A DNA stretch of 64,000 nt from Desulfofundulus salinus (GTDB lineage: Bacteria; Bacillota; Desulfotomaculia; Desulfotomaculales; Desulfovirgulaceae), in the NCBI RefSeq assembly GCF_003627965.1, contig NZ_RBWE01000001.1:789314-853313 (forward strand). Reading direction: 5' to 3'. Of this stretch, positions 1 through 64,000 are shown piece after piece. Position 1 is the first letter of the stretch; every line of letters starts with the position of its first letter. Position numbers and translations under genes: made by a program. The notes below the pieces were generated by a model that was not told the origin of the DNA, made no database searches, and saw only the letters and a program-made list of their open reading frames with translations.

Positions 1-37
1 CCCTGTGTGCAGGGTTAATAAATAAGCCAGATTATGT

Positions 38-68
38 CCCCACCTGATTGCAAGGTGGGGTTTATTTT
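38..68 (+). terminator. intrinsic terminator
   Basis: An 8-bp perfect stem (CCCCACCT at 38-45, AGGTGGGG at 53-60) with a 7-nt loop is followed by TTTATTTT. It ends whatever is transcribed from left of the window. A second small hairpin (CCCTG/CAGGG) occupies 1-14. The terminator lies only about 10 bases before the decayed reductase fragment. Confidence 0.75.
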
Positions 69-77
69 ACGCTTACG

Positions 78-329
78 AAAAAAATACCCGTGCAGGGGGT
101 ATTTATCGAAACTGGCACCGTACCCAGCACGGACTTTGTGGAAGGTTTGCTGGAGCTGAACGAGAAAGGGGAAATCGAAGTCGACTGCAGCTGCGGCACC
201 TCTGTACCCGGTGCCTTTGCAGCCGGGGATGTAAGCAACATTCCGGAAAAACAGATTATCGTTGCCGCCGGGGAAGGGGCCAAAGCTGCCCTGGGGGCTT
301 ACCGTTATCTGCTCAAACAAAAGTCGTGA
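78..329 (+). pseudogene. C-terminal remnant of a thioredoxin-reductase / AhpF-like flavoprotein
   Basis: The frame encodes about 84 residues that look like the end of a pyridine-nucleotide-disulfide oxidoreductase: a GVFIETGTVPST segment, a SVPGAFAAGDV motif (the FAD-binding GD motif that closes this fold) and the usual AAGEGAKAALGAYRYL tail. Functional relatives are about 300 residues or more. Here the N-terminal FAD half, the NAD domain and the redox CxxC are absent, and a terminator plus stop codons lie directly upstream. The only in-frame ATG (48) falls in the terminator loop. I read it as a 5'-truncated pseudogene. An assembly or recombination junction at the left edge is the alternative. 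Confidence 0.7.
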
Positions 330-361
330 ACTTCTTCCGGGACAAGCCCGGAGGCCCCGGT

Positions 362-1720
362 TTAATTGGTCAGGCTCTGGATGGGGGCTGGGATGCGGCC
401 TCCCCGGCGCACAAAGTTGTTCGCGGAAAAGGGATGCACCGCCATTACGGGCGCTTCTCCCAAAAGCCCGCCAAAGGTGACTTTATCCCCCACCTTTTTG
501 CCCGGGGCGGGAATGATTCTGACGGCGGTAGTTTTATTGTTGATCACACCAATGGCCACCTCGTCGGCAATAATGGCGGCGATGGTTTCCGCACTGGTAT
601 CCCCGGGGACGGCAATCATGTCCAGGCCCACCGAACAGACGCAGGTCATGGCCTCCAGCTTGTCCAGGGAAAGGGCTCCTTCCTCCACAGCCCGGATCAT
701 CCCCGCGTCTTCGCTAACCGGGATAAAGGCTCCCGATAACCCGCCTACGTAGGAAGAGGCCATGGCCCCTCCTTTTTTAACCGCATCGTTTAACAGGGCC
801 AGGGCGGCGGTGGTGCCGTGGGTGCCGCAACGTTCCAGGCCCATGGCTTCCAGGATCTCCGCTACGCTGTCTCCCACTGCCGGGGTGGGGGCCAGGGACA
901 GGTCCACGATGCCAAAAGGCACGCCCAGCCGTTCTGCCGCCAGCCGGCCAACCAGCTCCCCCATCCGGGTAATTTTAAATGCCGTCTTTTTCACCGTTTC
1001 TGCCAATGTGCCGAAATCTGCATTGCCCACCCGGGCGACGGCGTTTTTGACCACTCCCGGTCCGGATACTCCTACATTGATGGTACATTCGGGTTCCCCG
1101 ATTCCATGAAAGGCGCCGGCCATAAAGGGGTTGTCCTCGGGGACATTGCTGAAAACCACCAGTTTGGCGCAGCCCAAACCGTCCTGTTCCGCCGTACGCG
1201 CGGCGGTTTCTTTAATCACCCGGCCCATCAGGTAAACGGCGTCCATATTAATGCCCGCCCTGGTGGTGGCCACGTTTACCGAGGCGCAGACCCTTTCGGT
1301 CCCGGCCAGGGCGGCGGGGATGGAAGTGATCAATGCCCGGTCCCCGCCGGTAAAGCCTTTGTGTACCAGGGCGGAAAAGCCGCCGATAAAGTTTACCCCC
1401 ACGGCGGCCGCGGCGGCATCCAGGGTAAGGGCGTATTCCACATAATCTTCCTGACGGCTGCATTCGGCAATCAGGGAAATGGGGGTAACGGAGATCCGTT
1501 TGTGTACGATGGGAATGCCGTATTCCCGGCTGATTTCTTCTCCGACCGCAACCAGCCTGCTGGCCAGGCGGGTGATTTTATCGTAAATTTTCCGGCATGC
1601 CGTCTTAGGATCCGGGTCCGCGCAGTCCCGCAGGCTGATACCCATGGTAATGGTGCGAATGTCCAGGTTCTCCTCCTGGACCATCTTGATGGTTTCCATG
1701 ATTTCTGCCAGGGTAAGCAT
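362..1720 (-). CDS. UPF0210 / DUF711 (PFL-like) family protein
   Basis: This 452-residue protein matches the UPF0210 family in full length. It opens with the family N-terminus (EILETI-like helix, then [15 protein letters not shown] near residues 20-34) and carries the glycine-rich [12 protein letters not shown] and GPGVVKNAV segments typical of the family, which is related to the pyruvate-formate-lyase fold but lacks a demonstrated reaction. The ATG at 1720 has a GGAG-type site about 10 nt upstream. It is the second gene of the classic ACT-domain/UPF0210 pair, whose partner is at 2036-2329. The pair is widely conserved, suggesting a shared ligand-sensing or metabolic role, but function is unknown. 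A GC-rich hairpin (335-351) without a T-run follows the stop. Confidence 0.9.
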
Positions 1721-1777
1721 GGTATTTGTTTCTCCTTCGTTTTTTACTTATTCAATTATCAAAAGCATTTGCGCAGG

Positions 1778-1998
1778 GACGGTGCGCTGATTCTGAGCAA
1801 ACAACTTGCGCAGCGCCGGTAACAGCACCAGGCAACCCAGCACTCACCGGCAAAAATGCTCATTCCAAGGCTAATACACGGGCAATAGAAGATTTGGTCT
1901 TCGCAGTATAACTTATTTAGTGAGTGCTGGGCGGCCCGCAGCAAGCCGTGGTGCTGTCGGCGCGGAGCACTGGAGTGCGCGAAGAACAGCGCACCGTC
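1778..1998. repeat. long imperfect inverted repeat (MITE-like)
   Basis: This gene-free interval folds on itself over about 220 bp through three nested arm pairs: GACGGTGCGCTG (1778-1789) with CAGCGCACCGTC (1987-1998), ACAGCACCA (1822-1830) with TGGTGCTGT (1949-1957), and CCCAGCACTCAC (1836-1847) with GTGAGTGCTGGG (1920-1931). It separates the UPF0210 gene from its ACT-domain partner and would form a long hairpin in their transcript. No transposase frame is visible. The inner arms recur in a second palindromic element at 18479-18628, and GCCGGTAACAGCACC (1815-1829) recurs at 47625-47639. Confidence 0.6.
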
Positions 1999-2035
1999 AT
2001 TTTTCAGTGTTATGCGTTAAAAAAGCCCTTTCAGG

Positions 2036-2329
2036 CTAAATCCTGTGCATAAAGCGGAAGGCGTCCTCGTGCTGGGCGTCGATGCGCACCCCCAGTTCGG
2101 ACCCTTTTGCCGCCAGGCGTTCTTTTAAAGTGCTCAGGTTGATGCGGCTTTTTTCCATGTCGGCAATCATGATCATGGCCAGGAATTCCTGCAATATGGT
2201 CTGGCTGATGTCCAGGATATTGATGTTGTTTTCGGCCAGCACCTGGGCCACCCCGGCGATAATGCCCACCCGGTCAGGTCCCAGGACGGTGACGATGATA
2301 CGGTTTTTCTTTGGTTCCTGTGCAGACAT
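2036..2329 (-). CDS. ACT-domain regulatory protein, UPF0237 family
   Basis: The 97-residue product is essentially one ACT domain: IIVTVLGPDRVGIIAGVAQVLAE forms the first strand and helix with the glycine turn, followed by NNINILDISQTI and the end motif HEDAFRFMHRI characteristic of UPF0237. ACT domains bind small ligands, usually amino acids, as dimers. The start is the ATG at 2329 (MSAQEPKK), preceded by a GGAAG site. The open frame reaches back to 2416, but the extra 29 residues are not family-like. It is transcribed ahead of the UPF0210 gene with the palindrome between them, so the two products probably act together. The ligand is unknown. Confidence 0.85.
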   Translation of the reverse strand: MSAQEPKKNRIIVTVLGPDRVGIIAGVAQVLAENNINILDISQTILQEFLAMIMIADMEKSRINLSTLKERLAAKGSELGVRIDAQHEDAFRFMHRI

Positions 2330-2678
2330 ATGGACTTCTTCCTTTCTGTAGGCTCGGTAAATAACTATTCGTTTTAAAAAGGTGGAATTCCTGCCGGTTA
2401 CGTAGCCTTTAAACATGCCGCCGGCCTGCGGGCCAGTTAAACAACTCCCCGCGCGAGGTGTTGATGTTTGTATAGTTTTTTAAACAGGTGACGAAATCGT
2501 TGATTGGTGAGAGCCAATTGCGATGTTCGGAAGTAGAGATGAATAGGCCGTTTTAGGGCAGTGGCAAAAATATTTTACCCCGGCACGATGCCTTGGAAAA
2601 CGTCCATGTCTGGTATGGGCGTTAGCCTCCCAGAGGGCAAAAATGTTTACAACGCAAATAGCTCGGTGAATAAAAAGA
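2330..2678. other. intergenic stretch without recognised gene
   Basis: This stretch lies between the ACT-domain gene (minus) and the livK promoter (plus). Short frames on both strands lack ribosome sites and coding character. Two small hairpins are possible (around 2485-2520) but neither matches a known RNA family. It probably holds the divergent promoter of the ACT/UPF0210 pair, which I could not place with confidence. Confidence 0.4.
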
Positions 2679-2708
2679 TTGACACCTGGCTTTTGGCAAC
2701 TGTAAAAT
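2679..2708 (+). promoter_or_regulatory. sigma-A promoter of the liv-type operon
   Basis: TTGACA (2679-2684) and TAAAAT (2703-2708) are separated by 18 nt, a strong vegetative promoter. Predicted initiation near 2715 leaves a leader of about 320 nt before the livK start at 3037. Confidence 0.6.
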
Positions 2709-2715
2709 GGGGAAA

Positions 2716-2828
2716 ACAAGGAAAAATTGTTTTCTGAGGGTCGGGCAACGACGCCCGGTCGGGTGGATCGGGGAAAGATCCGAAAAGCCTTCTAACTAAA
2801 GGGGGGTTGCTGGATCTTTTTTGTTTTT
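2716..2828 (+). promoter_or_regulatory. structured leader with candidate attenuator before livK
   Basis: Three consecutive hairpins follow the promoter: ACAA/TTGT (2716-2730), CGGGC (2742-2746) with GCCCG (2753-2757), and GGATC (2765-2769) with GATCC (2777-2781). The same GATCC can pair instead with a later GGATC (2812-2816), enclosing CCTT/AAGG, and that stem is followed directly by a 12-nt T-rich run (2817-2828). Mutually exclusive stems of which one is terminator-like are the signature of an attenuator. I recognise no T-box, c-di-GMP, guanidine or ppGpp consensus. A second possible promoter, TTGACA at 2827-2832, could bypass it. Confidence 0.45.
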
Positions 2829-3036
2829 GACAAGGGCCAATGTGTCTAAAAATGCGGACAAAAAAATTTTTCTTCTTTGTCGATTTTTTGAAAAGGATTT
2901 GCCCCCTTGAAGTCGAAATGCTTTTATACAAGGAATTTTCAGAAAATGGGGGTGAAAGTGCTACAGGGGGTACATGGCGAGTTAATGGGGGCAGGCGGAA
3001 GGGTTTTGGAGAGTAAATGAAAAAGGAGGAGGACAG

Positions 3037-4239
3037 TTGAAAAAGTATAAAGTAGCCCTGGTATTATTAAGTATGTTGCTCGTGATCGCCCTGGTGGCCG
3101 GGTGTGGTGGTAAAACGGGCACCTCGGGCGACGAAAATAAAGGCGGGGCGTCGGGTGATACCATTAAGATTGGTTTCATGGGCGCTTTGACCGGAAACGA
3201 AGCCAGTTACGGCATAGAAACCTTAAAAGGCATGAAAATGGCCGCCGAGGACTTAAATAAAGAAGGCGGCGTGCTGGGCAAAAAGATTGAAATCGTGGAG
3301 TCGGACCACGGCAGCAAGCAAACTGAGGCTGCCGCCGTGGTGCAGAAGATGATCAGCAAGGACCGGGTGGTGGCCATTGTAGGTGACCCCACTACCGGCA
3401 AGACCAAGCTGGCGGCACCCATCTGCCAGCAAAATAAAGTAGTTCTCCTTTCTGCCGGCGCAGTGGGTCCAGGCGTGGTGGAGTTGGGCGATTATATTTT
3501 CCGGGATACCCTTTTGGATGCCGTGGCTGCTCCGGCGGTAACCGATTATCTGGTCAACAAGCTGGGGTGGAAGAAAGTGGCCATCGTTACTTCCACCAAC
3601 AACGACTACAGCGTGGGCCTGACCAAAATCTTTGAAGAGGCGCTGGCCAAGCATAACGCCCAAATAGTCGATAGAGAGAGCATCCAGGACGGGGACCAGG
3701 ATTTCAGCGCCCAGGTGACCCGGATCAAGCAGGCCAGGCCCGACGGGATTATCTTTACCGGCTATTACACCGAGGGCGGCCTGTTTATGAAAGAAGTGCG
3801 CAAGCAGGGCCTGGACCTGAAGATGGCCGGTGGCGACGGTCTGCTTTCCCCGGTGCTCTGGAAGTTGGGCGGCGATGCGGTTGAGGGCAGCATGGTGTAC
3901 ACCGGTTTTGCCGCCGACCCTGCCAATGCCGCTCCCCAGACCAGGGAGTTCATCAAGAAATACCAGGCGGCCAATGACAACAAGCTGCCCGATATGTTCT
4001 CCGCCCAGGGTTACGATGCAGTGATGTTGCTGGCCAGGGCCATGAAGGAAGCCAACAGTACCGATCCTTCTAAATTTAAAGATGCTTTAGCAAAGACCAG
4101 GGATTATCCGGGTGTTTCCGGTACGTTGACCTTCCTGCCCAACCGGGAGCCCGTCAAGAGCCCGGTGTACTTGCTGGAAGTGAAGAACCAGCAGTTCAGC
4201 ATCAAGGAAGCTCTGCCCACCGAGGTACCCAAAGCATGA
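3037..4239 (+). CDS. branched-chain amino-acid-type ABC transporter substrate-binding lipoprotein
   Basis: This 400-residue protein is the periplasmic-binding-fold receptor of a HAAT/LIV-family importer. A hydrophobic signal (LLSMLLVIALVAG) ends in a lipobox with Cys23, so it should be diacylglycerol-anchored outside the membrane. The mature part begins IKIGFMGALTGNEASYGIE, the usual LivK opening, and continues with the two-lobed domain (DHGSKQTEAA, VVAIVGDPTTGKT, DYIFRDTLLD). Translation starts at TTG 3037, set by AAAGGAGGAGG at 3021-3032. It heads a five-gene operon with two permeases and two ATPases. LIV homology does not fix the ligand; the neighbouring proline-type catabolic operon makes an imino or amino acid plausible (inference). 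Confidence 0.92.
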   Translation: MKKYKVALVLLSMLLVIALVAGCGGKTGTSGDENKGGASGDTIKIGFMGALTGNEASYGIETLKGMKMAAEDLNKEGGVLGKKIEIVESDHGSKQTEAAAVVQKMISKDRVVAIVGDPTTGKTKLAAPICQQNKVVLLSAGAVGPGVVELGDYIFRDTLLDAVAAPAVTDYLVNKLGWKKVAIVTSTNNDYSVGLTKIFEEALAKHNAQIVDRESIQDGDQDFSAQVTRIKQARPDGIIFTGYYTEGGLFMKEVRKQGLDLKMAGGDGLLSPVLWKLGGDAVEGSMVYTGFAADPANAAPQTREFIKKYQAANDNKLPDMFSAQGYDAVMLLARAMKEANSTDPSKFKDALAKTRDYPGVSGTLTFLPNREPVKSPVYLLEVKNQQFSIKEALPTEVPKA

Positions 4240-4256
4240 TCCTTTTTCCAGTTTAC

Positions 4257-4289
4257 GGTGGAACCGGGTCGAACTTGCCCGGTTCCACC
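4257..4289 (+). promoter_or_regulatory. intercistronic hairpin between livK and livH
   Basis: A perfect 12-bp stem (GGTGGAACCGGG at 4257-4268, CCCGGTTCCACC at 4278-4289) with a 9-nt loop lies between the binding-protein gene and the first permease gene. There is no T-run. Such hairpins after binding-protein genes usually stabilise the upstream message or partly limit downstream expression, matching the need for excess receptor. Confidence 0.65.
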
Positions 4290-4314
4290 AGAAATTTATT
4301 TTGTGGAGGGAGCC

Positions 4315-5187
4315 ATGTTACTGCAACAAATTATTAACGGCCTCACCCTGGGGGCCACCTACGCCTTAATTGCCCTGGGTTATACCATGGTTTACGGCAT
4401 CATCCAGTTGATTAACTTTGCCCACGGCGACATCTACATGATCGGCGCCTTTATTGGGGTGGCGGCGGTAGCCCTCTTTCACCAGAATTTTTTCCTCACC
4501 CTGGCCACCGCCATGCTCGCCTGTGTGGTCCTGGGGATGACCATCGAGCGGGTAGCCTATCGTCCTTTGCGCCGTGCTCCCCGTTTGAATCTCCTCATTA
4601 CCACCATTGGAGTATCCATCTTTCTGGAAACCTTTATGACCGTCCTCAAAGGACCGCAGCCCACCGGGTTCCCTCCCGTATTGAAAAATGTGACCCTGCG
4701 GGTGGGCACCCTGGAGTTTTCCAGCATCCAGCTGGTTATTTTACTGGTTTCTGTAGCCCTGATGGTGGGATTGCAGTTTATCGTCAAGTACACTAAAATC
4801 GGCAAGGCCATGCGGGCGGCCTCCGAGGATTACGATACGGCCAGCCTGATGGGCATCAACATCAACCGGGTGATTTCCTTCACCTTTGCCATCGGGTCTG
4901 CCCTGGCCGCGGCGGGTGGAGTGCTGGTAGGGATTTATTTTAACTCCGTATCTCCCTATATGGGTGTAACTGCCGGTCTAAAAGCCTTTGTGGCGGCGGT
5001 GCTGGGTGGTATCGGCAATATTCCCGGCGCCATGCTGGGCGGCCTGCTCCTGGGTCTGGCCGAGGTTTTTGGCGTGGCCGCAGGCTTTTCAACCTATAAA
5101 GATGCCATCGCCTTTACCCTGCTGATCATCATTTTGCTGGTCAGGCCCACCGGTCTTTTGGGGCGACCCATCCAGAGGAAGGTGTAG
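4315..5187 (+). CDS. livH: LIV-family ABC transporter permease (LivH-like)
   Basis: This polytopic 290-residue permease starts at ATG 4315 (MLLQQIINGLTLGATYALIA), set by GGAGGG at 4305-4310; an upstream frame extension to 4258 is not family-like. The N-terminal GLTLGATYALIALGYTMVYGI and INFAHGDIYMIGAF segments and the ATPase-contact region GKAMRAASEDYDTASLMGI (EAA-like loop, near residues 160-180) are diagnostic for LivH. Membrane segments run throughout. It pairs with LivM at 5193 to form the translocation channel of the importer. Confidence 0.93.
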   Translation: MLLQQIINGLTLGATYALIALGYTMVYGIIQLINFAHGDIYMIGAFIGVAAVALFHQNFFLTLATAMLACVVLGMTIERVAYRPLRRAPRLNLLITTIGVSIFLETFMTVLKGPQPTGFPPVLKNVTLRVGTLEFSSIQLVILLVSVALMVGLQFIVKYTKIGKAMRAASEDYDTASLMGININRVISFTFAIGSALAAAGGVLVGIYFNSVSPYMGVTAGLKAFVAAVLGGIGNIPGAMLGGLLLGLAEVFGVAAGFSTYKDAIAFTLLIIILLVRPTGLLGRPIQRKV

Positions 5188-5192
5188 AAATT

Positions 5193-6077
5193 ATGTCACA
5201 GTGGCTAGCCAGTGTAATTGACCCCTATTACCAGCAGGTGCTCATGCTGGTGGGCATTTATATCATTGCGGCTTTAGGTCTGAACCTGATTACCGGTTTG
5301 TGCGGTCAGCTTACCTTTGGACATGCTGCTTTCTTAAGCATTGGGGCCTATACGGCGGCAATTTTAACCAGAGATTTTCATGTCCCTTTTCTAGCAAGTC
5401 TTATCCTGGGCGGATTGATGGCGGCTTTATTTGGTGTATTGCTGGGTATTCCCGTACTCAAACTCACCGGTGACTACCTGGGTATTGCCACCCTGGGCTT
5501 CGGGGAGATTGTGCGGGTGGCCTTTACAAATATGAAAATAACCGGGGGAGCCATTGGGCTGGCGGCCATTCCCCGAGCATCCAACTTGATAAATGTAACC
5601 ATTTTTGTCATCCTGGCCGTGGCGGCCGTGGTTTTGCTGGAGAATTCCCGCTTTGGCCGCGCTTTGAAGGCCATACGGGAGGATGAGATTGCCGCCGAGG
5701 CCATGGGCATTAACGCCATGAGGTACAAGATACAGGCTTTCGGCATCGGTTGTTTCCTGGCCGGGATCAGCGGGGGCTTTTATGCCCACATGCTGCAATA
5801 CTTGAATCCCAACGACTTTGGTTTTTTGAAATCCTTTGAAATTTTGAACTTCGTGGTGCTGGGCGGTCTGGGAAGCATCCCGGGGACCATTGTTGGCACG
5901 ACTGTGCTCACCCTGGCTCCCGAGTTCTTGCGCTTCGTCCAGGAGTACCGCATGATGATTTACGGTTTGCTTCTGGTATTAATGATGATCTTCCGGCCCA
6001 ACGGCTTGCTGGGTGGCGTTAACTTCCGCCGCCTGTTGCGGCGCAGAAAACAAAAGGCGGCGGCCCTGAGCAGTTAA
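5193..6077 (+). CDS. livM: LIV-family ABC transporter permease (LivM-like)
   Basis: A 294-residue second permease of the importer, beginning 5 nt after livH. It has the LivM signature [21 protein letters not shown] near residues 28-48, several hydrophobic spans and the cytoplasmic coupling loop [21 protein letters not shown]. It ends with a basic Arg/Lys-rich tail. LivH and LivM together form the membrane pore that receives substrate from the lipoprotein encoded upstream. Confidence 0.93.
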
Positions 6078-6119
6078 AAAAACGTCGGACTCTTGTTCGA
6101 CCTGATGGCGGGAGGATGT

Positions 6120-6884
6120 ATGGCAGCAATCCTGGAGTTAAGAAATTTAAGCATCCAGTTCGGCGGCCTTTGTGCCGTGGATGATGTGGACATGTCCATA
6201 GAGGAAGGGGAAATTCGGGCCCTGATTGGCCCCAACGGGGCGGGAAAAAGTACCATCTTCAACCTGGTCACCGGCATCTATCGCCCCACGGGGGGTGAAA
6301 TCGTTTTTTGCGGGGAAAAAATAAACGGCCTGCCCCCCCACGAGATAACCGCCCGGGGCATCGCCCGCACCTTTCAAAACATCCGTCTTTTTGGTAATCT
6401 GACGGTGCTGGAAAATGTGCAGATCGGCCGGCATTGCCGGGGCAGGGCGGGCGTATGGGGAGCCCTCTTACCCTTTGGCCGCGTGCGGGCGGAAGAATCA
6501 AGTATCACCGCGCGGGCACGGGAGTTGCTGGTATTCATGGGTCTGGATGCCAAGGAGGAGGAGCTGGCCAGGAATCTTTCCTACGGTGAGCAAAGGCGGC
6601 TGGAAATAGCCCGGGCCCTGGCCACCGATCCCAAAATAATTTTGCTGGATGAGCCGGCAGCCGGGATGAACCCGCAGGAAAAACAGGACCTTTCCGGGAT
6701 GGTCCGCCGCATCCGGGACATGGGCATCACCATTTTCCTGGTGGAACACGATATGAAGTTTGTCATGAGCCTGGCCGACCGGGTGGCGGTACTGGATTAC
6801 GGCAGAAAGATAGCCGATGGGACTCCCGCCGAAGTACAGCAGGATCCGGCGGTAATTGAGGCCTACCTGGGGAAGGATGTGTGA
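6120..6884 (+). CDS. livG: LIV-family ABC transporter ATP-binding protein (LivG-like)
   Basis: A 254-residue ATPase with Walker [10 protein letters not shown] (about residues 38-46), the Q-loop FQNIRLF, signature LSYGEQRR, Walker [14 protein letters not shown] and switch histidine VEHD. The GMNP after Walker B and the long helical insert around [11 protein letters not shown] are typical of LivG. The start is ATG 6120 behind GGGAGGATGT. It energises transport as a heterodimer with LivF, whose gene overlaps its 3' end by 4 nt. Confidence 0.93.
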
Positions 6885-7591
6885 AGGTGCTGGAGGTTAA
6901 AGAGGTCAGCGTTGCCTACGGGGTAATTGAAGCCTTGAAGGGCATATCTTTTTCGGTAGAGGAAGGGGAGATTGTAGCCCTGATAGGTGCCAACGGGGCG
7001 GGTAAGACTACCACCCTGCGCACCATTTCCGGACTTTTGCGGGCCCAAAAAGGTCAGATCTTTTATAAAGGCCGGGAAATCACCAAATTGCCTCCTTACA
7101 AAATTGTGGAGCTGGGTTTGACCCAGGTGCCCGAGGGCAGGCGGGTATTCAGCCGCATGACGGTGCTGGAAAACCTGGAGATGGGGGCGTATGTGGTACG
7201 CAGCCGCTCCGAGTTGAAGGCGGGGCTGGAGCGGGTATTCGAGCGTTTTCCCCGCCTGGCCGAGCGCAAAAATCAGCTGGCCGGTACTTTAAGCGGCGGA
7301 GAACAGCAGATGCTGGCCATGGGCCGCGCCCTGATGTCCCGGCCGGAGCTTTTACTGTTAGATGAGCCTTCCATGGGCCTGGCACCGCTTTTGGTGCGGG
7401 AAGTGTTTTCCATTATTCAAGAGATTAACAATGCGGGTACGACCATTCTTTTGGTGGAACAAAATGCCCACATGGCCCTCTCCATTGCCCACAGGGCCTA
7501 TGTGCTGCAAACGGGGGAAATAACCCTGGAAGGTCCGGCGGCGGAGCTGATGCAGAAACCGGAGGTCAAGAGGGCCTATCTGGGTGAATGA
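6881..7591 (+). CDS. livF: LIV-family ABC transporter ATP-binding protein (LivF-like)
   Basis: A 236-residue ATPase with Walker A GANGAGKTT, the LivF-type VPEGRRVFSRMTVLENLEMGAY segment, signature LSGGEQQM, Walker B LLLLDEPSMGL and switch VEQN. The GTG start lies inside the livG stop (4-nt overlap), implying translational coupling. With LivG it supplies ATP hydrolysis for the importer encoded from 3037. It is the last transport gene; a sigma-54 activator gene follows after 15 nt. Confidence 0.93.
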   Translation: MKVLEVKEVSVAYGVIEALKGISFSVEEGEIVALIGANGAGKTTTLRTISGLLRAQKGQIFYKGREITKLPPYKIVELGLTQVPEGRRVFSRMTVLENLEMGAYVVRSRSELKAGLERVFERFPRLAERKNQLAGTLSGGEQQMLAMGRALMSRPELLLLDEPSMGLAPLLVREVFSIIQEINNAGTTILLVEQNAHMALSIAHRAYVLQTGEITLEGPAAELMQKPEVKRAYLGE

Positions 7592-7606
7592 TGGGGAGAA
7601 TGACCT

Positions 7607-9220
7607 ATGTACCTGGAAAAAAGGCTTTTGGTGCGGGATTTTTTAAGCGAGCCGGTTCCGGAAAATGACCTGACCGAATTTGCCTTCCACGGGGAGGAAA
7701 TCCTGGACCAGCACATTTTAAGTGTGATCCCGGCTTTACGGGAGAAAAATATTGCCGTTGTGGATGCCAGCGGGACGGTAACGGGCTTGCTGATTTTAGA
7801 GCGGGTGGCCGAGCGCCTGGTAGATTTTATCCGGGAAACGGAGGCGGCCCTCACTGCCGTTCTGGGGGTCACCGATGACGTTATCTGCATGATTGACAGC
7901 CAGGAGAACGTTACCGGCTGGAACCGCAAGGCTGAATTGCTCTACGGCATCAAATGCCAGGACATTCTGGGGCGTTCCATCCACGAGTTTTTTACCAACC
8001 TGGTGGTTACCCGGGTATGCCGGGAAGACCATGAGGTATACGCGGAATACCACCAGCCCTGCCAGGATACCCATGTTTTAATTAATTCCGTGCCCATCAG
8101 GCGGGACGGGCGGGTTATAGGCGGCGTTTCGGCCGAGAAGGATGTCACAGAAATAATCCAGCTTAACCGGGCCCTGTCCCGGGCGAGTTACCAGGTCAAA
8201 TGCCTGAAAGAAGCCATCCAGAAAAACGAGATCAAGCGGGTGGACCCCTTTGCCAAGCTCTACGGCCACCACCCCCGCCTGAAGGCTATAGTGGATGTGG
8301 CCCGGCGGGCCGCCCCCACCGATGCCACCGTGCTAATCCGGGGGGAGAGCGGTACGGGGAAGGAGGTTCTGGCCCGGGCCATCCACGAGGCCAGCGACCG
8401 GGCGGGCAAGCCCTTCGTGGTGGTCAATTGCGGCGCCATTCCGGCGGAGCTCTTTGAAAGTGAACTTTTCGGCTATGAGCAGGGCGCCTTTACCGGGGCC
8501 GGACCCCGCGGCAAGCCGGGTCTGTTGGAAATGGCCAATGAGGGAACGGTTTTCCTGGATGAAATCGGGGAACTGCCCCCCAACCTGCAGGTTAAGCTTT
8601 TGCGCGTGTTGCAGGAAAGGGTGTTTTACCGGGTGGGCGGGTCCAGACCCGTGAGCGTGAATATCCGCATTATTGCCGCCACCAACCGCCAGCTGGAGGA
8701 AATGGTTTCCGGCGGCGAATTCAGGGAAGATCTGTATTACCGTTTAAATGTAATCAGCGTCGAGATGCCTCCCTTGAGGGAGAGGCGTTCCGATATTCCC
8801 GAATTGCTCTACCGCTTTTTGCAGGAATACTGCCAGCTTTACGGCAAGGAAATCAGCAAGGTGGAGCCGGGAGTGGTGGCGGCACTGCTCTCCTATTCCT
8901 GGCCCGGCAATGTCCGGGAATTAAAGAATACTGTGGAGCGAATGGTAGTATTGGCCGAAAACGAGGTGATCACGGAAAGGGATCTCCCCAAGTACCTGCA
9001 GGAGCATGCCCTGGGTTTTGCCGCTGCCCGGGAATTTCCACCCGATTTAACCGTGGCCGCAAAAGAAACCGAGAAGGAAATCATTCTCAAGGCACTAAAA
9101 GAGGCGGGAGGCAACCGCACCGTTACCGCCCGCCTGCTGGGTGTACCCCGGAGTACTCTATATTACAAAATGAATCGCCTGGGTATCTTGAACACGAAAA
9201 AACCTTTACGCAAGAATTAA
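7607..9220 (+). CDS. sigma-54-dependent transcriptional activator (PAS, AAA+, Fis HTH)
   Basis: A 537-residue enhancer-binding protein. Residues 35-80 resemble a CBS-like input half, 80-190 form a PAS domain ([23 protein letters not shown]), 215-455 form the AAA+ domain with Walker A GESGTGKE (246-253), the sigma-54 contact loop GAFTGA (293-298) and Walker B VFLDEI (315-320), and the last 50 residues are a Fis-type HTH ([21 protein letters not shown]). It drives open-complex formation by sigma-54 polymerase in response to a small-molecule signal. It sits 15 nt after livF and probably belongs to that operon. The -24/-12 promoter at 15483-15498 is its likely target (inference), since the second activator nearby is broken. 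Confidence 0.9.
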
Positions 9221-10415
9221 CGTTTCCTGGTGAGAGTTTCTTCCCGGGCCGTGGGGGGAAGAAGGTTATATTTGGCAATTTTGCGGTAGATGGTCGCCCG
9301 GCTTATGCCCAGCGCCTGGGCGGCTTTTGTTTTGCCCTGTTCGTTCCAGCCGAAATGTTCCAGGGCGCTGATGATGGCCTCCTTTTCCATCTGCTGGCCC
9401 CGCAGTTTATGGCCACAAAGGGCTTGTTTTTCCGCGGGCTGGCGGCGTGGATGGCCCGGGCAAAAATTTCCTTGCCCGTACCGCTTTCCCCGGTGATCAG
9501 GACGGTAGAATGGCTACCGGCAATTTTCGCCGCCCTCGCTTTTAGCTCCTTTATGGCCCGGCTTTCCCCGATGATGTCGTCAAAGGTGAAGACCTTCTGG
9601 GCGCTCATAATTTCATAGGCCAGCTTCTGGGTTTCCTTGAAGTCCCGGGCCGAGGCCACCACTCCTACGGGCCGGCCGTCGCTGCCCATTATGGGGCGGG
9701 CCGTAACCAGAAGATGCAGCCGCCGCCCCCTGGCCTGGACAAAGCACTCCCGGGAAGTAAAGCCTCCGGGTTCGCGCAGGGCCTGGAGGAGGGGCAGGCC
9801 GGCTAAATGTTCTTCCAGGTGTTGCTGCAGAATTTCGTTTTTGGGTACATTAAACATCCGTTCGGCGGAGAGGTTGAAGTGGGTCACCACCCCGTCGCTG
9901 TTGATAGCAATGACCCCTTCATCCACCGCATCCATGACCGCGTTCACCTGGCTGGCCATGATCATTTTCTCAGTCATGGCCTCGGTTTCCAGGACCTTGG
10001 CTGCGATCAGGTCGGCCATGCGCCCGATAAATTCCATCAAAGATTCGGTGCGGGTAAGCAGGGTTACTTTTTGCTCGTCGCTAAAGGCAATCAGGCTGAT
10101 GGTGCCGATGACGTTCTGCCCCGCAATGATGGGGTAAACGATGGAAGCTTTGTAAAAACAGCTTCCCGTAAGGGGGCAGGACATGCAGATGGGGTGATAG
10201 CCTGCCTCCTTGATGAAAATGGGCTGGCTGGTCTTGAGTACGTGTTTGTTCACCAGCCCTCGCAGGAGGCGGGAGCCCACGTCGTTGCGCACTTTGCCCG
10301 TACCGGCCACCCGCACCAGGTCGAGGTCGATTACCTCGACCTCGACCCCCAGGGCGGCGGCAATGGCTTCGGCTGCCCGCTGGCAGTCTTCTTTTACCTG
10401 ATCCAGTCTGGACAC
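9217..10415 (-). pseudogene. sigma-54 activator gene with internal deletion and frameshift
   Basis: The first 340 or so codons (GTG 10415) encode a normal start: an N-terminal GAF-like sensor with a [10 protein letters not shown] cysteine cluster, a PAS domain, then AAA+ up to Walker A GESGTGKE and VAINCGA. Instead of the ELFGYE...GAFTGA continuation the frame turns to unrelated residues and stops near 9303. In another frame the next bases encode a complete Fis HTH ([20 protein letters not shown], then [17 protein letters not shown]) running to a stop at 9217. About 200 codons of the AAA+ core, including GAFTGA, Walker B and the arginine finger, are gone, so it cannot activate sigma-54. It is the last unit of the dehydrogenase operon, 16 nt after the aldehyde dehydrogenase gene. 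Confidence 0.85.
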
Positions 10416-10431
10416 AGGACCTCACATCCGC

Positions 10432-11979
10432 TTAAAAACGTTCGGAGATGGACTTAGCTTGCATGAACAATTTCAGGTAGTCCCTGCCGCCCGCCTTGGA
10501 GTTGGTGCCGGACATTTTGAAACCACCGAAGGGTTGCACTCCTACCAGCGCACCGGTGCACTTGCGGTTGAAATACAGGTTGCCCACATGGAACTCCCGG
10601 CGGGCCTTTTCCAGGTGGGCGCGGTTGCGGGAGTATACGCCCCCGGTAAGGCCGTATTCCGTATCGTTAGCAATGGCAATGGCTTCATCGAAGGTTTTAG
10701 CCTGAATGACCGCCAGCACCGGCCCGAAAATTTCCTCCTGGGCGATGCGTGCCCGGGGTGATACGTCGGCAAATACCGTGGGCCAGATAAAGTAGCCCCG
10801 GCTGTTGTCCCCCTGGCCGCCGACGAGCAGGCGGCCTTCCTCCCGGCCAATCTGGATATACCCCATGATTTTATTATATGAGGCTCCGTCAATGACCGGG
10901 CCCACGTCTGTACCGTATTCTTCGGCAGGCCCCGTCTTAAGTTGAGCCACCCTTTCGGCCAGTTTGTCCAGCACCGGCCGGTAAGCGTCACCCACCACAA
11001 TCAGCCGGGAGCAGGCGGAGCATTTCTGGCCGGAAAAGCCATAGGCTGAGGTGATCACGCCGGCTACGGCTTCATCCAGGTCGCAGTCCTCGTCAATGAT
11101 GATGGCGTCCTTGCCGCCCATTTCCGCTGCCACCCGCTTAATCCATTTCTGGCCGGGGGCTATCCGGGCGGCCAGGCTGTTAATATGCAGGCCCACATCC
11201 CTGGAGCCGGTGAAATTAATGAAATGCACCAGGGGATGGCCCACCAGGAAATCACCAATTTCGCCGCCGCTGCCGGGCAAGAAGTTGATTACTCCAGGAG
11301 GCAGGCCCGCTTCCTGCATGATTTCCATGAACATGTACGCAATTACCGGTGTATTGCTGGCCGGTTTTAAAACCACCGTATTGCCGGCCACCACCGGTCC
11401 CACGGTCGTACCGGTGAGGATGGCCAGGGGGAAGTTCCAGGGTGGGATGATGACCCCCACACCCAAAGGCAGGTATTCCAGGGTATTTTCCTCACCGTAA
11501 TAAGGGGTGACCGGCTGGGGTTGGGCCAGGCGGATCATTTCCCGGCCGTAAAATTCCAGGAAATCAATGGCCTCGGCGGTATCGGCGTCGGCCTCGGCCC
11601 AGTTTTTCCCGGCTTCCAGCACCATCCAGGCCGAAAGTTCGTGTTTTCTTTTGCGCATGATGGCCGCGGCCTTAAAGAGATAGCGTGCCCTGGCCTCGGG
11701 GGGCACCTGGCGCCAGCTCAAGAAAGCTTCTGCTGCCGTTTCTATCGCCCGCTGGGCCAGAGCCCGGTCGGCCCGGGAAACCCGGCCGATAACCTCACTG
11801 TGGCAGGAAGGGTTGTAAGAGACGATTTTTTCTTCAGTGTATACATGTTCTCCCCCGATAATTAGAGGATACTCCCTGCCCAGGCGGCTTTTGACTTTCT
11901 GCAGGGCTTCCTTCATTTTCTTCTGGTTTTCTTCCCGGGTGAAATCGGTTAAGGGTTCGTTAGCAAAGGGCATGAGCAT
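10432..11979 (-). CDS. 1-pyrroline-5-carboxylate (glutamate-semialdehyde) dehydrogenase
   Basis: A 515-residue NAD(P)-dependent aldehyde dehydrogenase of the RocA / PutA-C-domain type, oxidising glutamate 5-semialdehyde to glutamate. It shows IPPWNFPLAI and the NAD-site VLKPASNTP, the general base in EMGGKDAI (Glu286) and the catalytic nucleophile in GFSGQKCSACSR (Cys320). The N-terminal FANEPLTDF matches P5C dehydrogenases. The ATG at 11979 follows a GGAGTG site. It lies downstream of the flavin dehydrogenase genes on the same strand, so oxidation of proline (or a related substrate) to P5C and then glutamate is the natural reading. Confidence 0.9.
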   Translation of the reverse strand: MLMPFANEPLTDFTREENQKKMKEALQKVKSRLGREYPLIIGGEHVYTEEKIVSYNPSCHSEVIGRVSRADRALAQRAIETAAEAFLSWRQVPPEARARYLFKAAAIMRKRKHELSAWMVLEAGKNWAEADADTAEAIDFLEFYGREMIRLAQPQPVTPYYGEENTLEYLPLGVGVIIPPWNFPLAILTGTTVGPVVAGNTVVLKPASNTPVIAYMFMEIMQEAGLPPGVINFLPGSGGEIGDFLVGHPLVHFINFTGSRDVGLHINSLAARIAPGQKWIKRVAAEMGGKDAIIIDEDCDLDEAVAGVITSAYGFSGQKCSACSRLIVVGDAYRPVLDKLAERVAQLKTGPAEEYGTDVGPVIDGASYNKIMGYIQIGREEGRLLVGGQGDNSRGYFIWPTVFADVSPRARIAQEEIFGPVLAVIQAKTFDEAIAIANDTEYGLTGGVYSRNRAHLEKARREFHVGNLYFNRKCTGALVGVQPFGGFKMSGTNSKAGGRDYLKLFMQAKSISERF

Positions 11980-12066
11980 ATTTTTTCACTCCTTATTATA
12001 GGCCTGGCTTCCCCCCGGAACAAGATCCCGGAGGTAAAGGGGTGGCAGCAACTTTTGGTTAATTGC

Positions 12067-13209
12067 CTAGACAACAGACGGTTCCACAAACAACTCGCCG
12101 GTGGTAAAACGGGACAGGCTGAACATATCCACGGGCAGGGTGGTGGGCAGTCCTAAAATGATTTCCGCCATCAACTGGCCGGTCATGGGGGCAATCATAA
12201 AGCCGTGGCCGGAAAAACCGGCGGCAACATAAAACCCTGGCACCCCGGGTACCTCGCCCAGCACCGGCTGGCGGTCGGGGCTCATGTCGTACACCCCGGC
12301 CCACTGCCGGACCACCCGCACGTTTTTCAACACCGGTAGTAGCCAGACCACTTTTTGGGCCATCTGGGAAAGAAACTGCCAGCTGGAACGGACGTTGTAT
12401 TCCTTGGGTTCGTTGGGATCCCCCAGGCCCATGATAAAGCTGCCGTGGGGCGTTTGCTGGCAGTAAAGGTTGTGGTAGAAACTCATCACCATGGGCCCCA
12501 GGACCTGTTCTACCGGTTCGGTCACCAGGATCTGGTGCCTTTCCGGCACCACGGGCAGGTCTACCCCCACCATGCGGCCGATTTCCGCCGCGTGGCCGCC
12601 TGCGGCGTTGACCACCACTGGAGCCTGGAAAGTCCCCCGGTTGGTGATGACCGTTTTCAGGGAGCTTTCAATTTTGATGTCCTGTACTTCCGTATAGGTG
12701 TGGATTTTCACCCCCAGCCGCCTGGCTGCCCGGGCATAGGCATCGGTGACCTTAAAGGGGTTGGCGTGGCCATCTTTGGCACAGAAGGTGGCTCCCAGAA
12801 GGCCCTCGGTGTTTAAAAAGGGTACTATTTCCCGGGCTTCCCGGGGTGTTACCCAGCGGGCGTCGATGCCCAGGCTTTTCTGCAGGGTCAGGTTTTTCTT
12901 GAACTGCTCTTCCATTTTGGGGGTGTAGGCCAGGATCAGGTACCCCCCCTGCTTGATTTCCACGCCTCCGGGATAGTCCAGCTCTTCGGCCAGGCGTTCC
13001 AGCCTGGCAATGGCGTACCTGGCCAAAAGGCAGTTGGTTTTTGTACCCCACTGGTGGCGGAAACCAGCCCCGCAGCGTCCCGTGGCGCCAGAGGTGAGGT
13101 AGGCCCTTTCCAGGACGGCGACATCCTTCATGCCCTGGGCGGCCAGGTGATAGGCAATGGAGCAGCCGGTGACGCCCCCGCCAATTATAATCACTTCATG
13201 CCTGTTCAT
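12067..13209 (-). CDS. FAD-dependent oxidoreductase, DAO family (proline/sarcosine dehydrogenase beta-like)
   Basis: A 380-residue flavoprotein with the N-terminal dinucleotide fold GGGVTGCSIAYHLAAQG, an ATGRCGAGFRHQWG segment and the C-terminal GFSGHGFMIAPMTGQLMAE that closes the DAO fold. Beta subunits of sarcosine oxidase, D-hydroxyproline dehydrogenase and archaeal multi-subunit proline dehydrogenase look like this and hold the amine-oxidising FAD site. The start ATG 13209 is set by GGGGAGGTG; a GTG at 13218 overlaps that site. Its 5' end overlaps the BFD-type gene by 14 nt, indicating a complex. Proline or hydroxyproline is the favoured substrate because a P5C dehydrogenase follows. Confidence 0.87.
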   Translation of the reverse strand: MNRHEVIIIGGGVTGCSIAYHLAAQGMKDVAVLERAYLTSGATGRCGAGFRHQWGTKTNCLLARYAIARLERLAEELDYPGGVEIKQGGYLILAYTPKMEEQFKKNLTLQKSLGIDARWVTPREAREIVPFLNTEGLLGATFCAKDGHANPFKVTDAYARAARRLGVKIHTYTEVQDIKIESSLKTVITNRGTFQAPVVVNAAGGHAAEIGRMVGVDLPVVPERHQILVTEPVEQVLGPMVMSFYHNLYCQQTPHGSFIMGLGDPNEPKEYNVRSSWQFLSQMAQKVVWLLPVLKNVRVVRQWAGVYDMSPDRQPVLGEVPGVPGFYVAAGFSGHGFMIAPMTGQLMAEIILGLPTTLPVDMFSLSRFTTGELFVEPSVV

Positions 13210-13480
13210 TTCTGGCACCTCCCCGGGCCAGGGTACCCAGCTTTAAGGGGATTACCGGCGGGCGGAAAGTGGGCAGGGCCAGGTTGGCCGGGTCCTGTCC
13301 GGTGATGCGGGCGATTTCCACGGCAATAAGGGGCCGGCAGCTGCGCCCCTGGCACGGGCCCATGCCGCAGCGTTTCAGCCGCTTGATTTCATCCAGGGTG
13401 CGGGCCCCCCCGGCAATGGCCTGCCGGATTTCCTCCAGGGTCACGTCCTCGCAGCGGCAGACAATGGTTTTATCTTCCAT
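13196..13480 (-). CDS. BFD-type [2Fe-2S] small subunit
   Basis: A 94-residue protein whose N-terminal 55 residues match the bacterioferritin-associated-ferredoxin / NirB-type [2Fe-2S] fold: CRCEDVTLEEI and, 33 residues on, CGMGPCQGRSC. In hydroxyproline dehydrogenase and octopine-type oxidases this domain is either fused to the alpha subunit or encoded separately, as here, and passes electrons between flavins. The C-terminal 35 residues are proline-rich and unassigned. ATG 13480 follows AGGAGTGA. It sits between the 4Fe-4S subunit gene and the DAO subunit gene, overlapping the latter. Confidence 0.85.
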   Translation of the reverse strand: MEDKTIVCRCEDVTLEEIRQAIAGGARTLDEIKRLKRCGMGPCQGRSCRPLIAVEIARITGQDPANLALPTFRPPVIPLKLGTLARGGARNEQA

Positions 13481-13515
13481 GGCTTTCACTCCTGGAACGT
13501 TTAATATCACCCATT

Positions 13516-14007
13516 TTAAACATGTGTTATAACAAAGTGCCGTACTTCCATGGCCAGCTCTTTGGGTACGGCCAGCCAGACGACCGCGGTTTTATCCATC
13601 TTTTCCGTGGCCACCACTTTGACCACCCGTGCCCGGCACACTTTTTCCCCCACCCGGTTCACCCCGGCCACTTCCTGGCCTTCCGCGGGGAGGGGGAGGA
13701 ACTCATAGGGCAGCTTGACCAGGGCCTCCTTTTCGCTATAAGTTAGATCTACGACGAAAAGGGCCAGTCCGGGGCAGCGGGTGATGCACTGGCCGCAGCC
13801 GTTACATTTGTCATAGTCTACCTGCGGTATTTCGTTGATGTCCTTAAAGGGTCCGATGGCCTGGCGGGGACAGGCGTGGCTGCAGGGATCGCAGGGAATG
13901 GGTTGAAAGCATTCCGCTATAACCACCGGCCCTTTGGCCAGCCGCTCCGGCGGGGGTATCTTTGCCGCCAGGTCCTCCGGGGTGGGGATGCCATCCACAG
14001 CCAGCAT
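13516..14007 (-). CDS. ferredoxin-type 4Fe-4S subunit of the dehydrogenase complex
   Basis: A 163-residue iron-sulfur protein. Two cysteine clusters are visible: CDPCSHACPRQAI (about residues 39-51) and CNGCGQCITRCPGLAL (about 69-84), compatible with one or two [4Fe-4S] centres. The C-terminal half (EFLPLPAEGQEV, VGEKVCRARVVKV) is a small beta domain. The start ATG 14007 (MLAVDGIPTPEDL) has a GGAGGTG site; a longer open frame upstream is not protein-like. It lies between two flavoprotein subunit genes and most likely carries electrons out of the complex to an unidentified acceptor. Confidence 0.85.
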   Translation of the reverse strand: MLAVDGIPTPEDLAAKIPPPERLAKGPVVIAECFQPIPCDPCSHACPRQAIGPFKDINEIPQVDYDKCNGCGQCITRCPGLALFVVDLTYSEKEALVKLPYEFLPLPAEGQEVAGVNRVGEKVCRARVVKVVATEKMDKTAVVWLAVPKELAMEVRHFVITHV

Positions 14008-14026
14008 AACCTTCACCTCCCAAACT

Positions 14027-15118
14027 CTAGCCGGCCAGCACCCTGGCCAGCCCGGTGCGAATCTTTTCGCCCACGGGGCCGGAACGCAGGCTGTCCAGCT
14101 GGTGTTGCAACTCCCGGCGCCGGGCTTCGTAACCGGCCCGGCCGTAGCCCAAACTGTAAGCGGCATGCAGCCCGGCCAGGGCGCCTTCCATCATAGCTGC
14201 CGAAGCTTCTTCCACCCCGGCCGCATCGCCGGCCACGTAGACTCCCGGTACGGTGGTCTGGAGGTTGGCATCGCGCAAAGGGACGTGCCCGCCCAACTGG
14301 GGCACGTAGGCCAGCCTGCAGCCGGCCTGGGCCAGCAGTTCCACCAGGGGTGAAAGGCCTACGGAAAGACAAATGGTGTCTACGGCGAAGTCCTTTTCCG
14401 TCCCCGGTACGGGTTGGCCCTGTTCATCCAGTTGCCAGATCACGGCCCCTTCCACTTCCCGCCCGCCGTAGGCCCGCTTGATGGTATGGCTGGTATAGAT
14501 GGGCACTCCCGCCCGGCGCACCTTGGCCGCATGAACCCAGTAGGCGCCAATTCCCGGGGCAGCCTCCACAATGGCGGCTACCTCCATGCCGGCCTGCAGC
14601 AGCTGGTAGGTGACGATAACCCCGATATTGCCGGCGCCGACCATCAGGACCCGCTTTCCGGGCAGAATGCCGTAAACATTGACCAGTGTCTGTACCGCAC
14701 CGGCACCATAAATGCCCGGCAGGTCATTGTTGGGGAAGGCCAGGGTTTTTTCCGATGCTCCCGTGGCCACAATTACCCGGGAAGGCTTCAGGTAAAAGAC
14801 TCTCCCTTCCCGTTCCACCCCCAGTACGCCGTCTTCATAGAAACCAAAGACGGTGGCGCCGGTCAGGGCTTCAATTAGGGGATGGGATATAACCTGGCCG
14901 GTGAGTTCTGCAGCGATATTGATCCCCCGTTCCGAGGCCCTGTGGCTGCGGGAGCCGAAAAAACGGTGAGTTTGCTTGATTAGCTGGCCCCCAGGCCGGT
15001 CCTGGCGGTCTAAAAGGACCACCCGGGCACCGGCGTTTGCTGCTTCCAGGGCGGCACAGAGTCCGGCCGGACCGCCGCCAATGACTGCAATCTCTATAAA
15101 GCTAATTTCCTGCTGCAT
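14027..15118 (-). CDS. FAD/NAD(P)-binding oxidoreductase subunit (HcnB / hydroxyproline dehydrogenase alpha-like)
   Basis: A 363-residue two-dinucleotide-domain flavoprotein. The FAD fold is GGGPAGLCAALEAANAGARV (residues 14-33), followed by a GGQLIKQTHRFFGS segment, and the second dinucleotide fold is VLMVGAGNIGVIVTYQLLQAG. The closing motif is GVYVAGDAAGVEEASAAMMEG. This architecture matches alpha subunits of D-hydroxyproline dehydrogenase, HcnB and archaeal NADH/proline dehydrogenases. ATG 15118 overlaps the preceding [2Fe-2S] gene by 17 nt. It probably exchanges electrons with NAD or a quinone-side acceptor. Confidence 0.87.
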   Translation of the reverse strand: MQQEISFIEIAVIGGGPAGLCAALEAANAGARVVLLDRQDRPGGQLIKQTHRFFGSRSHRASERGINIAAELTGQVISHPLIEALTGATVFGFYEDGVLGVEREGRVFYLKPSRVIVATGASEKTLAFPNNDLPGIYGAGAVQTLVNVYGILPGKRVLMVGAGNIGVIVTYQLLQAGMEVAAIVEAAPGIGAYWVHAAKVRRAGVPIYTSHTIKRAYGGREVEGAVIWQLDEQGQPVPGTEKDFAVDTICLSVGLSPLVELLAQAGCRLAYVPQLGGHVPLRDANLQTTVPGVYVAGDAAGVEEASAAMMEGALAGLHAAYSLGYGRAGYEARRRELQHQLDSLRSGPVGEKIRTGLARVLAG

Positions 15119-15419
15119 AAATAACTCCCTTTCCTTTCTGGCTTTCCACCACCATGCCCGGGCGCAGCTTTTCCACGCATATCCGCACGTTGGGTTCCCC
15201 GTTTACAATCATGAGACAGGAGGAACAGTTGCCGATGGCACAGAAAAGGCCCCGGGGGCGGTGGAGCACCGGGCTTTCCCGCATGACCCGGATGCCGGCG
15301 GCGTGCAGGGCCGCGGCAATAGTTTCCCCTTCGTAGCCTTCATACTCTTTGCCGTCAAAGGTAAACTTTATTTTTTTACCTCGCCTGAATTCCAAAACCG
15401 GGTGCTGCTCTATACGCAT
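15102..15419 (-). CDS. [2Fe-2S] plant-type ferredoxin subunit (HcnA / SoxD-like)
   Basis: A 105-residue protein with the cluster CAIGNCSSC followed by Cys in NVRICVEKL, the spacing of HcnA and hydroxyproline dehydrogenase gamma subunits. The N-terminal KIKFTFDGKEYEGYEGETIAAALHAAGI is the typical opening strand-turn. I chose ATG 15419 because GGAGG lies 7 nt upstream; a TTG at 15425 is possible. It is the first gene of the operon, about 50 nt downstream of the predicted sigma-54 start site. Confidence 0.88.
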   Translation of the reverse strand: MRIEQHPVLEFRRGKKIKFTFDGKEYEGYEGETIAAALHAAGIRVMRESPVLHRPRGLFCAIGNCSSCLMIVNGEPNVRICVEKLRPGMVVESQKGKGVIYAAGN

Positions 15420-15482
15420 GGTCAAACCTCCATTTCAATTTACGAAAATTACATGACGATTTGCGAAGGTACAAATACCATA

Positions 15483-15498
15483 CGCAAAAAGAATGCCA
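15483..15498 (-). promoter_or_regulatory. sigma-54 (-24/-12) promoter of the dehydrogenase operon
   Basis: Read on the minus strand, TGGCATTCTTTTTGCG matches TGGCACGNNNNTTGCW with both invariant elements (GG and GC) at the required 10-bp spacing. Predicted initiation near 15471 gives a leader of about 50 nt to the [2Fe-2S] gene. AT-rich partial dyads upstream (15560-15595) may be activator sites. Confidence 0.72.
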
Positions 15499-15578
15499 GG
15501 AAAAAACGTTTTTGCAGCCTGATATGGCCGAAAAAGAAAGTTATGTGTATAATAAATTGGACGATTTGTTTAGACAAT

Positions 15579-15607
15579 TTGACAAAATTTAAACAGAGCC
15601 GGATAAT
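15579..15607 (+). promoter_or_regulatory. sigma-A promoter of the moa operon
   Basis: TTGACA (15579-15584) and GATAAT (15602-15607) are separated by 17 nt. The start near 15614 leaves a leader of about 93 nt before moaA. The promoter points away from the sigma-54 promoter in the same divergent interval. No molybdenum cofactor riboswitch core was recognised in the leader. Confidence 0.68.
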
Positions 15608-15706
15608 TTGCCTGTCCTTCTTTGTGAGGATACCTGGCAGGAAAGTGCCGTTTTGTCGAGAATATTACCTTAACTGGCTTTACTCCGAAGGAAGGTGCAC
15701 ATTTTC

Positions 15707-16687
15707 ATGGAAGACCGCTATCAAAGGGAGATAAACTACCTGCGGGTTTCGGTCACCGACCGCTGTAATTTACGCTGCCATTACTGCATGCCTCCCCAGG
15801 GTGTATCCGTCGTGCCCCGGAAGGAAATCCTTACCCTGGAAGAAATTGTCCGGGTGGTCCAGGCATCTACAAGGGTGGGAGTGAAAAAAGTGCGCCTTAC
15901 CGGAGGGGAGCCTTTGGTACGCCGCGGGATAACCGGTCTTGTGCGGGCGCTGGCCGCCATACCGGAAATTGACGACCTGGCCCTCACCACCAACGGCATC
16001 CTGCTGGCCGCCCAGGCCGGCCAGTTAAAGGCCGCCGGTCTGCGCCGGGTAAACGTCAGCCTGGATACATTAAAACCCGAACGCTACAGTTACATTACCC
16101 GGGGAGGCCGGCTGGAAGCGGTATGGCAGGGAATTGAGAGGTCCCTGGAGCTGGGCCTTCATCCGGTTAAGCTAAATGTGGTGGTCGTGCGCGGATTTAA
16201 TGATGATGAAATTTGCGATCTGGCCCGCCTTTCATTAGACCGGCCGCTGCACGTACGTTTCATTGAATTGATGCCCTTTGGAACAGCTGCCGGCGTTTCC
16301 AGGGAAGGCTATGTTTCCACGGCGGAAATCAGGGGGTGGATTGAGGAGGAACTGGGCCAGTTGCAGGAAGTGCGTAAGCTGACGGGTAGTGGGCCGGCAC
16401 GTTACTACCGCCTGGCGGGGGCGGCGGGGACCATTGGGTTTATCAGTGCGGTGAGCGACCATTTCTGCGGACGGTGCAACCGCCTGCGTCTGACCGCCAC
16501 CGGCGCTTTAAGACCGTGCCTTTTTCATGAATACGAAATTGATCTCAAAGGGCCTTTGCGCCGGGGGGCTACCCTGGATGAACTGGCTGAACTGGTAGCC
16601 CGGGCTGTCCGGGACAAGCCCGGCCAGCACCATTTAAACCAGGGGCAGTCCTGCTCCCGGAAAAACATGTCTCAAATTGGTGGGTAG
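15707..16687 (+). CDS. moaA: GTP 3',8-cyclase MoaA
   Basis: A 326-residue radical-SAM enzyme catalysing the first step of molybdopterin synthesis, GTP to 3',8-cyclo-GTP. The N-terminal [4Fe-4S]/SAM site is CNLRCHYC, followed by [12 protein letters not shown]. The C-terminal cluster that binds GTP is [21 protein letters not shown] 15707 is set by GAAGGAAGG about 11 nt upstream; GTG 15695 would overlap that site. It heads a run of five closely spaced genes for cofactor biosynthesis. Confidence 0.96.
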
Positions 16688-16704
16688 GAGTTGGTAAGCA
16701 ATAT

Positions 16705-17202
16705 ATGGAAGGCACGCCTTTAAACCATTTTGACTTCCAGGGCAAGGCTCACATGGTGGATGTAAGCGGGAAAGGGGATACCCTCCGGGAGGCGGTTGCC
16801 CGGGGGGAAGTGCTCATGCGCCCGGAAACCTTAAACATCATTGCCGGCGGTACTGCAGCCAAGGGAGATGTGCTGGGGGTAGCCCGGCTGGCCGGGATCA
16901 TGGCCGCCAAAAAAACGCAGGAACTCATTCCCCTGGCCCATCCCATTCCTTTAACCAGTGTGCACGTGGATTTTCGCCTGCAGCCCCCTGACAGGGTGGA
17001 GATCCAGGCCCGGGTACGGACCACCGGCAGGACCGGGGTGGAAATGGAGGCCCTCACGGCCACAAGTGTGGCCGCCCTGACTATCTATGATATGTGCAAG
17101 GCCGTGGACCGGGCCATGATAATCCAGAATATCCGGCTGGTTAGCAAAAGAGGCGGCAAAAGCGGGGAATTCCGGCGGGAGGGAGAAGAAGAATGGGAGT
17201 AA
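16705..17202 (+). CDS. moaC: cyclic pyranopterin monophosphate synthase MoaC
   Basis: A 165-residue protein acting after MoaA to make cyclic pyranopterin monophosphate. Diagnostic segments are [34 protein letters not shown] and [25 protein letters not shown], which carries the active-site lysine and aspartate. Length and start ([11 protein letters not shown]) match the family. It follows moaA by 17 nt and overlaps the MOSC gene by 10 nt. Confidence 0.96.
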
Positions 17203-17648
17203 TCGTAGCAGTGTGCGCAAGCCCGGAAAAGGGCACGCGCAAAAAGAACATTGGTACCGGTATGCTGGTGGCCAATCACGGTCTGGAGGGGGATGCCCAC
17301 GCCGGGCACTGGCACCGCCAGGTCAGCCTTCTGGCCATGGAGAGCATCCAAAAAATGCGTGAACTGGGTTTGGACGTTAATCCTGGTGATTTTGCCGAAA
17401 ACATTACCACCGAGGGGATAGATCTGACCAGTCTGCCCGTGGGTACCCGGCTGGCCATCGGCCCTGAAGCCATTGGGGAGGTAACCCAGATCGGCAAGGC
17501 ATGCCATTCTGCCTGTGAGATCCGCCGGCTGACCGGGGACTGCATTATGCCCCGGGAGGGCATCTTTGTGCGTATTCTTGCCGGCGGGCCGGTGAAGGTG
17601 GGAGACCGGATAGAAGTCCTTGAACCGGGGAGTAGTTCCGGGAGATGA
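17193..17648 (+). CDS. MOSC-domain protein
   Basis: A 151-residue stand-alone MOSC domain. The family features are the N-terminal strand region, [33 protein letters not shown] and the conserved cysteine in [10 protein letters not shown] (about residue 107), which in related proteins binds the cofactor or carries sulfur. Small MOSC proteins in moa clusters are thought to act late in molybdenum/tungsten cofactor maturation or sulfuration. It overlaps moaC at the 5' end and mobB at the 3' end (ATGA), so the three are translationally coupled. Confidence 0.88.
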
Positions 17649-18148
17649 AGAACATGTCCGGCCCGCCTGGAATATGCATCGTAGGAACTTCCAACGCAGG
17701 TAAGACCACTTTTCTGGAGAAGCTGATTGCGGAATTTGAACGGCGCGGCTACCGCGTGGGAACCATCAAGCACCACCATGGCGATTTTGAAATAGATAAG
17801 CCGGGGAAGGATACCTGGCGCCATGCCCGGGCCGGTGCCCGGGCGGTATGCATTTCCGCTCCCCGTAAAATTGCCGTCATCCGCCAGGTGGATGAAGAGT
17901 TGTCCCCGGAGCAAATCGTTCCTTTGCTTGGCCCGGTGGATATCGTCCTGGCGGAAGGATACAAAAAGGCGGACTGGCCCCAGATCGAGGTCTGCCCGCT
18001 CAAGGGATGCACCGCCCTGGTAGGGAGAAAGGACCGGCTTATTGCCCTGGTGGGCGATGGAGTTTCCCATTCTCAGCTCCCCTGTTTTGGTACTGACGAA
18101 ACAGGAGCGGTGGCGGATCTGATTATCAATTTTCTGGGCCTTGAATAA
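17645..18148 (+). CDS. mobB: molybdopterin-guanine dinucleotide biosynthesis protein MobB
   Basis: A 167-residue P-loop GTPase with Walker [10 protein letters not shown] near the N-terminus, [20 protein letters not shown] and a [10 protein letters not shown] segment near residue 100, all typical of MobB. It assists attachment of GMP to molybdopterin, which together with moaA and moaC indicates molybdenum or tungsten enzymes in this organism. The ATG overlaps the preceding stop; a second ATG at 17654 is also possible. Confidence 0.93.
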
Positions 18149-18174
18149 TCTCTTCTCTTGAAAGGGTGATAACA

Positions 18175-18477
18175 ATGGCCGTGGTGGAAGTAAGCATCGT
18201 ACCTATCGGTACCGCCGGTACCAGTTTGAGTGCCTATGTAGCCCGGTGTGTGGATGTCCTGCAGAGCGAAAAGAATATTCACTATCAGCTGACCCCCATG
18301 GGGACCATCATGGAAGGGGATCTGGATGTCATTTTTTCGGTGGTCCGCCGGATGCACGAAGTGCCCTTTAGCCAGGGGATTGCCCGGGTGGTAACCACCA
18401 TTCGCATTGACGACCGGCGGGATAAGGAATTGACCATGGCTGGCAAAGTGTCAGCGGTGGAGGAAAAGCTCAAGTAA
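18175..18477 (+). CDS. MTH1187-family thiamine-binding protein (UPF0045)
   Basis: A 100-residue alpha/beta protein starting [23 protein letters not shown], followed by [18 protein letters not shown], which matches the MTH1187/YkoF-like thiamine-binding family. ATG 18175 lies 9 nt after AAAGGG; GTG 18166 would be too close to that site. It is the last gene of the moa run, 26 nt after mobB. The family binds thiamine, but its exact cellular role is not established. Confidence 0.85.
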
Positions 18478-18478
18478 G

Positions 18479-18628
18479 TATTCAGTACAGCCGTTATGAT
18501 AAGGACCCAGTACTCACTGGGATACTGGCTCTTCCTGAAACCAGATGTGTCAATTAAACCTGAAACACCAGGAGCAAAAGCCATACTTTGGTGAGTGCTG
18601 GGCCGCATCCCACCGGGTTCACTGAATA
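18479..18628. repeat. short palindromic element with 8-bp terminal inverted repeats
   Basis: A 150-bp gene-free insert begins TATTCAGT (18479-18486) and ends ACTGAATA (18621-18628), a perfect terminal inverted repeat. Inside, CCCAGTACTCAC (18506-18517) pairs with GTGAGTGCTGGG (18591-18602) with one mismatch. These inner arms also occur in the larger palindrome at 1778-1998, so the two look like members of one small non-coding repeat family. No transposase is encoded. Confidence 0.55.
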
Positions 18629-18646
18629 TTTACAGTCAGGGGGGGG

Positions 18647-19705
18647 GTGGGCTTGAAATACTATCTTGATTTAATTAACGATCTGGAGAAAGGGAATATT
18701 GCTCCGGTCTATCTCTTTTACGGCGAGGAGGCATTTCTGCAGGAAAAGGCCGTCCAAAGGTTCCGGGAGAAACTTCTGATGCCCCCGGCAGGGGAATTCA
18801 ACCTTGACATTCTGGACGGGGAAGAGGTCACCGAAGAGGATATTGCCTCGCGGGCACAAACCCCCCCTTTTATGGCCGGCTGGCGCCTGGTCGTGGTCCG
18901 CCATGCCCCCTTTTTTACCGGTTCTCCCGGTACCTCCGGCAAAAAGGGAACCAAAGCTTCCTCCCGGGATACGGAGACCCCTTTGCTGGCCTATGTGCGG
19001 CAGCCTGCCCCCACTACCTGCCTGATTTTTACCACCACTCATCCCGTAGATCAGCGGCGACGCCTTTTTAAATCGCTTAAAGAAACCGGCCGGGTAGTGG
19101 AATTTACCTACTTAAAAACCCGGGACCTGGTGCGCTGGCTGGAAAAACAGGCGCGCCTGGTCCACAAGACCATCACTCCAGCCGCCGCCGGGTTGCTGGT
19201 ACGGCGGGTGGGTCCCAGCCTGTTTGTTTTGAGCCAGGAAATGGCAAAGTTAATTTCTTATACCGGTTCCAGGGAAACCATCCTGGAGGAAGACATTTAT
19301 CGCCTCACCGTGCCGGTGCTGGAGGAGAATATTTTTAACGTGGTCGATGCTATCGGGGAAAGGCGGATCGGGGCGGCGCTGGAGGGCATCCGGGAGTTAA
19401 TACGACAAGGGCAGACGGGTCCGGCTATTCTGGCCATGGTGGCCCGGCAGTTCCGCCTGATCCTGCAGGCCCTGGAACTAACCGCCGAAAAACGGCCGCC
19501 GGGTGAGGTGGCGGCAAAACTGGGAGTTCATCCCTTTGTCGCCCAAAAGATTTTAGCCCAGTCAGGCAATTTCACCCGGGAGCAGGTAGTCACGGCCTTG
19601 CAAAAACTTTTGGAACTGGACCGGGCGGTGAAGAGGGGCAGGTTGGAGTTTTACCCGGGCATCGAAATGTTCCTGCTGGAGATAGGCCTGGGAACCGTGG
19701 CGTAA
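18647..19705 (+). CDS. holA: DNA polymerase III subunit delta HolA
   Basis: A 352-residue clamp-loader subunit that opens the beta clamp during replication. It begins YYLDLINDLEKGNIAPVYLFYGEE, the standard HolA opening, followed by the AAA+-like domain with LVVVRHAPFF and the C-terminal collar (AILAMVARQFRLILQALEL, HPFVAQKILAQSGNFT). A purine-rich site precedes GTG 18647; TTG 18653 is an alternative. It is followed by a strong terminator and faces rpsT, the usual neighbour in Firmicutes. Confidence 0.94.
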   Translation: MGLKYYLDLINDLEKGNIAPVYLFYGEEAFLQEKAVQRFREKLLMPPAGEFNLDILDGEEVTEEDIASRAQTPPFMAGWRLVVVRHAPFFTGSPGTSGKKGTKASSRDTETPLLAYVRQPAPTTCLIFTTTHPVDQRRRLFKSLKETGRVVEFTYLKTRDLVRWLEKQARLVHKTITPAAAGLLVRRVGPSLFVLSQEMAKLISYTGSRETILEEDIYRLTVPVLEENIFNVVDAIGERRIGAALEGIRELIRQGQTGPAILAMVARQFRLILQALELTAEKRPPGEVAAKLGVHPFVAQKILAQSGNFTREQVVTALQKLLELDRAVKRGRLEFYPGIEMFLLEIGLGTVA

Positions 19706-19714
19706 AAAGGTACT

Positions 19715-19750
19715 AAAAAACCACCTCTACTACCGGGTGGTTTTTTTTTT
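19715..19750. terminator. bidirectional terminator between holA and rpsT
   Basis: AAAAAACCACC (19715-19725) pairs with GGTGGTTTTTT (19736 onward) and a run of 10 T follows. The A-run on the other arm gives a T-run for the opposite strand, so it can end both holA and the convergent rpsT. Confidence 0.85.
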
Positions 19751-19791
19751 GGGTCATTTTCAGATTGTTGTTCCGGGAGGAGTGCTTGGGC

Positions 19792-20061
19792 TTAACTTAC
19801 CTGGCGGTTGAACCGTCTGGTCAGGCGGGATTTTTTACGGGCAGCAGTATTTTTATGTATGATACCCTTCGTTACCGCCTTGTCAATGGCCCTTAACGCC
19901 CGGCGCAAGAGTTCCCTCGTCTCCTCCACATTGACACCGGCTGACAGAGCCCGCTCAAACTTCTTAATGGCAGTGCGCAGGGCGGACTTCAGCTGCTTAT
20001 TACGGAGGGTGCGCCTGCGGGTCACCTTCACCCTTTTTATGGCCGACCTGGTATTGGGCAC
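19792..20061 (-). CDS. rpsT: 30S ribosomal protein S20
   Basis: An 89-residue basic helical ribosomal protein that binds 16S rRNA early in small-subunit assembly. It shows the S20 pattern PNTRSAIKRVKVTRRRTLRN and KGIIHKNTAARKKSRLTRR near the C-terminus. The GTG start at 20061 is set by GGGAGGTG, and a good sigma-A promoter lies 27 nt further upstream. Confidence 0.97.
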   Translation of the reverse strand: MPNTRSAIKRVKVTRRRTLRNKQLKSALRTAIKKFERALSAGVNVEETRELLRRALRAIDKAVTKGIIHKNTAARKKSRLTRRFNRQVS

Positions 20062-20087
20062 CTTTCAGTCACCTCCCAACAGCCCTC

Positions 20088-20116
20088 ATTTTACCACGGG
20101 TTTAAAAAAATTGCAA
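20088..20116 (-). promoter_or_regulatory. sigma-A promoter of rpsT
   Basis: On the minus strand TTGCAA (20116-20111) and TAAAAT (20093-20088) are 17 nt apart. Initiation near 20081 gives a leader of about 20 nt that contains the rpsT ribosome site. Confidence 0.65.
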
Positions 20117-20185
20117 GGGCAACCGGTATAGCCAGCTGTTTTTTTGTCAAAGCTATGTTCGTAGCAAAAAAGAGGAGGTGATGCC

Positions 20186-20527
20186 ATGATGCAGTGGATG
20201 GGAGTGATTGTAAGGTTTATCGTCTCGGCGCTGGTGCTCATTGTGGTGAGCTGGCTCTCCCCGGGTTTTGTGGTGCGCGGGGGGTTCGTAGGGGCACTGA
20301 TTGCCGCGGTGGTTATTGCCGCGCTGGGTTATATTGTGGAAGCCCTCCTGGGCGACCGGATTTCACCCCAGAGCCGGGGCATAGTAGGTTTTATTACCGC
20401 GGCAGTAGTAATCTACGTCGCTCAGTTTATCATTCCCAACCTGCTCAGTGTTAATTTGCTGGGCGCGTTGATTGCCGCCTTCGTTATCGGACTTATAGAT
20501 GCTGTAGTGCCTACAGTATTGCGCTAG
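20186..20527 (+). CDS. YvlD-like membrane protein (phage-holin-4 superfamily)
   Basis: A 113-residue, almost entirely hydrophobic protein with four predicted spans (about residues 6-25, 30-52, 62-82, 88-108) separated by short polar turns. Small four-span proteins of this kind are annotated as phage holin family / YvlD, a label that reflects fold rather than lysis. Here it is a chromosomal gene with no phage neighbours, so envelope stress or membrane maintenance is more likely. A strong GAGGAGGTG site precedes ATG 20186. It occupies the place between rpsT and spoIIP where many Firmicutes carry the spore protease gene gpr. Confidence 0.7.
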   Translation: MMQWMGVIVRFIVSALVLIVVSWLSPGFVVRGGFVGALIAAVVIAALGYIVEALLGDRISPQSRGIVGFITAAVVIYVAQFIIPNLLSVNLLGALIAAFVIGLIDAVVPTVLR

Positions 20528-20562
20528 GAGTTAACCACTTTTGCCTGCAGGCAGGGTTGGCT

Positions 20563-20611
20563 TCATAAAGATCTCCTCCCGGGCATAAAATGGTACGGGC
20601 AATCCGGGAGG
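20563..20611 (+). promoter_or_regulatory. sigma-E-like promoter overlapping a hairpin that hides the spoIIP ribosome site
   Basis: TCATAAA (20563-20569), 14 nt, then CATAAAAT (20584-20591) fits the sporulation sigma-E consensus (5 of 7 and 7 of 8). The same interval forms a hairpin, CCTCCCGG (20575-20582) with CCGGGAGG (20604-20611), whose 3' arm contains the spoIIP Shine-Dalgarno and is followed by six T. A transcript from the sigma-E start (about 20598) would lack the 5' arm. Confidence 0.4.
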
Positions 20612-20620
20612 GGATTTTTT

Positions 20621-21658
20621 ATGTACCACGCTCTTTACCGCTACCGCTACCGCTACCGTCCCCGCTGGCTGTGGCATAAACTCTACGGTTTCCTGGTGGT
20701 TACCGGGATTATTTTTTCGCTCCTTACCCTGGTGGTGGGAACAGTGGGACAGGTCTTTTTAAACAGGGACCCCCGGCTGTTCCTGGAGGCCGCCATGCCC
20801 CATCACGCCGCCGGCGAACAGGGTGAAGGTGAGTTTGCAGGCTCGTTTTTTAGTTTATGGCCCGGTTTGGTTGACTCTTTTGCCCTGCCTGGGAAAGACC
20901 CCCGGGCATTGCTTCGTTCCCAGTTGCCCCTGCTGGCTTTTGTACCGGTAGAGCAGGAAGGGGAGGTAAACCCGGTAGAACCTGCCTCCGATGAACTTCC
21001 GGGTATGACCCGAAAGACCTCCGGGGAGTACCTGGTGGCCATTTATCACACCCACACCGGGGAAACCTACACGCTTACGGATGGTGTGGCCAGACTGGAG
21101 GGGAAAGAAGGAGGTGTGGTTAAGGTGGGGGAGATTATACGCCAGGAGCTGGAGTCCAAATACGGTATTTCCACCCTGCACATAAAAAAAATCCATGACC
21201 GGCAATATAGTTCATCATATGTGGAATCTGAGAAAACGGTGCGGGAAGTGTTACAGGAAGAGCCACAGCTGAAAGTGCTCCTGGACATCCACCGGGATGC
21301 CGGAAAGCCCCGCCGGGACTGTCTGGTCAAGGTGAAGGATATTGAGGCAGCTCCCATCCTCTTTGTCGTCGGTTCGGACGCCAGGGCGCCCTTTCCCACC
21401 TGGCGGCAGAATGAACAGTTTGCAAGACAGCTGGCCGCAGCCCTGGACAAAAAGTACCCCGGTTTATGTCAGGGGGTGCGGGTTAAGGAAGGACGTTACA
21501 ATCAGTTTCTCCATCCCCGGGCGCTTTTGGTGGAGATTGGCAGCGCCAATAATACCACCGGGGAGGCACTGGCCGCGGCCCGCTTATTTGCCGAAGTGCT
21601 GGGGGAAGAGGTGCAAAAGTTGCTGGAAGCTGAGCCCGCCCAATCCGGCGCCGAATGA
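20621..21658 (+). CDS. spoIIP: stage II sporulation protein P
   Basis: A 345-residue peptidoglycan amidase/endopeptidase that with SpoIID and SpoIIM thins septal wall during engulfment. A single N-terminal span (about residues 21-45) anchors it in the mother-cell membrane. The catalytic domain shows IYHTHTGETY (about 143-152), DIHRDAG (about 223-229) and LVEIGSANNT near the end. The first residues contain a YRYRYRYR run coded by a TACCGC repeat. The ATG at 20621 uses the ribosome site in the preceding hairpin. It lies upstream of lepA as in related genomes. Confidence 0.94.
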   Translation: MYHALYRYRYRYRPRWLWHKLYGFLVVTGIIFSLLTLVVGTVGQVFLNRDPRLFLEAAMPHHAAGEQGEGEFAGSFFSLWPGLVDSFALPGKDPRALLRSQLPLLAFVPVEQEGEVNPVEPASDELPGMTRKTSGEYLVAIYHTHTGETYTLTDGVARLEGKEGGVVKVGEIIRQELESKYGISTLHIKKIHDRQYSSSYVESEKTVREVLQEEPQLKVLLDIHRDAGKPRRDCLVKVKDIEAAPILFVVGSDARAPFPTWRQNEQFARQLAAALDKKYPGLCQGVRVKEGRYNQFLHPRALLVEIGSANNTTGEALAAARLFAEVLGEEVQKLLEAEPAQSGAE

Positions 21659-21688
21659 AAGGAAAACGGGATAATTTACCTCCCCCAA

Positions 21689-22468
21689 CTATTCCTGGAC
21701 GCTCAGCTTGCGCGCAAACGTGAGGAACCCGGTATGACCCACCATGCGGTGTTGGGGCCTTATAGCCCGGCCCTCTATGTGCCAGCCTCTAAGCATTACT
21801 TCTACGGTCTCAATCAAACCGAAAGTGCCTGCCTTTTGCAGGACAGTCACAAAAGTGCGAACCTGCATAATGGAAGGCAGGTAAGAACACAATATACCCC
21901 CGGGGATAAGGGCATTATCCACAGTCTTGACCGCCCGCCAGGGCTCCGGTACATCCAGGAGCACACGGTCAAATCCCGATTCCCCATTTGTTTCGTAAAT
22001 GTCCCCGAGCCTGAGTTCGAGGTAAGACGGCAAGTCGCCAAAGTAAGCTTTAATGTTTTCCACGGCACAGTCAAGCATGTCCTGCCGAACGTCATAAGCT
22101 ACCACTTTCCCGGCCGCCCCTACCTGCCTCAATACGGCGAGCAGGAGCGCCCCGCTGCCCACACCTCCCAGCAACACCCGGTCACCGGGCTGGACATCCG
22201 CCCACATCATGATAATGCCTAAATCCTTCGGGTAAATTATGCCGCTTTTGCGCGGCATCTTTACTATATAGTTCGAAAGAGTTGGGCAAAAAACATAGAG
22301 TTTCTTACCCTGTGAAGTTTTGACAACGCTGCCGGGTTCGCGCCCCAGCACTTCATCGTGTTCAATGTAACCCCAATATGTATGCAGGCGCTCTCCTGGA
22401 GTCAGACGCTGCAAAAATTGAACGCGGTGATCGGCGAAGACAACCAATTCTCCTTCTTTGAATGGCAT
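21689..22468 (-). CDS. trmI: tRNA (adenine-N1)-methyltransferase TrmI
   Basis: A 259-residue class I methyltransferase making m1A58 in the T-loop of tRNA, important at high temperature. The N-terminal beta domain (GELVVFADHR, YIEHDEVLG) is followed by the SAM site VLLGGVGSGALLLAVLRQVG, acidic VVAYDVR, and the family motif LLDVPEPWRAV. The start ATG 22468 has AGGAGGTGG 5 nt upstream; a GTG at 22477 lies within that site. It is transcribed against spoIIP and divergently from the HPP gene. Confidence 0.9.
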   Translation of the reverse strand: MPFKEGELVVFADHRVQFLQRLTPGERLHTYWGYIEHDEVLGREPGSVVKTSQGKKLYVFCPTLSNYIVKMPRKSGIIYPKDLGIIMMWADVQPGDRVLLGGVGSGALLLAVLRQVGAAGKVVAYDVRQDMLDCAVENIKAYFGDLPSYLELRLGDIYETNGESGFDRVLLDVPEPWRAVKTVDNALIPGGILCSYLPSIMQVRTFVTVLQKAGTFGLIETVEVMLRGWHIEGRAIRPQHRMVGHTGFLTFARKLSVQE

Positions 22469-22641
22469 AGCTACCACCTCCTGGCAGGTAATCCGGTTGA
22501 TTCATCGCCGCTCGTATCACGCCAAACATTTACCTCTGGCATTTTTATTTTATCACACGCTGAAATCCCAGCGGGGAATGGTGGTGCTAAACTAGGACGG
22601 GCCCTACGGGGAATTTTTTAACACCAAAAGGTTTTTAAAAG

Positions 22642-22653
22642 TGATCTGGATCA
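22642..22653. promoter_or_regulatory. FNR/CRP-type operator candidate
   Basis: The perfect 12-bp palindrome TGATCTGGATCA has the half-site spacing of FNR-family operators (TTGAT-N4-ATCAA) with one mismatch in each outer base. TACAATTATTTT, 18-29 nt downstream, can serve as the -10 region, so the site sits where a class II activator would bind, ahead of the HPP-family gene. Confidence 0.4.
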
Positions 22654-22718
22654 TACCCCCATTTCAGGATTACAATTATTTTAGAGGGGAGAAGAATGTT
22701 CCGTGGAGGTGACCCCCT

Positions 22719-23291
22719 GTGCCGGCTCCCCTTCCTAAAAATGATTATGCCCCTCAATTGGCGGTTGATCACGTTACCCCCCGGCAGGGCCTGCTGGCCA
22801 GAATCTGGACCGCCAGCAAGTGCCCGGCCCGTCCCAGCACCAGTGATATGTTCTGGTGCATCCTGGGCAGCCTTCTTGGCCTGGGCATTGTTTCTTTTCT
22901 AGCCTTTCATTATCAATTGCCCCTGCTGGTCGCCCCCTTTGGTGCCACGGCGGCGCTCATTTACGGTACCTGTACCAGCCCTTTTGCCCAGCCCCGTAAT
23001 GTCCTGGGGGGCCACGTAATCAGCGCGTTTGTGGGAGTACTGGTTTACCAGTTAATGGGTACCACATGGCTTTCAGTTACACTGGGCGTAAGTCTGGCCA
23101 TTTTACTGATGCTTTTTACCCGTACGATGCATCCGCCGGGAGGGGCTACTGCCCTGACTGCTATTTTAAATGGCCAGGGGTTTATGTTTATTTTGGAACC
23201 GGTATTGCTTGGTACGGTTGTGTTGCTTGGCGTCGCTCTGCTGGTACACCGGTGCCGGGGAGGCGGTTGTTACCCTACATACTGGTTTTAA
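22719..23291 (+). CDS. HPP-family membrane protein
   Basis: A 190-residue protein with four to five hydrophobic spans starting near residue 44 and the family-naming motif RTMHPPGGATALTAIL (about 135-150). PFGATAALIYGTCTSPFAQPRNVLGGH is the other conserved block. Some HPP proteins transport nitrite in plastids and cyanobacteria; in anaerobic bacteria the substrate is unknown. The C-terminus (CRGGGCYPTYWF) is slightly unlike the usual PGRRYP-YW end but stays in frame. GTG 22719 is set by GGAGGTGAC. It has its own candidate operator and terminator, so it appears to be a single-gene unit. Confidence 0.85.
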   Translation: MPAPLPKNDYAPQLAVDHVTPRQGLLARIWTASKCPARPSTSDMFWCILGSLLGLGIVSFLAFHYQLPLLVAPFGATAALIYGTCTSPFAQPRNVLGGHVISAFVGVLVYQLMGTTWLSVTLGVSLAILLMLFTRTMHPPGGATALTAILNGQGFMFILEPVLLGTVVLLGVALLVHRCRGGGCYPTYWF

Positions 23292-23313
23292 GAAATTTTA
23301 AGGGGCAAAGCAA

Positions 23314-23355
23314 AAAGACTACCTGACCGGTTTTGCTGGCGGGTGGTCTTTTTTT
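23314..23355 (+). terminator. terminator after the HPP gene
   Basis: GACTACC (about 23317-23323) pairs with GGTGGTC (23342-23348) across an 18-nt loop and is followed by seven T. It separates the HPP gene from the small membrane gene at 23411. Confidence 0.8.
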
Positions 23356-23410
23356 GTCCAGGTATAAACCCGCCTTTATCGCTCAATACTGGAAAATGGG
23401 AAGTGATACC

Positions 23411-23647
23411 ATGGGATTTAGCTGGTGGAGGACGGTCGTTACCCTGGGAATTTTTCTGGGTCTGGTCATCTTCGGCCTGGAGGTAGTGGTGGCGGGGTAT
23501 AATCAATTTATTTTGCCCCCTGAACCCCTGCATCTGGGGCAAGTTATGAAAGATGTCGTGGAATATCTTCAGCAACCGTGGCTTGACCGGTACCTGAATT
23601 TAATGAGGGAACTCATCATGACGTATGAGGAGAGGCTACGCTTTTAG
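23411..23647 (+). CDS. small single-span protein upstream of lepA
   Basis: A 78-residue protein, MGFSWWRTVVTLGIFLGLVI and onward, with one N-terminal membrane span (about residues 7-28) and a short charged C-terminal part with no motif I recognise. ATG 23411 follows GGGAAGTGA. By position (between spoIIP and lepA) and size it could correspond to the YqxA/DUF3679 group, but the sequence does not convince me. The coding direction, ribosome site and terminator before it support a real gene. Confidence 0.5.
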   Translation: MGFSWWRTVVTLGIFLGLVIFGLEVVVAGYNQFILPPEPLHLGQVMKDVVEYLQQPWLDRYLNLMRELIMTYEERLRF

Positions 23648-23672
23648 CGCGTATGAGATGAGTAAAGTATCC

Positions 23673-23701
23673 TTTTCACCGTCAGAAATTGATGTTATAA
23701 T
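23673..23701 (+). promoter_or_regulatory. promoter of lepA
   Basis: TTTTCA (23673-23678) and TATAAT (23696-23701) are 17 nt apart, with TG one base before the -10 (extended -10). Initiation near 23708 gives a leader of about 27 nt. Confidence 0.6.
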
Positions 23702-23734
23702 AAGGCTTTGAGAGATTTGGGATGGTGATGTTGA

Positions 23735-25537
23735 ATGGGGAGAGAACACATCCGCAATTTTTGCATAATTGCCCATATTGATCACGGCAAGTCCACCCTG
23801 GCCGACAGGCTTTTGGAATATACCGGAGCCATCAGCCCCCGGGAAATGACCGACCAGGTGCTGGATCAAATGGACCTGGAACGGGAGCGGGGCATAACCA
23901 TCAAGCTCCAGGCCGTACGCCTTATCTTTCAGGCTGAAGATGGGATGGAATACCAGTTAAACCTGATTGATACTCCCGGGCACGTGGATTTTTCCTACGA
24001 AGTGTCCCGCAGCCTGGCAGCGTGCGAGGGGGCCCTGCTGGTGGTGGATGCGGCCCAGGGCATCGAGGCGCAAACCCTGGCCAACGTGTATCTGGCCATT
24101 GAAAACAACCTGGAGATTATTCCGGTGATTAATAAAATTGACCTGCCCGCGGCCGATCCCGAAAGGGTCAAGCGGGAAATTGAGGACGTAATCGGTCTTG
24201 ATGCTTCCGAGGCCATTTTGGTTTCGGCCAAGTTTGGGACCGGGGTAAAAGAGTTGTTGGAAGCCATTGTGCGGCGCATACCGCCTCCCGGCGGTGATCC
24301 CGCTGCACCTTTAAAAGCTCTCATTTTCGACTCCCATTACGACCCCTATAAAGGGGTTATTGCCTATGTGCGGGTAGTGGATGGCCACCTGGAAGAGGGT
24401 ATGCACATAAAGATGATGTCCACCGGGAAGGAGTTTGAGGTCAGCGAGGTGGGCATCTTTAAGCCGGCCATGACTCCCACCGGACGGCTGGATACGGGTC
24501 AGGTGGGATATGTGGCTGCAGGCATAAAAAATGTCAGGGACACACGGGTGGGCGACACCATCACCGATGCTACCCGCCCGGCGGCCGAACCTTTGCCCGG
24601 TTACCGCAAGGTTACCCCCATGGTTTACTGCGGCCTTTATCCCGTGGATACGGTGGATTACGGCGACCTGCGGGACGCCCTGGAAAAACTGAAGCTCAAC
24701 GATGCGTCCCTGGTCTATGAGCCGGAAACATCCGAAGCTTTAGGTTTTGGTTTCCGCTGTGGTTTCCTGGGGCTGTTGCATATGGAGATTGTCCAGGAGC
24801 GCCTGGAACGGGAGTACGGCTTGAATTTAATTACTACCGCGCCCAGCGTCGTGTACCGGGTTATCACCACGGGCGGGGAAGAGCTTTATATCGACAACCC
24901 CACCAGGATGCCTCCGGCGGGTAAGGTGGCCCGGATGGAGGAACCCTTTGTTACCGCCACCATTATGGTGCCCAAGGACCATGTGGGGTCGGTGATGGAC
25001 CTGGCCCAGGAACGGCGAGGCACTTTTAAAACCATGGAGTACCTGGGCGAAAACCGGGTCATGCTGGTCTATGACCTGCCCCTTTCCGAGATCATATTCG
25101 ATTTCTTCGACCAGCTCAAGTCTCGCACCCGGGGATACGCTTCCCTGGACTACGAACTGGCCGGGTACCGGGAAAGCGACCTGGTTAAACTGGACATCCT
25201 GATTAACGGCGAGCCGGTGGATGCTTTGACCTGTATTGTCCACCGGGACAAGGCCTACTACCGGGGCCGGCAACTGGTGGAAAAATTGCGCAGTTTGATC
25301 CCCCGGCAGCTTTTTGATGTGCCCGTCCAGGCGGCCATTGGCAGTCGGGTCATTGCCCGGGAAACCATTAAGGCCCGGCGCAAGGACGTGCTGGCCAAGT
25401 GTTACGGTGGCGACGTAACCCGCAAGCGCAAGCTTCTAGAAAAACAAAAGGAAGGCAAAAAGCGCATGAAGCAGGTGGGCAACGTAGAAATTCCCCAGGA
25501 GGCCTTTATGGCGGTGCTGAGCATAGAAGAGAGGTAA
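23735..25537 (+). CDS. lepA: elongation factor 4 (LepA)
   Basis: A 600-residue translational GTPase that back-translocates or remodels stalled ribosomes. G motifs are [23 protein letters not shown] and NKIDLP, then the beta-barrel, two EF-G-like domains and the LepA-specific C-terminus ([21 protein letters not shown]). Length is standard. ATG 23735 is preceded by GGATGGTGAT. The hemW gene follows immediately after the stop, as in most Firmicutes. Confidence 0.98.
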
Positions 25538-26695
25538 ATGGGGAGTGAGCCCGTGGCCATCAGCCTGTACATTCACGTACCCTTTTGTATTCGCAAATGC
25601 CGGTACTGCGACTTTGTTTCCTATGCCTATGACCCGGAAGCCGCCCGCCGGTACCGGGTCGCTCTTTTGCGGGAAATGGCCCTGTACCAGGAGCGGCTAG
25701 CCCCGCAGGAGAGGCGGCTACAGACCATTTTCATCGGCGGGGGCACCCCCACCTGTCTGCCGGAGGAAGACCTGGCAGCCATTCTGGAAGGATGCAGCCG
25801 TTATTTTCAGTGGCTTTCCGGGGTGGAGGTGACCGTGGAGGCCAATCCCGGCACGGTGGATTTATCAAAGCTAAAGACCTTGCGCTACGCCGGTGTCAAC
25901 CGCCTTTCCCTGGGGGTGCAGACCTGTTCGGACCACCTTTTAAGCTTGCTTGGAAGGTTACATGATTTTACCCAGGCGGTAGAGGCGGTGCAGCTGGCCC
26001 GCCGGGCCGGTTTTGACAATCTTAACCTGGATCTTATCTTTGCCATACCCGGCCAAACCATGGCAGACTGGCAACACTGCCTTAATAGAATTTTGGCCTT
26101 ACAGCCGGAGCATATTTCCGCCTACTCCCTGCAAATAGAGGAAGGCACCCCGCTGGCCCGGGCGGTGGCAGAAGGCCGTGTCATTCCCTGTGACGAGGAA
26201 ACCGAGCTGGCCATGTACCGGGAGGTAATCAACTTTCTGACGGCCCGAGGTTACGAACATTATGAGATCTCTAATTTTGCCCGCCCGGGCTACCGTTGCC
26301 GGCATAATTTAACCTACTGGCACAACGAGCCCTATCTTGGCCTGGGTCCGGCAGCCCATTCCTACCTGGGGGACGGGCGCTTTTATAATGCCGGTTCCCT
26401 GGAGGAATACGAGGCGCGCCTTTTGGCCGGGGAACTCCCGGTGGCGGGCTGCGAGCAATTGTCCCGGACCACCATGATGGCTGAAACGGTAATTCTGGGC
26501 CTCCGCCTTATAGAGGGACTGGATCTGGAGAAATTTGCAGCCCGTTTTGGGAAAAATATTGAAGAGGTTTTTGGTGAGCAGATAAAAAAATTGAACAGTT
26601 TGGGCCTATTGGAAATTAATTCCGGGTGCCTGGGGTTGACTTCGCGGGGTTTACCCCTGGCCAATGCTGTCTTTCGGGAGTTTGTGTTACCTTGA
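25538..26695 (+). CDS. hemW: HemW, heme chaperone of the radical-SAM coproporphyrinogen oxidase family
   Basis: A 385-residue radical-SAM protein with PFCIRKCRYCDF (CxxxCxxC) near residue 20, FIGGGTPTCL, and the HemW-type C-terminal domain (ETVILGLRLIEGLDLEKFAARFG). HemW proteins lack the extra cysteine of true HemN and act as heme-binding chaperones; here the residue after CRYC is Asp-Phe, fitting HemW. ATG 25538 abuts the lepA stop (TAAATG). The downstream hrcA promoter overlaps its last codons. Confidence 0.92.
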   Translation: MGSEPVAISLYIHVPFCIRKCRYCDFVSYAYDPEAARRYRVALLREMALYQERLAPQERRLQTIFIGGGTPTCLPEEDLAAILEGCSRYFQWLSGVEVTVEANPGTVDLSKLKTLRYAGVNRLSLGVQTCSDHLLSLLGRLHDFTQAVEAVQLARRAGFDNLNLDLIFAIPGQTMADWQHCLNRILALQPEHISAYSLQIEEGTPLARAVAEGRVIPCDEETELAMYREVINFLTARGYEHYEISNFARPGYRCRHNLTYWHNEPYLGLGPAAHSYLGDGRFYNAGSLEEYEARLLAGELPVAGCEQLSRTTMMAETVILGLRLIEGLDLEKFAARFGKNIEEVFGEQIKKLNSLGLLEINSGCLGLTSRGLPLANAVFREFVLP

Positions 26696-26720
26696 CAAAT
26701 GTTCAGCCCGGTGCTATGTT
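26692..26720 (+). promoter_or_regulatory. sigma-A promoter of the hrcA-dnaK operon
   Basis: TTGACA (26692-26697) overlaps the hemW stop codon and lies 17 nt before TATGTT (26715-26720). Initiation near 26727 places the CIRCE operator just downstream of the start. Confidence 0.8.
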
Positions 26721-26734
26721 TAACTTAAAAGGGT

Positions 26735-26761
26735 TTAGCACTCAGCACAATCGAGTGCTAA
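26735..26761 (+). promoter_or_regulatory. CIRCE operator (HrcA binding site)
   Basis: TTAGCACTC, nine bases, GAGTGCTAA: a perfect match to the CIRCE inverted repeat. HrcA bound here represses transcription until heat or misfolded protein titrates its folding chaperone. It controls hrcA, the chaperonin gene, grpE and dnaK. Confidence 0.97.
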
Positions 26762-26784
26762 CAAAGGGGGTGTTAAGGGTGAGA

Positions 26785-27825
26785 ATGGATGCCCGCAAGC
26801 AGGATATCCTTCTGGCCATTATCACCGATTACATTGCCACCGCTGAACCGGTGGGTTCCCGCACTATAGCCCGGAAATACCGGCTGGGTATCAGTCCGGC
26901 CACCATCCGCAATGAAATGGCCGATCTGGAGGAGATGGGTTATATTGAACAACCCCATACCTCTGCCGGACGAATTCCTTCGGAGTTAGGATACCGGTAT
27001 TACGTGGATTATTTGATGAAACGGCGGGAACTAACCGCCGAGGAAGAAGAGTTGATCCGCAAAAGCTATCACCAAAAAGTGCGGGATGTGGGAGAGGTAA
27101 TTCAACGCACAGGACAATTACTGTCCCAGTTGACCCAGTACGCCGCCATGGTGCTGCCGCCCAAAATCGGCACCAGCAGCTTTAAATACATTCGCCTGGT
27201 TCAACTGGGTCCCGAGCAGGCCATGCTGGTCGCCATTATGGATAGCGGCACCGTGCACCACCGGATTATTGATATACCCAGTGGCATAACCTCCGGGGAC
27301 CTGGAAACCATCTCCGCGGTGCTGAATGCCAAACTTCAGGGCCGCACCATGGACAGCATTAAGCTCACCCTGGTGAAGGAAATTTATTTTGAACTGGCCA
27401 AGCAAAAGCACATTATTGAACTGGCCATGGAACTATTGCAGGACAGCCTGACCAGGCAGCCGGAGGACAGAATATATCTTGGCGGGATCCTAAATATACT
27501 AAATCAACCGGAATTCCATAATGTGGAGAAGGTTAAAACCTTGCTCAGCCTGCTGGAACAGGAAAGTCTTCTGTGCAATTTATTAGCTGACGATGTGGGC
27601 AAAGAAGGCGTTACCGTGCGCATTGGCCGGGAGATCCGCTGCCGGCAGATGAGCAACTGCAGTATGGTCGTGGCCACCTACCGGTTGAAAGGGAAGCCCG
27701 TTGGGTCTATTGGCGTTTTGGGTCCGACCCGCATGGATTACGCCAGGGTGGTCACCGTAGTGGAATGTTTGACCAAAAACCTTTCCCGTGCCCTGGAAGA
27801 TCTCCTGGGCGGTGGGGACAAATAA
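26785..27825 (+). CDS. hrcA: heat-inducible transcription repressor HrcA
   Basis: A 346-residue repressor. The N-terminal winged-helix reads MDARKQDILLAIITDYIATAEPVGS, and ISPATIRNEMADLEEMGYIEQPHTSAGRIP contains the recognition helix, followed by the GAF-like dimerisation domain and the C-terminal SIGVLGPTRMDYARVVTVVE. It autoregulates through the CIRCE at 26735. The start could be ATG 26785 or GTG 26779; AAAGGGGG at 26763-26770 fits the GTG slightly better, while family comparison favours MDARK. In this operon the next gene is an archaeal-like chaperonin rather than grpE. Confidence 0.96.
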   Translation: MDARKQDILLAIITDYIATAEPVGSRTIARKYRLGISPATIRNEMADLEEMGYIEQPHTSAGRIPSELGYRYYVDYLMKRRELTAEEEELIRKSYHQKVRDVGEVIQRTGQLLSQLTQYAAMVLPPKIGTSSFKYIRLVQLGPEQAMLVAIMDSGTVHHRIIDIPSGITSGDLETISAVLNAKLQGRTMDSIKLTLVKEIYFELAKQKHIIELAMELLQDSLTRQPEDRIYLGGILNILNQPEFHNVEKVKTLLSLLEQESLLCNLLADDVGKEGVTVRIGREIRCRQMSNCSMVVATYRLKGKPVGSIGVLGPTRMDYARVVTVVECLTKNLSRALEDLLGGGDK

Positions 27826-27838
27826 GGGGGAGCGGGTT

Positions 27839-29407
27839 TTGAGTCTCAAGCAGCAGGCCAGCACGGGCACGGAAGTGGATGAGCGGCTGGCGGCCCTGGT
27901 CACCAATGCCAACGCCATTCGTGCCATTGCTTCGGCAGTAGAGGGTACCCTGGGGCCAAAGGGCCTGGATACCATGCTGGTGGATAAGTTTGGTGAAGTG
28001 GTCATCACCAACGACGGGGTAACCATCCTCACCATGATGGAGGCCAATCATCCCGCGGCCCGGATGTTAATCAATATTGCCAGGGCCCAGCAGGAGGAAA
28101 TTGGCGACGGTACCACCACCGCTACCGTAATGGCCGGGGCCATGGTTGGTGCCGGGGTGGAGCAGGTGGCCCGGGGAGTGCCGGTAGCCCGGGTTATTGA
28201 GGGCATCCGGGCGGGAGTAAAGCGGGGCCTGGAGGTTATGATGCAAAAGGCCCGGCCGGTGGCAGATCTGGACGACCCATTAATCTATCAAGTTGCCCTG
28301 GTGGCCGGCCGGGGGCACGAGGATATTGCGGCCCTGGTGGTTCAGGCAGCCAGGATGATTGGCCGGGAAAAGCTCTTAGACCGGGCCTTTCGCTTTTCCG
28401 ATACGGTTATGGCCGAAGAAGGTGCCGATAACCAGGTTTTTATGGGCGTGATTGTGAACAAGGAGCCCATGAACCGCCAGATGCCCCGGGAATTGACGAA
28501 TGTTGGGGTGCTGGTAATTGATGATGCCCTGGAGCCGGAGGAAATAGAGGAGGAAGCCCTGGCCACCGAAGCCGGCTTTGCCCGTTACATGGAGTTGCAG
28601 AATCAGTTCCGGGAAAACATACAGAAAATTATTGACCTGCAGGTGGGACTGGTGCTGGCCGACCGGGGCGTCCATGACGTTGCCGAAGAAATGCTTACCG
28701 ATGCCGGCATCATGGTCGTCCAGAGGGTGGCCAACAAAGAGCTCCGCCGTGTGGCGGAACACACCGGGGCGCGGATGATCAAGCGCACCGGGTTGAAGAA
28801 GGATTTGGAACAGATCAAGCAGTGCCTCGGCCGTTGCCGCCGGGTTTTTCATGATGAAAAGCTGGAACAGGTCTGGATTCAGGATGGCAGCGGCAAGCCA
28901 ATGGCTACGGTGCTGGTGGGTGCCGCTACCGCCGAGGTGGTAGGGGAAAGGGAGCGCATTGCCAGGGATGCCGCTTCCGCCGTACAGGCAGCCGTGAGGG
29001 GAGGAGTCGTCCCCGGCGGGGGAGCTTTAGAGCTGGCCGTGGCCCGGGAGGTGGAAAAGGTCCGGGCCTCCATGCGCGGCATGACCGCCTACGGGGTGGA
29101 TTGCGTGGTGGAAGCTTTGAAACGCCCCCTGGCCCAGATTGTGGCCAATGCTGGCTTCAACCCCCTGGAAAAGATTGGCGATGTCATGGCCGCTCAGGTG
29201 GAGACGGGAAACGATGCCCTGGCCGTGGATTGCGATACCGGCCAGGTGGCGGATATGTATGAGCTGGGAGTAGTAGACCCCGTTTTGGTGAAGACTTACG
29301 CCTTTAAAGCCGCCGGGGAGATTGCCGAAGCCATTTTACGGATTGATACCATCATCAAGAAGCGGGAAGACAGGGAGGCAAACCCGAAACAAGCGACGGA
29401 CTTATAA
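27839..29407 (+). CDS. archaeal-like (group III) chaperonin, TCP-1/thermosome family
   Basis: A 522-residue chaperonin that resembles thermosome/CCT rather than GroEL. ATP-site motifs are TLGPKGLDTML, NDGVTIL (58-64) and GDGTTT (89-94), and near the C-terminus PGGGALELAVAREV and GVVDPVLVKTYAFKAAGE, the group II form of the DP motif. The apical region around EPEEIEEEALATEAGFARYMELQNQF would form the built-in helical lid that removes the need for GroES. Bacterial group III chaperonins are known from Carboxydothermus and relatives. TTG 27839 is set by AGGGGGAG (27825-27832). It lies between hrcA and grpE under CIRCE control, so it is a heat-shock partner of DnaK. Confidence 0.93.
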   Translation: MSLKQQASTGTEVDERLAALVTNANAIRAIASAVEGTLGPKGLDTMLVDKFGEVVITNDGVTILTMMEANHPAARMLINIARAQQEEIGDGTTTATVMAGAMVGAGVEQVARGVPVARVIEGIRAGVKRGLEVMMQKARPVADLDDPLIYQVALVAGRGHEDIAALVVQAARMIGREKLLDRAFRFSDTVMAEEGADNQVFMGVIVNKEPMNRQMPRELTNVGVLVIDDALEPEEIEEEALATEAGFARYMELQNQFRENIQKIIDLQVGLVLADRGVHDVAEEMLTDAGIMVVQRVANKELRRVAEHTGARMIKRTGLKKDLEQIKQCLGRCRRVFHDEKLEQVWIQDGSGKPMATVLVGAATAEVVGERERIARDAASAVQAAVRGGVVPGGGALELAVAREVEKVRASMRGMTAYGVDCVVEALKRPLAQIVANAGFNPLEKIGDVMAAQVETGNDALAVDCDTGQVADMYELGVVDPVLVKTYAFKAAGEIAEAILRIDTIIKKREDREANPKQATDL

Positions 29408-29424
29408 CTGGCGAGGTGACGGAG

Positions 29425-30138
29425 ATGGAAGGACAAAAAGTCCCTCAAGATATAGAGGCTAAGGAAACCTGGCCTGATGGTGCCGCCCAGGAAAGCCCAC
29501 CGGCAGGGGAATCCGGCAGTGAAGCCCAAAATGCCCCTGCCGGTCAAGACGGTTTGCCGGACGATGGACAGCAGCCGGCGGGTGAATCCCGGCAGGAAGT
29601 GGATGTGAAGGAGCTGGAGCGACGCCTGGCCGAACAAACGGCCCTGGCCCAGGATTATTTCCAGCGCCTGGCAAGGATGCAGGCCGATTTTGAAAATTAC
29701 CGGCGCCGCATGAACCGGGAGCGGGAGGAATGGTTTAAATATGCTTCCCAGCCCCTGGTGGCGGAGCTGTTGTCCGTACTGGATAACTTTGAGCGGGCAC
29801 TGGCGGCCCGGGAGGAGGACCCCGCCCGGGTGGTGGCGGGGGTGGAAATGATCTACCGCCAGCTGAAGGAAATTCTTGCCAGAGAGGGACTTTCTCCCGT
29901 GCCGGCGGTAAATGAACCCTTTGATCCTGCCAAACACGAGGCAATCATGCAGGAAGAAACCGATGCTTACCCGGACAACACCGTCATAGAGGAACTGCGC
30001 CGGGGTTACTATTTTAAGGACCGGCTGTTGCGGCCGGCCATGGTCAAGGTGGCCCGGGCGGTGTCCTCGCCGGAGGAGCAAAATCAAGGGCAGGAAAAAG
30101 AAAACAAAGAGAACAACCAGACCAACAGTGTCTGTTAA
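29425..30138 (+). CDS. grpE: nucleotide exchange factor GrpE
   Basis: A 237-residue GrpE releasing ADP from DnaK. Residues 1-60 are a disordered acidic/Pro/Gln-rich extension, longer than usual. Then comes the long coiled-coil (ELERRLAEQTALAQDYFQRL, FENYRRRMNRE) and the beta domain with the motif GYYFKDRLLRPAMVKVA. ATG 29425 follows GAGGTGA; GTG 29416 overlaps that site. It lies between the chaperonin and dnaK genes. Confidence 0.95.
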   Translation: MEGQKVPQDIEAKETWPDGAAQESPPAGESGSEAQNAPAGQDGLPDDGQQPAGESRQEVDVKELERRLAEQTALAQDYFQRLARMQADFENYRRRMNREREEWFKYASQPLVAELLSVLDNFERALAAREEDPARVVAGVEMIYRQLKEILAREGLSPVPAVNEPFDPAKHEAIMQEETDAYPDNTVIEELRRGYYFKDRLLRPAMVKVARAVSSPEEQNQGQEKENKENNQTNSVC

Positions 30139-30154
30139 GGAGGGGAATTTATAG

Positions 30155-31981
30155 ATGGGGAAGGTTATAGGTATTGACCTTGGTACTACCAACTCCTGTA
30201 TGGCTGTCATGGAAGGCGGCGAGGTAATCGTTATTTCCAACGCCGAGGGAGAACGCATTACTCCTTCGGTGGTTGGTTTTACGAAAACTGGCGAGCGCCT
30301 GGTGGGTCAGCTGGCCAAACGCCAGGCCGTAAGCAACCCGGAACGAACTATCAGGTCCATCAAGCGGCACATGGGTACCAATTACAGGGTAAAAATTGAT
30401 GATAAGGAATATACCCCCGAGGAAATCTCGGCCATGATTCTGCAGAAACTAAAGGCTGACGCCGAGGCCTACCTGGGGGAAAAGGTGGAAAAGGCGGTTA
30501 TTACCGTACCCGCTTACTTTACCGATTCCCAGCGGCAGGCCACCAAGGACGCAGGTAGAATTGCCGGCCTTGAGGTGCTGCGCATTATCAACGAGCCTAC
30601 CGCTGCCGCCCTGGCCTACGGGCTGGACAAGGAGGAGGACCAGACCATCCTGGTGTTCGACCTGGGTGGAGGTACCTTCGACGTATCCATACTGGAGCTG
30701 GGCGACGGCGTCTTTGAAGTGAAGGCCACCAGCGGAAACAACCGCCTGGGCGGCGACGACTTCGACCAGCGGATCATGGACTGGCTGATCGAGCAGTTCA
30801 AGAAAGAGACGGGCATTGATCTGCGCAGCGACCGCATGGCCATGCAGCGGCTGAAGGAAGCTGCGGAAAAGGCCAAAATTGAACTGAGCAGTGTCACTAC
30901 CACCAATATTAACCTGCCCTTTATTTCCGCCGATGCCAGCGGTCCCAAGCACCTGGATGTGACCCTTACCCGGGCCAAGTTTGAAGAACTGACCGCCGAT
31001 CTGGTGGAGATGACCATGGGTCCCACCCGGCAGGCCCTGGCGGATGCCGGCCTTGAGCCCAAGGACATCCACAAGGTGATCCTGGTGGGCGGTTCCACCC
31101 GGATTCCGGCGGTCCAGGAAGCCATACGCAAGTTTCTGGGCAAGGAGCCCTACAAGGGGATCAACCCGGACGAGTGTGTGGCCATTGGGGCGGCCATTCA
31201 GGCCGCAGTGCTGGCCGGCGAGGTCAAAGACGTGCTGCTTCTGGACGTAACGCCCCTCTCCCTGGGCATTGAAACCCTGGGCGGCGTCTTTACCAAGATC
31301 ATTGAGCGGAATACCACCATTCCCACTTCCAAGAGCCAGATCTTCACCACCGCCGCCGACGGCCAGACCACGGTGGAAATCCATGTGCTCCAGGGCGAAC
31401 GCCCGATGGCGGCCGACAACAAGACCCTGGGACGGTTTACCCTTACCGGTATTCCCCCGGCACCACGGGGAGTACCGCAAATTGAAGTTAAGTTTGATAT
31501 CGACGTAAACGGCATTGTCAACGTTTCCGCCAAGGATCTGGCCACCGGCAAGGCCCAGAGCATTACCATCAGCGGCACTTCCCGGCTCTCGGAAGAAGAA
31601 ATCCAGCGCATGGTTAAAGATGCGGAAAGACATGCCGAGGAAGACCGCAGGCGAAAAGAAGAGGCGGAACTGCGTAACCAGGCGGACAGCATGATTTACC
31701 AGGCTGAAAAAACCATTAAGGACCTTGGAGACAAGGCCGATAAGGCCAAGGTGGAAGAAGTGAAGAAGGCCGTGGAAAGGCTGAAAGAAGCCCTGGGCGG
31801 AAAGGACATGCAGCTCATCAAATCCCGCATCGATGAACTGACCAAGCCCCTTTATGAATTGTCCGCCCTTCTTTACCAGCAGCATGCCCAGCAGGCCCAG
31901 GCCGGCGGTGGCGGCGCTGCCGGTTCCGGGGGCGAAAAAGTGGTGGATGCTGATTACGAGATTAAAGACGATCAGAAGTAA
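30155..31981 (+). CDS. dnaK: molecular chaperone DnaK (Hsp70)
   Basis: A 608-residue Hsp70. The ATPase domain begins [18 protein letters not shown], has [17 protein letters not shown], the phosphate motif [14 protein letters not shown] and [11 protein letters not shown]; the substrate domain follows the linker [19 protein letters not shown], and the C-terminal lid ends in a Gly/Ala-rich tail and [11 protein letters not shown] 30155 has a GGAGGGG site. dnaJ follows after 174 nt with its own promoter. A very long antisense open frame over this gene is a codon-bias artefact. Confidence 0.98.
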
Positions 31982-32011
31982 TTGGCAGTAGCCGCAGCAA
32001 TATTGTATAAT
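31982..32011 (+). promoter_or_regulatory. sigma-A promoter of dnaJ
   Basis: TTGGCA (31982-31987) and TATAAT (32006-32011) are 18 nt apart, directly after the dnaK stop. A GC-rich stem, CTGGCCGG (32057-32064) with CCGGCCAG (32084-32091), lies in the 140-nt leader. No second CIRCE is present, so dnaJ can be expressed apart from HrcA control. Confidence 0.7.
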
Positions 32012-32155
32012 ACTAGCGGATGTGCTTTCGCGTCGCAATTTGTTGTGCGATTTCTTCTGGCCGGTGGTTTATAAAGACGACTGCCGGCCAGGTTTGCATT
32101 GTTACCAGGAGGCGTTTGGCAATACAAGAAGGTATAGTCAGGTGGTGGTAACGCC

Positions 32156-33292
32156 ATGGCAAAGCGTGACTACTACGAAATCCTGGGAGTATCACGGGAC
32201 GCCACGCAGGAAGAAATCAAAAAAGCTTATCGCAAACTGGCCCGGCAGTACCACCCCGACGCCAATCCCAACGATAAGGATGCGGAGGCCAAGTTTAAGG
32301 AAATAACTGAAGCCTACGAAGTTTTGAGCGACCCGGAGAAAAGGGCTCAGTATGACCGCTTTGGCCATGCCGCCACCGGTAATCAAGGATTTGGCGGGTT
32401 CGAGGGGTTTGGTGGTTTTGGCGGTTTTGGTACCGATTTTGGAGGCCTTGGGGATATTTTCGACATGTTCTTTGGCGGGTCCACCCGGCACAGGCGCGGT
32501 CCGGAAAAAGGCGAGGACATCCGGGTGGATCTGGAGCTGTCCTTTAAAGAGGCCGCCTTTGGTCTGGAGAAGGATATCCGGGTACCCCGCATGGAGCCCT
32601 GCAGCACCTGTGACGGTACCGGGGCCGCTCCCGGGACCCGTCCTGTGACCTGTCCCGTGTGCGGAGGTTCCGGTCAGATTCAATTTGCCCAGAGTACACC
32701 CTTCGGGCGTATTTTCCAATCCCGCACCTGTGACCGTTGCCGCGGTGCAGGCCGCATTATCGAAAAGCCCTGCGCCAACTGTCACGGCAGCGGACAGCTC
32801 CGCCGTACCCGGACCATCCACATCAAGATTCCCGCCGGTGTGGACGACGGGACGAGGCTGCGGGTGGCCGGCGAGGGAGAGGCCGGCTTAAGGGGTGGAC
32901 CGCCGGGAGATCTGTATATTTACATCCGCGTCCGGCCCCACAAGATCTTTAAGCGTGAGGGCAACGATGTGATCATGGAACTGCCCATTTCCTTTGCCCA
33001 GGCTGCCCTGGGAGATGAGGTGGAAGTACCTACACTTGAAGGCAAGGCAACCATACGTATTCCCGAGGGCACCCAGCACGGCACCGTCTTCCGCCTGCGG
33101 GGTAAGGGTATTCCCGACCTGAGCGGGTACGGACGGGGTGACCAGCTGGTCCGGGTCAAGGTGATGGTTCCCACCAGGCTTACCGAGGAACAGAAGAAGC
33201 TGTTACGTCAGTTTGCCCGGTTGAGCGGGGAGAACCCGGCCGGGGTGGAAAAGGGTTTCTTTGATAAAGTCAGGGACGCCTTTATGGGTTAA
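32156..33292 (+). CDS. dnaJ: chaperone DnaJ (Hsp40)
   Basis: A 378-residue type I Hsp40. The J domain holds HPD in [11 protein letters not shown], then a Gly/Phe-rich linker ([15 protein letters not shown]), four zinc repeats [24 protein letters not shown] and CANCHGSG (about residues 147-210), and the substrate-binding C-terminal barrels. It delivers clients to DnaK and stimulates its ATPase. ATG 32156 lies after a purine-rich GGTGGT sequence. prmA follows closely, so the promoter at 31982 probably drives dnaJ-prmA-rsmE-mtaB. Confidence 0.98.
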
Positions 33293-33308
33293 TGGGAGGC
33301 CGGTTAAT

Positions 33309-34235
33309 TTGCAGTGGTTGGAAATTGCTATCACTACGCCTGCCGAGTGGGTGGAGGCGGTAAGCAATATGTTTATTGAATTGGGTACCGGCGGGGTGGC
33401 CATTGAGGACCCCGCCCTCTTTTCTTTATATTTGCAGGAACCGCAGGATGAGGTGGCTCTGGACCCTCTATCCTTGCCGCGGGAGCCGGTGGTGAAGGCT
33501 TACCTGCCCGTGGATGAAAATTTGGACGCCCGTTTGGCCGCCCTGAAAGAGCGGCTTACCGCTGTGGCCGGTGAGGGTATCTTTAACATAAACACTAAAA
33601 AGATCAGGGAAGAGGATTGGGCCTGTTCCTGGAAGGCTTATTATAAGCCCGTTTGTGTGGGCAGGAAACTGGTGGTGAAACCCGCCTGGGAAGAATACCG
33701 GGCCCTCGCGGGCCAGGTAGTGATCGAAATGGACCCGGGGATGGCCTTTGGCTGCGGCACCCACCCCAGCACGCGCCTTTGTCTTTCCCTGCTGGAGGAT
33801 GTCCTGGCCGGCGGTGAAGTGGTGGTGGATGTGGGTACGGGTTCGGGCATCCTGGCCATTGCCGCCGCCCTGCTGGGTGCCCGCCGGGTGGTGGCGGTGG
33901 ACAACGACCCGGTGGCCGTGGCGGCCGCCCGGCAAAATGTAGAGCAAAACCGGGTGCAGGACCTGGTGGAGGTCGTGTGCGGCGATTTACTGGCCAATAT
34001 TGAAGGCCCCGTGGATGTGGTGGTGGCCAATATCGTGGCCGATGTGATTATTCGCCTGGCCCTCCAGGCGCGGAAGATTCTAAAACCCGACGGCCTCTTT
34101 ATTGCCTCAGGTATCATCAAGGGACGGGAGCATGATGTCGCTGGCGCCCTGCATTCTCACGGTTTTGAGATTATAGATCGGCGCTGCAGTGGCGAGTGGC
34201 ATGCCCTGCTGGCCCGTGGGGGGTGCCGGCCATAG
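33309..34235 (+). CDS. prmA: ribosomal protein L11 methyltransferase PrmA
   Basis: A 308-residue methyltransferase that trimethylates L11. The N-terminal L11-binding domain (MQWLEIAITTPAEWVEAVSNM) is followed by the SAM domain with GMAFGCGTHPSTRLCL, VVDVGTGSGILAIAAALLGA and VVANIVADVI. I place the start at TTG 33309 because GGGAGG (33294-33299) lies 9 nt upstream; a longer frame from 33261 overlaps dnaJ. Its 3' end overlaps rsmE by 13 nt. Confidence 0.94.
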   Translation: MQWLEIAITTPAEWVEAVSNMFIELGTGGVAIEDPALFSLYLQEPQDEVALDPLSLPREPVVKAYLPVDENLDARLAALKERLTAVAGEGIFNINTKKIREEDWACSWKAYYKPVCVGRKLVVKPAWEEYRALAGQVVIEMDPGMAFGCGTHPSTRLCLSLLEDVLAGGEVVVDVGTGSGILAIAAALLGARRVVAVDNDPVAVAAARQNVEQNRVQDLVEVVCGDLLANIEGPVDVVVANIVADVIIRLALQARKILKPDGLFIASGIIKGREHDVAGALHSHGFEIIDRRCSGEWHALLARGGCRP

Positions 34236-34993
34236 GTTATTTCTTTGTTTCCCCGGAGCAGATCACCGGGGGACGGGTGACCATTACCGGGCCCGATGTG
34301 GTGCATATTTCCCGGGTGTTGCGCCTTGGACCCGGGGACGTGATCACGGTTATGGACGGGCGGGGCAAGGGGTACCGGGTGAGGTTGACCGGCATCACCG
34401 GAACTGCCGTCGAAGGGGTGATCCTGGAGCAATTTATCCCCGGAGGAGAAGCTCCCCTGAAGGTGACCCTGGTCCAGGGGCTTTCCAAGGGCGACAAAAT
34501 GGACATAATTATACAAAAGAGCACCGAGCTCGGCGTATCCTGTGTTGTTCCTTTAGCCTGCCGCCGTTCCGTGGTCCGGCTTACCCCGGCCAAGGCCCGG
34601 GAACGCCAGCAGCGCTGGCAGCGGATAGCCCTAGAAGCGGCCAAGCAGTCCCGCCGGGCAATAGTGCCCCGGGTCACCGAAGTTATGGACCTGCCGGCAG
34701 TGCTTGACCTCATATCCCCGGGTGCCCTGGCCCTGATGCCCTGGGAGGAAGAACGAGAGCTTTCCCTGAAAGCAGCCCTCAGAGGGCAGTCCTGCGGGGA
34801 AGTGTTTATCTTCATCGGTCCTGAGGGCGGGTTTGCTGCCGGGGAAGTGGCCGTGGCCAGGGAAAGGGGTGTGCTTTCCGTTTCCCTGGGCCCGCGAATT
34901 CTGCGCACGGAAACGGCAGGACTGGCCACACTAACTATGATTCTTTATGAGCTGGGGGACCTGGGCGGGTATCCAGCAGGTACTGACCGGTGA
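34223..34993 (+). CDS. rsmE: 16S rRNA m3U1498 methyltransferase RsmE
   Basis: A 256-residue SPOUT-fold methyltransferase for U1498 in the decoding region. Signatures are HISRVLRLGPGDVI, QGLSKGDKMDIIIQKSTELGV, the SAM-knot FIGPEGGF and LGPRILRTETAGLATL. GTG 34223 (MPAIGYFFV) starts within the end of prmA behind a G-rich site. The order dnaJ-prmA-rsmE-mtaB is standard in Firmicutes. Confidence 0.95.
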   Translation: MPAIGYFFVSPEQITGGRVTITGPDVVHISRVLRLGPGDVITVMDGRGKGYRVRLTGITGTAVEGVILEQFIPGGEAPLKVTLVQGLSKGDKMDIIIQKSTELGVSCVVPLACRRSVVRLTPAKARERQQRWQRIALEAAKQSRRAIVPRVTEVMDLPAVLDLISPGALALMPWEEERELSLKAALRGQSCGEVFIFIGPEGGFAAGEVAVARERGVLSVSLGPRILRTETAGLATLTMILYELGDLGGYPAGTDR

Positions 34994-35012
34994 AATTAAC
35001 CGTGGGGGGTGA

Positions 35013-36329
35013 ATGGCCGTGCCCAGAACTGTAGCCGTGACCACCCTGGGATGCAAGGTTAATCAATATGAGTCAGCAGCCCTGGTCACCCTGTTCCGGG
35101 AGCGGGGCTATAAAGTTGTGGACTTCAGCGAACCGGCGGACATTTATGTCATCAACACCTGTACGGTTACCCACCTGGGGGACCGCAAGTCAAGGCAGCT
35201 TATCCGGCGGGCCACGCGAAACAACCCCCATGCCCGCGTGGTGGTAACCGGCTGTTACGCCCAGACCTCTCCCGAAGAGGTGCTCTCCATCCCCGGTGTG
35301 GACCTGGTGGTGGGGACAAGGGACAAATCCCGCATTGTGGATCTGGTGGAGGAACTGGAAAGCCGTAAGGAAGGGCCGCTGGCCGTGGTACGGGATGTTT
35401 TTGCTGACCAGGATTACGAGGAACTGCCCGTACCGGCGCTACCCTCCCGGGTGCGGGCCTTTTTAAAAATCCAGGAAGGGTGCAATAATTATTGCGCCTA
35501 CTGCATTATTCCCTATGCCCGGGGACCGCTGCGCAGCCGGGATCCGGAAAATGTCCTGGCCGAAGCCAGGAGGCTGGTAGCCGGGGGCTTTAAGGAACTG
35601 GTGCTCACCGGCATTCATACCGGGGCTTACGGCCAGGACCGGCCCGGCGACCTGGATCTGGCCGGCCTGGTGGAACGCCTGGCTGAAATTCCGGGGTTGG
35701 TGCGCCTGCGCCTCAGTTCGGTGGAACCGATGGACATTACAGATAAACTGGTGGATACAATGGCTACCAGGCCCAATGTCTGCCGCCACCTGCATATCCC
35801 CCTGCAAAGCGGCGATGATACGGTCCTGGCCCGTATGCGCCGTCACTATACCACGGCCTGGTTTCGTGAGCTGGTCCAAAGAGTGAGGGAGCGCATGCCC
35901 GGCATAGCCATTACCACCGACATTATTGTAGGTTTCCCCGGGGAAACCGACGGCCAGTTTGAAAATACGTTTAATTTTGTGCGCGAGATGGCTCTTGCCC
36001 GGCTGCATGTTTTCAAGTATTCCCCCCGGCAGGGTACGGCCGCGGCTTCCTTTCCCGACCAGATCAGTGCTCCGGTGAAAGAAGCGCGGAGCCGCCGGTT
36101 GATTGCCCTGGGAGATGAGCTCGCCCGCTCCTTTGCCGCCAAACATATTGGCCAGGAGGTCCAGGTGCTGGTGGAAGAAGAGTTGCCGGAAAAAGAAGGT
36201 TTCTTTGCCGGCCTTACCGATAATTACCTGCGGGTAATTTTTCCGGCCCGGAAAAATCTTGTGGGTGAGCTGGTAACGGTGCGGGTGGAAGGGATAGAAG
36301 GTGCAGATTTAAAAGGAATGATAATTTAA
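35013..36329 (+). CDS. mtaB: tRNA t6A37 methylthiotransferase MtaB
   Basis: A 438-residue methylthiotransferase converting t6A to ms2t6A at tRNA position 37. The UPF0004 domain has GCKVNQYES, VINTCTVTH and VVTGCYAQ, whose cysteines hold one cluster; the radical-SAM core has CNNYCAYCIIPYARGP; a TRAM RNA-binding domain ends the protein. ATG 35013 follows GGGGGGTGA. The 20-nt gap from rsmE suggests the same transcript. Confidence 0.95.
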   Translation: MAVPRTVAVTTLGCKVNQYESAALVTLFRERGYKVVDFSEPADIYVINTCTVTHLGDRKSRQLIRRATRNNPHARVVVTGCYAQTSPEEVLSIPGVDLVVGTRDKSRIVDLVEELESRKEGPLAVVRDVFADQDYEELPVPALPSRVRAFLKIQEGCNNYCAYCIIPYARGPLRSRDPENVLAEARRLVAGGFKELVLTGIHTGAYGQDRPGDLDLAGLVERLAEIPGLVRLRLSSVEPMDITDKLVDTMATRPNVCRHLHIPLQSGDDTVLARMRRHYTTAWFRELVQRVRERMPGIAITTDIIVGFPGETDGQFENTFNFVREMALARLHVFKYSPRQGTAAASFPDQISAPVKEARSRRLIALGDELARSFAAKHIGQEVQVLVEEELPEKEGFFAGLTDNYLRVIFPARKNLVGELVTVRVEGIEGADLKGMII

Positions 36330-36404
36330 GTTTTAGCCGGCAGGATTTAATTCTTTCGATGTTGAATAAAATATCGTTGTTACTATTTACGGGAGGGAGG
36401 TGGC

Positions 36405-36752
36405 ATGATGCAGGATTGCGTTTTCTGCAAGATCGTGAAAAAGGAGATTCCCGCCGAGATAGTTTATGAAGATGAGCACGTGATGGCCTTTAAAGATATC
36501 CACCCGGCGGCTCCTGTCCACATCTTGCTCATTCCGAAAAAACACATCTCCACCTTCTTCGACCTGACGGATGAAGACGTTTCCATAATCGGCCGTGTTC
36601 AGCTGGCGGCAGCCCGGGTCGCTAAGCAGTTGAACCTGGAAGAAAAGGGATTTCGGTTGGTCAGCAACTGCAAGGAAGATGCCGGCCAGCTGATTTTCCA
36701 TATTCATTATCATTTGCTGGGGGGTAGAGCGCTGCAGTGGCCACCGGGCTAG
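36405..36752 (+). CDS. HIT-family nucleotide hydrolase (HinT-like)
   Basis: A 115-residue histidine-triad protein that hydrolyses purine nucleoside phosphoramidates. It begins DCVFCKIVKKEIPAEIVYEDE and ends with the triad HIHYHLLGGRALQWPPG, typical of HinT (PKCI-1). GGGAGGGAGG precedes the tandem ATGs at 36405/36408. The stop overlaps the rpsU -35 region. Confidence 0.94.
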   Translation: MMQDCVFCKIVKKEIPAEIVYEDEHVMAFKDIHPAAPVHILLIPKKHISTFFDLTDEDVSIIGRVQLAAARVAKQLNLEEKGFRLVSNCKEDAGQLIFHIHYHLLGGRALQWPPG

Positions 36753-36782
36753 TTGACGTAACTATGGAAAGCAGGCTATAAT
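36753..36782 (+). promoter_or_regulatory. sigma-A promoter of rpsU
   Basis: TTGACG (36753-36758) and TATAAT (36777-36782) are 18 nt apart. The start near 36789 gives a leader of about 78 nt before rpsU. Confidence 0.75.
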
Positions 36783-36866
36783 AACAGGGTATTTGCAATT
36801 TCGGGTTGGAGGTTTTTGCACTCATATGAATAGCCTTACAGCCTGGCGGAGGGAGGGAAAAAAGCA

Positions 36867-37043
36867 GTGCCAGAAGTACGTGTTGGTAAGAATGAGACCC
36901 TGGATAGCGCCCTCCGTCGCTTCAAGCGTTCCTGTCAGAAAGCCGGCGTCTTAGCCGAAGCAAGACGGCATGAACATTACGAAAAACCCAGTGTGCGGCG
37001 CAAGAAAAAATCCGAAGCGGCCAGAAGGCGTAAGTACCGTTAA
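36867..37043 (+). CDS. rpsU: 30S ribosomal protein S21
   Basis: A 58-residue basic protein starting [20 protein letters not shown], then [20 protein letters not shown] and a Lys/Arg-rich end ([13 protein letters not shown]), the S21 pattern throughout. S21 helps position mRNA on the small subunit. Start GTG 36867 lies 9 nt after GGAGGGAGGG. It has its own promoter and terminator, and follows the HIT gene as in related genomes. Confidence 0.96.
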
Positions 37044-37082
37044 TTGCCTGGCTGGACCGCACATGTGGCGTCAGCAGGAGAA

Positions 37083-37117
37083 GCCCGGTGCTGGATCAAA
37101 GCACGCCGGGCATTTTT
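37083..37117 (+). terminator. terminator after rpsU
   Basis: GCCCGGTGC (37083-37091) pairs with GCA-CG-CCGGGC (37101-37111, two-base bulge) and is followed by ATTTTT. Confidence 0.7.
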
Positions 37118-37192
37118 ACACCTTCTACGGCTGCCGTCCCGGCGTTGCGGATCTCCCCGGGGCTTTAACGGATGGGGGGTGATCCAAAGATT

Positions 37193-37693
37193 ATGTCTGG
37201 TCAACTTTTAACCTGGCTCTCGGTACTGGCTTTTTTGCTGGGCTTTATTGCCCTGGTGCTTGAAATTTTCGTCGTTCCGGGCTTTGGCGTGGCGGGGATG
37301 GCCGGGATCATTCTCCTGGCCTGGGGGGTATTGTTGCTGGCGGTGGATTTTACCCAGGCCACGGCTGCGCTGGTGGTGGCCCTGGCCCTTACGATAGTGG
37401 TATTTTTCCTGGGGCTTAAATTTATGTCCCGGCTTAACCTTTGGCAGCGTTTAACCCTGGGTACCAGGCTGGAGAAAGATGAGGGCTATGTTGCCGGACA
37501 GGTGGACCTGGGGCACCTGGTGGACCTTACGGGGGTGGCGTTAACCCCCCTGCGGCCCGCGGGGACGGCGGAAATTGCCGGCCGGCGGCTGGATGTGGTT
37601 ACCAGCGGGGAATACATCCCCGCCGGGGCGAAAGTGCAGGTGGTGCGGGTGGAAGGGAGCCGGGTGGTGGTACGCCGGACAGACTACATTTAG
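37193..37693 (+). CDS. NfeD-family membrane protein
   Basis: A 166-residue short NfeD protein: three membrane spans (about residues 8-28, 33-52, 58-78) with the family PGFGVAGMAGIILL segment, then a soluble C-terminal OB-fold barrel (LVDLTGVALTPLRPAGTAEI, YIPAGAKVQVVRVEG). NfeD proteins partner with flotillins in membrane microdomains, and floA is the next gene, 120 nt on. ATG 37193 follows GGGGGTGAT. Confidence 0.9.
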   Translation: MSGQLLTWLSVLAFLLGFIALVLEIFVVPGFGVAGMAGIILLAWGVLLLAVDFTQATAALVVALALTIVVFFLGLKFMSRLNLWQRLTLGTRLEKDEGYVAGQVDLGHLVDLTGVALTPLRPAGTAEIAGRRLDVVTSGEYIPAGAKVQVVRVEGSRVVVRRTDYI

Positions 37694-37813
37694 CGATATT
37701 GCACAAGCTAAATATAAGCCGGGATGGCAGGTAGTGTTTCTTCACTGCAAGGACAGAAGTAGCCGGAGCCAGTTACCATACTACGCTTTTAATTAATTTA
37801 CAGGAGGTGCTCG

Positions 37814-38830
37814 ATGTTTACTCTGCTTGGACTTTCCACAATTATCTTCTTCCTGCTCATATTAATCGGCGTGGCGGTGATTTTCAGTTTCATCCCCGTA
37901 GGCCTGTGGATTTCCGCCCTGGCCGCAGGAGTCAAAATTGGCATTTTCACCCTGGTGGGCATGCGCCTGCGGCGGGTTCCGCCGGCAAAAATTGTCGGCC
38001 CGTTGATTAAGGCCGACAAGGCCGGCCTCAATGTAACCGTTAACCAGCTGGAAGCCCATTACCTCGCCGGGGGTAATGTGGACCGGGTGGTTGATGCCCT
38101 CATTGCCGCCGAGCGGGCCGACATTCCCCTCACCTTTGAGCGGGCCGCGGCCATCGATCTGGCCGGGCGCAATGTCCTGGAAGCGGTGCAGATGAGCGTC
38201 AACCCCAAGGTGATTCAAACCCCCATGGTATCTGCCGTGGCCAAGGACGGCATTGAGGTCAAGGTTATCGCCCGGGTCACGGTGCGGGCCAATATCGACC
38301 GCCTTGTGGGTGGTGCCGGTGAAGAAACCATCCTGGCCCGGGTTGGCGAGGGCGTGGTGACTACAGTGGGCAGCGCGGAAAGCCACAAGCACGTGCTGGA
38401 AAACCCGGACTCCATTTCCCGGACCGTGCTGGGGAAGGGCCTGGATGCCGGTACGGCTTTCGAAATCCTTTCCATTGATATTGCCGACGTGGATGTGGGG
38501 CGGAACATCGGTGCCCAGTTGCAAATCGACCAGGCGGAAGCCGACAAGCGCATTGCCCAGGCCAAGGCAGAGGAGCGGCGGGCCATGGCCGTGGCCAAAG
38601 AGCAGGAGATGCGGGCCATGGTGGAGGAAATGCGCGCCCGGGTGGTGGAAGCGGAAGCGGAAGTGCCCCGGGCCATGGCCGAGGCTTTACGCCAGGGCAA
38701 ACTGGGTGTCATGGATTACTACAACATGCAAAACCTGCTGGCCGATACCCGTATGCGTGAGGGTCTGGCCAGAATGGGCGGCGAACCGGGTGAGCCCGGC
38801 GAGTCCTCCATGAAAGGAAAGGAACGCTAA
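37814..38830 (+). CDS. floA: flotillin-like protein FloA
   Basis: A 338-residue membrane scaffold protein organising lipid microdomains. An N-terminal hairpin membrane segment (about residues 4-45) precedes the SPFH/PHB domain ([39 protein letters not shown]) and an Ala/Glu-rich coiled coil (about 235-290). Length and N-terminus match Firmicute FloA. AGGAGGTG lies at 37802-37809. It follows nfeD and precedes the repeat protein by 3 nt, suggesting the three form one membrane-domain operon. Confidence 0.95.
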
Positions 38831-38833
38831 CCC

Positions 38834-39574
38834 ATGGAAGCGCTCATTTTGTGGGTCTTTCTCCTGTTCATTTTCTGGACACTCTTTGCCAGGGATCGCG
38901 CCAAGTCCGGCCGGCGTTATCCCGGGGGTCCCATTCCTCCCTTTCCGCGACCGGATTCGCGTGAAAAACCGCAGGATGGTTCCTTGAGGGAACCATGGAA
39001 TTACCGGGAGGAGGAAGATTTGCCTTTGCCGGGACCCTGGAGCCGTCGACAGGAAGAGGCGGATCTACCCCTGCCCGGGCCCTGGGGCCGCAGGCCGGAA
39101 GAGACTGATCTGCCCCTGCCAGGTCCGTGGGACCGCCGGGAAAGTGCTCCGGAGGATGTTCCCCTTCCCGGTCCGTGGAACCGGCGGGATGAAGGACCGC
39201 TTCCCGGCCCCTGGAACAGACGGGAAGGGGATCTGCAAGATCAGGTGCCCGGCGGGGAAAGGGTGCGCAAAGCACCTGCCGGTGTGTCCCGGCGGGAGCA
39301 ACAGGAGCGCCGCCCTGACCCCGCTTTAGAACATAAACCGGAACGGGAACGGATGGCTGAAACGAAGCGTGAAGCCCGCCGGGAACATCCGGTACGGGAC
39401 GTGCCTGGAGTTGAAGATGCGGACCAGGTTTTTCCGGAAACCCGGGGATCCTGCCCCCGGCCGGTGCAATGTCCCTTGCTTTCGAGACGCAACCTGGCTG
39501 CGGCGGTGATCCTGTCTGAAGTGTTGAATTTCCGTGGCGGCCGGCAGGCCCGGAGAAGGAGAGGGACGCGGTAG
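38834..39574 (+). CDS. membrane-anchored protein with PLPGPW-RR tandem repeats
   Basis: A 246-residue protein of unknown function. One N-terminal span (residues 3-18) is followed by a Pro/Arg-rich region with five near-identical units DLPLPGPWxRR (start residues about 62, 77, 92, 109, 122; spacing 13-17) plus a decayed unit LREPWNYRE at 52. Then comes a highly charged Arg/Glu stretch and a C-terminal segment LLSRRNLAAAVILSEVL followed by a basic tail. ATG 38834 begins 3 nt after the floA stop with no separate ribosome site, so translation is likely coupled. Composition suggests an unfolded cytoplasmic tail displaying repeated Trp/Arg binding motifs next to FloA. I know no named family. Confidence 0.8.
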   Translation: MEALILWVFLLFIFWTLFARDRAKSGRRYPGGPIPPFPRPDSREKPQDGSLREPWNYREEEDLPLPGPWSRRQEEADLPLPGPWGRRPEETDLPLPGPWDRRESAPEDVPLPGPWNRRDEGPLPGPWNRREGDLQDQVPGGERVRKAPAGVSRREQQERRPDPALEHKPERERMAETKREARREHPVRDVPGVEDADQVFPETRGSCPRPVQCPLLSRRNLAAAVILSEVLNFRGGRQARRRRGTR

Positions 39575-39619
39575 GAACATCATGACAAAATCAAGCTGCA
39601 ATTGAGGAGGTACTATGAC

Positions 39620-40174
39620 GTGCAGGAGTGGCTTGTACTTGTTTATAAGTTGCCGCCAGAACCGTCCCGTTACAGGGCGGCAGTCTGGCGGCGGATCAAG
39701 TCCCTGGGAGCAATATACCTGCAGAACGGGGTCTGTGTTTTACCTTACGGACGTGACACCGAAAGGCAGTTCAGACAATTGCGCAAAGAGATTGAGGATT
39801 GCGGAGGGGAATCGTTTTTAATCAAAGGTACGCTGCTCGTTGGCGAACAGAACCTAATAGAACTCTTCAATGCGGCCAGGGACGAGGAATATGCGGAAAT
39901 CATCGACCGCTGCGAAGATTTTTTCAAGGAAATAGAGATGGAAACTGAAAGCCGGCACTTTACTTACGCCGAACTGGAAGAAAACGAAGAAGATCTGGCC
40001 AAGCTGGAAAAATGGATGAAAAAGGTTATAGAAAGAGACTTCTTCCAGGCCAGCTTGGCAGAAAAGACAAAGGAACTATTACAGGAGTGCCGTACGCGTC
40101 TGGATGAATTTGCCGATCGGGTTTTTGTATGCGAAGATTCCATGCATAAAAAACCTGAGTGTATGGAATCCTGA
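39620..40174 (+). CDS. ChrB N-terminal-domain protein
   Basis: A 184-residue protein whose first 110 residues match the N-terminal domain of chromate-resistance regulator ChrB: WLVLVYKLPPEPSRYRAAVWRRIKSLGA, then NGVCVLPYG and ELFNAARDEEYAEI. The remainder is an acidic coiled-coil-like helix, without the C-terminal ChrB domain. Start is GTG 39620, 9 nt after GAGGAGG (39604-39610); the TTG at 39602 precedes that site. In chromate operons ChrB senses chromate and regulates ChrA. No ChrA lies here, only a convergent MFS gene, so the inducer and target are uncertain. Confidence 0.8.
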   Translation: MQEWLVLVYKLPPEPSRYRAAVWRRIKSLGAIYLQNGVCVLPYGRDTERQFRQLRKEIEDCGGESFLIKGTLLVGEQNLIELFNAARDEEYAEIIDRCEDFFKEIEMETESRHFTYAELEENEEDLAKLEKWMKKVIERDFFQASLAEKTKELLQECRTRLDEFADRVFVCEDSMHKKPECMES

Positions 40175-40212
40175 TAAATTTGATTAAAATTTTTAGAGGT
40201 TTTACTGGAATT

Positions 40213-41412
40213 TCATATTGCTTTTAAGTTGTTGCGTTTCCCCAGATAAAGCATAATTGGTACTGCCAGTAACTGAGCTATTACCGAAAATGCCACCACA
40301 TACCCTACCGACAGGTCATACAAAATCCCCATCAGGGCGCTGCCCAGGAACCAGAACAGGCCGTAGCCGGTGTTGAACACCCCGTAGGCAGTCCCGCGCT
40401 TATCAGGAGGGATCATACCGGCAATGGCTGCCCTTAAAACCGATTCCTGTGCCCCCATACCAATACCCCAGATTACCATCCCTGTTACAACTGTTATAAA
40501 GTCCCCCAAAAACACTAAGGGTGCAAATGAGGATGAAACCAGTACAGCTATGACCAGAATATTGATTCCGGTACGGTCAAACAAGTACCCAAAAATTAAA
40601 GCCGCCAGGGCATCGGCTGCCATTGCTATGGCATAAAGTATTGGAAGCCATTCGGGCGAAATCAGAGAAGTCTTGCCCAGGTGGAAGGCAATTAAAGGAT
40701 AATCAACATAGCCGGCCGCTATGAGGGCGACGGCTGCCAGGTAAAGCCAGAATTTTGACGGTAAACCTTTCCCTTCCGCCATGATTGGAGCTGCCTCCAG
40801 CTCTCGCGGGACCGGATATAAAATCCTGGCAGCGATGAGGATTATTAGCGCTACGGAAGCCGGCACCAGTAAAACGGCAAATCCTGCTTTATAATTGCCT
40901 TTTAAAAAGTATAACACCAGGGCTACAATTAAGGGACCGGTAATGGCGCCAATTTGATCCAGAGCTTCGTGGAGGCCAAATCCCCGTCCTCTCCCAACTT
41001 CTGAAGTGGCGTAAGAAAGCATGGCATCACGGGCGGGAGTGCGGATGGCCTTCCCCACTCTTTCCGTAATCATTAAACCTGCTGCCATTGGCCAGTTGCC
41101 TGCCAGGGCCAGAAAAGGAACCGCCAGGAGGTTGAGAAAATACCCCAGTATTGTAATCGGCCAGTATCTCCCCGTACGATCGCTTATATAACCGGAAAGC
41201 AGCCGCACGCCGTAACCCAGCAGTTCTCCCAGTCCGGCAACGAAGCCAACGATTGTTCCGGTGGCCCCCAGCACTGCCAAAAAAGGACCGGTAATGCTGC
41301 GGGCACCTTCATAGGTCATGTCTGAAAAGAGGCTAACGATTCCCAGCAGGATAATGAATTTGAATGCTTTCCGGGTGGTTTGGTTCATTTTCTTTTCTCC
41401 ATGAGATTCCAT
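40213..41412 (-). CDS. MFS transporter
   Basis: A 399-residue permease with about 12 spans. The MFS loop 2-3 signature reads GYGVRLLSGYISDRTGRYWP (about residues 65-84), and a second copy, LIFGYLFDRTG, begins the C-terminal half, giving the expected two-fold repeat. ITERVGKAIRTPARDAMLSYA resembles drug/metabolite efflux MFS members. Start ATG 41412 (MESHGEKK) has GGAAAGGAGG upstream; the frame from 41457 is unlikely. It converges on the ChrB-like gene. Substrate unknown. Confidence 0.88.
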   Translation of the reverse strand: MESHGEKKMNQTTRKAFKFIILLGIVSLFSDMTYEGARSITGPFLAVLGATGTIVGFVAGLGELLGYGVRLLSGYISDRTGRYWPITILGYFLNLLAVPFLALAGNWPMAAGLMITERVGKAIRTPARDAMLSYATSEVGRGRGFGLHEALDQIGAITGPLIVALVLYFLKGNYKAGFAVLLVPASVALIILIAARILYPVPRELEAAPIMAEGKGLPSKFWLYLAAVALIAAGYVDYPLIAFHLGKTSLISPEWLPILYAIAMAADALAALIFGYLFDRTGINILVIAVLVSSSFAPLVFLGDFITVVTGMVIWGIGMGAQESVLRAAIAGMIPPDKRGTAYGVFNTGYGLFWFLGSALMGILYDLSVGYVVAFSVIAQLLAVPIMLYLGKRNNLKAI

Positions 41413-41744
41413 CAGGAGTCCTCCTTTCCTGTTTGCTCCTCCAGTAGATACAACCATCTGTAAGTTGAATGGTATCCAGGCGGGGAAAAATTAAATCAAC
41501 CACTTTACACCAAACACCCCCCTTCTTTTAACATAACAAAGAGATAGAATGAGCAAAAATATAACTGCTGTTACATTTAGATTATAACTATGATTATATC
41601 TAGATTATAACTATGGTGGTTTAATAGATCAATACTTTTTTATATTCAAACCTCTGAAAACCGGGGACAGATATGAGGTTGCCGTACCGTGCCTTTATGA
41701 AAGTGTTTAAAGGGTGTCTTTGGGAAAAGATCCGCTTGCCTTGG
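41413..41744. other. AT-rich gene-free interval upstream of the MFS gene
   Basis: About 330 bp without coding character, much richer in A+T than its surroundings. It should hold the MFS promoter on the minus strand; several TATAAT-like words occur but none has a convincing -35. Its main structure is the direct repeat at 41578-41615. Confidence 0.5.
41578..41615. repeat. 15-bp direct repeat, possible operator
   Basis: TAGATTATAACTATG occurs at 41578-41592 and again at 41601-41615, a 23-bp period (about two helical turns). On the minus strand each copy contains GTTATAAT. Tandem sites two turns apart are typical of regulator binding; the MFS gene 165 bp away is the likely target. Confidence 0.45.
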
Positions 41745-41780
41745 ACAAATAAAATCCCCCGGAGCTTCGGCGGGGGATTT
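41745..41780 (-). terminator. terminator for the minus-strand genes at 42 kb
   Basis: On the minus strand AAATCCCCC (41780-41772) pairs with GGGGGATTT (41760-41752) over an 11-nt loop and is followed by TATTTG. It lies just beyond the AMP-ligase remnant and would end the transcript coming from the fluoride/dynamin block. Confidence 0.7.
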
Positions 41781-41813
41781 GTGATAAATTTACCTCGCTT
41801 CACCAAAAGTACC

Positions 41814-42062
41814 TTAAATAATGTTGCACTCACAATCCTGGTTTTTCAGTGCACCCAATTCAGCGGTGATGTATTCATTTTCATCCCAAGTGCCCAGATC
41901 ACCGATGTAAATCCAGCCCTTGTAGAAAACCCGTTCGCTTTCCGCCGGGTTATTCACATAGCTATATGTGGTTTTGGCCGGTGCCTTTACTATGATTTCA
42001 CCGATAGCGCCTATCTTTTGTGAGGCCAGGTAGAGGAAAACAAATTCCGCGCTGTTGAGCAA
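41814..42062 (-). pseudogene. remnant of an AMP-forming acyl-CoA / acid-thiol ligase
   Basis: The frame contains IGEIIVKAPAKTTYSYVNNP and GWIYIGDLGTWDENEYI, the hinge region (A7-A8 motifs) of AMP-dependent synthetases, normally near residue 400 of about 550. After DENEYIT the expected VGRKKDMI continuation is lost and the frame ends, and the N-terminal adenylation domain is absent. It is therefore a short internal fragment, about 60 recognisable residues, and not a functional enzyme. Confidence 0.75.
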
Positions 42063-42122
42063 CTGGTACCCGGTTCATCATTCTAACCTCCCCGTATAGA
42101 ATTGACTCTTTTCGGAAAGTCA

Positions 42123-42548
42123 CTAGCGACTTCCCTTGCTTCTGACCGAATTCTTAAAATCCAGGGCGTGCAGCGCCTCTGCGGCGGCTATACGTACCAC
42201 CTGATTTGGGTCCTTCAGAGCTTCGGTGAGGGCTTCCCTGGCCCGGTTGCCGCCCAGCCTGCCCAGTGCTTCGACGGCTGCCAGACGGGCCGGCAGAAAC
42301 GAATTGTGTTGTAATAAAAATATTAGATGCGCCGTCGCCTGCCTATCACCGATTTCTCCCAGGGCAAGAGCCGCATCGGCCAAAATGTAAGGATCGTTGC
42401 CGTTTTCCATAAGGCAATGGAGGAGCGGCAAGACAGCCGATTTTTCTTTCAATTTTCCCAGCAGCCAGGCCGCCCTTCGCCGGATGGTAGGATCTTCATG
42501 TCTGAGGGAGGCGATCAATTTTTCCACATATCTCCCCGTCGGTTTCAT
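42123..42548 (-). CDS. HEAT-repeat protein
   Basis: A 141-residue all-helical protein made of four PBS-lyase-type HEAT repeats: RRRAAWLLGKLKEKSAVLPL, ILADAALALGEIGDRQATAH, LAAVEALGRLGGNRAREALT and VRIAAAEALHALD. Such proteins bind other proteins; no catalytic motif is present. ATG 42548 (MKPTGRY) follows GGAGGTG. It lies 136 nt downstream of the dynamin-like gene on the same strand and may share its transcript, which would make it a candidate partner. Confidence 0.85.
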   Translation of the reverse strand: MKPTGRYVEKLIASLRHEDPTIRRRAAWLLGKLKEKSAVLPLLHCLMENGNDPYILADAALALGEIGDRQATAHLIFLLQHNSFLPARLAAVEALGRLGGNRAREALTEALKDPNQVVRIAAAEALHALDFKNSVRSKGSR

Positions 42549-42684
42549 GGCAAACACCTCCACTCCACCGGCAAAAGCAGGTTGCTGACGAATCCTGCAC
42601 CTGAAGCCAGGCCCACAAGCCGTTGCACTGGCAACCAGACCGGAAACGGGCCGGTGATCTCCCGCGTTCCTAACTGGGCCTTCT

Positions 42685-44457
42685 TCAATTATTTTCCAGT
42701 TTCAAAAGACCTTCTAGATTTTGTCTTAAAATAAAGAGCTTTTGTTTTTCCTCTTCGCATTTGGCACGGGATTTTTCTTGTTCGGCGACACTGGCTTTCT
42801 TTTCCTTAAGTGCTTTTTGCAAAGCGTTTTTAAGGCTGAAGGCAACAGCGTCCGAGCGCAACCTCAGTTCACCTGCCACCTGGCGTACTTTTTCCTTTAA
42901 ACTCTCCACCAGGTCGGCCCGCACCCTCCCACAGTTGCGGTTCAAAAGCTCCGCCAAACTGGCACGGGTTTTGGTAAGTATGTGTTTCTTAAGCAATGCC
43001 TTTGGTAAAAGAGATGCCACGGTCAATTCTTCAAAAGCGGGAATAAAGGTGGGGTGTTCGTAAAAGTGGAAGTAGAAGTAGCGATCGCCCAGAATATAGT
43101 CTTTATAAGCCGTTTTGTGTACTTCTACCTGGAAAATTTCTGCCGAGGCAGCCATCAAACGGTCTACTATATCTTCGATGCGCCGAAAAAACCGTCCGGC
43201 CACCCGGGCGAATTCCTGCTGCATTATTTCTTTTTCGCGTTCCCTTTGTTTTTCCAGCACGCCCAGGATTATCTTCTTAATGTAATCCTGGGCCAGGCCG
43301 GCAGTTTCTTTCACCGAATGCCTGGGGTAATTATCCTCAATAAAGTCCTCCAGCTGCCCGGCCAGCTGGGGAAACACACGGCGTTCAAAAGTTTCCATGT
43401 CTTCCGCCACCCGCGCGGCCAGCTTATCTACCTCCCGGTAAAGCAAGTAGATGCTGTCTTCCCGTTCCTGCTCCAGATGTGCCAGTTCTGTTTCAAAGGC
43501 GGCAATCTTCCTCTCCAGCTCTTCAAGGGAATCTTCCATACCGCGCCGCCAGAGCTCCAGGCCCAGCTCCAGTTCGTTCAGGATGCGCAGCGCCCGCGAG
43601 GCCGTGGCTGAAATAATGAGCGCTCCCTTCTGGCACCTGATCAAATCGTTTATCAGGTTCTCCAGTTCCGTCATCCGGCTTGTTTTCAGCCGTTCTGCAT
43701 CATTTTGCTCTTTTCCTTCCAGTGCCAGGCGGGCTGAAAGCGGGACCAGTAAAATGTCCTGAGTCTGAAGTTGTTCTTGCAGCATCCTGCGGGTGAAGTC
43801 TAAAGCTTCCGCCAGATCATCCGGACTGACAATGTCAATTTTGTTCAGCACAAATATGAGCTTATGCACATGATGCCGTACGTCGCGCAGGTAATCCAGT
43901 TCTCCCTTGCCCAGCGGTGCATCCACCGAAATAACAAAAAGCGCTGCGTCGGCCCGGGGCAGGTAGCCGTAAGCCGCTTCGGTATTATGGGTGTAGGCCG
44001 AACCCACCCCGGGAGTATCCACCAGAATAATCCCCTCCGCTAAAAAAGGGGCGGGATAAATGACCTCGACTTCACGTACTTTCTTAACGTTGCGGGGGTT
44101 TTCTTTTTCCGTTACATACCGCACGATATCCCCAACGGGTACTTTTTCGGCCCGCCCGTCCAGGAACACGACCGTTGCCTGTGGTTCCATGCCATAGCGT
44201 ATAAAGGTGGGGATCGCTGTAAGAGGTACGATGGCAGTGGGCAGAATGCGTGCCCCCACCAGGGCATTGATCAGGGTTGACTTGCCCCGCTTAAACTCAC
44301 CCATCACCACCAGGGTGAATGTCTCTGAGGCAACCCGGGCCAGGCTTTCGGTGAGCAGGTCCACCGCAAAGCGGTTTTCTCCGGCTTCAGCCAGAGTGAT
44401 CAATTGTTCGACTGCATTGCTGAGCAGTGTTTTTTGTTCACGAAAATGTTCCAGCAT
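42685..44457 (-). CDS. bacterial dynamin-like GTPase
   Basis: A 590-residue dynamin-family protein. After a helical start the GTPase domain has G1 GEFKRGKST (53-61), G2 within VPLTAIPT, G3 DTPGVGS and G4 NKID. Then come long helical bundles with coiled-coil character (about 300-430) and, near residue 450-490, an aromatic/hydrophobic stretch (YFYFHFYEHP, LLPKALLKKHIL) that could be the membrane paddle. Bacterial dynamins bind and remodel membranes, often under stress. ATG 44457 follows GAGGTGAT. A fluoride riboswitch lies immediately upstream (44510-44590), so expression should rise with fluoride. Confidence 0.9.
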   Translation of the reverse strand: MLEHFREQKTLLSNAVEQLITLAEAGENRFAVDLLTESLARVASETFTLVVMGEFKRGKSTLINALVGARILPTAIVPLTAIPTFIRYGMEPQATVVFLDGRAEKVPVGDIVRYVTEKENPRNVKKVREVEVIYPAPFLAEGIILVDTPGVGSAYTHNTEAAYGYLPRADAALFVISVDAPLGKGELDYLRDVRHHVHKLIFVLNKIDIVSPDDLAEALDFTRRMLQEQLQTQDILLVPLSARLALEGKEQNDAERLKTSRMTELENLINDLIRCQKGALIISATASRALRILNELELGLELWRRGMEDSLEELERKIAAFETELAHLEQEREDSIYLLYREVDKLAARVAEDMETFERRVFPQLAGQLEDFIEDNYPRHSVKETAGLAQDYIKKIILGVLEKQREREKEIMQQEFARVAGRFFRRIEDIVDRLMAASAEIFQVEVHKTAYKDYILGDRYFYFHFYEHPTFIPAFEELTVASLLPKALLKKHILTKTRASLAELLNRNCGRVRADLVESLKEKVRQVAGELRLRSDAVAFSLKNALQKALKEKKASVAEQEKSRAKCEEEKQKLFILRQNLEGLLKLENN

Positions 44458-44509
44458 CAACCGATCACCTCTTTAACTTGTTTAAGGTAGCAGTATGCCG
44501 GAAAATGAA

Positions 44510-44590
44510 CAAAAACTCCTACCATCACCTTACTGGATTTTGGTAGGAGCCATCAGCCCTTCCGGGCGTTCCAGGCGAGCTCCATCGCCG
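44510..44590 (-). promoter_or_regulatory. fluoride (crcB-type) riboswitch with terminator, upstream of the dynamin-like gene
   Basis: On the minus strand GGCGATGGAGCTCGCC (44589-44574), a GAAC linker, a small stem GCCC/GGGC, then TGATGGCTCCTACC (ending 44542) reproduce the fluoride aptamer: the GGCGA/TCGCC stem, the P3 stem and the loop TGGAGC that forms a pseudoknot with GCTCCTA. The same CTCCTACC pairs with GGTAGGAG (44523-44516) to make a terminator followed by five T. Fluoride binding should capture CTCCTAC, prevent the terminator and switch the dynamin-like gene on. No separate promoter was found; transcription may come from uspA or its 3' end. Confidence 0.9.
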
Positions 44591-44607
44591 TGGAGCAGAT
44601 TATTAGA

Positions 44608-45039
44608 TTAGTCTTCCCTGCCTTTGGCCACCAGTACATCACACGCTGCGTGACGGATTACGTAGGAAGAAACGCTGCCCATGACCAGCTTTTGAATGGC
44701 GCTCCAGCCGTGGGTTCCCACGACTATCAAATCAAAATTATTCTCCCGGGCATAGCGTACGATGGTTTCCCCCACGTGGCCGAAGATCAGATGCGTGGTC
44801 AGCTTTACGTTCTTACCGGCTGCTCTGGAAACTGCATCTCCCAGCTTCTTTTCGTAAAATTCCCGTGCCCTGGTCACCATGTCGTCTACTTCTGCCACCG
44901 TGCCCGCATAATCGGGCAGGTTCACCACGGCAACCGCGTGCAGCTCGCACCCGCAGCAACGGGCCAGCTCCATTCCTGCAGACAGGGCCTTGTTGGAGTA
45001 TGGAGAACCATCATAGGCCACCATGATCTTGCGGTACAT
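44608..45039 (-). CDS. universal stress protein, UspA family
   Basis: A 143-residue Usp domain starting MYRKIMVAYDGSPYSNKALS and ending with the ATP-binding loop GTHGWSAIQKLVMGSVSSYV (GxxG-9x-G-S form). It binds ATP and probably modulates stress tolerance. AAAGGGTGAG precedes ATG 45039. It lies between two fluoride riboswitches, downstream of the antiporter gene, and Usp genes are known members of fluoride-riboswitch regulons elsewhere. Confidence 0.9.
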   Translation of the reverse strand: MYRKIMVAYDGSPYSNKALSAGMELARCCGCELHAVAVVNLPDYAGTVAEVDDMVTRAREFYEKKLGDAVSRAAGKNVKLTTHLIFGHVGETIVRYARENNFDLIVVGTHGWSAIQKLVMGSVSSYVIRHAACDVLVAKGRED

Positions 45040-45169
45040 AATCTCACCCTTTCGTTATTCTACCGCCTTTCAGGCGATTGCTTTCTGAATCTTTTCAGGG
45101 ATATTAGCTCCTCTTTTCCGCAGCGACTTTCAGATAAATTGTTCCGGAAGGATTCTTAAAAACAGGTCT

Positions 45170-46342
45170 TCACTTCTCCGGTGCCGGGCGGCTTTTGGAG
45201 ATGGAAACTGCTTCCCCGGCTTCGGCCGCTTCTACCCGGGGCCGGAAAAAGGCCTGGGCGATAATGGTGGGAATTACCCCGCTGGCTATCACCACCGTGA
45301 CCAGGACGGTATATTGTTGCTGGTTGATGAAATTATGGCTCAACCCGAAAAGTGCCGAGATGGTGCCAAAGGTCAGGCCGGTGGACATGAGCAATGTGGT
45401 GTACATGCCCTCACGGGGTTTATACCTGAACAGCCAGGTTAAAGGCCATACCCCGGCAAACTTGGTGGCCATTTTCACCACCAGCAGGATCAGGATCAGC
45501 CCAAGGGAACCGGCGACGGCGGGCAGGGAAACATACAGACCTGCTTTCAGGAAGTAGAATGGGGTGAGGAAGGCAAAGGCGGCGGCCCGGATGCGCTGCA
45601 AAAGTTCTTTTTCACTTTGAAAGAAACCCGCCAGGGCCAGGCCCAGCAGGTAGGCCGGCAAAACCGCTTCGCTGTTGGCCTTGTTGGCCAGCCCGCCCAG
45701 CAACAGCAGGGCAAAAAGCACGTATTTTACTTCAATCTGGCTTACCTGGCGGCCGAACCTTTCCTGAAAGGCGGGTGTGATTTTGGGCATTAATAACAGG
45801 ACAACCGCGGTGGCCGCAATAAAGATGAGCATCCAGTAGTCATAGTTGGCAAAAAGTATACCCAGGGCCAGCACCGTACCCAGGTCGGTAATAAAACATG
45901 CGGCCAGGATGACTTGCCCCAGTTCTGTTTCATTCAGGCGCGTTTCCACCATGACTGCGTAAACTATGGCCACGGAAGTGGTGGAAAGGGCGATGCCGGC
46001 AATCTGCGCAGCCTGCAGGTTCCACCCGGCCACATAGTAGGCATAGGCAAAAGCTCCCAGGAAAGGGAATAGAAAAGATACCAAACCCAAGGAAACACTT
46101 TCCTTGAATTTGCTTTTCAGCACCGCCGGATCAACCTCGGCCCCGGCCAGAAAGGTGAGGACAATGGCGCCCAATCCCGCCAGGAAGTTAACCCAGGTAT
46201 TTACTTCCAGTCCCAGGTAATTACCACCGATTACCCCCACCATGATCTCCACCATGGCCACCGATATACCGGTACGTACGGAAATCAACCCGGCGGCCAG
46301 GGCCAGCCCAATCCAGGTGGCCGCCACAAGCCACGTGTTCAA
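45170..46342 (-). CDS. CPA2-type cation/proton antiporter
   Basis: A 390-residue transporter with 11-13 spans of the Na+/H+ (or K+/H+) exchanger superfamily. The conserved GLGAIVLTFLAGAEVDP region and STTSVAIVYAVMVE, followed by AACFITDLGTVLALGI with the ion-binding aspartate, are typical. No C-terminal TrkA-N domain is present; the protein ends after the last span and a short tail. TTG 46342 is set by GGAGG 8 nt upstream. The gene sits directly behind a fluoride riboswitch, like the NhaA2-type antiporters of other fluoride regulons, so it likely helps ion or pH balance, or fluoride efflux itself, under fluoride stress. Confidence 0.9.
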   Translation of the reverse strand: MNTWLVAATWIGLALAAGLISVRTGISVAMVEIMVGVIGGNYLGLEVNTWVNFLAGLGAIVLTFLAGAEVDPAVLKSKFKESVSLGLVSFLFPFLGAFAYAYYVAGWNLQAAQIAGIALSTTSVAIVYAVMVETRLNETELGQVILAACFITDLGTVLALGILFANYDYWMLIFIAATAVVLLLMPKITPAFQERFGRQVSQIEVKYVLFALLLLGGLANKANSEAVLPAYLLGLALAGFFQSEKELLQRIRAAAFAFLTPFYFLKAGLYVSLPAVAGSLGLILILLVVKMATKFAGVWPLTWLFRYKPREGMYTTLLMSTGLTFGTISALFGLSHNFINQQQYTVLVTVVIASGVIPTIIAQAFFRPRVEAAEAGEAVSISKSRPAPEK

Positions 46343-46375
46343 AGAAAATACCTCCTTTTCTCGCTAAGTTGCATT

Positions 46376-46460
46376 AAAAAAGCTCCTACCGGAAATCCCG
46401 CAGGATTCTGGTAGGAGCTATTAGCCTGGGAAAGGCAATTTAAGGCGAGCTCCATCGCCT
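46376..46460 (-). promoter_or_regulatory. fluoride (crcB-type) riboswitch upstream of the antiporter gene
   Basis: On the minus strand GGCGATGGAGCTCGCC (46459-46444), P3 GCCT/AGGC and TAATAGCTCCTACC (ending 46410) form the fluoride aptamer. GCTCCTACC then pairs with GGTAGGAGC (46390-46382) through a long extended stem, followed by six T, as the terminator. The aptamer core is nearly identical to the copy at 44510-44590. Confidence 0.93.
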
Positions 46461-46483
46461 GGTTGGATATATCTGACGAAAGT

Positions 46484-46513
46484 ATATTAGCATGTTTAGC
46501 CAGAAGGTGTCAA
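46484..46513 (-). promoter_or_regulatory. sigma-A promoter of the fluoride-controlled operon
   Basis: On the minus strand TTGACA (46513-46508) and TAATAT (46489-46484) are 18 nt apart. Initiation near 46477 places the aptamer about 18 nt into the transcript. Confidence 0.7.
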
Positions 46514-46549
46514 TAAGAAACTACTTGATACGGACACAGGAACACTCTA

Positions 46550-47209
46550 CTATTTTACAGCCAGGAAAAACAAGTACAGGAGTAATAAAATCACCGGCTG
46601 GTGTACCAGGTAGATGGTCAGCGAATGCCGGCCCAGGAATTGTAAGGACCGGCCCAGCGGGTGGAAGGGCAGGGGAGAATGGGGAAAAAGGCTTCGTTTA
46701 GAGGGGTAAAACATTTGCCCCAGGACCATGCCCCACAGGAACACCCCAAACCAGGGGAGAAGGGGGTAATAGTCCACGGAAAAGAAGTCCTCCCTCACCA
46801 GGCCCAGCCAGGCCAGCCAGTTGTGGGGCCAGGTAAGGGTGCCGGTATAGTGTTCGGCCAGCAGGATAAGGGCGCCCAGGACCGTTAGAACCGGTGAAGG
46901 CAGTCCCATGAAAAGGGGGGCCAGGATCATGCTTGTCCCCAGGAATTGCAGGATGCCGAAGATGATGTTGCTCCCGGGGAGCGCCACCCCGGTAATGATA
47001 TAAATGATGAACCCCCACAGGAGGATTTTTATACCCCGCCGCAGGTTATTGGTGCTGAAGAAAGAGCTTATGCCCGCAATGAGGATGAAGAGAATGGCCG
47101 CTCCTTTTCCGGTATAGTAAATTAGCCCCTTCTGGTAATCCAGGGGAAGATGGTAAAACTCTGCCAGGTCGTAAAGTAAGTGAAAGGTCACCATCAACAG
47201 GAGGGCCAC
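46550..47209 (-). CDS. DUF1624 / heparan-alpha-glucosaminide N-acetyltransferase-like membrane protein
   Basis: The frame from GTG 47209 gives 219 residues with about seven spans and the family elements LLLMVTFHLLYDLAEF, WFGVFLWGMVLGQMF and LGRHSLTIYLVHQP, which resemble the catalytic end of DUF1624 acyltransferases. Homologues begin earlier, with an (R)xWEIDLFRGxA motif. That motif is encoded in frame just upstream of 47209, but no ATG, GTG or TTG precedes it before the stop near 47336. A strong GGAGGAAT lies 8 nt before an ATA codon at 47299, so the real start may be ATA or the sequence may hold an error. It is coupled to the small membrane gene upstream. Substrate unknown. Confidence 0.75.
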   Translation of the reverse strand: MALLLMVTFHLLYDLAEFYHLPLDYQKGLIYYTGKGAAILFILIAGISSFFSTNNLRRGIKILLWGFIIYIITGVALPGSNIIFGILQFLGTSMILAPLFMGLPSPVLTVLGALILLAEHYTGTLTWPHNWLAWLGLVREDFFSVDYYPLLPWFGVFLWGMVLGQMFYPSKRSLFPHSPLPFHPLGRSLQFLGRHSLTIYLVHQPVILLLLYLFFLAVK

Positions 47210-47315
47210 TCCCCGGAACAGGTCAATTTCCCATACGCGGTTGATCGATGCGGCTTTTATGTGCTTTTTTACTGTGCTCGCGCTGACGGTCGGCTTTATG
47301 GCCGGATTCCTCCGT

Positions 47316-47519
47316 TCAAATGTGCCTTTTGTTCATGTGCGAAATGACAATGGGCATGGTGATGATCATGCTCAAGATAAAGACCCACACGGCGCCTCCG
47401 ATGCGGGCCACGGGCGGATAGGAAATCCCCGTGGCATATGTGGCCAGAAGAAAGAGAAGGGCGGCGGTCAGGGAGATGCCCGTGTAGATCAAGAGGCTCT
47501 TGCGGGCTGGGTCACTCAT
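47316..47519 (-). CDS. small two-span membrane protein
   Basis: A 67-residue protein, MSDPARKSLLIYTGISLTAA and onward, with spans at about residues 9-29 and 40-60 and a short basic C-terminus (HMNKRHI). ATG 47519 has AAGGAGTGGAAG upstream. It lies between copA and the DUF1624-like gene on the same strand. No family is recognised. The ribosome site, hydrophobicity pattern and tight linkage downstream support a real gene. Confidence 0.65.
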   Translation of the reverse strand: MSDPARKSLLIYTGISLTAALLFLLATYATGISYPPVARIGGAVWVFILSMIITMPIVISHMNKRHI

Positions 47520-47671
47520 CTAACTTCCACTCCTTTCCGGTTCCTGAGGTTCGTAAATGTCCAGTTAAACCACTCTGTTAATTCCGAAGGCAATCGTTGT
47601 CCAGGGCGAACGATTTTGCAGAGTGCCGGTAACAGCACCCGGGGTTTTGCGACGGTATCGACAAGGATGCG

Positions 47672-50176
47672 TTATCCCCTCTTCATGGAGGGGACAAAAC
47701 GTTTTAAGAGCAGGGTGTTCAGGGTTACCGATACCGAGCTCATAGCCATAAAGAAGGCGGCCAGCTCCGGGCTTACAATCAGGCCAGTAAAGGGGTAGAG
47801 CACGCCGGCGGCAATGGGAATGCCCAGGCTGTTGTAAATAAAGGCCCAGACCAGGTTTTGGCGCACTTTGCGCATCGTCGCCCGGGCTATTTCTATGGCC
47901 GAAACCACGTCCCGCAGGTCGGCCTTGATCAGGATTACCTCGCCCGTTTCCTTGGCGATGTCTGTGCCCGTGCCAATGGCCATGCCCACGTCGGCGGCCG
48001 CCAGGGCCGGGGCGTCGTTGATACCGTCTCCCACCATGGCTACCCGCAGGCCGCGGGCCTGCAGCTTGCGCACCTCTTCGGCCTTGTCCTGGGGCAGCAC
48101 TTCCGCCAGTACTTTTTCAATACCCGCCTGGCGAGCGATGGCTTCGGCGGTGCGGCGGTTGTCGCCGGTGATCATGATGACCTGTATACCCATTTTTTTC
48201 AGCCTGGCGATGGCCTGGGGAACGTTTTCCTTTATCGTATCGGCCACCGCAATTACCCCGGCCGCCTGCCCGTCCACCGCCAGGAGCATGGCGGTTTTTC
48301 CATCCTGCTCCAGGGATTCTACATAGGGCAGCAGGGTTTCAAAAGGCACGCCTTCCCTTTCCATTAACCGGCGGTTGCCCAGCAATATGGAGCGGCCCCG
48401 GTAGCGGGCTTTGATGCCGTGGCCGGGGATGGCCTCGAAATTCTCGGCATCTTCCACGTTCAGCCCGTCCTTTTCGGCTCCGCGGACAATTGCTTCACCC
48501 AGGGGGTGTTCGGAGTTCTTCTCCGCCGCGGCGGCCAGGCTGAGCACTTCCTCCCGCGTGAAGCCGGGGGCGGGGATGACGTCGGTGAGGGAAGGTTCAC
48601 CCCGGGTGATGGTGCCCGTTTTGTCGAACAGTACCACCTGCAGTGCGGCGGTGGCCTCCACAGCATCGGCTCCTTTGAAGAGAATGCCGTTTTCAGCTCC
48701 CTTTCCCGTCCCGGCCATCATGGCGCTGGGAGTGGCCAGTCCCAGGGCGCAGGGGCAGGAAATGACCAGGGTGGTCACGCTTAAAAGCAGGGCGAAGCCA
48801 AAGACTCCCACCTGGGCCAGATTGTAAGGTGACAGGATAAAGTGACTGTCCGGCCGGAAAAAGGTGTGGTAACCGTAAAAAAACCAGAAGAGGAAAACGA
48901 CCAGCGCCAGTACATGGACTCCGGCAATGAAGTGTCCGGCCACCAGATCGGCCAGCCTTTGCACCGGTGCCTTGGTGGCCTGGGCGTCTTCCACCAGGCG
49001 GATGATCTGGGCCAGGGCCGTGTCCCGCCCCACCCTGGTGGCCTTAAATTTAAAGGTTCCGGTTTTGTTGATGGTGGCTCCAATTACTTCGTCACCCGGC
49101 TTTTTCTCCACCGGGATGCTTTCCCCGGTGATCATGGACTCGTCCACCGCCGAATGCCCTTCAATTACCCTTCCGTCCACCGGGATACTTTCCCCGGGAC
49201 GCACCACAACCACATCGCCGGGTACCACATCAAGGGCGGCAATTTCCATCTCCCGGCCTTCCCGGATCACCCGGGCGGTTTTGGGCTGCAGGTTCAGCAG
49301 CTTCCGAATGGCTTCGGAGACACGCCCCCGGGTGAGGGCTTCCAGGTAGCGGCCCAGGACGATAAAGGCGGTTAACAGGGCGGCCGATTCAAAAAAGGTG
49401 GCCCCTTTGCCCCCAAAGCCGGCCCCGGGCCAGAAAGTGTTAATGGTGGCGATGATATAAGCAGCTCCTATTCCCGTGGCATAGAGAAGGTTCATATCGG
49501 TGGCGCCCTTCTTTAGGCCGTTGAAGCTGTGCACGAAGAACTGCCAGCCGGCGATGAAGACCACCGGGGTGGTCAGCGCCCACAAAAAGAGGGTATTGCC
49601 CATAAACTCGGGAACAAAACGGGGGAGAATCCACACGTCCCGGAACATGCCCAGCATTACCAGGAGGGATAGGGGCCAGGCAATCCACATGTTCCGGGCT
49701 TGGCGGCGTATTTCCTGCCGGCGGGCCTGCCTCTCCAGGTCCAGGGCTTCCTGTCCCGTGGCCTTCTCGGCCACCTCGTAGCCCAGACCGGCGATTGCTT
49801 CTTTAATTTGGGTCGGTGTCACCGTACCCGGATAAAAGGTTGCCCGGGCGGATTCCGCGGGGAGGCTTACAGCTACCTTTAATACTCCGGGCAGTTCGGA
49901 AACTGCCCGTTCCACCCGGGCTACACAGGCCGCGCAGCTCATGCCCCTTACGGTCAGGTATATTTCCCCGGTGGGTACCTGGTAGCCCAGTTCCCGGATG
50001 GTATTGACCAGCTCTTCCAGGGATACCTTATCCGGATCATATTTCACGTTGGCCTTTCCGGTGACCAGGTTGACCACCGCCCCCGCTACCCCGGGGGTAT
50101 TTTTTAAGGCCCGCTCCACCCGGGCCACGCATGCCGCACAGGTCATACCTTCCACGGGAATGCTGATTTGTTTCAT
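47672..50176 (-). CDS. copA: copper-exporting P1B-type ATPase CopA
   Basis: An 834-residue Cu(I) exporter. Two N-terminal heavy-metal domains carry GMTCAACV (Cys13/Cys16) and GMSCAACV (Cys81/Cys84). The membrane metal site is [11 protein letters not shown], the phosphorylation site [11 protein letters not shown], an SEHPLGEAI motif holds the nucleotide-domain His-Pro, and the hinge is [18 protein letters not shown]. Together these define CopA rather than a zinc ATPase. ATG 50176 follows AAGGAGG. The promoter and a CsoR box lie upstream, and csoR is encoded just beyond. Confidence 0.97.
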
Positions 50177-50226
50177 TTGATTGCCTCCTTATACCGGGAC
50201 CGGTAGCCCTTATGTTTTGTCTACGG

Positions 50227-50241
50227 TACCCCTGTAGGGTA
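50227..50241 (-). promoter_or_regulatory. CsoR operator of copA
   Basis: TACCCCTGTAGGGTA is a CsoR-type pseudopalindrome, identical (inverted) to the box at 50793-50807. It covers about +8 to +22 of the copA transcript, where a bound repressor blocks elongation or initiation. Cu(I) binding to CsoR would release it. Confidence 0.85.
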
Positions 50242-50254
50242 TTTATCTTCTTTC

Positions 50255-50284
50255 ATCATAACCATGTCCGGTTGGAAAAGTCAA
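50255..50284 (-). promoter_or_regulatory. sigma-A promoter of copA
   Basis: On the minus strand TTGACT (50284-50279) and TATGAT (50260-50255) are 18 nt apart. Initiation near 50248 precedes the CsoR box. Confidence 0.7.
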
Positions 50285-50330
50285 TAACATTGATTTTAGA
50301 ATTTCCCACTGTCAGGGTAAATACCAAATG

Positions 50331-50364
50331 AAAAACCCGCAGGCAGTATAGCCGGCGGGTTTTT
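50331..50364. terminator. terminator between the csoR unit and copA
   Basis: AAAAACCCGC (50331-50340) pairs with GCGGGTTTTT (50355-50364), giving a T-run in both directions. It ends the csoR/small-peptide transcript 37 nt after the peptide stop. Confidence 0.85.
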
Positions 50365-50400
50365 ACCGCGGGCAGTTTACCGTCTTGCCCAGGACTGTAT

Positions 50401-50457
50401 TCAGCAGCCTTCTTTGCAGTGGGCCACGGGGCGAAGCATGTAGTGTTTTCTGAGCAC
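50401..50457 (-). CDS. 18-residue peptide with His-Cys-x3-Cys end, in the copper locus
   Basis: Minus-strand GTG 50457 opens VLRKHYMLRPVAHCKEGC (18 residues), ending in a possible metal-binding HCxxxC. An excellent ribosome site, AAGGAGGGTGAT, lies just upstream (about 50463-50474), and a terminator follows the stop. It sits 39 nt downstream of csoR, in the same CsoR-controlled transcript. Function unknown; a Cu(I)-binding peptide or a regulatory microprotein are both possible. The evidence is the ribosome site, position and composition only. Confidence 0.55.
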   Translation of the reverse strand: MLRKHYMLRPVAHCKEGC

Positions 50458-50496
50458 GAGAATCACCCTCCTTTCCTGCCCGGCGCTGGACGCCGG

Positions 50497-50793
50497 TTAT
50501 TTGGTAAATTGATCCAATACCTGCATCAGCTCATCGATGGCCTCGTCACCCCGGTTCTGGCGGATGGCCTGGGCCACGCATCCCCGTGTATGGCTGCGCA
50601 AAAGGGATAGGGCTACTTTTTGCAGTGCCGCCCGGGTGGCACTGATCTGCAGGAGGATATCCACGCAGTAGCGGTCTTCCTCAATCATCTTTTGAATACC
50701 GCGGATCTGTCCTTCAATTTTTTTTAAGCGGCTCAAGAGGTCTTCCTTGTTTCTTTCTACATAGGCCAAATCTTGATCACTCACTTCTCTCAT
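50497..50793 (-). CDS. csoR: copper-sensing repressor CsoR
   Basis: A 98-residue all-helical repressor of the DUF156 family. RLKKIEGQIRGIQKMIEEDRYC opens the DNA-binding helices. The Cu(I) ligands are Cys43 (RYCVDIL), His68 and Cys72 (RSHTRGC), the C-H-C set of true CsoR rather than the nickel sensor RcnR. It represses its own promoter and copA through identical boxes. ATG 50793 touches the operator; GTG 50784 (MSDQDLAY) is an alternative start. Confidence 0.95.
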   Translation of the reverse strand: MREVSDQDLAYVERNKEDLLSRLKKIEGQIRGIQKMIEEDRYCVDILLQISATRAALQKVALSLLRSHTRGCVAQAIRQNRGDEAIDELMQVLDQFTK

Positions 50794-50807
50794 ACCCTAC
50801 AGGGGTA
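50793..50807 (-). promoter_or_regulatory. CsoR operator of csoR
   Basis: TACCCTACAGGGGTA on the plus strand is the exact reverse complement of the copA box. It overlaps the first base of the csoR start codon and lies about 4-18 nt after the predicted transcription start, giving autorepression. Confidence 0.85.
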
Positions 50808-50817
50808 CCCGATGAGA

Positions 50818-50847
50818 AGTATATCAGGTGGACGAGTGTATTGTCAA
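50818..50847 (-). promoter_or_regulatory. sigma-A promoter of csoR
   Basis: On the minus strand TTGACA (50847-50842) and TATACT (50823-50818) are 18 nt apart, giving a start near 50811 and a leader of under 30 nt. Confidence 0.75.
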
Positions 50848-50858
50848 GGAACGCAGGC

Positions 50859-51476
50859 CTACGGTACGTTGATCACCTTTCCAGGACCCGATAAGGCTTC
50901 GTTAATTTCATACATGTTGCTTACCCGGCCCACCTGGAGCTTGTCCTTTAGCTTGTAGTAGTCCAGACAGGTGCCGCAGGAGAGGATGTCCGTGCCCTTT
51001 TCGGCCATCTTTTTTAAATGTTGCAGGACCGGGGAGTTGGTGCAGGTCAGGAATACCCCCGTATTTAAAAAGATGAGCTTATCAGGGGGTGGGTCGGTTT
51101 CGGCCAGGGTGGCGCATAAACTTTTCAACAGTGTCATCCCCAGTTCGGGAGCACCCTGCCCCAGCAGGTTGGAAGTGAAGAAATAGATCAGGGGGCGGGC
51201 TTCCCCGGTACTTTGTGCTACGGGTTTCATGGGGTTGTCCGGGGCTTTTTCCGGCGATTCCCCTTTGGTTATGGTGATTACAAAGTTGCCTTCCTTTTCT
51301 GCAACCTGTACGGGATAGCCGGCGCTGGTGGCAAACATGGTTACGTTTTCCCGGGCTACCGGGTTGTCTACGGTGACGATTATTTCACCGGCAGGGATTT
51401 CTTCCAGCGCTTTCTTGGTGTTGATCACCGGCTGGGGGCAGGCCAGCCCCCGGCAGTCCACTTCTTTTTTCAACAT
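50859..51476 (-). CDS. yedF: YedF-family sulfurtransferase-like selenium metabolism protein
   Basis: A 205-residue protein with an N-terminal TusA-like domain (EVDCRGLACPQPVINTKKAL; the CPxP cysteine is conserved) and a C-terminal DsrE/DsrF-like domain (LIYFFTSNLLGQG, LIFLNTGVFLTC, SCGTCLDYY). This two-domain form is found beside selD in selenium-using bacteria and may deliver reduced selenium to SelD. ATG 51476 follows GAGGTGA; TTG 51482 is less likely. The selD gene lies 18 nt upstream on the same strand. Confidence 0.93.
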   Translation of the reverse strand: MLKKEVDCRGLACPQPVINTKKALEEIPAGEIIVTVDNPVARENVTMFATSAGYPVQVAEKEGNFVITITKGESPEKAPDNPMKPVAQSTGEARPLIYFFTSNLLGQGAPELGMTLLKSLCATLAETDPPPDKLIFLNTGVFLTCTNSPVLQHLKKMAEKGTDILSCGTCLDYYKLKDKLQVGRVSNMYEINEALSGPGKVINVP

Positions 51477-51494
51477 GAACAATTCACCTCTTCT

Positions 51495-52535
51495 TTACTC
51501 CACCCTGATTAACCAGTTCTGCCTTTCCACCACCCGTCCGATTACCCGGGCCGCCGTTACTCCGTTTGCATGAAGCTCATGCAGGAGGCGGTCCGCCCGC
51601 TCCGGTGGGGTGGCAATGAGCAACCCCCCGGAAGTTTGGGGATCAAACAGGATTGCCTGCTGGGCAGGGGAGAGGTTAGAGGCAAAAGAAACCGCTTCCC
51701 CCAGGTGATCCCGGTTATGATAGGCCCCGCCGGGAATCAGGCCCATGGCGGCCAGTTCGACCGTTTTGGGCAAAAGGGGTACCCGGTCATAATGAAAAAT
51801 CATGCTTACCCCGCTAGCCCGGGCCATTTCTGCAGCATGCCCCAGTAAACCGAAGCCCGTGATATCGGTACAGGCATGGGCTCCTACGGAAAGCATGGCA
51901 GAAGCAGCCTCTTTGTTTAAGGCAATCATACTGGCCAGGGCGGCTTCTTGAGATTGGGCCGGGGCCAGCTCTGCTTTGATAGCTGTGGCGATGATGCCTG
52001 TACCCAGGGGTTTGGTCAGGATCAGCACATCCTGGGGCATCGCACCGGCATTGGTGAATACCCTTTGCGGATGTACCAGACCGGTGACGGCCAGGCCGTA
52101 TTTAGGTTCATCATCCTGGACCGTGTGTCCTCCTGCAATGATTGCCCCGGCCTCCTTTACTTTGTCTGCCCCTCCTTTGAGGATCTCGGTTAGAATTTCC
52201 GGCGGTAAACAGGTAGGGAAACAGGCTATATTCAAGGCGAGAAGGGGCCGCCCGCCCATGGCATAAATGTCGCTCAAGGCGTTGGCTGCGGCCACCTGGC
52301 CAAAAAGGTAGGGATCATCCACCACCGGGGTAAAAAAATCCACCGTTTCAATGATGGCCATATCGTCCGTGAGCTGGTATACCGCCGCATCGTCGGCTGT
52401 TTCCAGTCCAACCAGCAAATGAGGGTCGTTAAGGCGTGGCAACTGCCGCAGTACCTGCGACAGGGTGGCCGGTCCCACCTTTGCCGCTCACCCGGCAGTT
52501 TTGGCCAGGGTGGTCAATCGAATTTTTTCTGCCAT
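51495..52535 (-). CDS. selD: selenide, water dikinase SelD (selenocysteine-containing)
   Basis: SelD makes selenophosphate from selenide and ATP for selenocysteine and selenouridine. The normal N-terminus is visible only if the in-frame TGA at 52490-52488 is read as selenocysteine: MAEKIRLTTLAKTAG-U-AAKVGPATLSQVL, with Sec at residue 16, the catalytic position that is Cys or Sec in all SelD. The rest is standard (ETVDFFTPVVDDPYLFGQVAAANALSDIYAMGG, GGHTVQDDEPKYGLAV). Total 346 residues. A stem-loop after the TGA (52487-52457; GCG/CGC, GGTGG/CCACC, loop GACCGG) fits a bacterial SECIS. ATG 52535 follows GGGGTGAG. It heads an operon with yedF. Confidence 0.93.
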
Positions 52536-52724
52536 ATTTACTCACCCCTAACTTTTGCAGTCTTTTTATCTCCGGTCTTTCTTACAAGATAGCATATCAT
52601 TTTTTCGTTCTTTAATAGATGAGTTCCTTTATTTGCCCTATAAGAAGATTTTATGGGCAGGTTGCAGTACAGAGAAGATCTTTATGACCTGTTGGCCGTC
52701 ACCCACGGCTTTTGTGCCCTTAAG

Positions 52725-52753
52725 TAATCTTGTCCGTGGCGGGCGCATATATT
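52725..52753 (+). promoter_or_regulatory. sigma-E-like promoter of yqfC-yqfD
   Basis: TAATCTT (52725-52731), 14 nt, then CATATATT (52746-52753) resembles the sporulation sigma-E consensus (6 of 7 and 6 of 8), the regulator expected for these mother-cell genes. Confidence 0.4.
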
Positions 52754-52774
52754 GTGGCAGGGAGGGATTGGAAG

Positions 52775-53044
52775 ATGGCCTGGCGGGAATGGAAAAAGCG
52801 GTTATCGGAGTTTCTGGAGATCCCCAACGATGTAATGCTGAACCTTCCCCGCGTTGTGCTTATGGGAAATCTGCAGGCCTTCATCGAGAACCACCGCGGC
52901 GTTTTAGAATATACCCCCCAAATTGTGCGTGTTGGCATTGAGGAAGGGGAGCTGGAAATTACCGGAGAGAAATTGATCCTGCGCAACATTCTCCCCGATG
53001 AGATTTGCGTGGAAGGAATGATTAAGACCATTACGTTTAAATAG
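52775..53044 (+). CDS. yqfC: sporulation protein YqfC
   Basis: An 89-residue protein matching YqfC: WKKRLSEFLEIPNDVMLNLPRV at the N-terminus and the closing LILRNILPDEICVEGMIKTI. It is related to the spore coat/assembly YabP family and made in the mother cell. Start ATG 52775 follows GGAGGGATTGG; the frame upstream is not family-like. yqfD lies 56 nt downstream. Confidence 0.9.
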   Translation: MAWREWKKRLSEFLEIPNDVMLNLPRVVLMGNLQAFIENHRGVLEYTPQIVRVGIEEGELEITGEKLILRNILPDEICVEGMIKTITFK

Positions 53045-53100
53045 GAACAGGCCAGTGTAAAAATCGTGCCCATGGCCCAGGAAAATAAGGAGGCCAAGCC

Positions 53101-54393
53101 ATGTTTCTTTTTCGATTGATGAACTTCATCATCGGTTATGTCACCATAACCATCCGGGGAGAAGTGCCGGAAAAATTTATCAATATGGCTGCCGCCCGGG
53201 GTATCTTTCTCTGGGATATTACCCGGCTCGGTGAGCAGACCATGAGGGCCAATGTGCGCTTGAATGCCGTACGGCCTTTAAGGCATATAGCGCGGCGCAC
53301 CCGGTGCCGCTTTCATATTACATGGCGGGTAGGCTTGCCTTTTCTCTGGATGCGCCTGGCCCGGCGCAAGGCACTGGCCTTTGGCGCCGTACTATTTGTC
53401 CTTGGACTGTACTTGTTAAGCTCCTTTGTCTGGACTATCGAGGTTACCGGTAATCGCAGGGTGCCCACGAAAGATATCTTATCCGTAGCTTCCGGGGCCG
53501 GTCTGAACCGGGGAGTGCCCAAATGGCGTTTGGATTGCCCCGCGGTGGAGAGGACACTGAAGACAAAGTTGCCCACCATTTCCTGGGCCGGCGTATATGT
53601 TAAGGGGACAAGGGTGACCATTGAAGTGGTGGAAAAAACCCTTCCCGAGGAGAAAAATCAATCTCCCGCCCATATTACAGCTATTAAGGCGGGCTTAATT
53701 AAAGAGGTCCTGGTGTTTAGCGGCCATGCGGCGGTGAAGGAAGGGGATACGGTAGTTCCCGGTCAAATTTTGATTTCCGGGATTATTCCTCCCCCTGAAG
53801 AACCCAGGCCCGAGCAGCTGCCAGCGACCGAAACACAAAGGGAACAATCCGTCCCTCGCCGGCCTACGTACGTTCACGCTGCGGGCATCGTCAGGGCCCG
53901 GGTATGGTATGAAGGATACGGCGAAGCCCCTCTGGTTGAAAACGGGGAGCGCTTTACCGGTCGCCAGGTTACCAGGGTTTGTATGAAAATCAAAGGCAGG
54001 GAAATAATTTTAGCAGGTCCCCAGAAAATACCCTTTTTGCATTATCAAACCGAGACCAGTGTGAAAAAGCCTCCCCCATGGAGGAATCTTCAGCTGCCCG
54101 TCGAACTTGTTATCAGTAAATATCGTGAAGTGGAAAACTACCGCTTGGTCAGGGACCGGGCAGAAGCCCGCCGCCTGGCCGGGGAGAGGGCGTTGCATGC
54201 GGTACAAAAGCAGTTGCCTCAAGGAGCCAGGATAGTCCACAAACAGCTGGATGAGCTGGTAGTGAAAGAGCCGGAGAGCCTGGTGCGGGTCAAAGCCTTC
54301 GTGGAGAGCCTTGAGGAAATCGGCACCGAACAACCCTTTACCCCGGGGGAAGAGTCTCAAAATCAGGCACCGGCGCCCTCTTCCCAGCCATAA
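53101..54393 (+). CDS. yqfD: sporulation protein YqfD
   Basis: A 430-residue membrane-anchored protein of the YqfD family. The N-terminal domain (GYVTITIRGEVPEKFINMAAARGIFLWDI) is followed by one span (about residues 95-115) and the POTRA-like EVTGNRRVPTKDIL region, then a large extracytoplasmic part rich in Pro/Glu around 245-265. It is required for efficient sporulation in Bacillus, mechanism unknown. Homologues are typically about 400 residues. It sits between yqfC and phoH as in most spore formers. Confidence 0.92.
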   Translation: MFLFRLMNFIIGYVTITIRGEVPEKFINMAAARGIFLWDITRLGEQTMRANVRLNAVRPLRHIARRTRCRFHITWRVGLPFLWMRLARRKALAFGAVLFVLGLYLLSSFVWTIEVTGNRRVPTKDILSVASGAGLNRGVPKWRLDCPAVERTLKTKLPTISWAGVYVKGTRVTIEVVEKTLPEEKNQSPAHITAIKAGLIKEVLVFSGHAAVKEGDTVVPGQILISGIIPPPEEPRPEQLPATETQREQSVPRRPTYVHAAGIVRARVWYEGYGEAPLVENGERFTGRQVTRVCMKIKGREIILAGPQKIPFLHYQTETSVKKPPPWRNLQLPVELVISKYREVENYRLVRDRAEARRLAGERALHAVQKQLPQGARIVHKQLDELVVKEPESLVRVKAFVESLEEIGTEQPFTPGEESQNQAPAPSSQP

Positions 54394-54439
54394 CAGGTCT
54401 ATTCTAGCTATAGAAACAAGAGGGAGTTGGAGGGATAAG

Positions 54440-55396
54440 TTGGGCGAACACACTGAAGCCAGGGTGATCCTGGACAACATTGCCACGGCGGCCGAGATTT
54501 TCGGACGTCACGATGAACATCTGGCTTTAATGGAACGGGCCCTGGGCATAAGGGTAGTAACCCGGGGCGAGGAAGTGATTATTATCGGCCCGCCCGAACA
54601 GGTTGCCCAGGCCCGGGAGGTTTTCAATCAGTTACAGGACTTTTACCGGGCGGGTAACCGTTTAACTTTACACGAAATTAACTACGCCATTAAGGCCGTG
54701 CGGGCGGGTATGCAGGAAGCCCTGTCCAACCTGGCGCGGGAGGTGACCCTGGTTACCGCCCGGGGGAAACAGGTTAAGCCCAAGACACTGGGACAGAAAC
54801 AGTACATCGAAGCCATTCGCAAGCACGACATTGTTTTTGCCATCGGTCCCGCGGGAACGGGGAAAACCTACCTGGCCGTGGTTATGGCCATTCGCGCGCT
54901 GCGCAATAAGGAAGTCAACCGGCTGGTACTAACCAGGCCGGCTGTGGAAGCCGGAGAAAAGCTCGGTTTTCTGCCGGGGGACCTGCAGGAAAAAGTAGAT
55001 CCTTACCTGCGTCCTCTTTACGATAGCCTTTACGATGTACTGGGTGTGGAAAATACCCAAAAATACCTGGAAAGACATGTTATTGAAATTGCTCCCCTGG
55101 CCTACATGCGGGGGAGGACACTGGACGACGCCTTTATCATTCTTGACGAGGCGCAAAACACCACCGACCAGCAGATGAAAATGTTTTTGACCCGCCTGGG
55201 TTTTGGTTCCAGGGCCGTAATTACCGGAGACATTACCCAGATCGACCTGCCCAAGGGGCAGGTTTCCGGCCTGGTCCATGCCCAGAAGGTTTTGGCCCGG
55301 GTAAACGGTATTGCCTTTTGTTACCTGACGGGGGAGGATATAGTCCGCCACCCGCTGGTTCAGGAAATCATCAGGGCCTATGAGGAAGGGTCATAG
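54440..55396 (+). CDS. phoH: PhoH-family ATPase
   Basis: A 318-residue P-loop protein. It has the N-terminal KH-like/helical region, then the ATPase with Walker A GPAGTGKTY (about residues 138-146), TRPAVEAGEKLGFLPGD and Walker B IILDEAQNTT. Likely an RNA-associated ATPase or helicase-like factor acting with YbeY. TTG 54440 (MGEHTEARV) has GGAGGG 5 nt upstream; the longer frame from 54311 overlaps yqfD. pgpH follows after 27 nt. Confidence 0.93.
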   Translation: MGEHTEARVILDNIATAAEIFGRHDEHLALMERALGIRVVTRGEEVIIIGPPEQVAQAREVFNQLQDFYRAGNRLTLHEINYAIKAVRAGMQEALSNLAREVTLVTARGKQVKPKTLGQKQYIEAIRKHDIVFAIGPAGTGKTYLAVVMAIRALRNKEVNRLVLTRPAVEAGEKLGFLPGDLQEKVDPYLRPLYDSLYDVLGVENTQKYLERHVIEIAPLAYMRGRTLDDAFIILDEAQNTTDQQMKMFLTRLGFGSRAVITGDITQIDLPKGQVSGLVHAQKVLARVNGIAFCYLTGEDIVRHPLVQEIIRAYEEGS

Positions 55397-55423
55397 GTTG
55401 GTGGCACAAGAGGAGTGAATTTG

Positions 55424-57610
55424 ATGCTCCCTCTGGCCACAATTGGAAAACAGTTTGTTCACCGGCTGGCTCCGTTAATGGGACGGCGCAGGGTACGCCG
55501 GAGCGCAGCTGCGGTCATCTTTTTTTTGCTCATTACCATTCTCATTTCCATTGAATTTGTTCCCCAACGGGTTAATTTGCGGGAGGGACAGGTTTCCCCA
55601 GTCCAGATTCCGGCCCCCCGCAGTATTGTTTTTGAAGATAAGGCCAAAACCGAGGAAATGCGCCGCCAGGCAGCCGCGGCAGTGCGCGACCAGTACGACC
55701 GGGATCCCCTGGTAAGCGCGGCGGTCCAGCGGGATATTTCCACCGCCATTCAGGGGATCCGCGAGGTGCAGGCGGATACCAGGGCCGATGAGGAAGCCCG
55801 GGTAACCCGCCTGCGGGGGGTGCTGCCCTTTTCTTTGTCCCGGGAAACCCTGGTGGCCCTTACCAGGCCCGCTCCCCATACCCTGGAGCAGGTGGAACGG
55901 AGTGTAAACGGCCTGGTGGCCCAGGCCCTGGATAGCGAGGAAGGTATTACGCCGGACAAGCTGGAGGCTAAAAAGGCAAGTCTGGCCGACCAGGTGGCCC
56001 GCTGGGGTTTAAGCAAACCCTACCAGGAACTGGCCCAGGGCTTAATCCGTTATTACCTGCGGCCGAACAGCTTCTTCAATGCGGAAAAAACCCGCCTCTT
56101 AAAGGAGGCGGCCATGGCCACGGTGCCGCCCCAGATGGTGACCATCAGGCAAAACGAGATCATCATCCGGGTTGGGGATGTGGTTACCAAGGAACACCTG
56201 GCCAAGCTGGAGGCCCTTGGCCTCACCCAAACCGGGGTCCCCTGGCGCATATTGCTGGGCAGTGCTTTTCTGGTGGCCCTCTTGATGGTGGTGGTACTGC
56301 TCTATCTCTACCAGCAGAACCGGGAAATTTACGAACATGCCGGTCACTTATACCTGCTGGGTATCGTTGTCGTGGTGGTACTGGCCGTGGGCAAGGCCAT
56401 TACGGCCATCAATATCCCCTACTGGCCTGAGCTGGGCAACCTCGTGGGTTATATGACCCCTATTGCCGCCGCCGGGATGCTTATTGCCATTTTGCTTGAC
56501 ACGCGCCTGGCCATGCTGGTGGTGGCGGTAATGAGTTTTCTGGTGACCCTGATGATTGATGGACAGGTCCGTTTCGGACTGGTGGCCCTGGTGGGGGGGT
56601 TCGTGGGAGTTTACAGCGTCAGCAAACTCAGCCAGCGGGGCGATCTGGCCCGGGCCGGTGTTTACACCAGCGCCGCCAATATCGTTGTCATTCTGATCAT
56701 GGGTCTTTTAGGCAACACGCCCTGGGGCCTCATGATTACTTCCGGCGTGGGTTTTGGTTTGATTAACGGTATTTTGTCTTCCATTCTAACCATTGGTGCC
56801 CTTCCTTACCTGGAAAGCGCCTTTGGAATTACCTCGGCAGTCCATCTTCTGGAGCTATCCCATCCCAGCAATCCCCTGCTGCGGCGCTTGCTCACGGAGG
56901 CACCAGGGACCTATCACCACAGCATTATTGTGGCCAACCTGGCGGAGGCTGCAGCCGAGGCCGTGGGCGGGGAGACCCTTTTGGTGCGTGTAGGCGCCTA
57001 TTATCATGATATCGGCAAAATTAAACGGCCCTACTTCTTTATTGAAAACCAGTTGAACGGTGAGAACCCCCACGATAAAATTGCCCCTTCCTTGAGTACT
57101 TTGATTTTGACCTCCCACGTCAAGGACGGGGTGGAAATGGCCCGTGAGTATAAATTACCCCAGGCCATTATCGAGATTATTGAACAGCACCATGGCAGCG
57201 GGCTGTGCTCTTATTTTTACCACAAAGCCCTGGAAAACGGCCACGCGGAAAATGTCAATGAGGACGAATACCGTTATGATGGACCCAAGCCCCAGACCAA
57301 AGAGGCGGCCATTGTCATGCTGGCCGATTCGGTGGAGGCGGCGGTCCGTTCCCTGCAAAACCGTACCCCCGGCCGCGTTGAGGGAATGGTACGCAAAATT
57401 ATCAAGGATAAGCTCATGGACGGCCAGCTGGATGAATGTGACCTGACCTTTAAGGATCTGGATAAAATTGCGGAGGCTTTTTTTCAGGTACTGGGCGGAA
57501 TATTTCACACCCGCATTGAATATCCCGACCTGAGTAAGGAAATGGAAAGGAGAAGAAACAAAAGTGCCGGTTCTCGTAAACAACCTGCAAGAAAAAGTGC
57601 CGGTGGATGA
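55424..57610 (+). CDS. pgpH: c-di-AMP phosphodiesterase PgpH (7TMR-HDED / HD)
   Basis: A 728-residue membrane phosphodiesterase. An N-terminal span (about residues 25-45) leads to the extracytoplasmic 7TMR-HDED domain (PAPRSIVFEDKAKTEEMRRQ), then seven spans (about 275-465) and a cytoplasmic HD domain with HHSIIVANLAEAAAEAVGG, YYHDIGKIKRP and EQHHGSGLCSYF. It degrades the second messenger c-di-AMP, linking osmotic and potassium control. ATG 55424 follows GAGGAGTGA. Its 3' end overlaps ybeY by 47 nt. Confidence 0.95.
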   Translation: MLPLATIGKQFVHRLAPLMGRRRVRRSAAAVIFFLLITILISIEFVPQRVNLREGQVSPVQIPAPRSIVFEDKAKTEEMRRQAAAAVRDQYDRDPLVSAAVQRDISTAIQGIREVQADTRADEEARVTRLRGVLPFSLSRETLVALTRPAPHTLEQVERSVNGLVAQALDSEEGITPDKLEAKKASLADQVARWGLSKPYQELAQGLIRYYLRPNSFFNAEKTRLLKEAAMATVPPQMVTIRQNEIIIRVGDVVTKEHLAKLEALGLTQTGVPWRILLGSAFLVALLMVVVLLYLYQQNREIYEHAGHLYLLGIVVVVVLAVGKAITAINIPYWPELGNLVGYMTPIAAAGMLIAILLDTRLAMLVVAVMSFLVTLMIDGQVRFGLVALVGGFVGVYSVSKLSQRGDLARAGVYTSAANIVVILIMGLLGNTPWGLMITSGVGFGLINGILSSILTIGALPYLESAFGITSAVHLLELSHPSNPLLRRLLTEAPGTYHHSIIVANLAEAAAEAVGGETLLVRVGAYYHDIGKIKRPYFFIENQLNGENPHDKIAPSLSTLILTSHVKDGVEMAREYKLPQAIIEIIEQHHGSGLCSYFYHKALENGHAENVNEDEYRYDGPKPQTKEAAIVMLADSVEAAVRSLQNRTPGRVEGMVRKIIKDKLMDGQLDECDLTFKDLDKIAEAFFQVLGGIFHTRIEYPDLSKEMERRRNKSAGSRKQPARKSAGG

Positions 57611-58022
57611 GCAGCTTGTTGACCTGGTGGTAAAGGTGGCCGGGGAAGCTCTCTCTTTAGCCGGCGGCCCCGGGGACGCCGAAGTAAGCCTGGTTTTTGT
57701 GGACGACGAGTATATCCACCGGTTAAACCGTGAATACCGTGGGGTGGACAGGCCTACCGATGTGCTGTCCTTTGCCCTACAGGAAGGGGAACCGATGCCC
57801 GACGCGGGGGAGGAAACCTTGTTGGGGGATGTGGTGATTTCCCTGGAGACGGCGCGCCGGCAAAGTGAGGAGTACGGGCACAGCTTTGAGCGGGAAGTGG
57901 CTTTTCTGGTGGCCCATGGCGTGCTGCATCTCCTGGGATACGATCACCTGACGGAAGAAGAAGGCCGGGCAATGCGGGAAAAGGAGGAGGCCGTCCTGGC
58001 CCGGCTGGGGTTGGGCAGGTAA
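57564..58022 (+). CDS. ybeY: endoribonuclease YbeY
   Basis: A 152-residue zinc metalloprotein for 16S rRNA 3' maturation and ribosome quality control. The zinc site is HGVLHLLGYDH (about residues 114-124), preceded by RGVDRPTDVLSFAL and LLGDVVIS. GTG 57564 lies inside the end of pgpH behind AAAGGAGAAG, so translation is coupled. Neighbours phoH, pgpH, dgkA and era are its usual ones. Confidence 0.96.
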   Translation: MPVLVNNLQEKVPVDEQLVDLVVKVAGEALSLAGGPGDAEVSLVFVDDEYIHRLNREYRGVDRPTDVLSFALQEGEPMPDAGEETLLGDVVISLETARRQSEEYGHSFEREVAFLVAHGVLHLLGYDHLTEEEGRAMREKEEAVLARLGLGR

Positions 58023-58081
58023 GAGGGCCATTAAGAGCACCGCCCTTAGAATAGCTTGTGGTTACAGGATGTGACGTTGTG

Positions 58082-58477
58082 ATGGCCAGGGACAGTTTCA
58101 GAAAAAGCCTTGGTTATGCCCTGTCCGGACTGGCATATGCCCTACGCACACAGCCTAACATGCGCTTTCACTTTGGTGCCGCCCTGGTGGTAGTGGCGGT
58201 TGCCCTGCTACTGGGGGTAGGAGTACGGGATTTTCTCTTTATTCTCTTTGCCATTATCCTGGTGGTAATCGCCGAGATGTTCAATACTGCCGTGGAGACG
58301 GTGGTTAACCTGTATACCAATAAATACCACCCCCTGGCCAGGGTGGCCAAAGATGTTGCCGCCGGGGCCGTACTGCTGGCTGCCTTAAACTCGATGGTTG
58401 TAGGCCTTTTGGTGTTTTACCCTTACCTGCACGCCTTCGTTCGCTATTGGGCGCGTTCTTTGGGAGGTGTAAATTAA
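58082..58477 (+). CDS. dgkA: diacylglycerol / undecaprenol kinase
   Basis: A 131-residue DgkA-family kinase with three spans (about residues 33-50, 55-72, 97-118). The active site is EMFNTAVETVVN in the second helix, preceded by SLGYALSGLAYALRTQPNMRFHF. In Gram-positives the substrate is usually undecaprenol, recycling the wall carrier lipid. ATG 58082 follows GGATGTGAC; GTG 58079 is possible. It overlaps neither neighbour and cdd starts 1 nt after its stop. Confidence 0.92.
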   Translation: MARDSFRKSLGYALSGLAYALRTQPNMRFHFGAALVVVAVALLLGVGVRDFLFILFAIILVVIAEMFNTAVETVVNLYTNKYHPLARVAKDVAAGAVLLAALNSMVVGLLVFYPYLHAFVRYWARSLGGVN

Positions 58478-58478
58478 T

Positions 58479-58958
58479 TTGATTGACCTGCCGGTGATGC
58501 AGTTTCCTGTGGAAAAGCTCATTAATACGGCCCGGGCTTCCCGGGAAAGGGCTTACGCCCCATATTCCGGTTTCCGGGTGGGGGCAGCCATACTAACTTC
58601 GGAAGGAAGATTGTATACCGGATGTAACATTGAAAATGCCTCCTACGGTTTAACCGTTTGCGCCGAGCGGGTAGCCCTTTTTAAAGCAGTAAGCAACGGG
58701 GAAAGGCAATTTGCCGCCCTGGTGGTGATTTCCGACAGCGAGGATTACTGCACGCCCTGCGGCGCCTGCCGGCAGGTGCTGGCTGAATTCGGAAGCGAAA
58801 TCAAAGTTTATATGTGTAACCACCGTGGTGAATATATAGTAAAAACGCTTGCTGAACTATTGCCCCTGAGCTTTAAGTTAAAAGGTGGGGAGGCTGGGAA
58901 AATTGAAGACAGCCCACGCCCCAATCCTGTTCGTGTTGTGGAGCCGGTAGACAGGTAA
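58479..58958 (+). CDS. cdd: cytidine deaminase
   Basis: A 159-residue zinc-dependent deaminase of cytidine/deoxycytidine for pyrimidine salvage. Zinc and proton-shuttle residues are in TVCAERVA and PCGACRQVLAEF, with AYAPYSGFRVGAA and GCNIENASYGLT upstream. The homotetrameric form is about 130-136 residues; here a 20-residue C-terminal extension (EAGKIEDSPRPNP and onward) is added. TTG 58479 is set by GGGAGGTG (58463-58470). Confidence 0.94.
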   Translation: MIDLPVMQFPVEKLINTARASRERAYAPYSGFRVGAAILTSEGRLYTGCNIENASYGLTVCAERVALFKAVSNGERQFAALVVISDSEDYCTPCGACRQVLAEFGSEIKVYMCNHRGEYIVKTLAELLPLSFKLKGGEAGKIEDSPRPNPVRVVEPVDR

Positions 58959-59012
58959 ATTTGGTGCTGCCCGGGGGAGTTTCTTTAATGATAAAGGGCT
59001 GAAAGGAGGAAA

Positions 59013-59918
59013 ATGGTGGAACAGGAGAAATTCAAGTCGGGTTTTGTGGCCATAATTGGCCGCCCCAATGTCGGGAAGTCCACCCTTTTAAACCAGCTGG
59101 TGGGGCATAAGGTGGCCATTATGTCCGATAAGCCCCAGACCACCCGGCATAAAATCCATTCAATCATTACCCGTGATGATGCCCAGATCATCTTTCTGGA
59201 TACGCCGGGAATTCACAAGCCCAGGCACAAGCTGGGTGAGTATATGGTGGAAGTGGCCCTGGGCGCCCTGCGGGAAGTGGACGTAATCCTCTTCCTGGTT
59301 GAACCCCAGTTGCCGGGGCCGGGGGACGAGTACATAATCAACCAGCTCCGCGAGGTAACCACTCCGGTAATTCTGGTCATTAATAAAATAGATTTGCTGG
59401 ACAACAAGGCGGAATTGCTGCCCCTGATTGACGTTTTTAGAGAGAAATACAATTTTGCCGAGATTATCCCCGTTTCCGCTCTCAAGCCGGAAAACCTGGA
59501 CCGCCTGGTTGAGCTGGTGGTTTCCTACTTACCCTATGGGCCCAAGTATTATCCCGACAATATGGTCACGGACCGGCCGGAACAGTTTATTATGGCCGAA
59601 CTGATCCGGGAAAAGGTGCTTCACCTGACCAGCCAGGAAGTACCCCACGGGGTGGCCGTGGTGGTGGAGGAGGTAGAGCCGCGGTCGGACCAGCTGCTCT
59701 ATGTGCGGGCGGTCATTTATACCGAAAAGGAATCGCATAAGGCCATTTTAATTGGCAAGGGGGGGCGGATGCTCAAAGAGATAGGCCGGCTGGCCAGGGA
59801 AGAAATGGAACTTCTCCTGGGGTCAAAAATATACCTGGACCTGTGGGTCAAGGTCAAGGAAGACTGGCGTAACCAGGACCTGTACCTGCGGAACTTTGGT
59901 TACGCCGGCAGGGATTAA
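59013..59918 (+). CDS. era: GTPase Era
   Basis: A 301-residue ribosome-assembly GTPase binding the 3' end of 16S rRNA. G1 is GRPNVGKST, G3 DTPGIHKPRHKLG, G4 NKIDLL; the C-terminal KH domain holds ILIGKGGRMLKEIGRLAREEME. ATG 59013 follows AAAGGAGG. It closes the yqfC-to-era run; the recO gene that often follows is not here. Confidence 0.97.
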   Translation: MVEQEKFKSGFVAIIGRPNVGKSTLLNQLVGHKVAIMSDKPQTTRHKIHSIITRDDAQIIFLDTPGIHKPRHKLGEYMVEVALGALREVDVILFLVEPQLPGPGDEYIINQLREVTTPVILVINKIDLLDNKAELLPLIDVFREKYNFAEIIPVSALKPENLDRLVELVVSYLPYGPKYYPDNMVTDRPEQFIMAELIREKVLHLTSQEVPHGVAVVVEEVEPRSDQLLYVRAVIYTEKESHKAILIGKGGRMLKEIGRLAREEMELLLGSKIYLDLWVKVKEDWRNQDLYLRNFGYAGRD

Positions 59919-59924
59919 TTTTCC

Positions 59925-59954
59925 TTGACAGTACAGGAAAGGTTCTGATAAAGT
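59925..59954 (+). promoter_or_regulatory. sigma-A promoter of the mgtE leader
   Basis: TTGACA (59925-59930) and TAAAGT (59949-59954) are 18 nt apart, just after the era stop. The transcript would carry a leader of about 200 nt with hairpins GGCTGG/CCAGC (about 59962-59977) and GGGCTTC/GAAGGCCC (about 59988-60010, followed by TTTT). Confidence 0.65.
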
Positions 59955-60048
59955 AGTGTTGGCTGGAAAGCCAGCTAAGGTTTTCGGGCTTCCTCACGCA
60001 GGTGAAGGCCCTTTTCATTTTGCAAAAAAAATTCCCGGAGGTGGTACT

Positions 60049-60141
60049 GTGGACGGCGACCCTAGTAGGCAAAAGTTCATACTAAAACAAACAGGGGCCG
60101 GCCCCGGTATCCATGCTCCAGGGATGGTGGGCCGCCCCTGA
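60049..60141 (+). CDS. putative leader peptide of mgtE
   Basis: GTG 60049 has a near-ideal site, GGAGGTG at 60037-60043, and encodes 30 residues starting MDGDPSRQKFILKQ and ending GPGIHAPGMVGRP. The peptide begins with acidic residues and a proline, like the Mg-sensing leader MgtL (MEPDPTP), whose translation aborts at low Mg. Its 3' third is overlapped by a strong stem (CAGGGGC 60092-60098 with GCCCCTG 60134-60140) that ends on the stop codon, and mgtE begins 17 nt later. I found no M-box. A translated regulatory uORF is an inference; a cryptic small protein is the alternative. Confidence 0.45.
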   Translation: MDGDPSRQKFILKQTGAGPGIHAPGMVGRP

Positions 60142-60158
60142 AAAAAGGAGGTGGCCTG

Positions 60159-61511
60159 ATGTCCAAAGATCGGGAAGAAGTACGCCGGGCAGTTCTTTCC
60201 TGTCTTGAGGAAGGCTCTACCGACAGGCTGCGTCAGTGCCTGAAAGACTTACACCCGGCGGACATAGCCGAAGTGCTTCCGGACATTAGTTTGGGCCAGC
60301 AGGTCAAGGTATTGCGGGTCATGGAACCGGACAGGGCTGCCCAGGTAATTTTTGAGCTGGACCGGGAAAAGTTGCCCATCCTGATGGAATGCCTGGGCTT
60401 GCAGCGCACGGCCGATATATTAAGCGCCATGTTTACCGACGATGCGGCAGACCTGCTGGGAGACCTGCCTGAAGACCTGAGGCAGAAACTGCTGGGTCTG
60501 ATGGAGGCACACGAGGCCCGGGACGTCAAGGAACTGTTGACCTACGGCGAGGAAACCGCCGGCGGAATTATGACCACGGAGTACGTGGCCATCCCCCAGG
60601 ATATAACCGCCGGGCAAGCTATTGAAGTGCTGCGTGAAAACGCACCCGATGCCGAAACGGTTTACTATGTTTATGTGGTGGACGATCAAAACCACCTGGT
60701 GGGAGTGCTTTCCTTAAGGGAGCTTATCCTGGCAGCGCCCAATATGCGTATTGAGGACATCATGCGGCGCAAGGTAATCAGCGTGAATGTGCGTACCGAC
60801 CAGGAAGAGGTGGCCCGCCTGGTGGCCAAATACGACTTTCTGGCCGTGCCTGTGGTCAGCGATGCTGGTGAACTGCTTGGTATTGTAACGGTAGATGATG
60901 TTCTGGATGTTATTGAGCGGGAAGCCACCGAGGATATGATGCGCATGGCTGCAACCATTGATAGTGAAGGGGAGGACCCCGATGCCAGACCTTTTAAACG
61001 GGCACTGCGGCGCTTGCCCTGGCTGGTGGGTTTGCTCTTCGGAGAGCTGGTGGCCGGTCATGTGATCGAGGGCTTTTCCGAAACCCTGCAACATGTGACG
61101 GCCCTGGCTTTTTTTATGACGGCCATAGCCGGTGGTACGGGCAATGCAGCCACCCAATCCCTGGCCGTGGTAGTACGGGGAATTGCCACCGGAGAGGTAG
61201 ATCCCAGTCAAATTTTAAAGGTGATCTGGAAAGAAGCCCAGGTGGGGCTATGGGTGGGCCTGGTTTGCGGTCTGGTTGTGGGATCCTTTGCTTTTGTGTG
61301 GCAGGGTTCTCCATCCCTTGGTCTGGTTGTGGGTGGAGCACTGGCCTTGAGCATCACCGTTTCCACCATTCTGGGCAGTTTCGTGCCGGTGATTATCAAC
61401 CGCATAGGAGTGGATCCGGCCCTGGCCTCCGGACCCTTTATTACCACTTTAATGGATGTGAGCAGTATGTTTATTTATTTTACCCTAGCTACCATCATCC
61501 TGATCAGGTAA
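60159..61511 (+). CDS. mgtE: magnesium transporter MgtE
   Basis: A 450-residue Mg2+ channel. The N domain (DLHPADIAEVLPDISLGQQ) is followed by two CBS domains (about residues 140-260; MTTEYVAIPQDITAGQAIEVL, IVTVDDVLDVIEREATEDM), the connecting helix and five C-terminal spans with the pore motif ITTLMDVSSMFIYF near the end. The cytoplasmic part closes the channel when Mg2+ is high. ATG 60159 follows AAAAAAGGAGGTGG. The 3' end overlaps ubiX, on the opposite strand, by 27 nt. Confidence 0.96.
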   Translation: MSKDREEVRRAVLSCLEEGSTDRLRQCLKDLHPADIAEVLPDISLGQQVKVLRVMEPDRAAQVIFELDREKLPILMECLGLQRTADILSAMFTDDAADLLGDLPEDLRQKLLGLMEAHEARDVKELLTYGEETAGGIMTTEYVAIPQDITAGQAIEVLRENAPDAETVYYVYVVDDQNHLVGVLSLRELILAAPNMRIEDIMRRKVISVNVRTDQEEVARLVAKYDFLAVPVVSDAGELLGIVTVDDVLDVIEREATEDMMRMAATIDSEGEDPDARPFKRALRRLPWLVGLLFGELVAGHVIEGFSETLQHVTALAFFMTAIAGGTGNAATQSLAVVVRGIATGEVDPSQILKVIWKEAQVGLWVGLVCGLVVGSFAFVWQGSPSLGLVVGGALALSITVSTILGSFVPVIINRIGVDPALASGPFITTLMDVSSMFIYFTLATIILIR

Positions 61512-62084
61512 ACAATCTCCTGGCGGTTTATGTGTTTCCCATCTTTTTACCAGCTGGTTTTCGATACCCAAAAGATCTAATACCCGCCCTGTTGTTTGCA
61601 GGATCAGGTCTTCGATGGTTTCCGGGTGCTGGTAAAAGGATGGTGCCGGAGGCATAATAATTACCCCCAGCCGGGCCAGTTTGAGCATGTTTTCCAGATG
61701 GATGGCGTTTAAAGGCGTCTCTCTGGTCATCAAGATCAGGGGACGCCTTTCTTTTATGGTCACGTCGGCGGCCCGGGTGATCAGGTTGTCGCTGTAACCC
61801 CAGGCTATAGATGCCAGGGTTTTCATACTGCAGGGGGCAATGACCATTCCCTGGTGCACAAAAGACCCGCTGGCCACCGATGCAGCCAGGTCGTTGGCCG
61901 CATAAGAGTAGCTGGCCAATGCCATGACCTGCTCAGGTGTCCACCGGGTTTCCAGGGTGATGGTTTTTGCCGCCCAGGGGCTCAAAATAAGGTGGGTTTC
62001 AATTCCTGAGAGCTTTAGTTGTTCCAGCAGGGTTATGCCGTAAATCGCTCCCGATGCACCGGTTATAGCCACTACAATGCGCAA
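61485..62084 (-). CDS. ubiX: flavin prenyltransferase UbiX
   Basis: A 199-residue flavoprotein that adds dimethylallyl to FMN to make the prenyl-FMN cofactor of UbiD-type decarboxylases. VVAITGASGAIYGITLLEQL opens the fold; VIAPCSMKTLASIAWGYSDNLI and PLNAIHLENMLKLARLGVIIMPP are diagnostic. TTG 62084 has GGTAGGAAAAG upstream. No ubiD is in the window. It is convergent with mgtE. Confidence 0.94.
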   Translation of the reverse strand: MRIVVAITGASGAIYGITLLEQLKLSGIETHLILSPWAAKTITLETRWTPEQVMALASYSYAANDLAASVASGSFVHQGMVIAPCSMKTLASIAWGYSDNLITRAADVTIKERRPLILMTRETPLNAIHLENMLKLARLGVIIMPPAPSFYQHPETIEDLILQTTGRVLDLLGIENQLVKRWETHKPPGDCLPDQDDGS

Positions 62085-62293
62085 CTTTTCCTACCCGTCC
62101 CTTTATATGTATGTTTTGCCTGTTTTATTTTATCCTAACACCGGTAATTGTTCAATACGAGCCACATATAAGTCCATCCCTCGTTTAATGTTCCACCCCT
62201 TTAGCGAGTCTGCCAATGATACCCGGTGGAATTTTTTATAGCATAGGAGAAAGCCCGGCAGTAAATATTAGATATAGAAATGGGGGTGAGCTA

Positions 62294-62800
62294 ATGAGAA
62301 AATGGCCGGTCTGGTTTTCCATAATATCCCTGGCGTTGATGCTGGTATCCGGTTGCGCCGTAGCCCGTAAACCCGCCCAGCCATCTCCGGCTGCGCCGGG
62401 ACCTGCGCCTGCAGCCCCCGGCCCGGCGGCACCGGCCCCCCGGCCCTTACCCACCACGCCGGCGGAGGCCCACCGGTTGGCCACAAAGCTGGCGGCTGAA
62501 GCCGAGAAAGTGTCCGGCGTGAAATCGGCCACGGTCGTCCTGACCGGGAACACGGCCATTGTGGGGCTCGATATTAAAAGCGGGGTAGAGAGGGGGCGAA
62601 CAGCGGCCATTAAGGATGAAGTGGCCCGGAGGGTCAGGGCGGCAGATAACCGCGTGGCCACCGTGCTGGTAACTACCGATCCGGATACCGTTACCCGTAT
62701 CCGCAGAGTGGCTGAAGGCATCAGCCGGGGCACTCCTGTAGCCAGCTTCAACCGGGAGATTCAGGAAATCCTGCGCCGCATTACGCCCACTACCAGGTAA
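62294..62800 (+). CDS. YhcN/YlaJ-family sporulation lipoprotein
   Basis: A 168-residue lipoprotein. The signal ends in a lipobox VSGC (Cys21), followed by a Pro/Ala-rich linker (residues 28-57) and a YhcN/YlaJ domain (AHRLATKLAAEAEKVSGVKSATVV, VATVLVTTDPDTVTRIRRVAEGI). Such proteins attach to the inner spore membrane and help germination. ATG 62294 follows GGGGGTGAG. A terminator lies 35 nt after the stop. Confidence 0.88.
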   Translation: MRKWPVWFSIISLALMLVSGCAVARKPAQPSPAAPGPAPAAPGPAAPAPRPLPTTPAEAHRLATKLAAEAEKVSGVKSATVVLTGNTAIVGLDIKSGVERGRTAAIKDEVARRVRAADNRVATVLVTTDPDTVTRIRRVAEGISRGTPVASFNREIQEILRRITPTTR

Positions 62801-62834
62801 TGATTTGAAGCGGGAACAATTAAATGATAACATG

Positions 62835-62869
62835 AAAAGCCGGTTTTTCTTACCGAAAAACCGGCTTTC
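62835..62869. terminator. bidirectional terminator
   Basis: AAAGCCGGTTTTTC (62836-62849) pairs perfectly with GAAAAACCGGCTTT (62855-62868), a 14-bp stem. It separates the lipoprotein gene from the convergent arginine decarboxylase gene and can serve both. Confidence 0.85.
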
Positions 62870-62883
62870 AAATATCGGACAGC

Positions 62884-63360
62884 TCAGTACCACAGTAGTA
62901 TGCCGGCAAAAACTGCCCCCGTCCTGGCTACCTGATGTTCCACGGACTTGACCATGTACTTTTTCAGCTCCAGATTGCGCATGGCAAAGGCTTCCTCCAC
63001 CATTTGCCGGATGATCCTTTCCGCTTCCTGGCGGGAGGTGTGGCCAGAATACTCCATAATTACGCCAAAACCTTCCTCGGGGATGCCCACGGCCACGGCA
63101 GCGGCAATTCTGTCTCCGGGGGTGGTGGAGGTAGTTGCTCCGTAGGCTACTGGTACCAGTGCCCCGGGGGGCAGGGATAATTCCTCCACATATTCAGCAC
63201 CAGGCGGCAGGATGCTGCTTACCCGGATCAGGTTTACGTTTCCCGCCCGGGCTTCCAACAGTGCCCGGTCAAAGGCGTTTAACGGGGTCTGCCCTTCACC
63301 GGCTCCTGCCACCAGGGTAAATTTGGTCGGTGTAGGTAGCAAGGTGTTCCCTCCCATCAT
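62884..63360 (-). CDS. pyruvoyl-dependent arginine decarboxylase
   Basis: A 158-residue proenzyme converting arginine to agmatine for polyamine synthesis. It self-cleaves between Ser48 and Ser49 in IRVSSILPPGAEYVE to give the pyruvoyl group. Other family marks are LVAGAGEGQTPLNAFDRAL at the start and GALVPVAYGATTSTTPGDRIAAAVAVG. This enzyme type is common in archaea and thermophilic clostridia. Tandem ATGs at 63360/63357 lie 3 nt after the stop of the upstream gene without a clear ribosome site, so translation is probably coupled. Confidence 0.93.
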   Translation of the reverse strand: MMGGNTLLPTPTKFTLVAGAGEGQTPLNAFDRALLEARAGNVNLIRVSSILPPGAEYVEELSLPPGALVPVAYGATTSTTPGDRIAAAVAVGIPEEGFGVIMEYSGHTSRQEAERIIRQMVEEAFAMRNLELKKYMVKSVEHQVARTGAVFAGILLWY

Positions 63361-63363
63361 CGG

Positions 63364-64000
63364 TCAGGCTGCTCTGTCTTGCGCCTCCTTTTTGACTTTA
63401 ATGACCACAATAGGTGTTTGCTGGTCGTCGTTGCCAAAGGGGTTGTCTACCAGCGCTTCTTTGGCTATTTTGACGCTGGCGGGGCTGGTTGCAGCCAGTA
63501 TATCCACGCATTTGATATCGTTGACGTCGGCAATAACCACGTCGGCACCGGTGGCTTCCTTGATGGCCGCTACAATTTTACCCGGTTTATGGGGACCGAG
63601 AATGATATGCCTTTCATAGGGCCACATGGTGCCAGCAATATCATCGATAAAAGCCAGTTCCCGGCCGGCCACCAGGTAGAAAAAGCCGCGCTTGCCTATG
63701 AGCCGTCCCAGGGCTGCGGCCACGCAGCCTAAGAGAATTCTAATGGTACCTGCTTCCCTGAGGGCCAGTTCCATGGCCGGTGGGGTAGCCAGACTGCCGT
63801 GTTTGCCGGGGAAGCGGCACAGAAAGCGGGCCAACAAGCCCGGGTGAACTTCCTCGGGTAAGATGGCTCTTTTTTGGGTAATGGCTACCACACTCTCGGC
63901 AATGGCAATGACATCCCCCGGCTCCACCACCCCTTCGGTGTAACGTTTGGCCAGCTCGATGATGTTATCCTGCTCGGTAATTACATGGGTTCGAATGGGG
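63364..64000 (-). CDS. coenzyme F420-0:L-glutamate ligase-like protein, partial
   Basis: At least 211 residues; the N-terminus lies beyond the right edge. The visible part reads THVITEQDNIIELAKRYTEG, then VVEPGDVIAIAESVVAITQKR, GYLV-type core LAFIDDIAGTMWPYERHIILGPHKPGKI and ADVVIADVNDIKCVDILAATS, matching the CofE-like (F420-0 gamma-glutamyl ligase) family. In bacteria without F420 these homologues probably ligate glutamate to another substrate. It lies directly upstream of, and is probably co-transcribed with, the arginine decarboxylase gene. Confidence 0.82.
   Translation of the reverse strand, partial: PIRTHVITEQDNIIELAKRYTEGVVEPGDVIAIAESVVAITQKRAILPEEVHPGLLARFLCRFPGKHGSLATPPAMELALREAGTIRILLGCVAAALGRLIGKRGFFYLVAGRELAFIDDIAGTMWPYERHIILGPHKPGKIVAAIKEATGADVVIADVNDIKCVDILAATSPASVKIAKEALVDNPFGNDDQQTPIVVIKVKKEAQDRAA

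Follow-up and report, generated by a model that had tools for sequence, protein, structure and literature searches.

What might a dynamin-like GTPase do for a cell exposed to fluoride? Fluoride riboswitches are known to control exporters, antiporters and metabolic enzymes. In Desulfofundulus salinus (GCF_003627965.1, contig NZ_RBWE01000001.1, positions 789,314–853,313 of the forward strand; this whole stretch of 64,000 nt is referred to here as the window), a preliminary description placed a complete crcB-type aptamer and a competing terminator upstream of a dynamin gene on the same strand, and it suggested that the dynamin acts in the fluoride response by remodelling or repairing membranes, perhaps together with a HEAT-repeat protein encoded downstream. 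Read along the minus strand, the locus runs from a promoter-like site through aptamer 1, an antiporter gene, a Usp gene, aptamer 2 and the dynamin gene to the gene of the HEAT protein and perhaps an MFS gene:

46484–46513, minus strand: promoter-like site TTGACA-18-TAATAT with an extended −10, upstream of aptamer 1 (consensus scan, 10/12 matches)
46405–46468, minus strand: fluoride riboswitch aptamer 1 (RF01734, 50.2 bits, E 6.3e-11)
46375–46419, minus strand: intrinsic terminator sharing the pseudoknot strand of aptamer 1 (from folding; kept in four relatives)
45170–46342, minus strand: CPA2-type cation/proton antiporter, gene 1 of the apparent operon (PF00999, E 6e-43)
44608–45039, minus strand: universal stress protein, Usp (PF00582, E 2e-36)
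44537–44598, minus strand: fluoride riboswitch aptamer 2, following the Usp gene and preceding the dynamin gene (RF01734, 50.1 bits, E 6.5e-11)
44510–44551, minus strand: intrinsic terminator that uses the pseudoknot strand of aptamer 2 as its 5′ arm (from folding, z −3.6)
42685–44457, minus strand: dynamin-like GTPase of 590 aa, of a fluoride-linked clade with the motif NPxNxK (PF00350, 98 bits, E 7.8e-28; tree; signature)
42123–42548, minus strand: HEAT-repeat partner protein of 141 aa (PF13646, HEAT_2, E 1.2e-27)
40213–41457, minus strand: MFS transporter, possible distal gene of the operon (PF07690; cluster recurs in 21 loci)

The aptamer before the dynamin gene is complete, as had been proposed: in a covariance-model search, aptamer 2 matches the entire RF01734 model (positions 1–64) and scores above the Rfam gathering score of 34. 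Its location had been given correctly, and only the 5′ end shifts, lying about 8 nt upstream of the earlier position 44590. The competing terminator is also found, as a hairpin with a stem of −18.6 kcal/mol (z −3.6 against shuffles) built on the pseudoknot strand, such that its 5′ arm, GCTCC, is also the pseudoknot partner of GGAGC in the aptamer. Fluoride ON switches are usually built in this way, with one strand serving both the terminator and the pseudoknot. Fluoride would stabilise the pseudoknot and thereby withhold the GCTCC strand from the terminator stem, and with the terminator blocked, transcription would continue into the dynamin and HEAT genes. The two protein assignments made earlier agree with the Dynamin_N and HEAT_2 matches listed above; the dynamin reading frame comprises 590 codons from an ATG at 44457, with an alternative TTG start at 44460.

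Aptamer 1, which is missing from the preliminary description, is as strong as aptamer 2 and heads the same string of genes. The two aptamers are all the Rfam features of the window, and a search of the whole genome (2.89 Mb) for fluoride aptamers returned none beyond them. Four related genomes conserve the promoter-like sequence that precedes aptamer 1, although its region as a whole is not richer in such sites than shuffles. The simplest reading of this gene order is one transcript with two serial fluoride gates, in which transcripts from the promoter before aptamer 1 would pass both gates to reach the dynamin gene. Because 666 nt lie between the MFS and HEAT genes, the MFS gene is a putative member of this operon. 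The antiporter has TIGR00932 (CPA2) as its top NCBIfam model, at a score under that model's cut-off. In Desulfovirgula, we observe the same gene set, but with aptamer 1 only.

It is conceivable that aptamer 2 is dead and that its terminator merely ends the antiporter–Usp unit. Only about 10 nt separate the Usp stop codon from the aptamer, and a consensus scan found no promoter-like site before it. Within the same genus, genome G001 retains aptamer 2 as a relic (L107 6434–6495); the sequence of this genome diverges within the terminator and encodes no dynamin at this locus, which suggests joint loss of the terminator 3′ arm and the dynamin gene. For the window, however, this explanation is hardly credible, as aptamer 2 scores as high as aptamer 1, and an aptamer paired with a terminator in this way recurs in most members whose dynamin gene comes first behind the aptamer.

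How far this arrangement extends can be seen from a survey of 113 genomes of the class, in which we find 101 fluoride riboswitches over the gathering score, 26 of them directly preceding a clade dynamin. Conversely, 37 places in these genomes encode a dynamin related to the window gene, and a riboswitch lies on the same strand within 500 nt upstream at 31 and within 2 kb at 34; of the remaining three, two start some 150 nt from the end of their contig, and the third is an additional dynamin gene located 3.4 kb behind a riboswitch. A scan of 84,980 species, which is biased for the motif YVTEKENP because that motif served as one seed (the class and phylum searches used no motif seed), yielded 27 loci, 23 with a fluoride aptamer. 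The contigs are labelled, among others, as Aquificota, Thermodesulfobacteriota, Planctomycetota, Sumerlaeota, Bacteroidota, Halanaerobium, Megamonas and a Methanomicrobiaceae archaeon, several of the distant ones being metagenome bins with possibly wrong taxon labels.

To place these proteins, we assembled 109 dynamins, drawn from the survey loci and from weaker matches across 398 genomes of the phylum. All riboswitch-linked dynamins fall into one clade of 80 in a quick tree (SH-aLRT 98), and a mixture-model tree of 58 dynamins recovers the same split (support 99/98). Within the clade, 45 members have an aptamer within 400 nt, 22 lie behind same-strand genes within 6 kb of one, 9 are cut by contig ends and 4 have none. 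The idea that a fluoride riboswitch controls the dynamin thus gains from its relatives, with 67/71 evaluable clade members being riboswitch-linked versus 0/26 dynamins outside the clade, counts in which near-identical rows are only partly removed and related genomes are non-independent events. The four unlinked members (L041, L159, L193 and L194) lack a riboswitch on their own strand, L193 having a divergent one, and a search for weak aptamers with filters off found none usable upstream on the right strand. The linkage being clade-wide, it belongs to the clade and not to the window alone. The clade also carries a signature, NPxNxK, between switch I and G3: the N, P and N are present in 100% of the 80 members and the K in 93%, versus 34%, 39%, 34% and 21%, respectively, in 29 other dynamins. 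The window dynamin groups inside this monophyletic clade, carries the signature and has a riboswitch upstream, and it would thus be one member of a distinct clade dedicated to the fluoride response across many phyla. When plasmids were searched, only distant dynamins were matched, none covering 80% of the query.

The pairing of the RNA is supported by covariation across these loci. In an alignment of 32 aptamers, 99.3% of the cells of P1 and the pseudoknot form pairs, compared with 44–58% in slid controls, and 36 cells are changed on both sides (10.7 in shuffles), such changes occurring at five pairs. A terminator-like hairpin that starts in the pseudoknot strand follows 39 of the 45 directly linked aptamers, whereas single-base shuffles give 4.6. 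The other six, from two Aquificota, one Thermodesulfobacteriota, two unclassified bacterial contigs and one archaeal contig, are likely under translational control. On the strength of these sequence comparisons, fluoride control of the clade dynamin is very well supported.

The same comparisons bear on the idea that the dynamin is a mere passenger, having inherited a neighbouring riboswitch in fluoride islands that gather genes by horizontal transfer. Many of the loci are indeed dense islands with Usp, MutS-like, enolase and antiporter genes. The riboswitch nevertheless stands directly in front of 45 members, 39 of them with a terminator, the linkage is specific to the clade while spanning many phyla, and homologues of the partner genes also own riboswitches, such that we find the passenger idea very improbable.

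Around these loci, we also observe an alpha/beta hydrolase gene between the riboswitch and the dynamin in three Bacteroidota contigs (L053, L055 and L056), and what remains of a decayed dynamin gene, about 1.7 kb downstream from a fluoride riboswitch and an antiporter (G038:C3:77656–77940). Back-to-back pairs of fluoride aptamers on opposite strands occur at L052 4579–4794, L036 9660–9922, L121 6969–7284 and L114 19488–19745, and tandem MutS domain V proteins of about 500 aa lie beside fluoride riboswitches in L036, L052, L105 and L117.

Two partner proteins, the HEAT protein and DUF6062 (PF19538), recur only with the fluoride-linked clade: a partner lies within 3.5 kb of, or is fused to, 38/89 clade dynamins versus 0/31 others. 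The earlier coupling of the HEAT protein to the dynamin is strengthened by its homologues, one of which forms the N-terminal part of a fusion with a clade dynamin (L112) and another of which has its own riboswitch (L119), while at other loci the gene is a neighbour downstream of the dynamin. Many loci have DUF6062 beside the clade dynamin, and in a Megamonas contig (L052) it is part of one fusion protein with the GTPase domain; in the class, it scores over the cut-off in 5/113 genomes, in all five inside riboswitch-bearing dynamin loci. Its sequences have conserved CxxC and CxxH pairs and are all-helical in a modest model (three sequences, mean pLDDT 73), with which a fold search returned no significant match, its weak list being no argument against a known fold. 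The name DUF6062 is absent from the open literature searched. An alpha-toroid-like helical protein adjoins clade dynamins in Aquificota-like and archaeal contigs (L038, L040, L043, L044 and L051), its gene lying directly behind the riboswitch in L043 and L044. Helical-repeat adaptors of these kinds (HEAT, DUF6062 or alpha-toroid protein) may assist the dynamin, possibly as complexes with it.

Turning to the dynamin itself, the window protein has a Dynamin_N GTPase domain with a P-loop, DTPG and NKxD, and the P-loop, G3 and G4 motifs are largely conserved in the clade. Its predicted model (mean pLDDT 81) has a helical stalk packed like that of BDLP, IniA or mitofusin, and in a Foldseek search the top match over the whole length is IniA (E 3.7e-23, Z 26), followed by BDLP (Z 21) and mitofusins. 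The window dynamin scores 25.1 bits with the LeoA/HP0731 model (NF041922), far under its curated cut-off of 325, and 85.3 bits versus a cut-off of 1600 with that of DynA (NF052648), being a single 590-aa protein versus a model of 1187 positions. A role in phage defence was considered and set aside, there being only weak LeoA/LeoBC hits.

A strongly hydrophobic paddle, present in most of the compared dynamins outside the clade, is missing from most clade members. Peak hydropathy in the C-terminal part has a median of 1.10 in the clade versus 1.74 in other dynamins (the moderately hydrophobic tip of the window protein peaks at 1.22), so that most members probably have no true paddle, which leaves membrane insertion uncertain. 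The position of the paddle is taken by a hydrophobic, basic tip around LLPKALLKK with a conserved LP, in a stretch of the model (residues 453–481) predicted at pLDDT below 50. IniA cuts membranes and binds them through its tip; it requires R488 for membrane binding, and its proposed role is to maintain an intact membrane under drug exposure (PMC6715688). Judged by the predicted model and this analogy, membrane repair by the clade dynamin is a reasonable but unproven reading, and we favour a peripheral membrane GTPase that would maintain envelope integrity.

The main rival to this membrane reading is a cytosolic GTPase whose own nucleotide pocket senses fluoride, GDP and metal fluoride mimicking the transition state and locking G-domain dimers, such that the assembled protein would work through its HEAT or DUF6062 partner and bend no membrane. 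Dynamin-type GTPases are known to be held in the transition state by aluminium fluoride, which counts for metal-fluoride-driven assembly of this kind, as do the largely conserved nucleotide-binding motifs, the lack of a strong paddle and the conservation of partner proteins and fusions. However, no fluoride-specific residue was identified, and most aligned members keep the basic, hydrophobic LP tip, which suits a membrane role. We regard cytosolic assembly as unlikely, though the most serious of the alternatives.

The genome of D. salinus (completeness 99.98) shows no gene of either known exporter family, Fluc or CLC, despite its two fluoride riboswitches, which raises the question of how fluoride is removed in such a genome. 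In the class, Fluc is found in 4/33 genomes with a clade dynamin versus 30/80 without (p 0.007), and 24 of the 33 have neither Fluc nor CLC. This anticorrelation is a lead only, because ancestry is uncorrected and some genomes are drafts. An MFS family is found in 21 fluoride-island loci, sometimes directly behind a riboswitch (L049 3340–3515, L050 2733–3009 and L114 15784–16686), and is a candidate for an unrecognised fluoride-linked transporter.

With antiporter and MFS families so often adjoining, neither Fluc nor CLC in the window's genome, and clade dynamins under-represented where Fluc is present, the dynamin could instead be a structural helper that clusters or stabilises candidate fluoride exporters of the operon (antiporter, MFS) without remodelling lipids. 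Many linked dynamins, however, are solitary genes with a riboswitch of their own and no antiporter, and the Fluc correlation tracks families. We judge such a helper role improbable.

The explanation that seems to us the best as a whole, and somewhat probable, combines the ON switch, the serial gates, the dedicated clade and a membrane mechano-GTPase with adaptors. The dynamin would most likely be a peripheral, IniA-like mechano-GTPase, induced by fluoride in vivo, that attaches to and perhaps remodels the cytoplasmic membrane and keeps the envelope intact or the exporters working as HF leaks in. If this is true, fluoride stress calls for a mechano-GTPase, a bacterial dynamin family gains a defined inducing signal, and DUF6062 and the HEAT protein can be named as parts of one module.

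Open reviews list exporters, Na+/H+ antiporters and pyrophosphatase as targets of fluoride riboswitches (PMC11139923), and the first description of the motif names mutS, K+ or Cl− transport and formate hydrogenlyase (PMC2864571). A dynamin target is not mentioned in these two papers or in PMC7266159, and the link is unreported in the open literature searched, the scope of which stops short of the founding 2012 paper and its supplement, such that an earlier listing is possible. The RNA is of a known kind, while the regulated dynamin clade and its partners appear new, and this riboswitch-linked subfamily looks like a hitherto undescribed component of microbial defence against fluoride toxicity. 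In wider terms, we consider it reasonably probable that the loci represent an undescribed branch of fluoride resistance, found in many bacterial phyla and on at least one archaeal contig, in which a riboswitch-induced dynamin-like GTPase acts with HEAT and DUF6062 adaptors, mainly in organisms without Fluc.

Compared with known systems, the RNA agrees with the fluoride (crcB) riboswitch RF01734 in its full aptamer over the gathering score, its pseudoknot and a terminator on the pseudoknot strand, and differs in that aptamer 2 precedes a dynamin gene and that the window has two serial aptamers in one apparent operon. Among proteins, mycobacterial IniA (6J72), which is induced by envelope stress and binds membranes via its tip, is the best whole-length match of the predicted model. 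It shares only about 20% identity, however, and is induced by drugs, whereas the clade has NPxNxK and other partners. We know of no riboswitch for IniA. BDLP (2J68/2J69), the Campylobacter DLP pair (5OWV), LeoABC and DynA likewise combine a Dynamin_N GTPase with a helical stalk; unlike them, the clade is usually without a strongly hydrophobic paddle, and unlike the tandem dynamin pairs, its dynamin is mostly single. Finally, DUF6062 (PF19538) and HEAT_2 are known as Pfam families, and here their members recur with fluoride riboswitches and dynamins.
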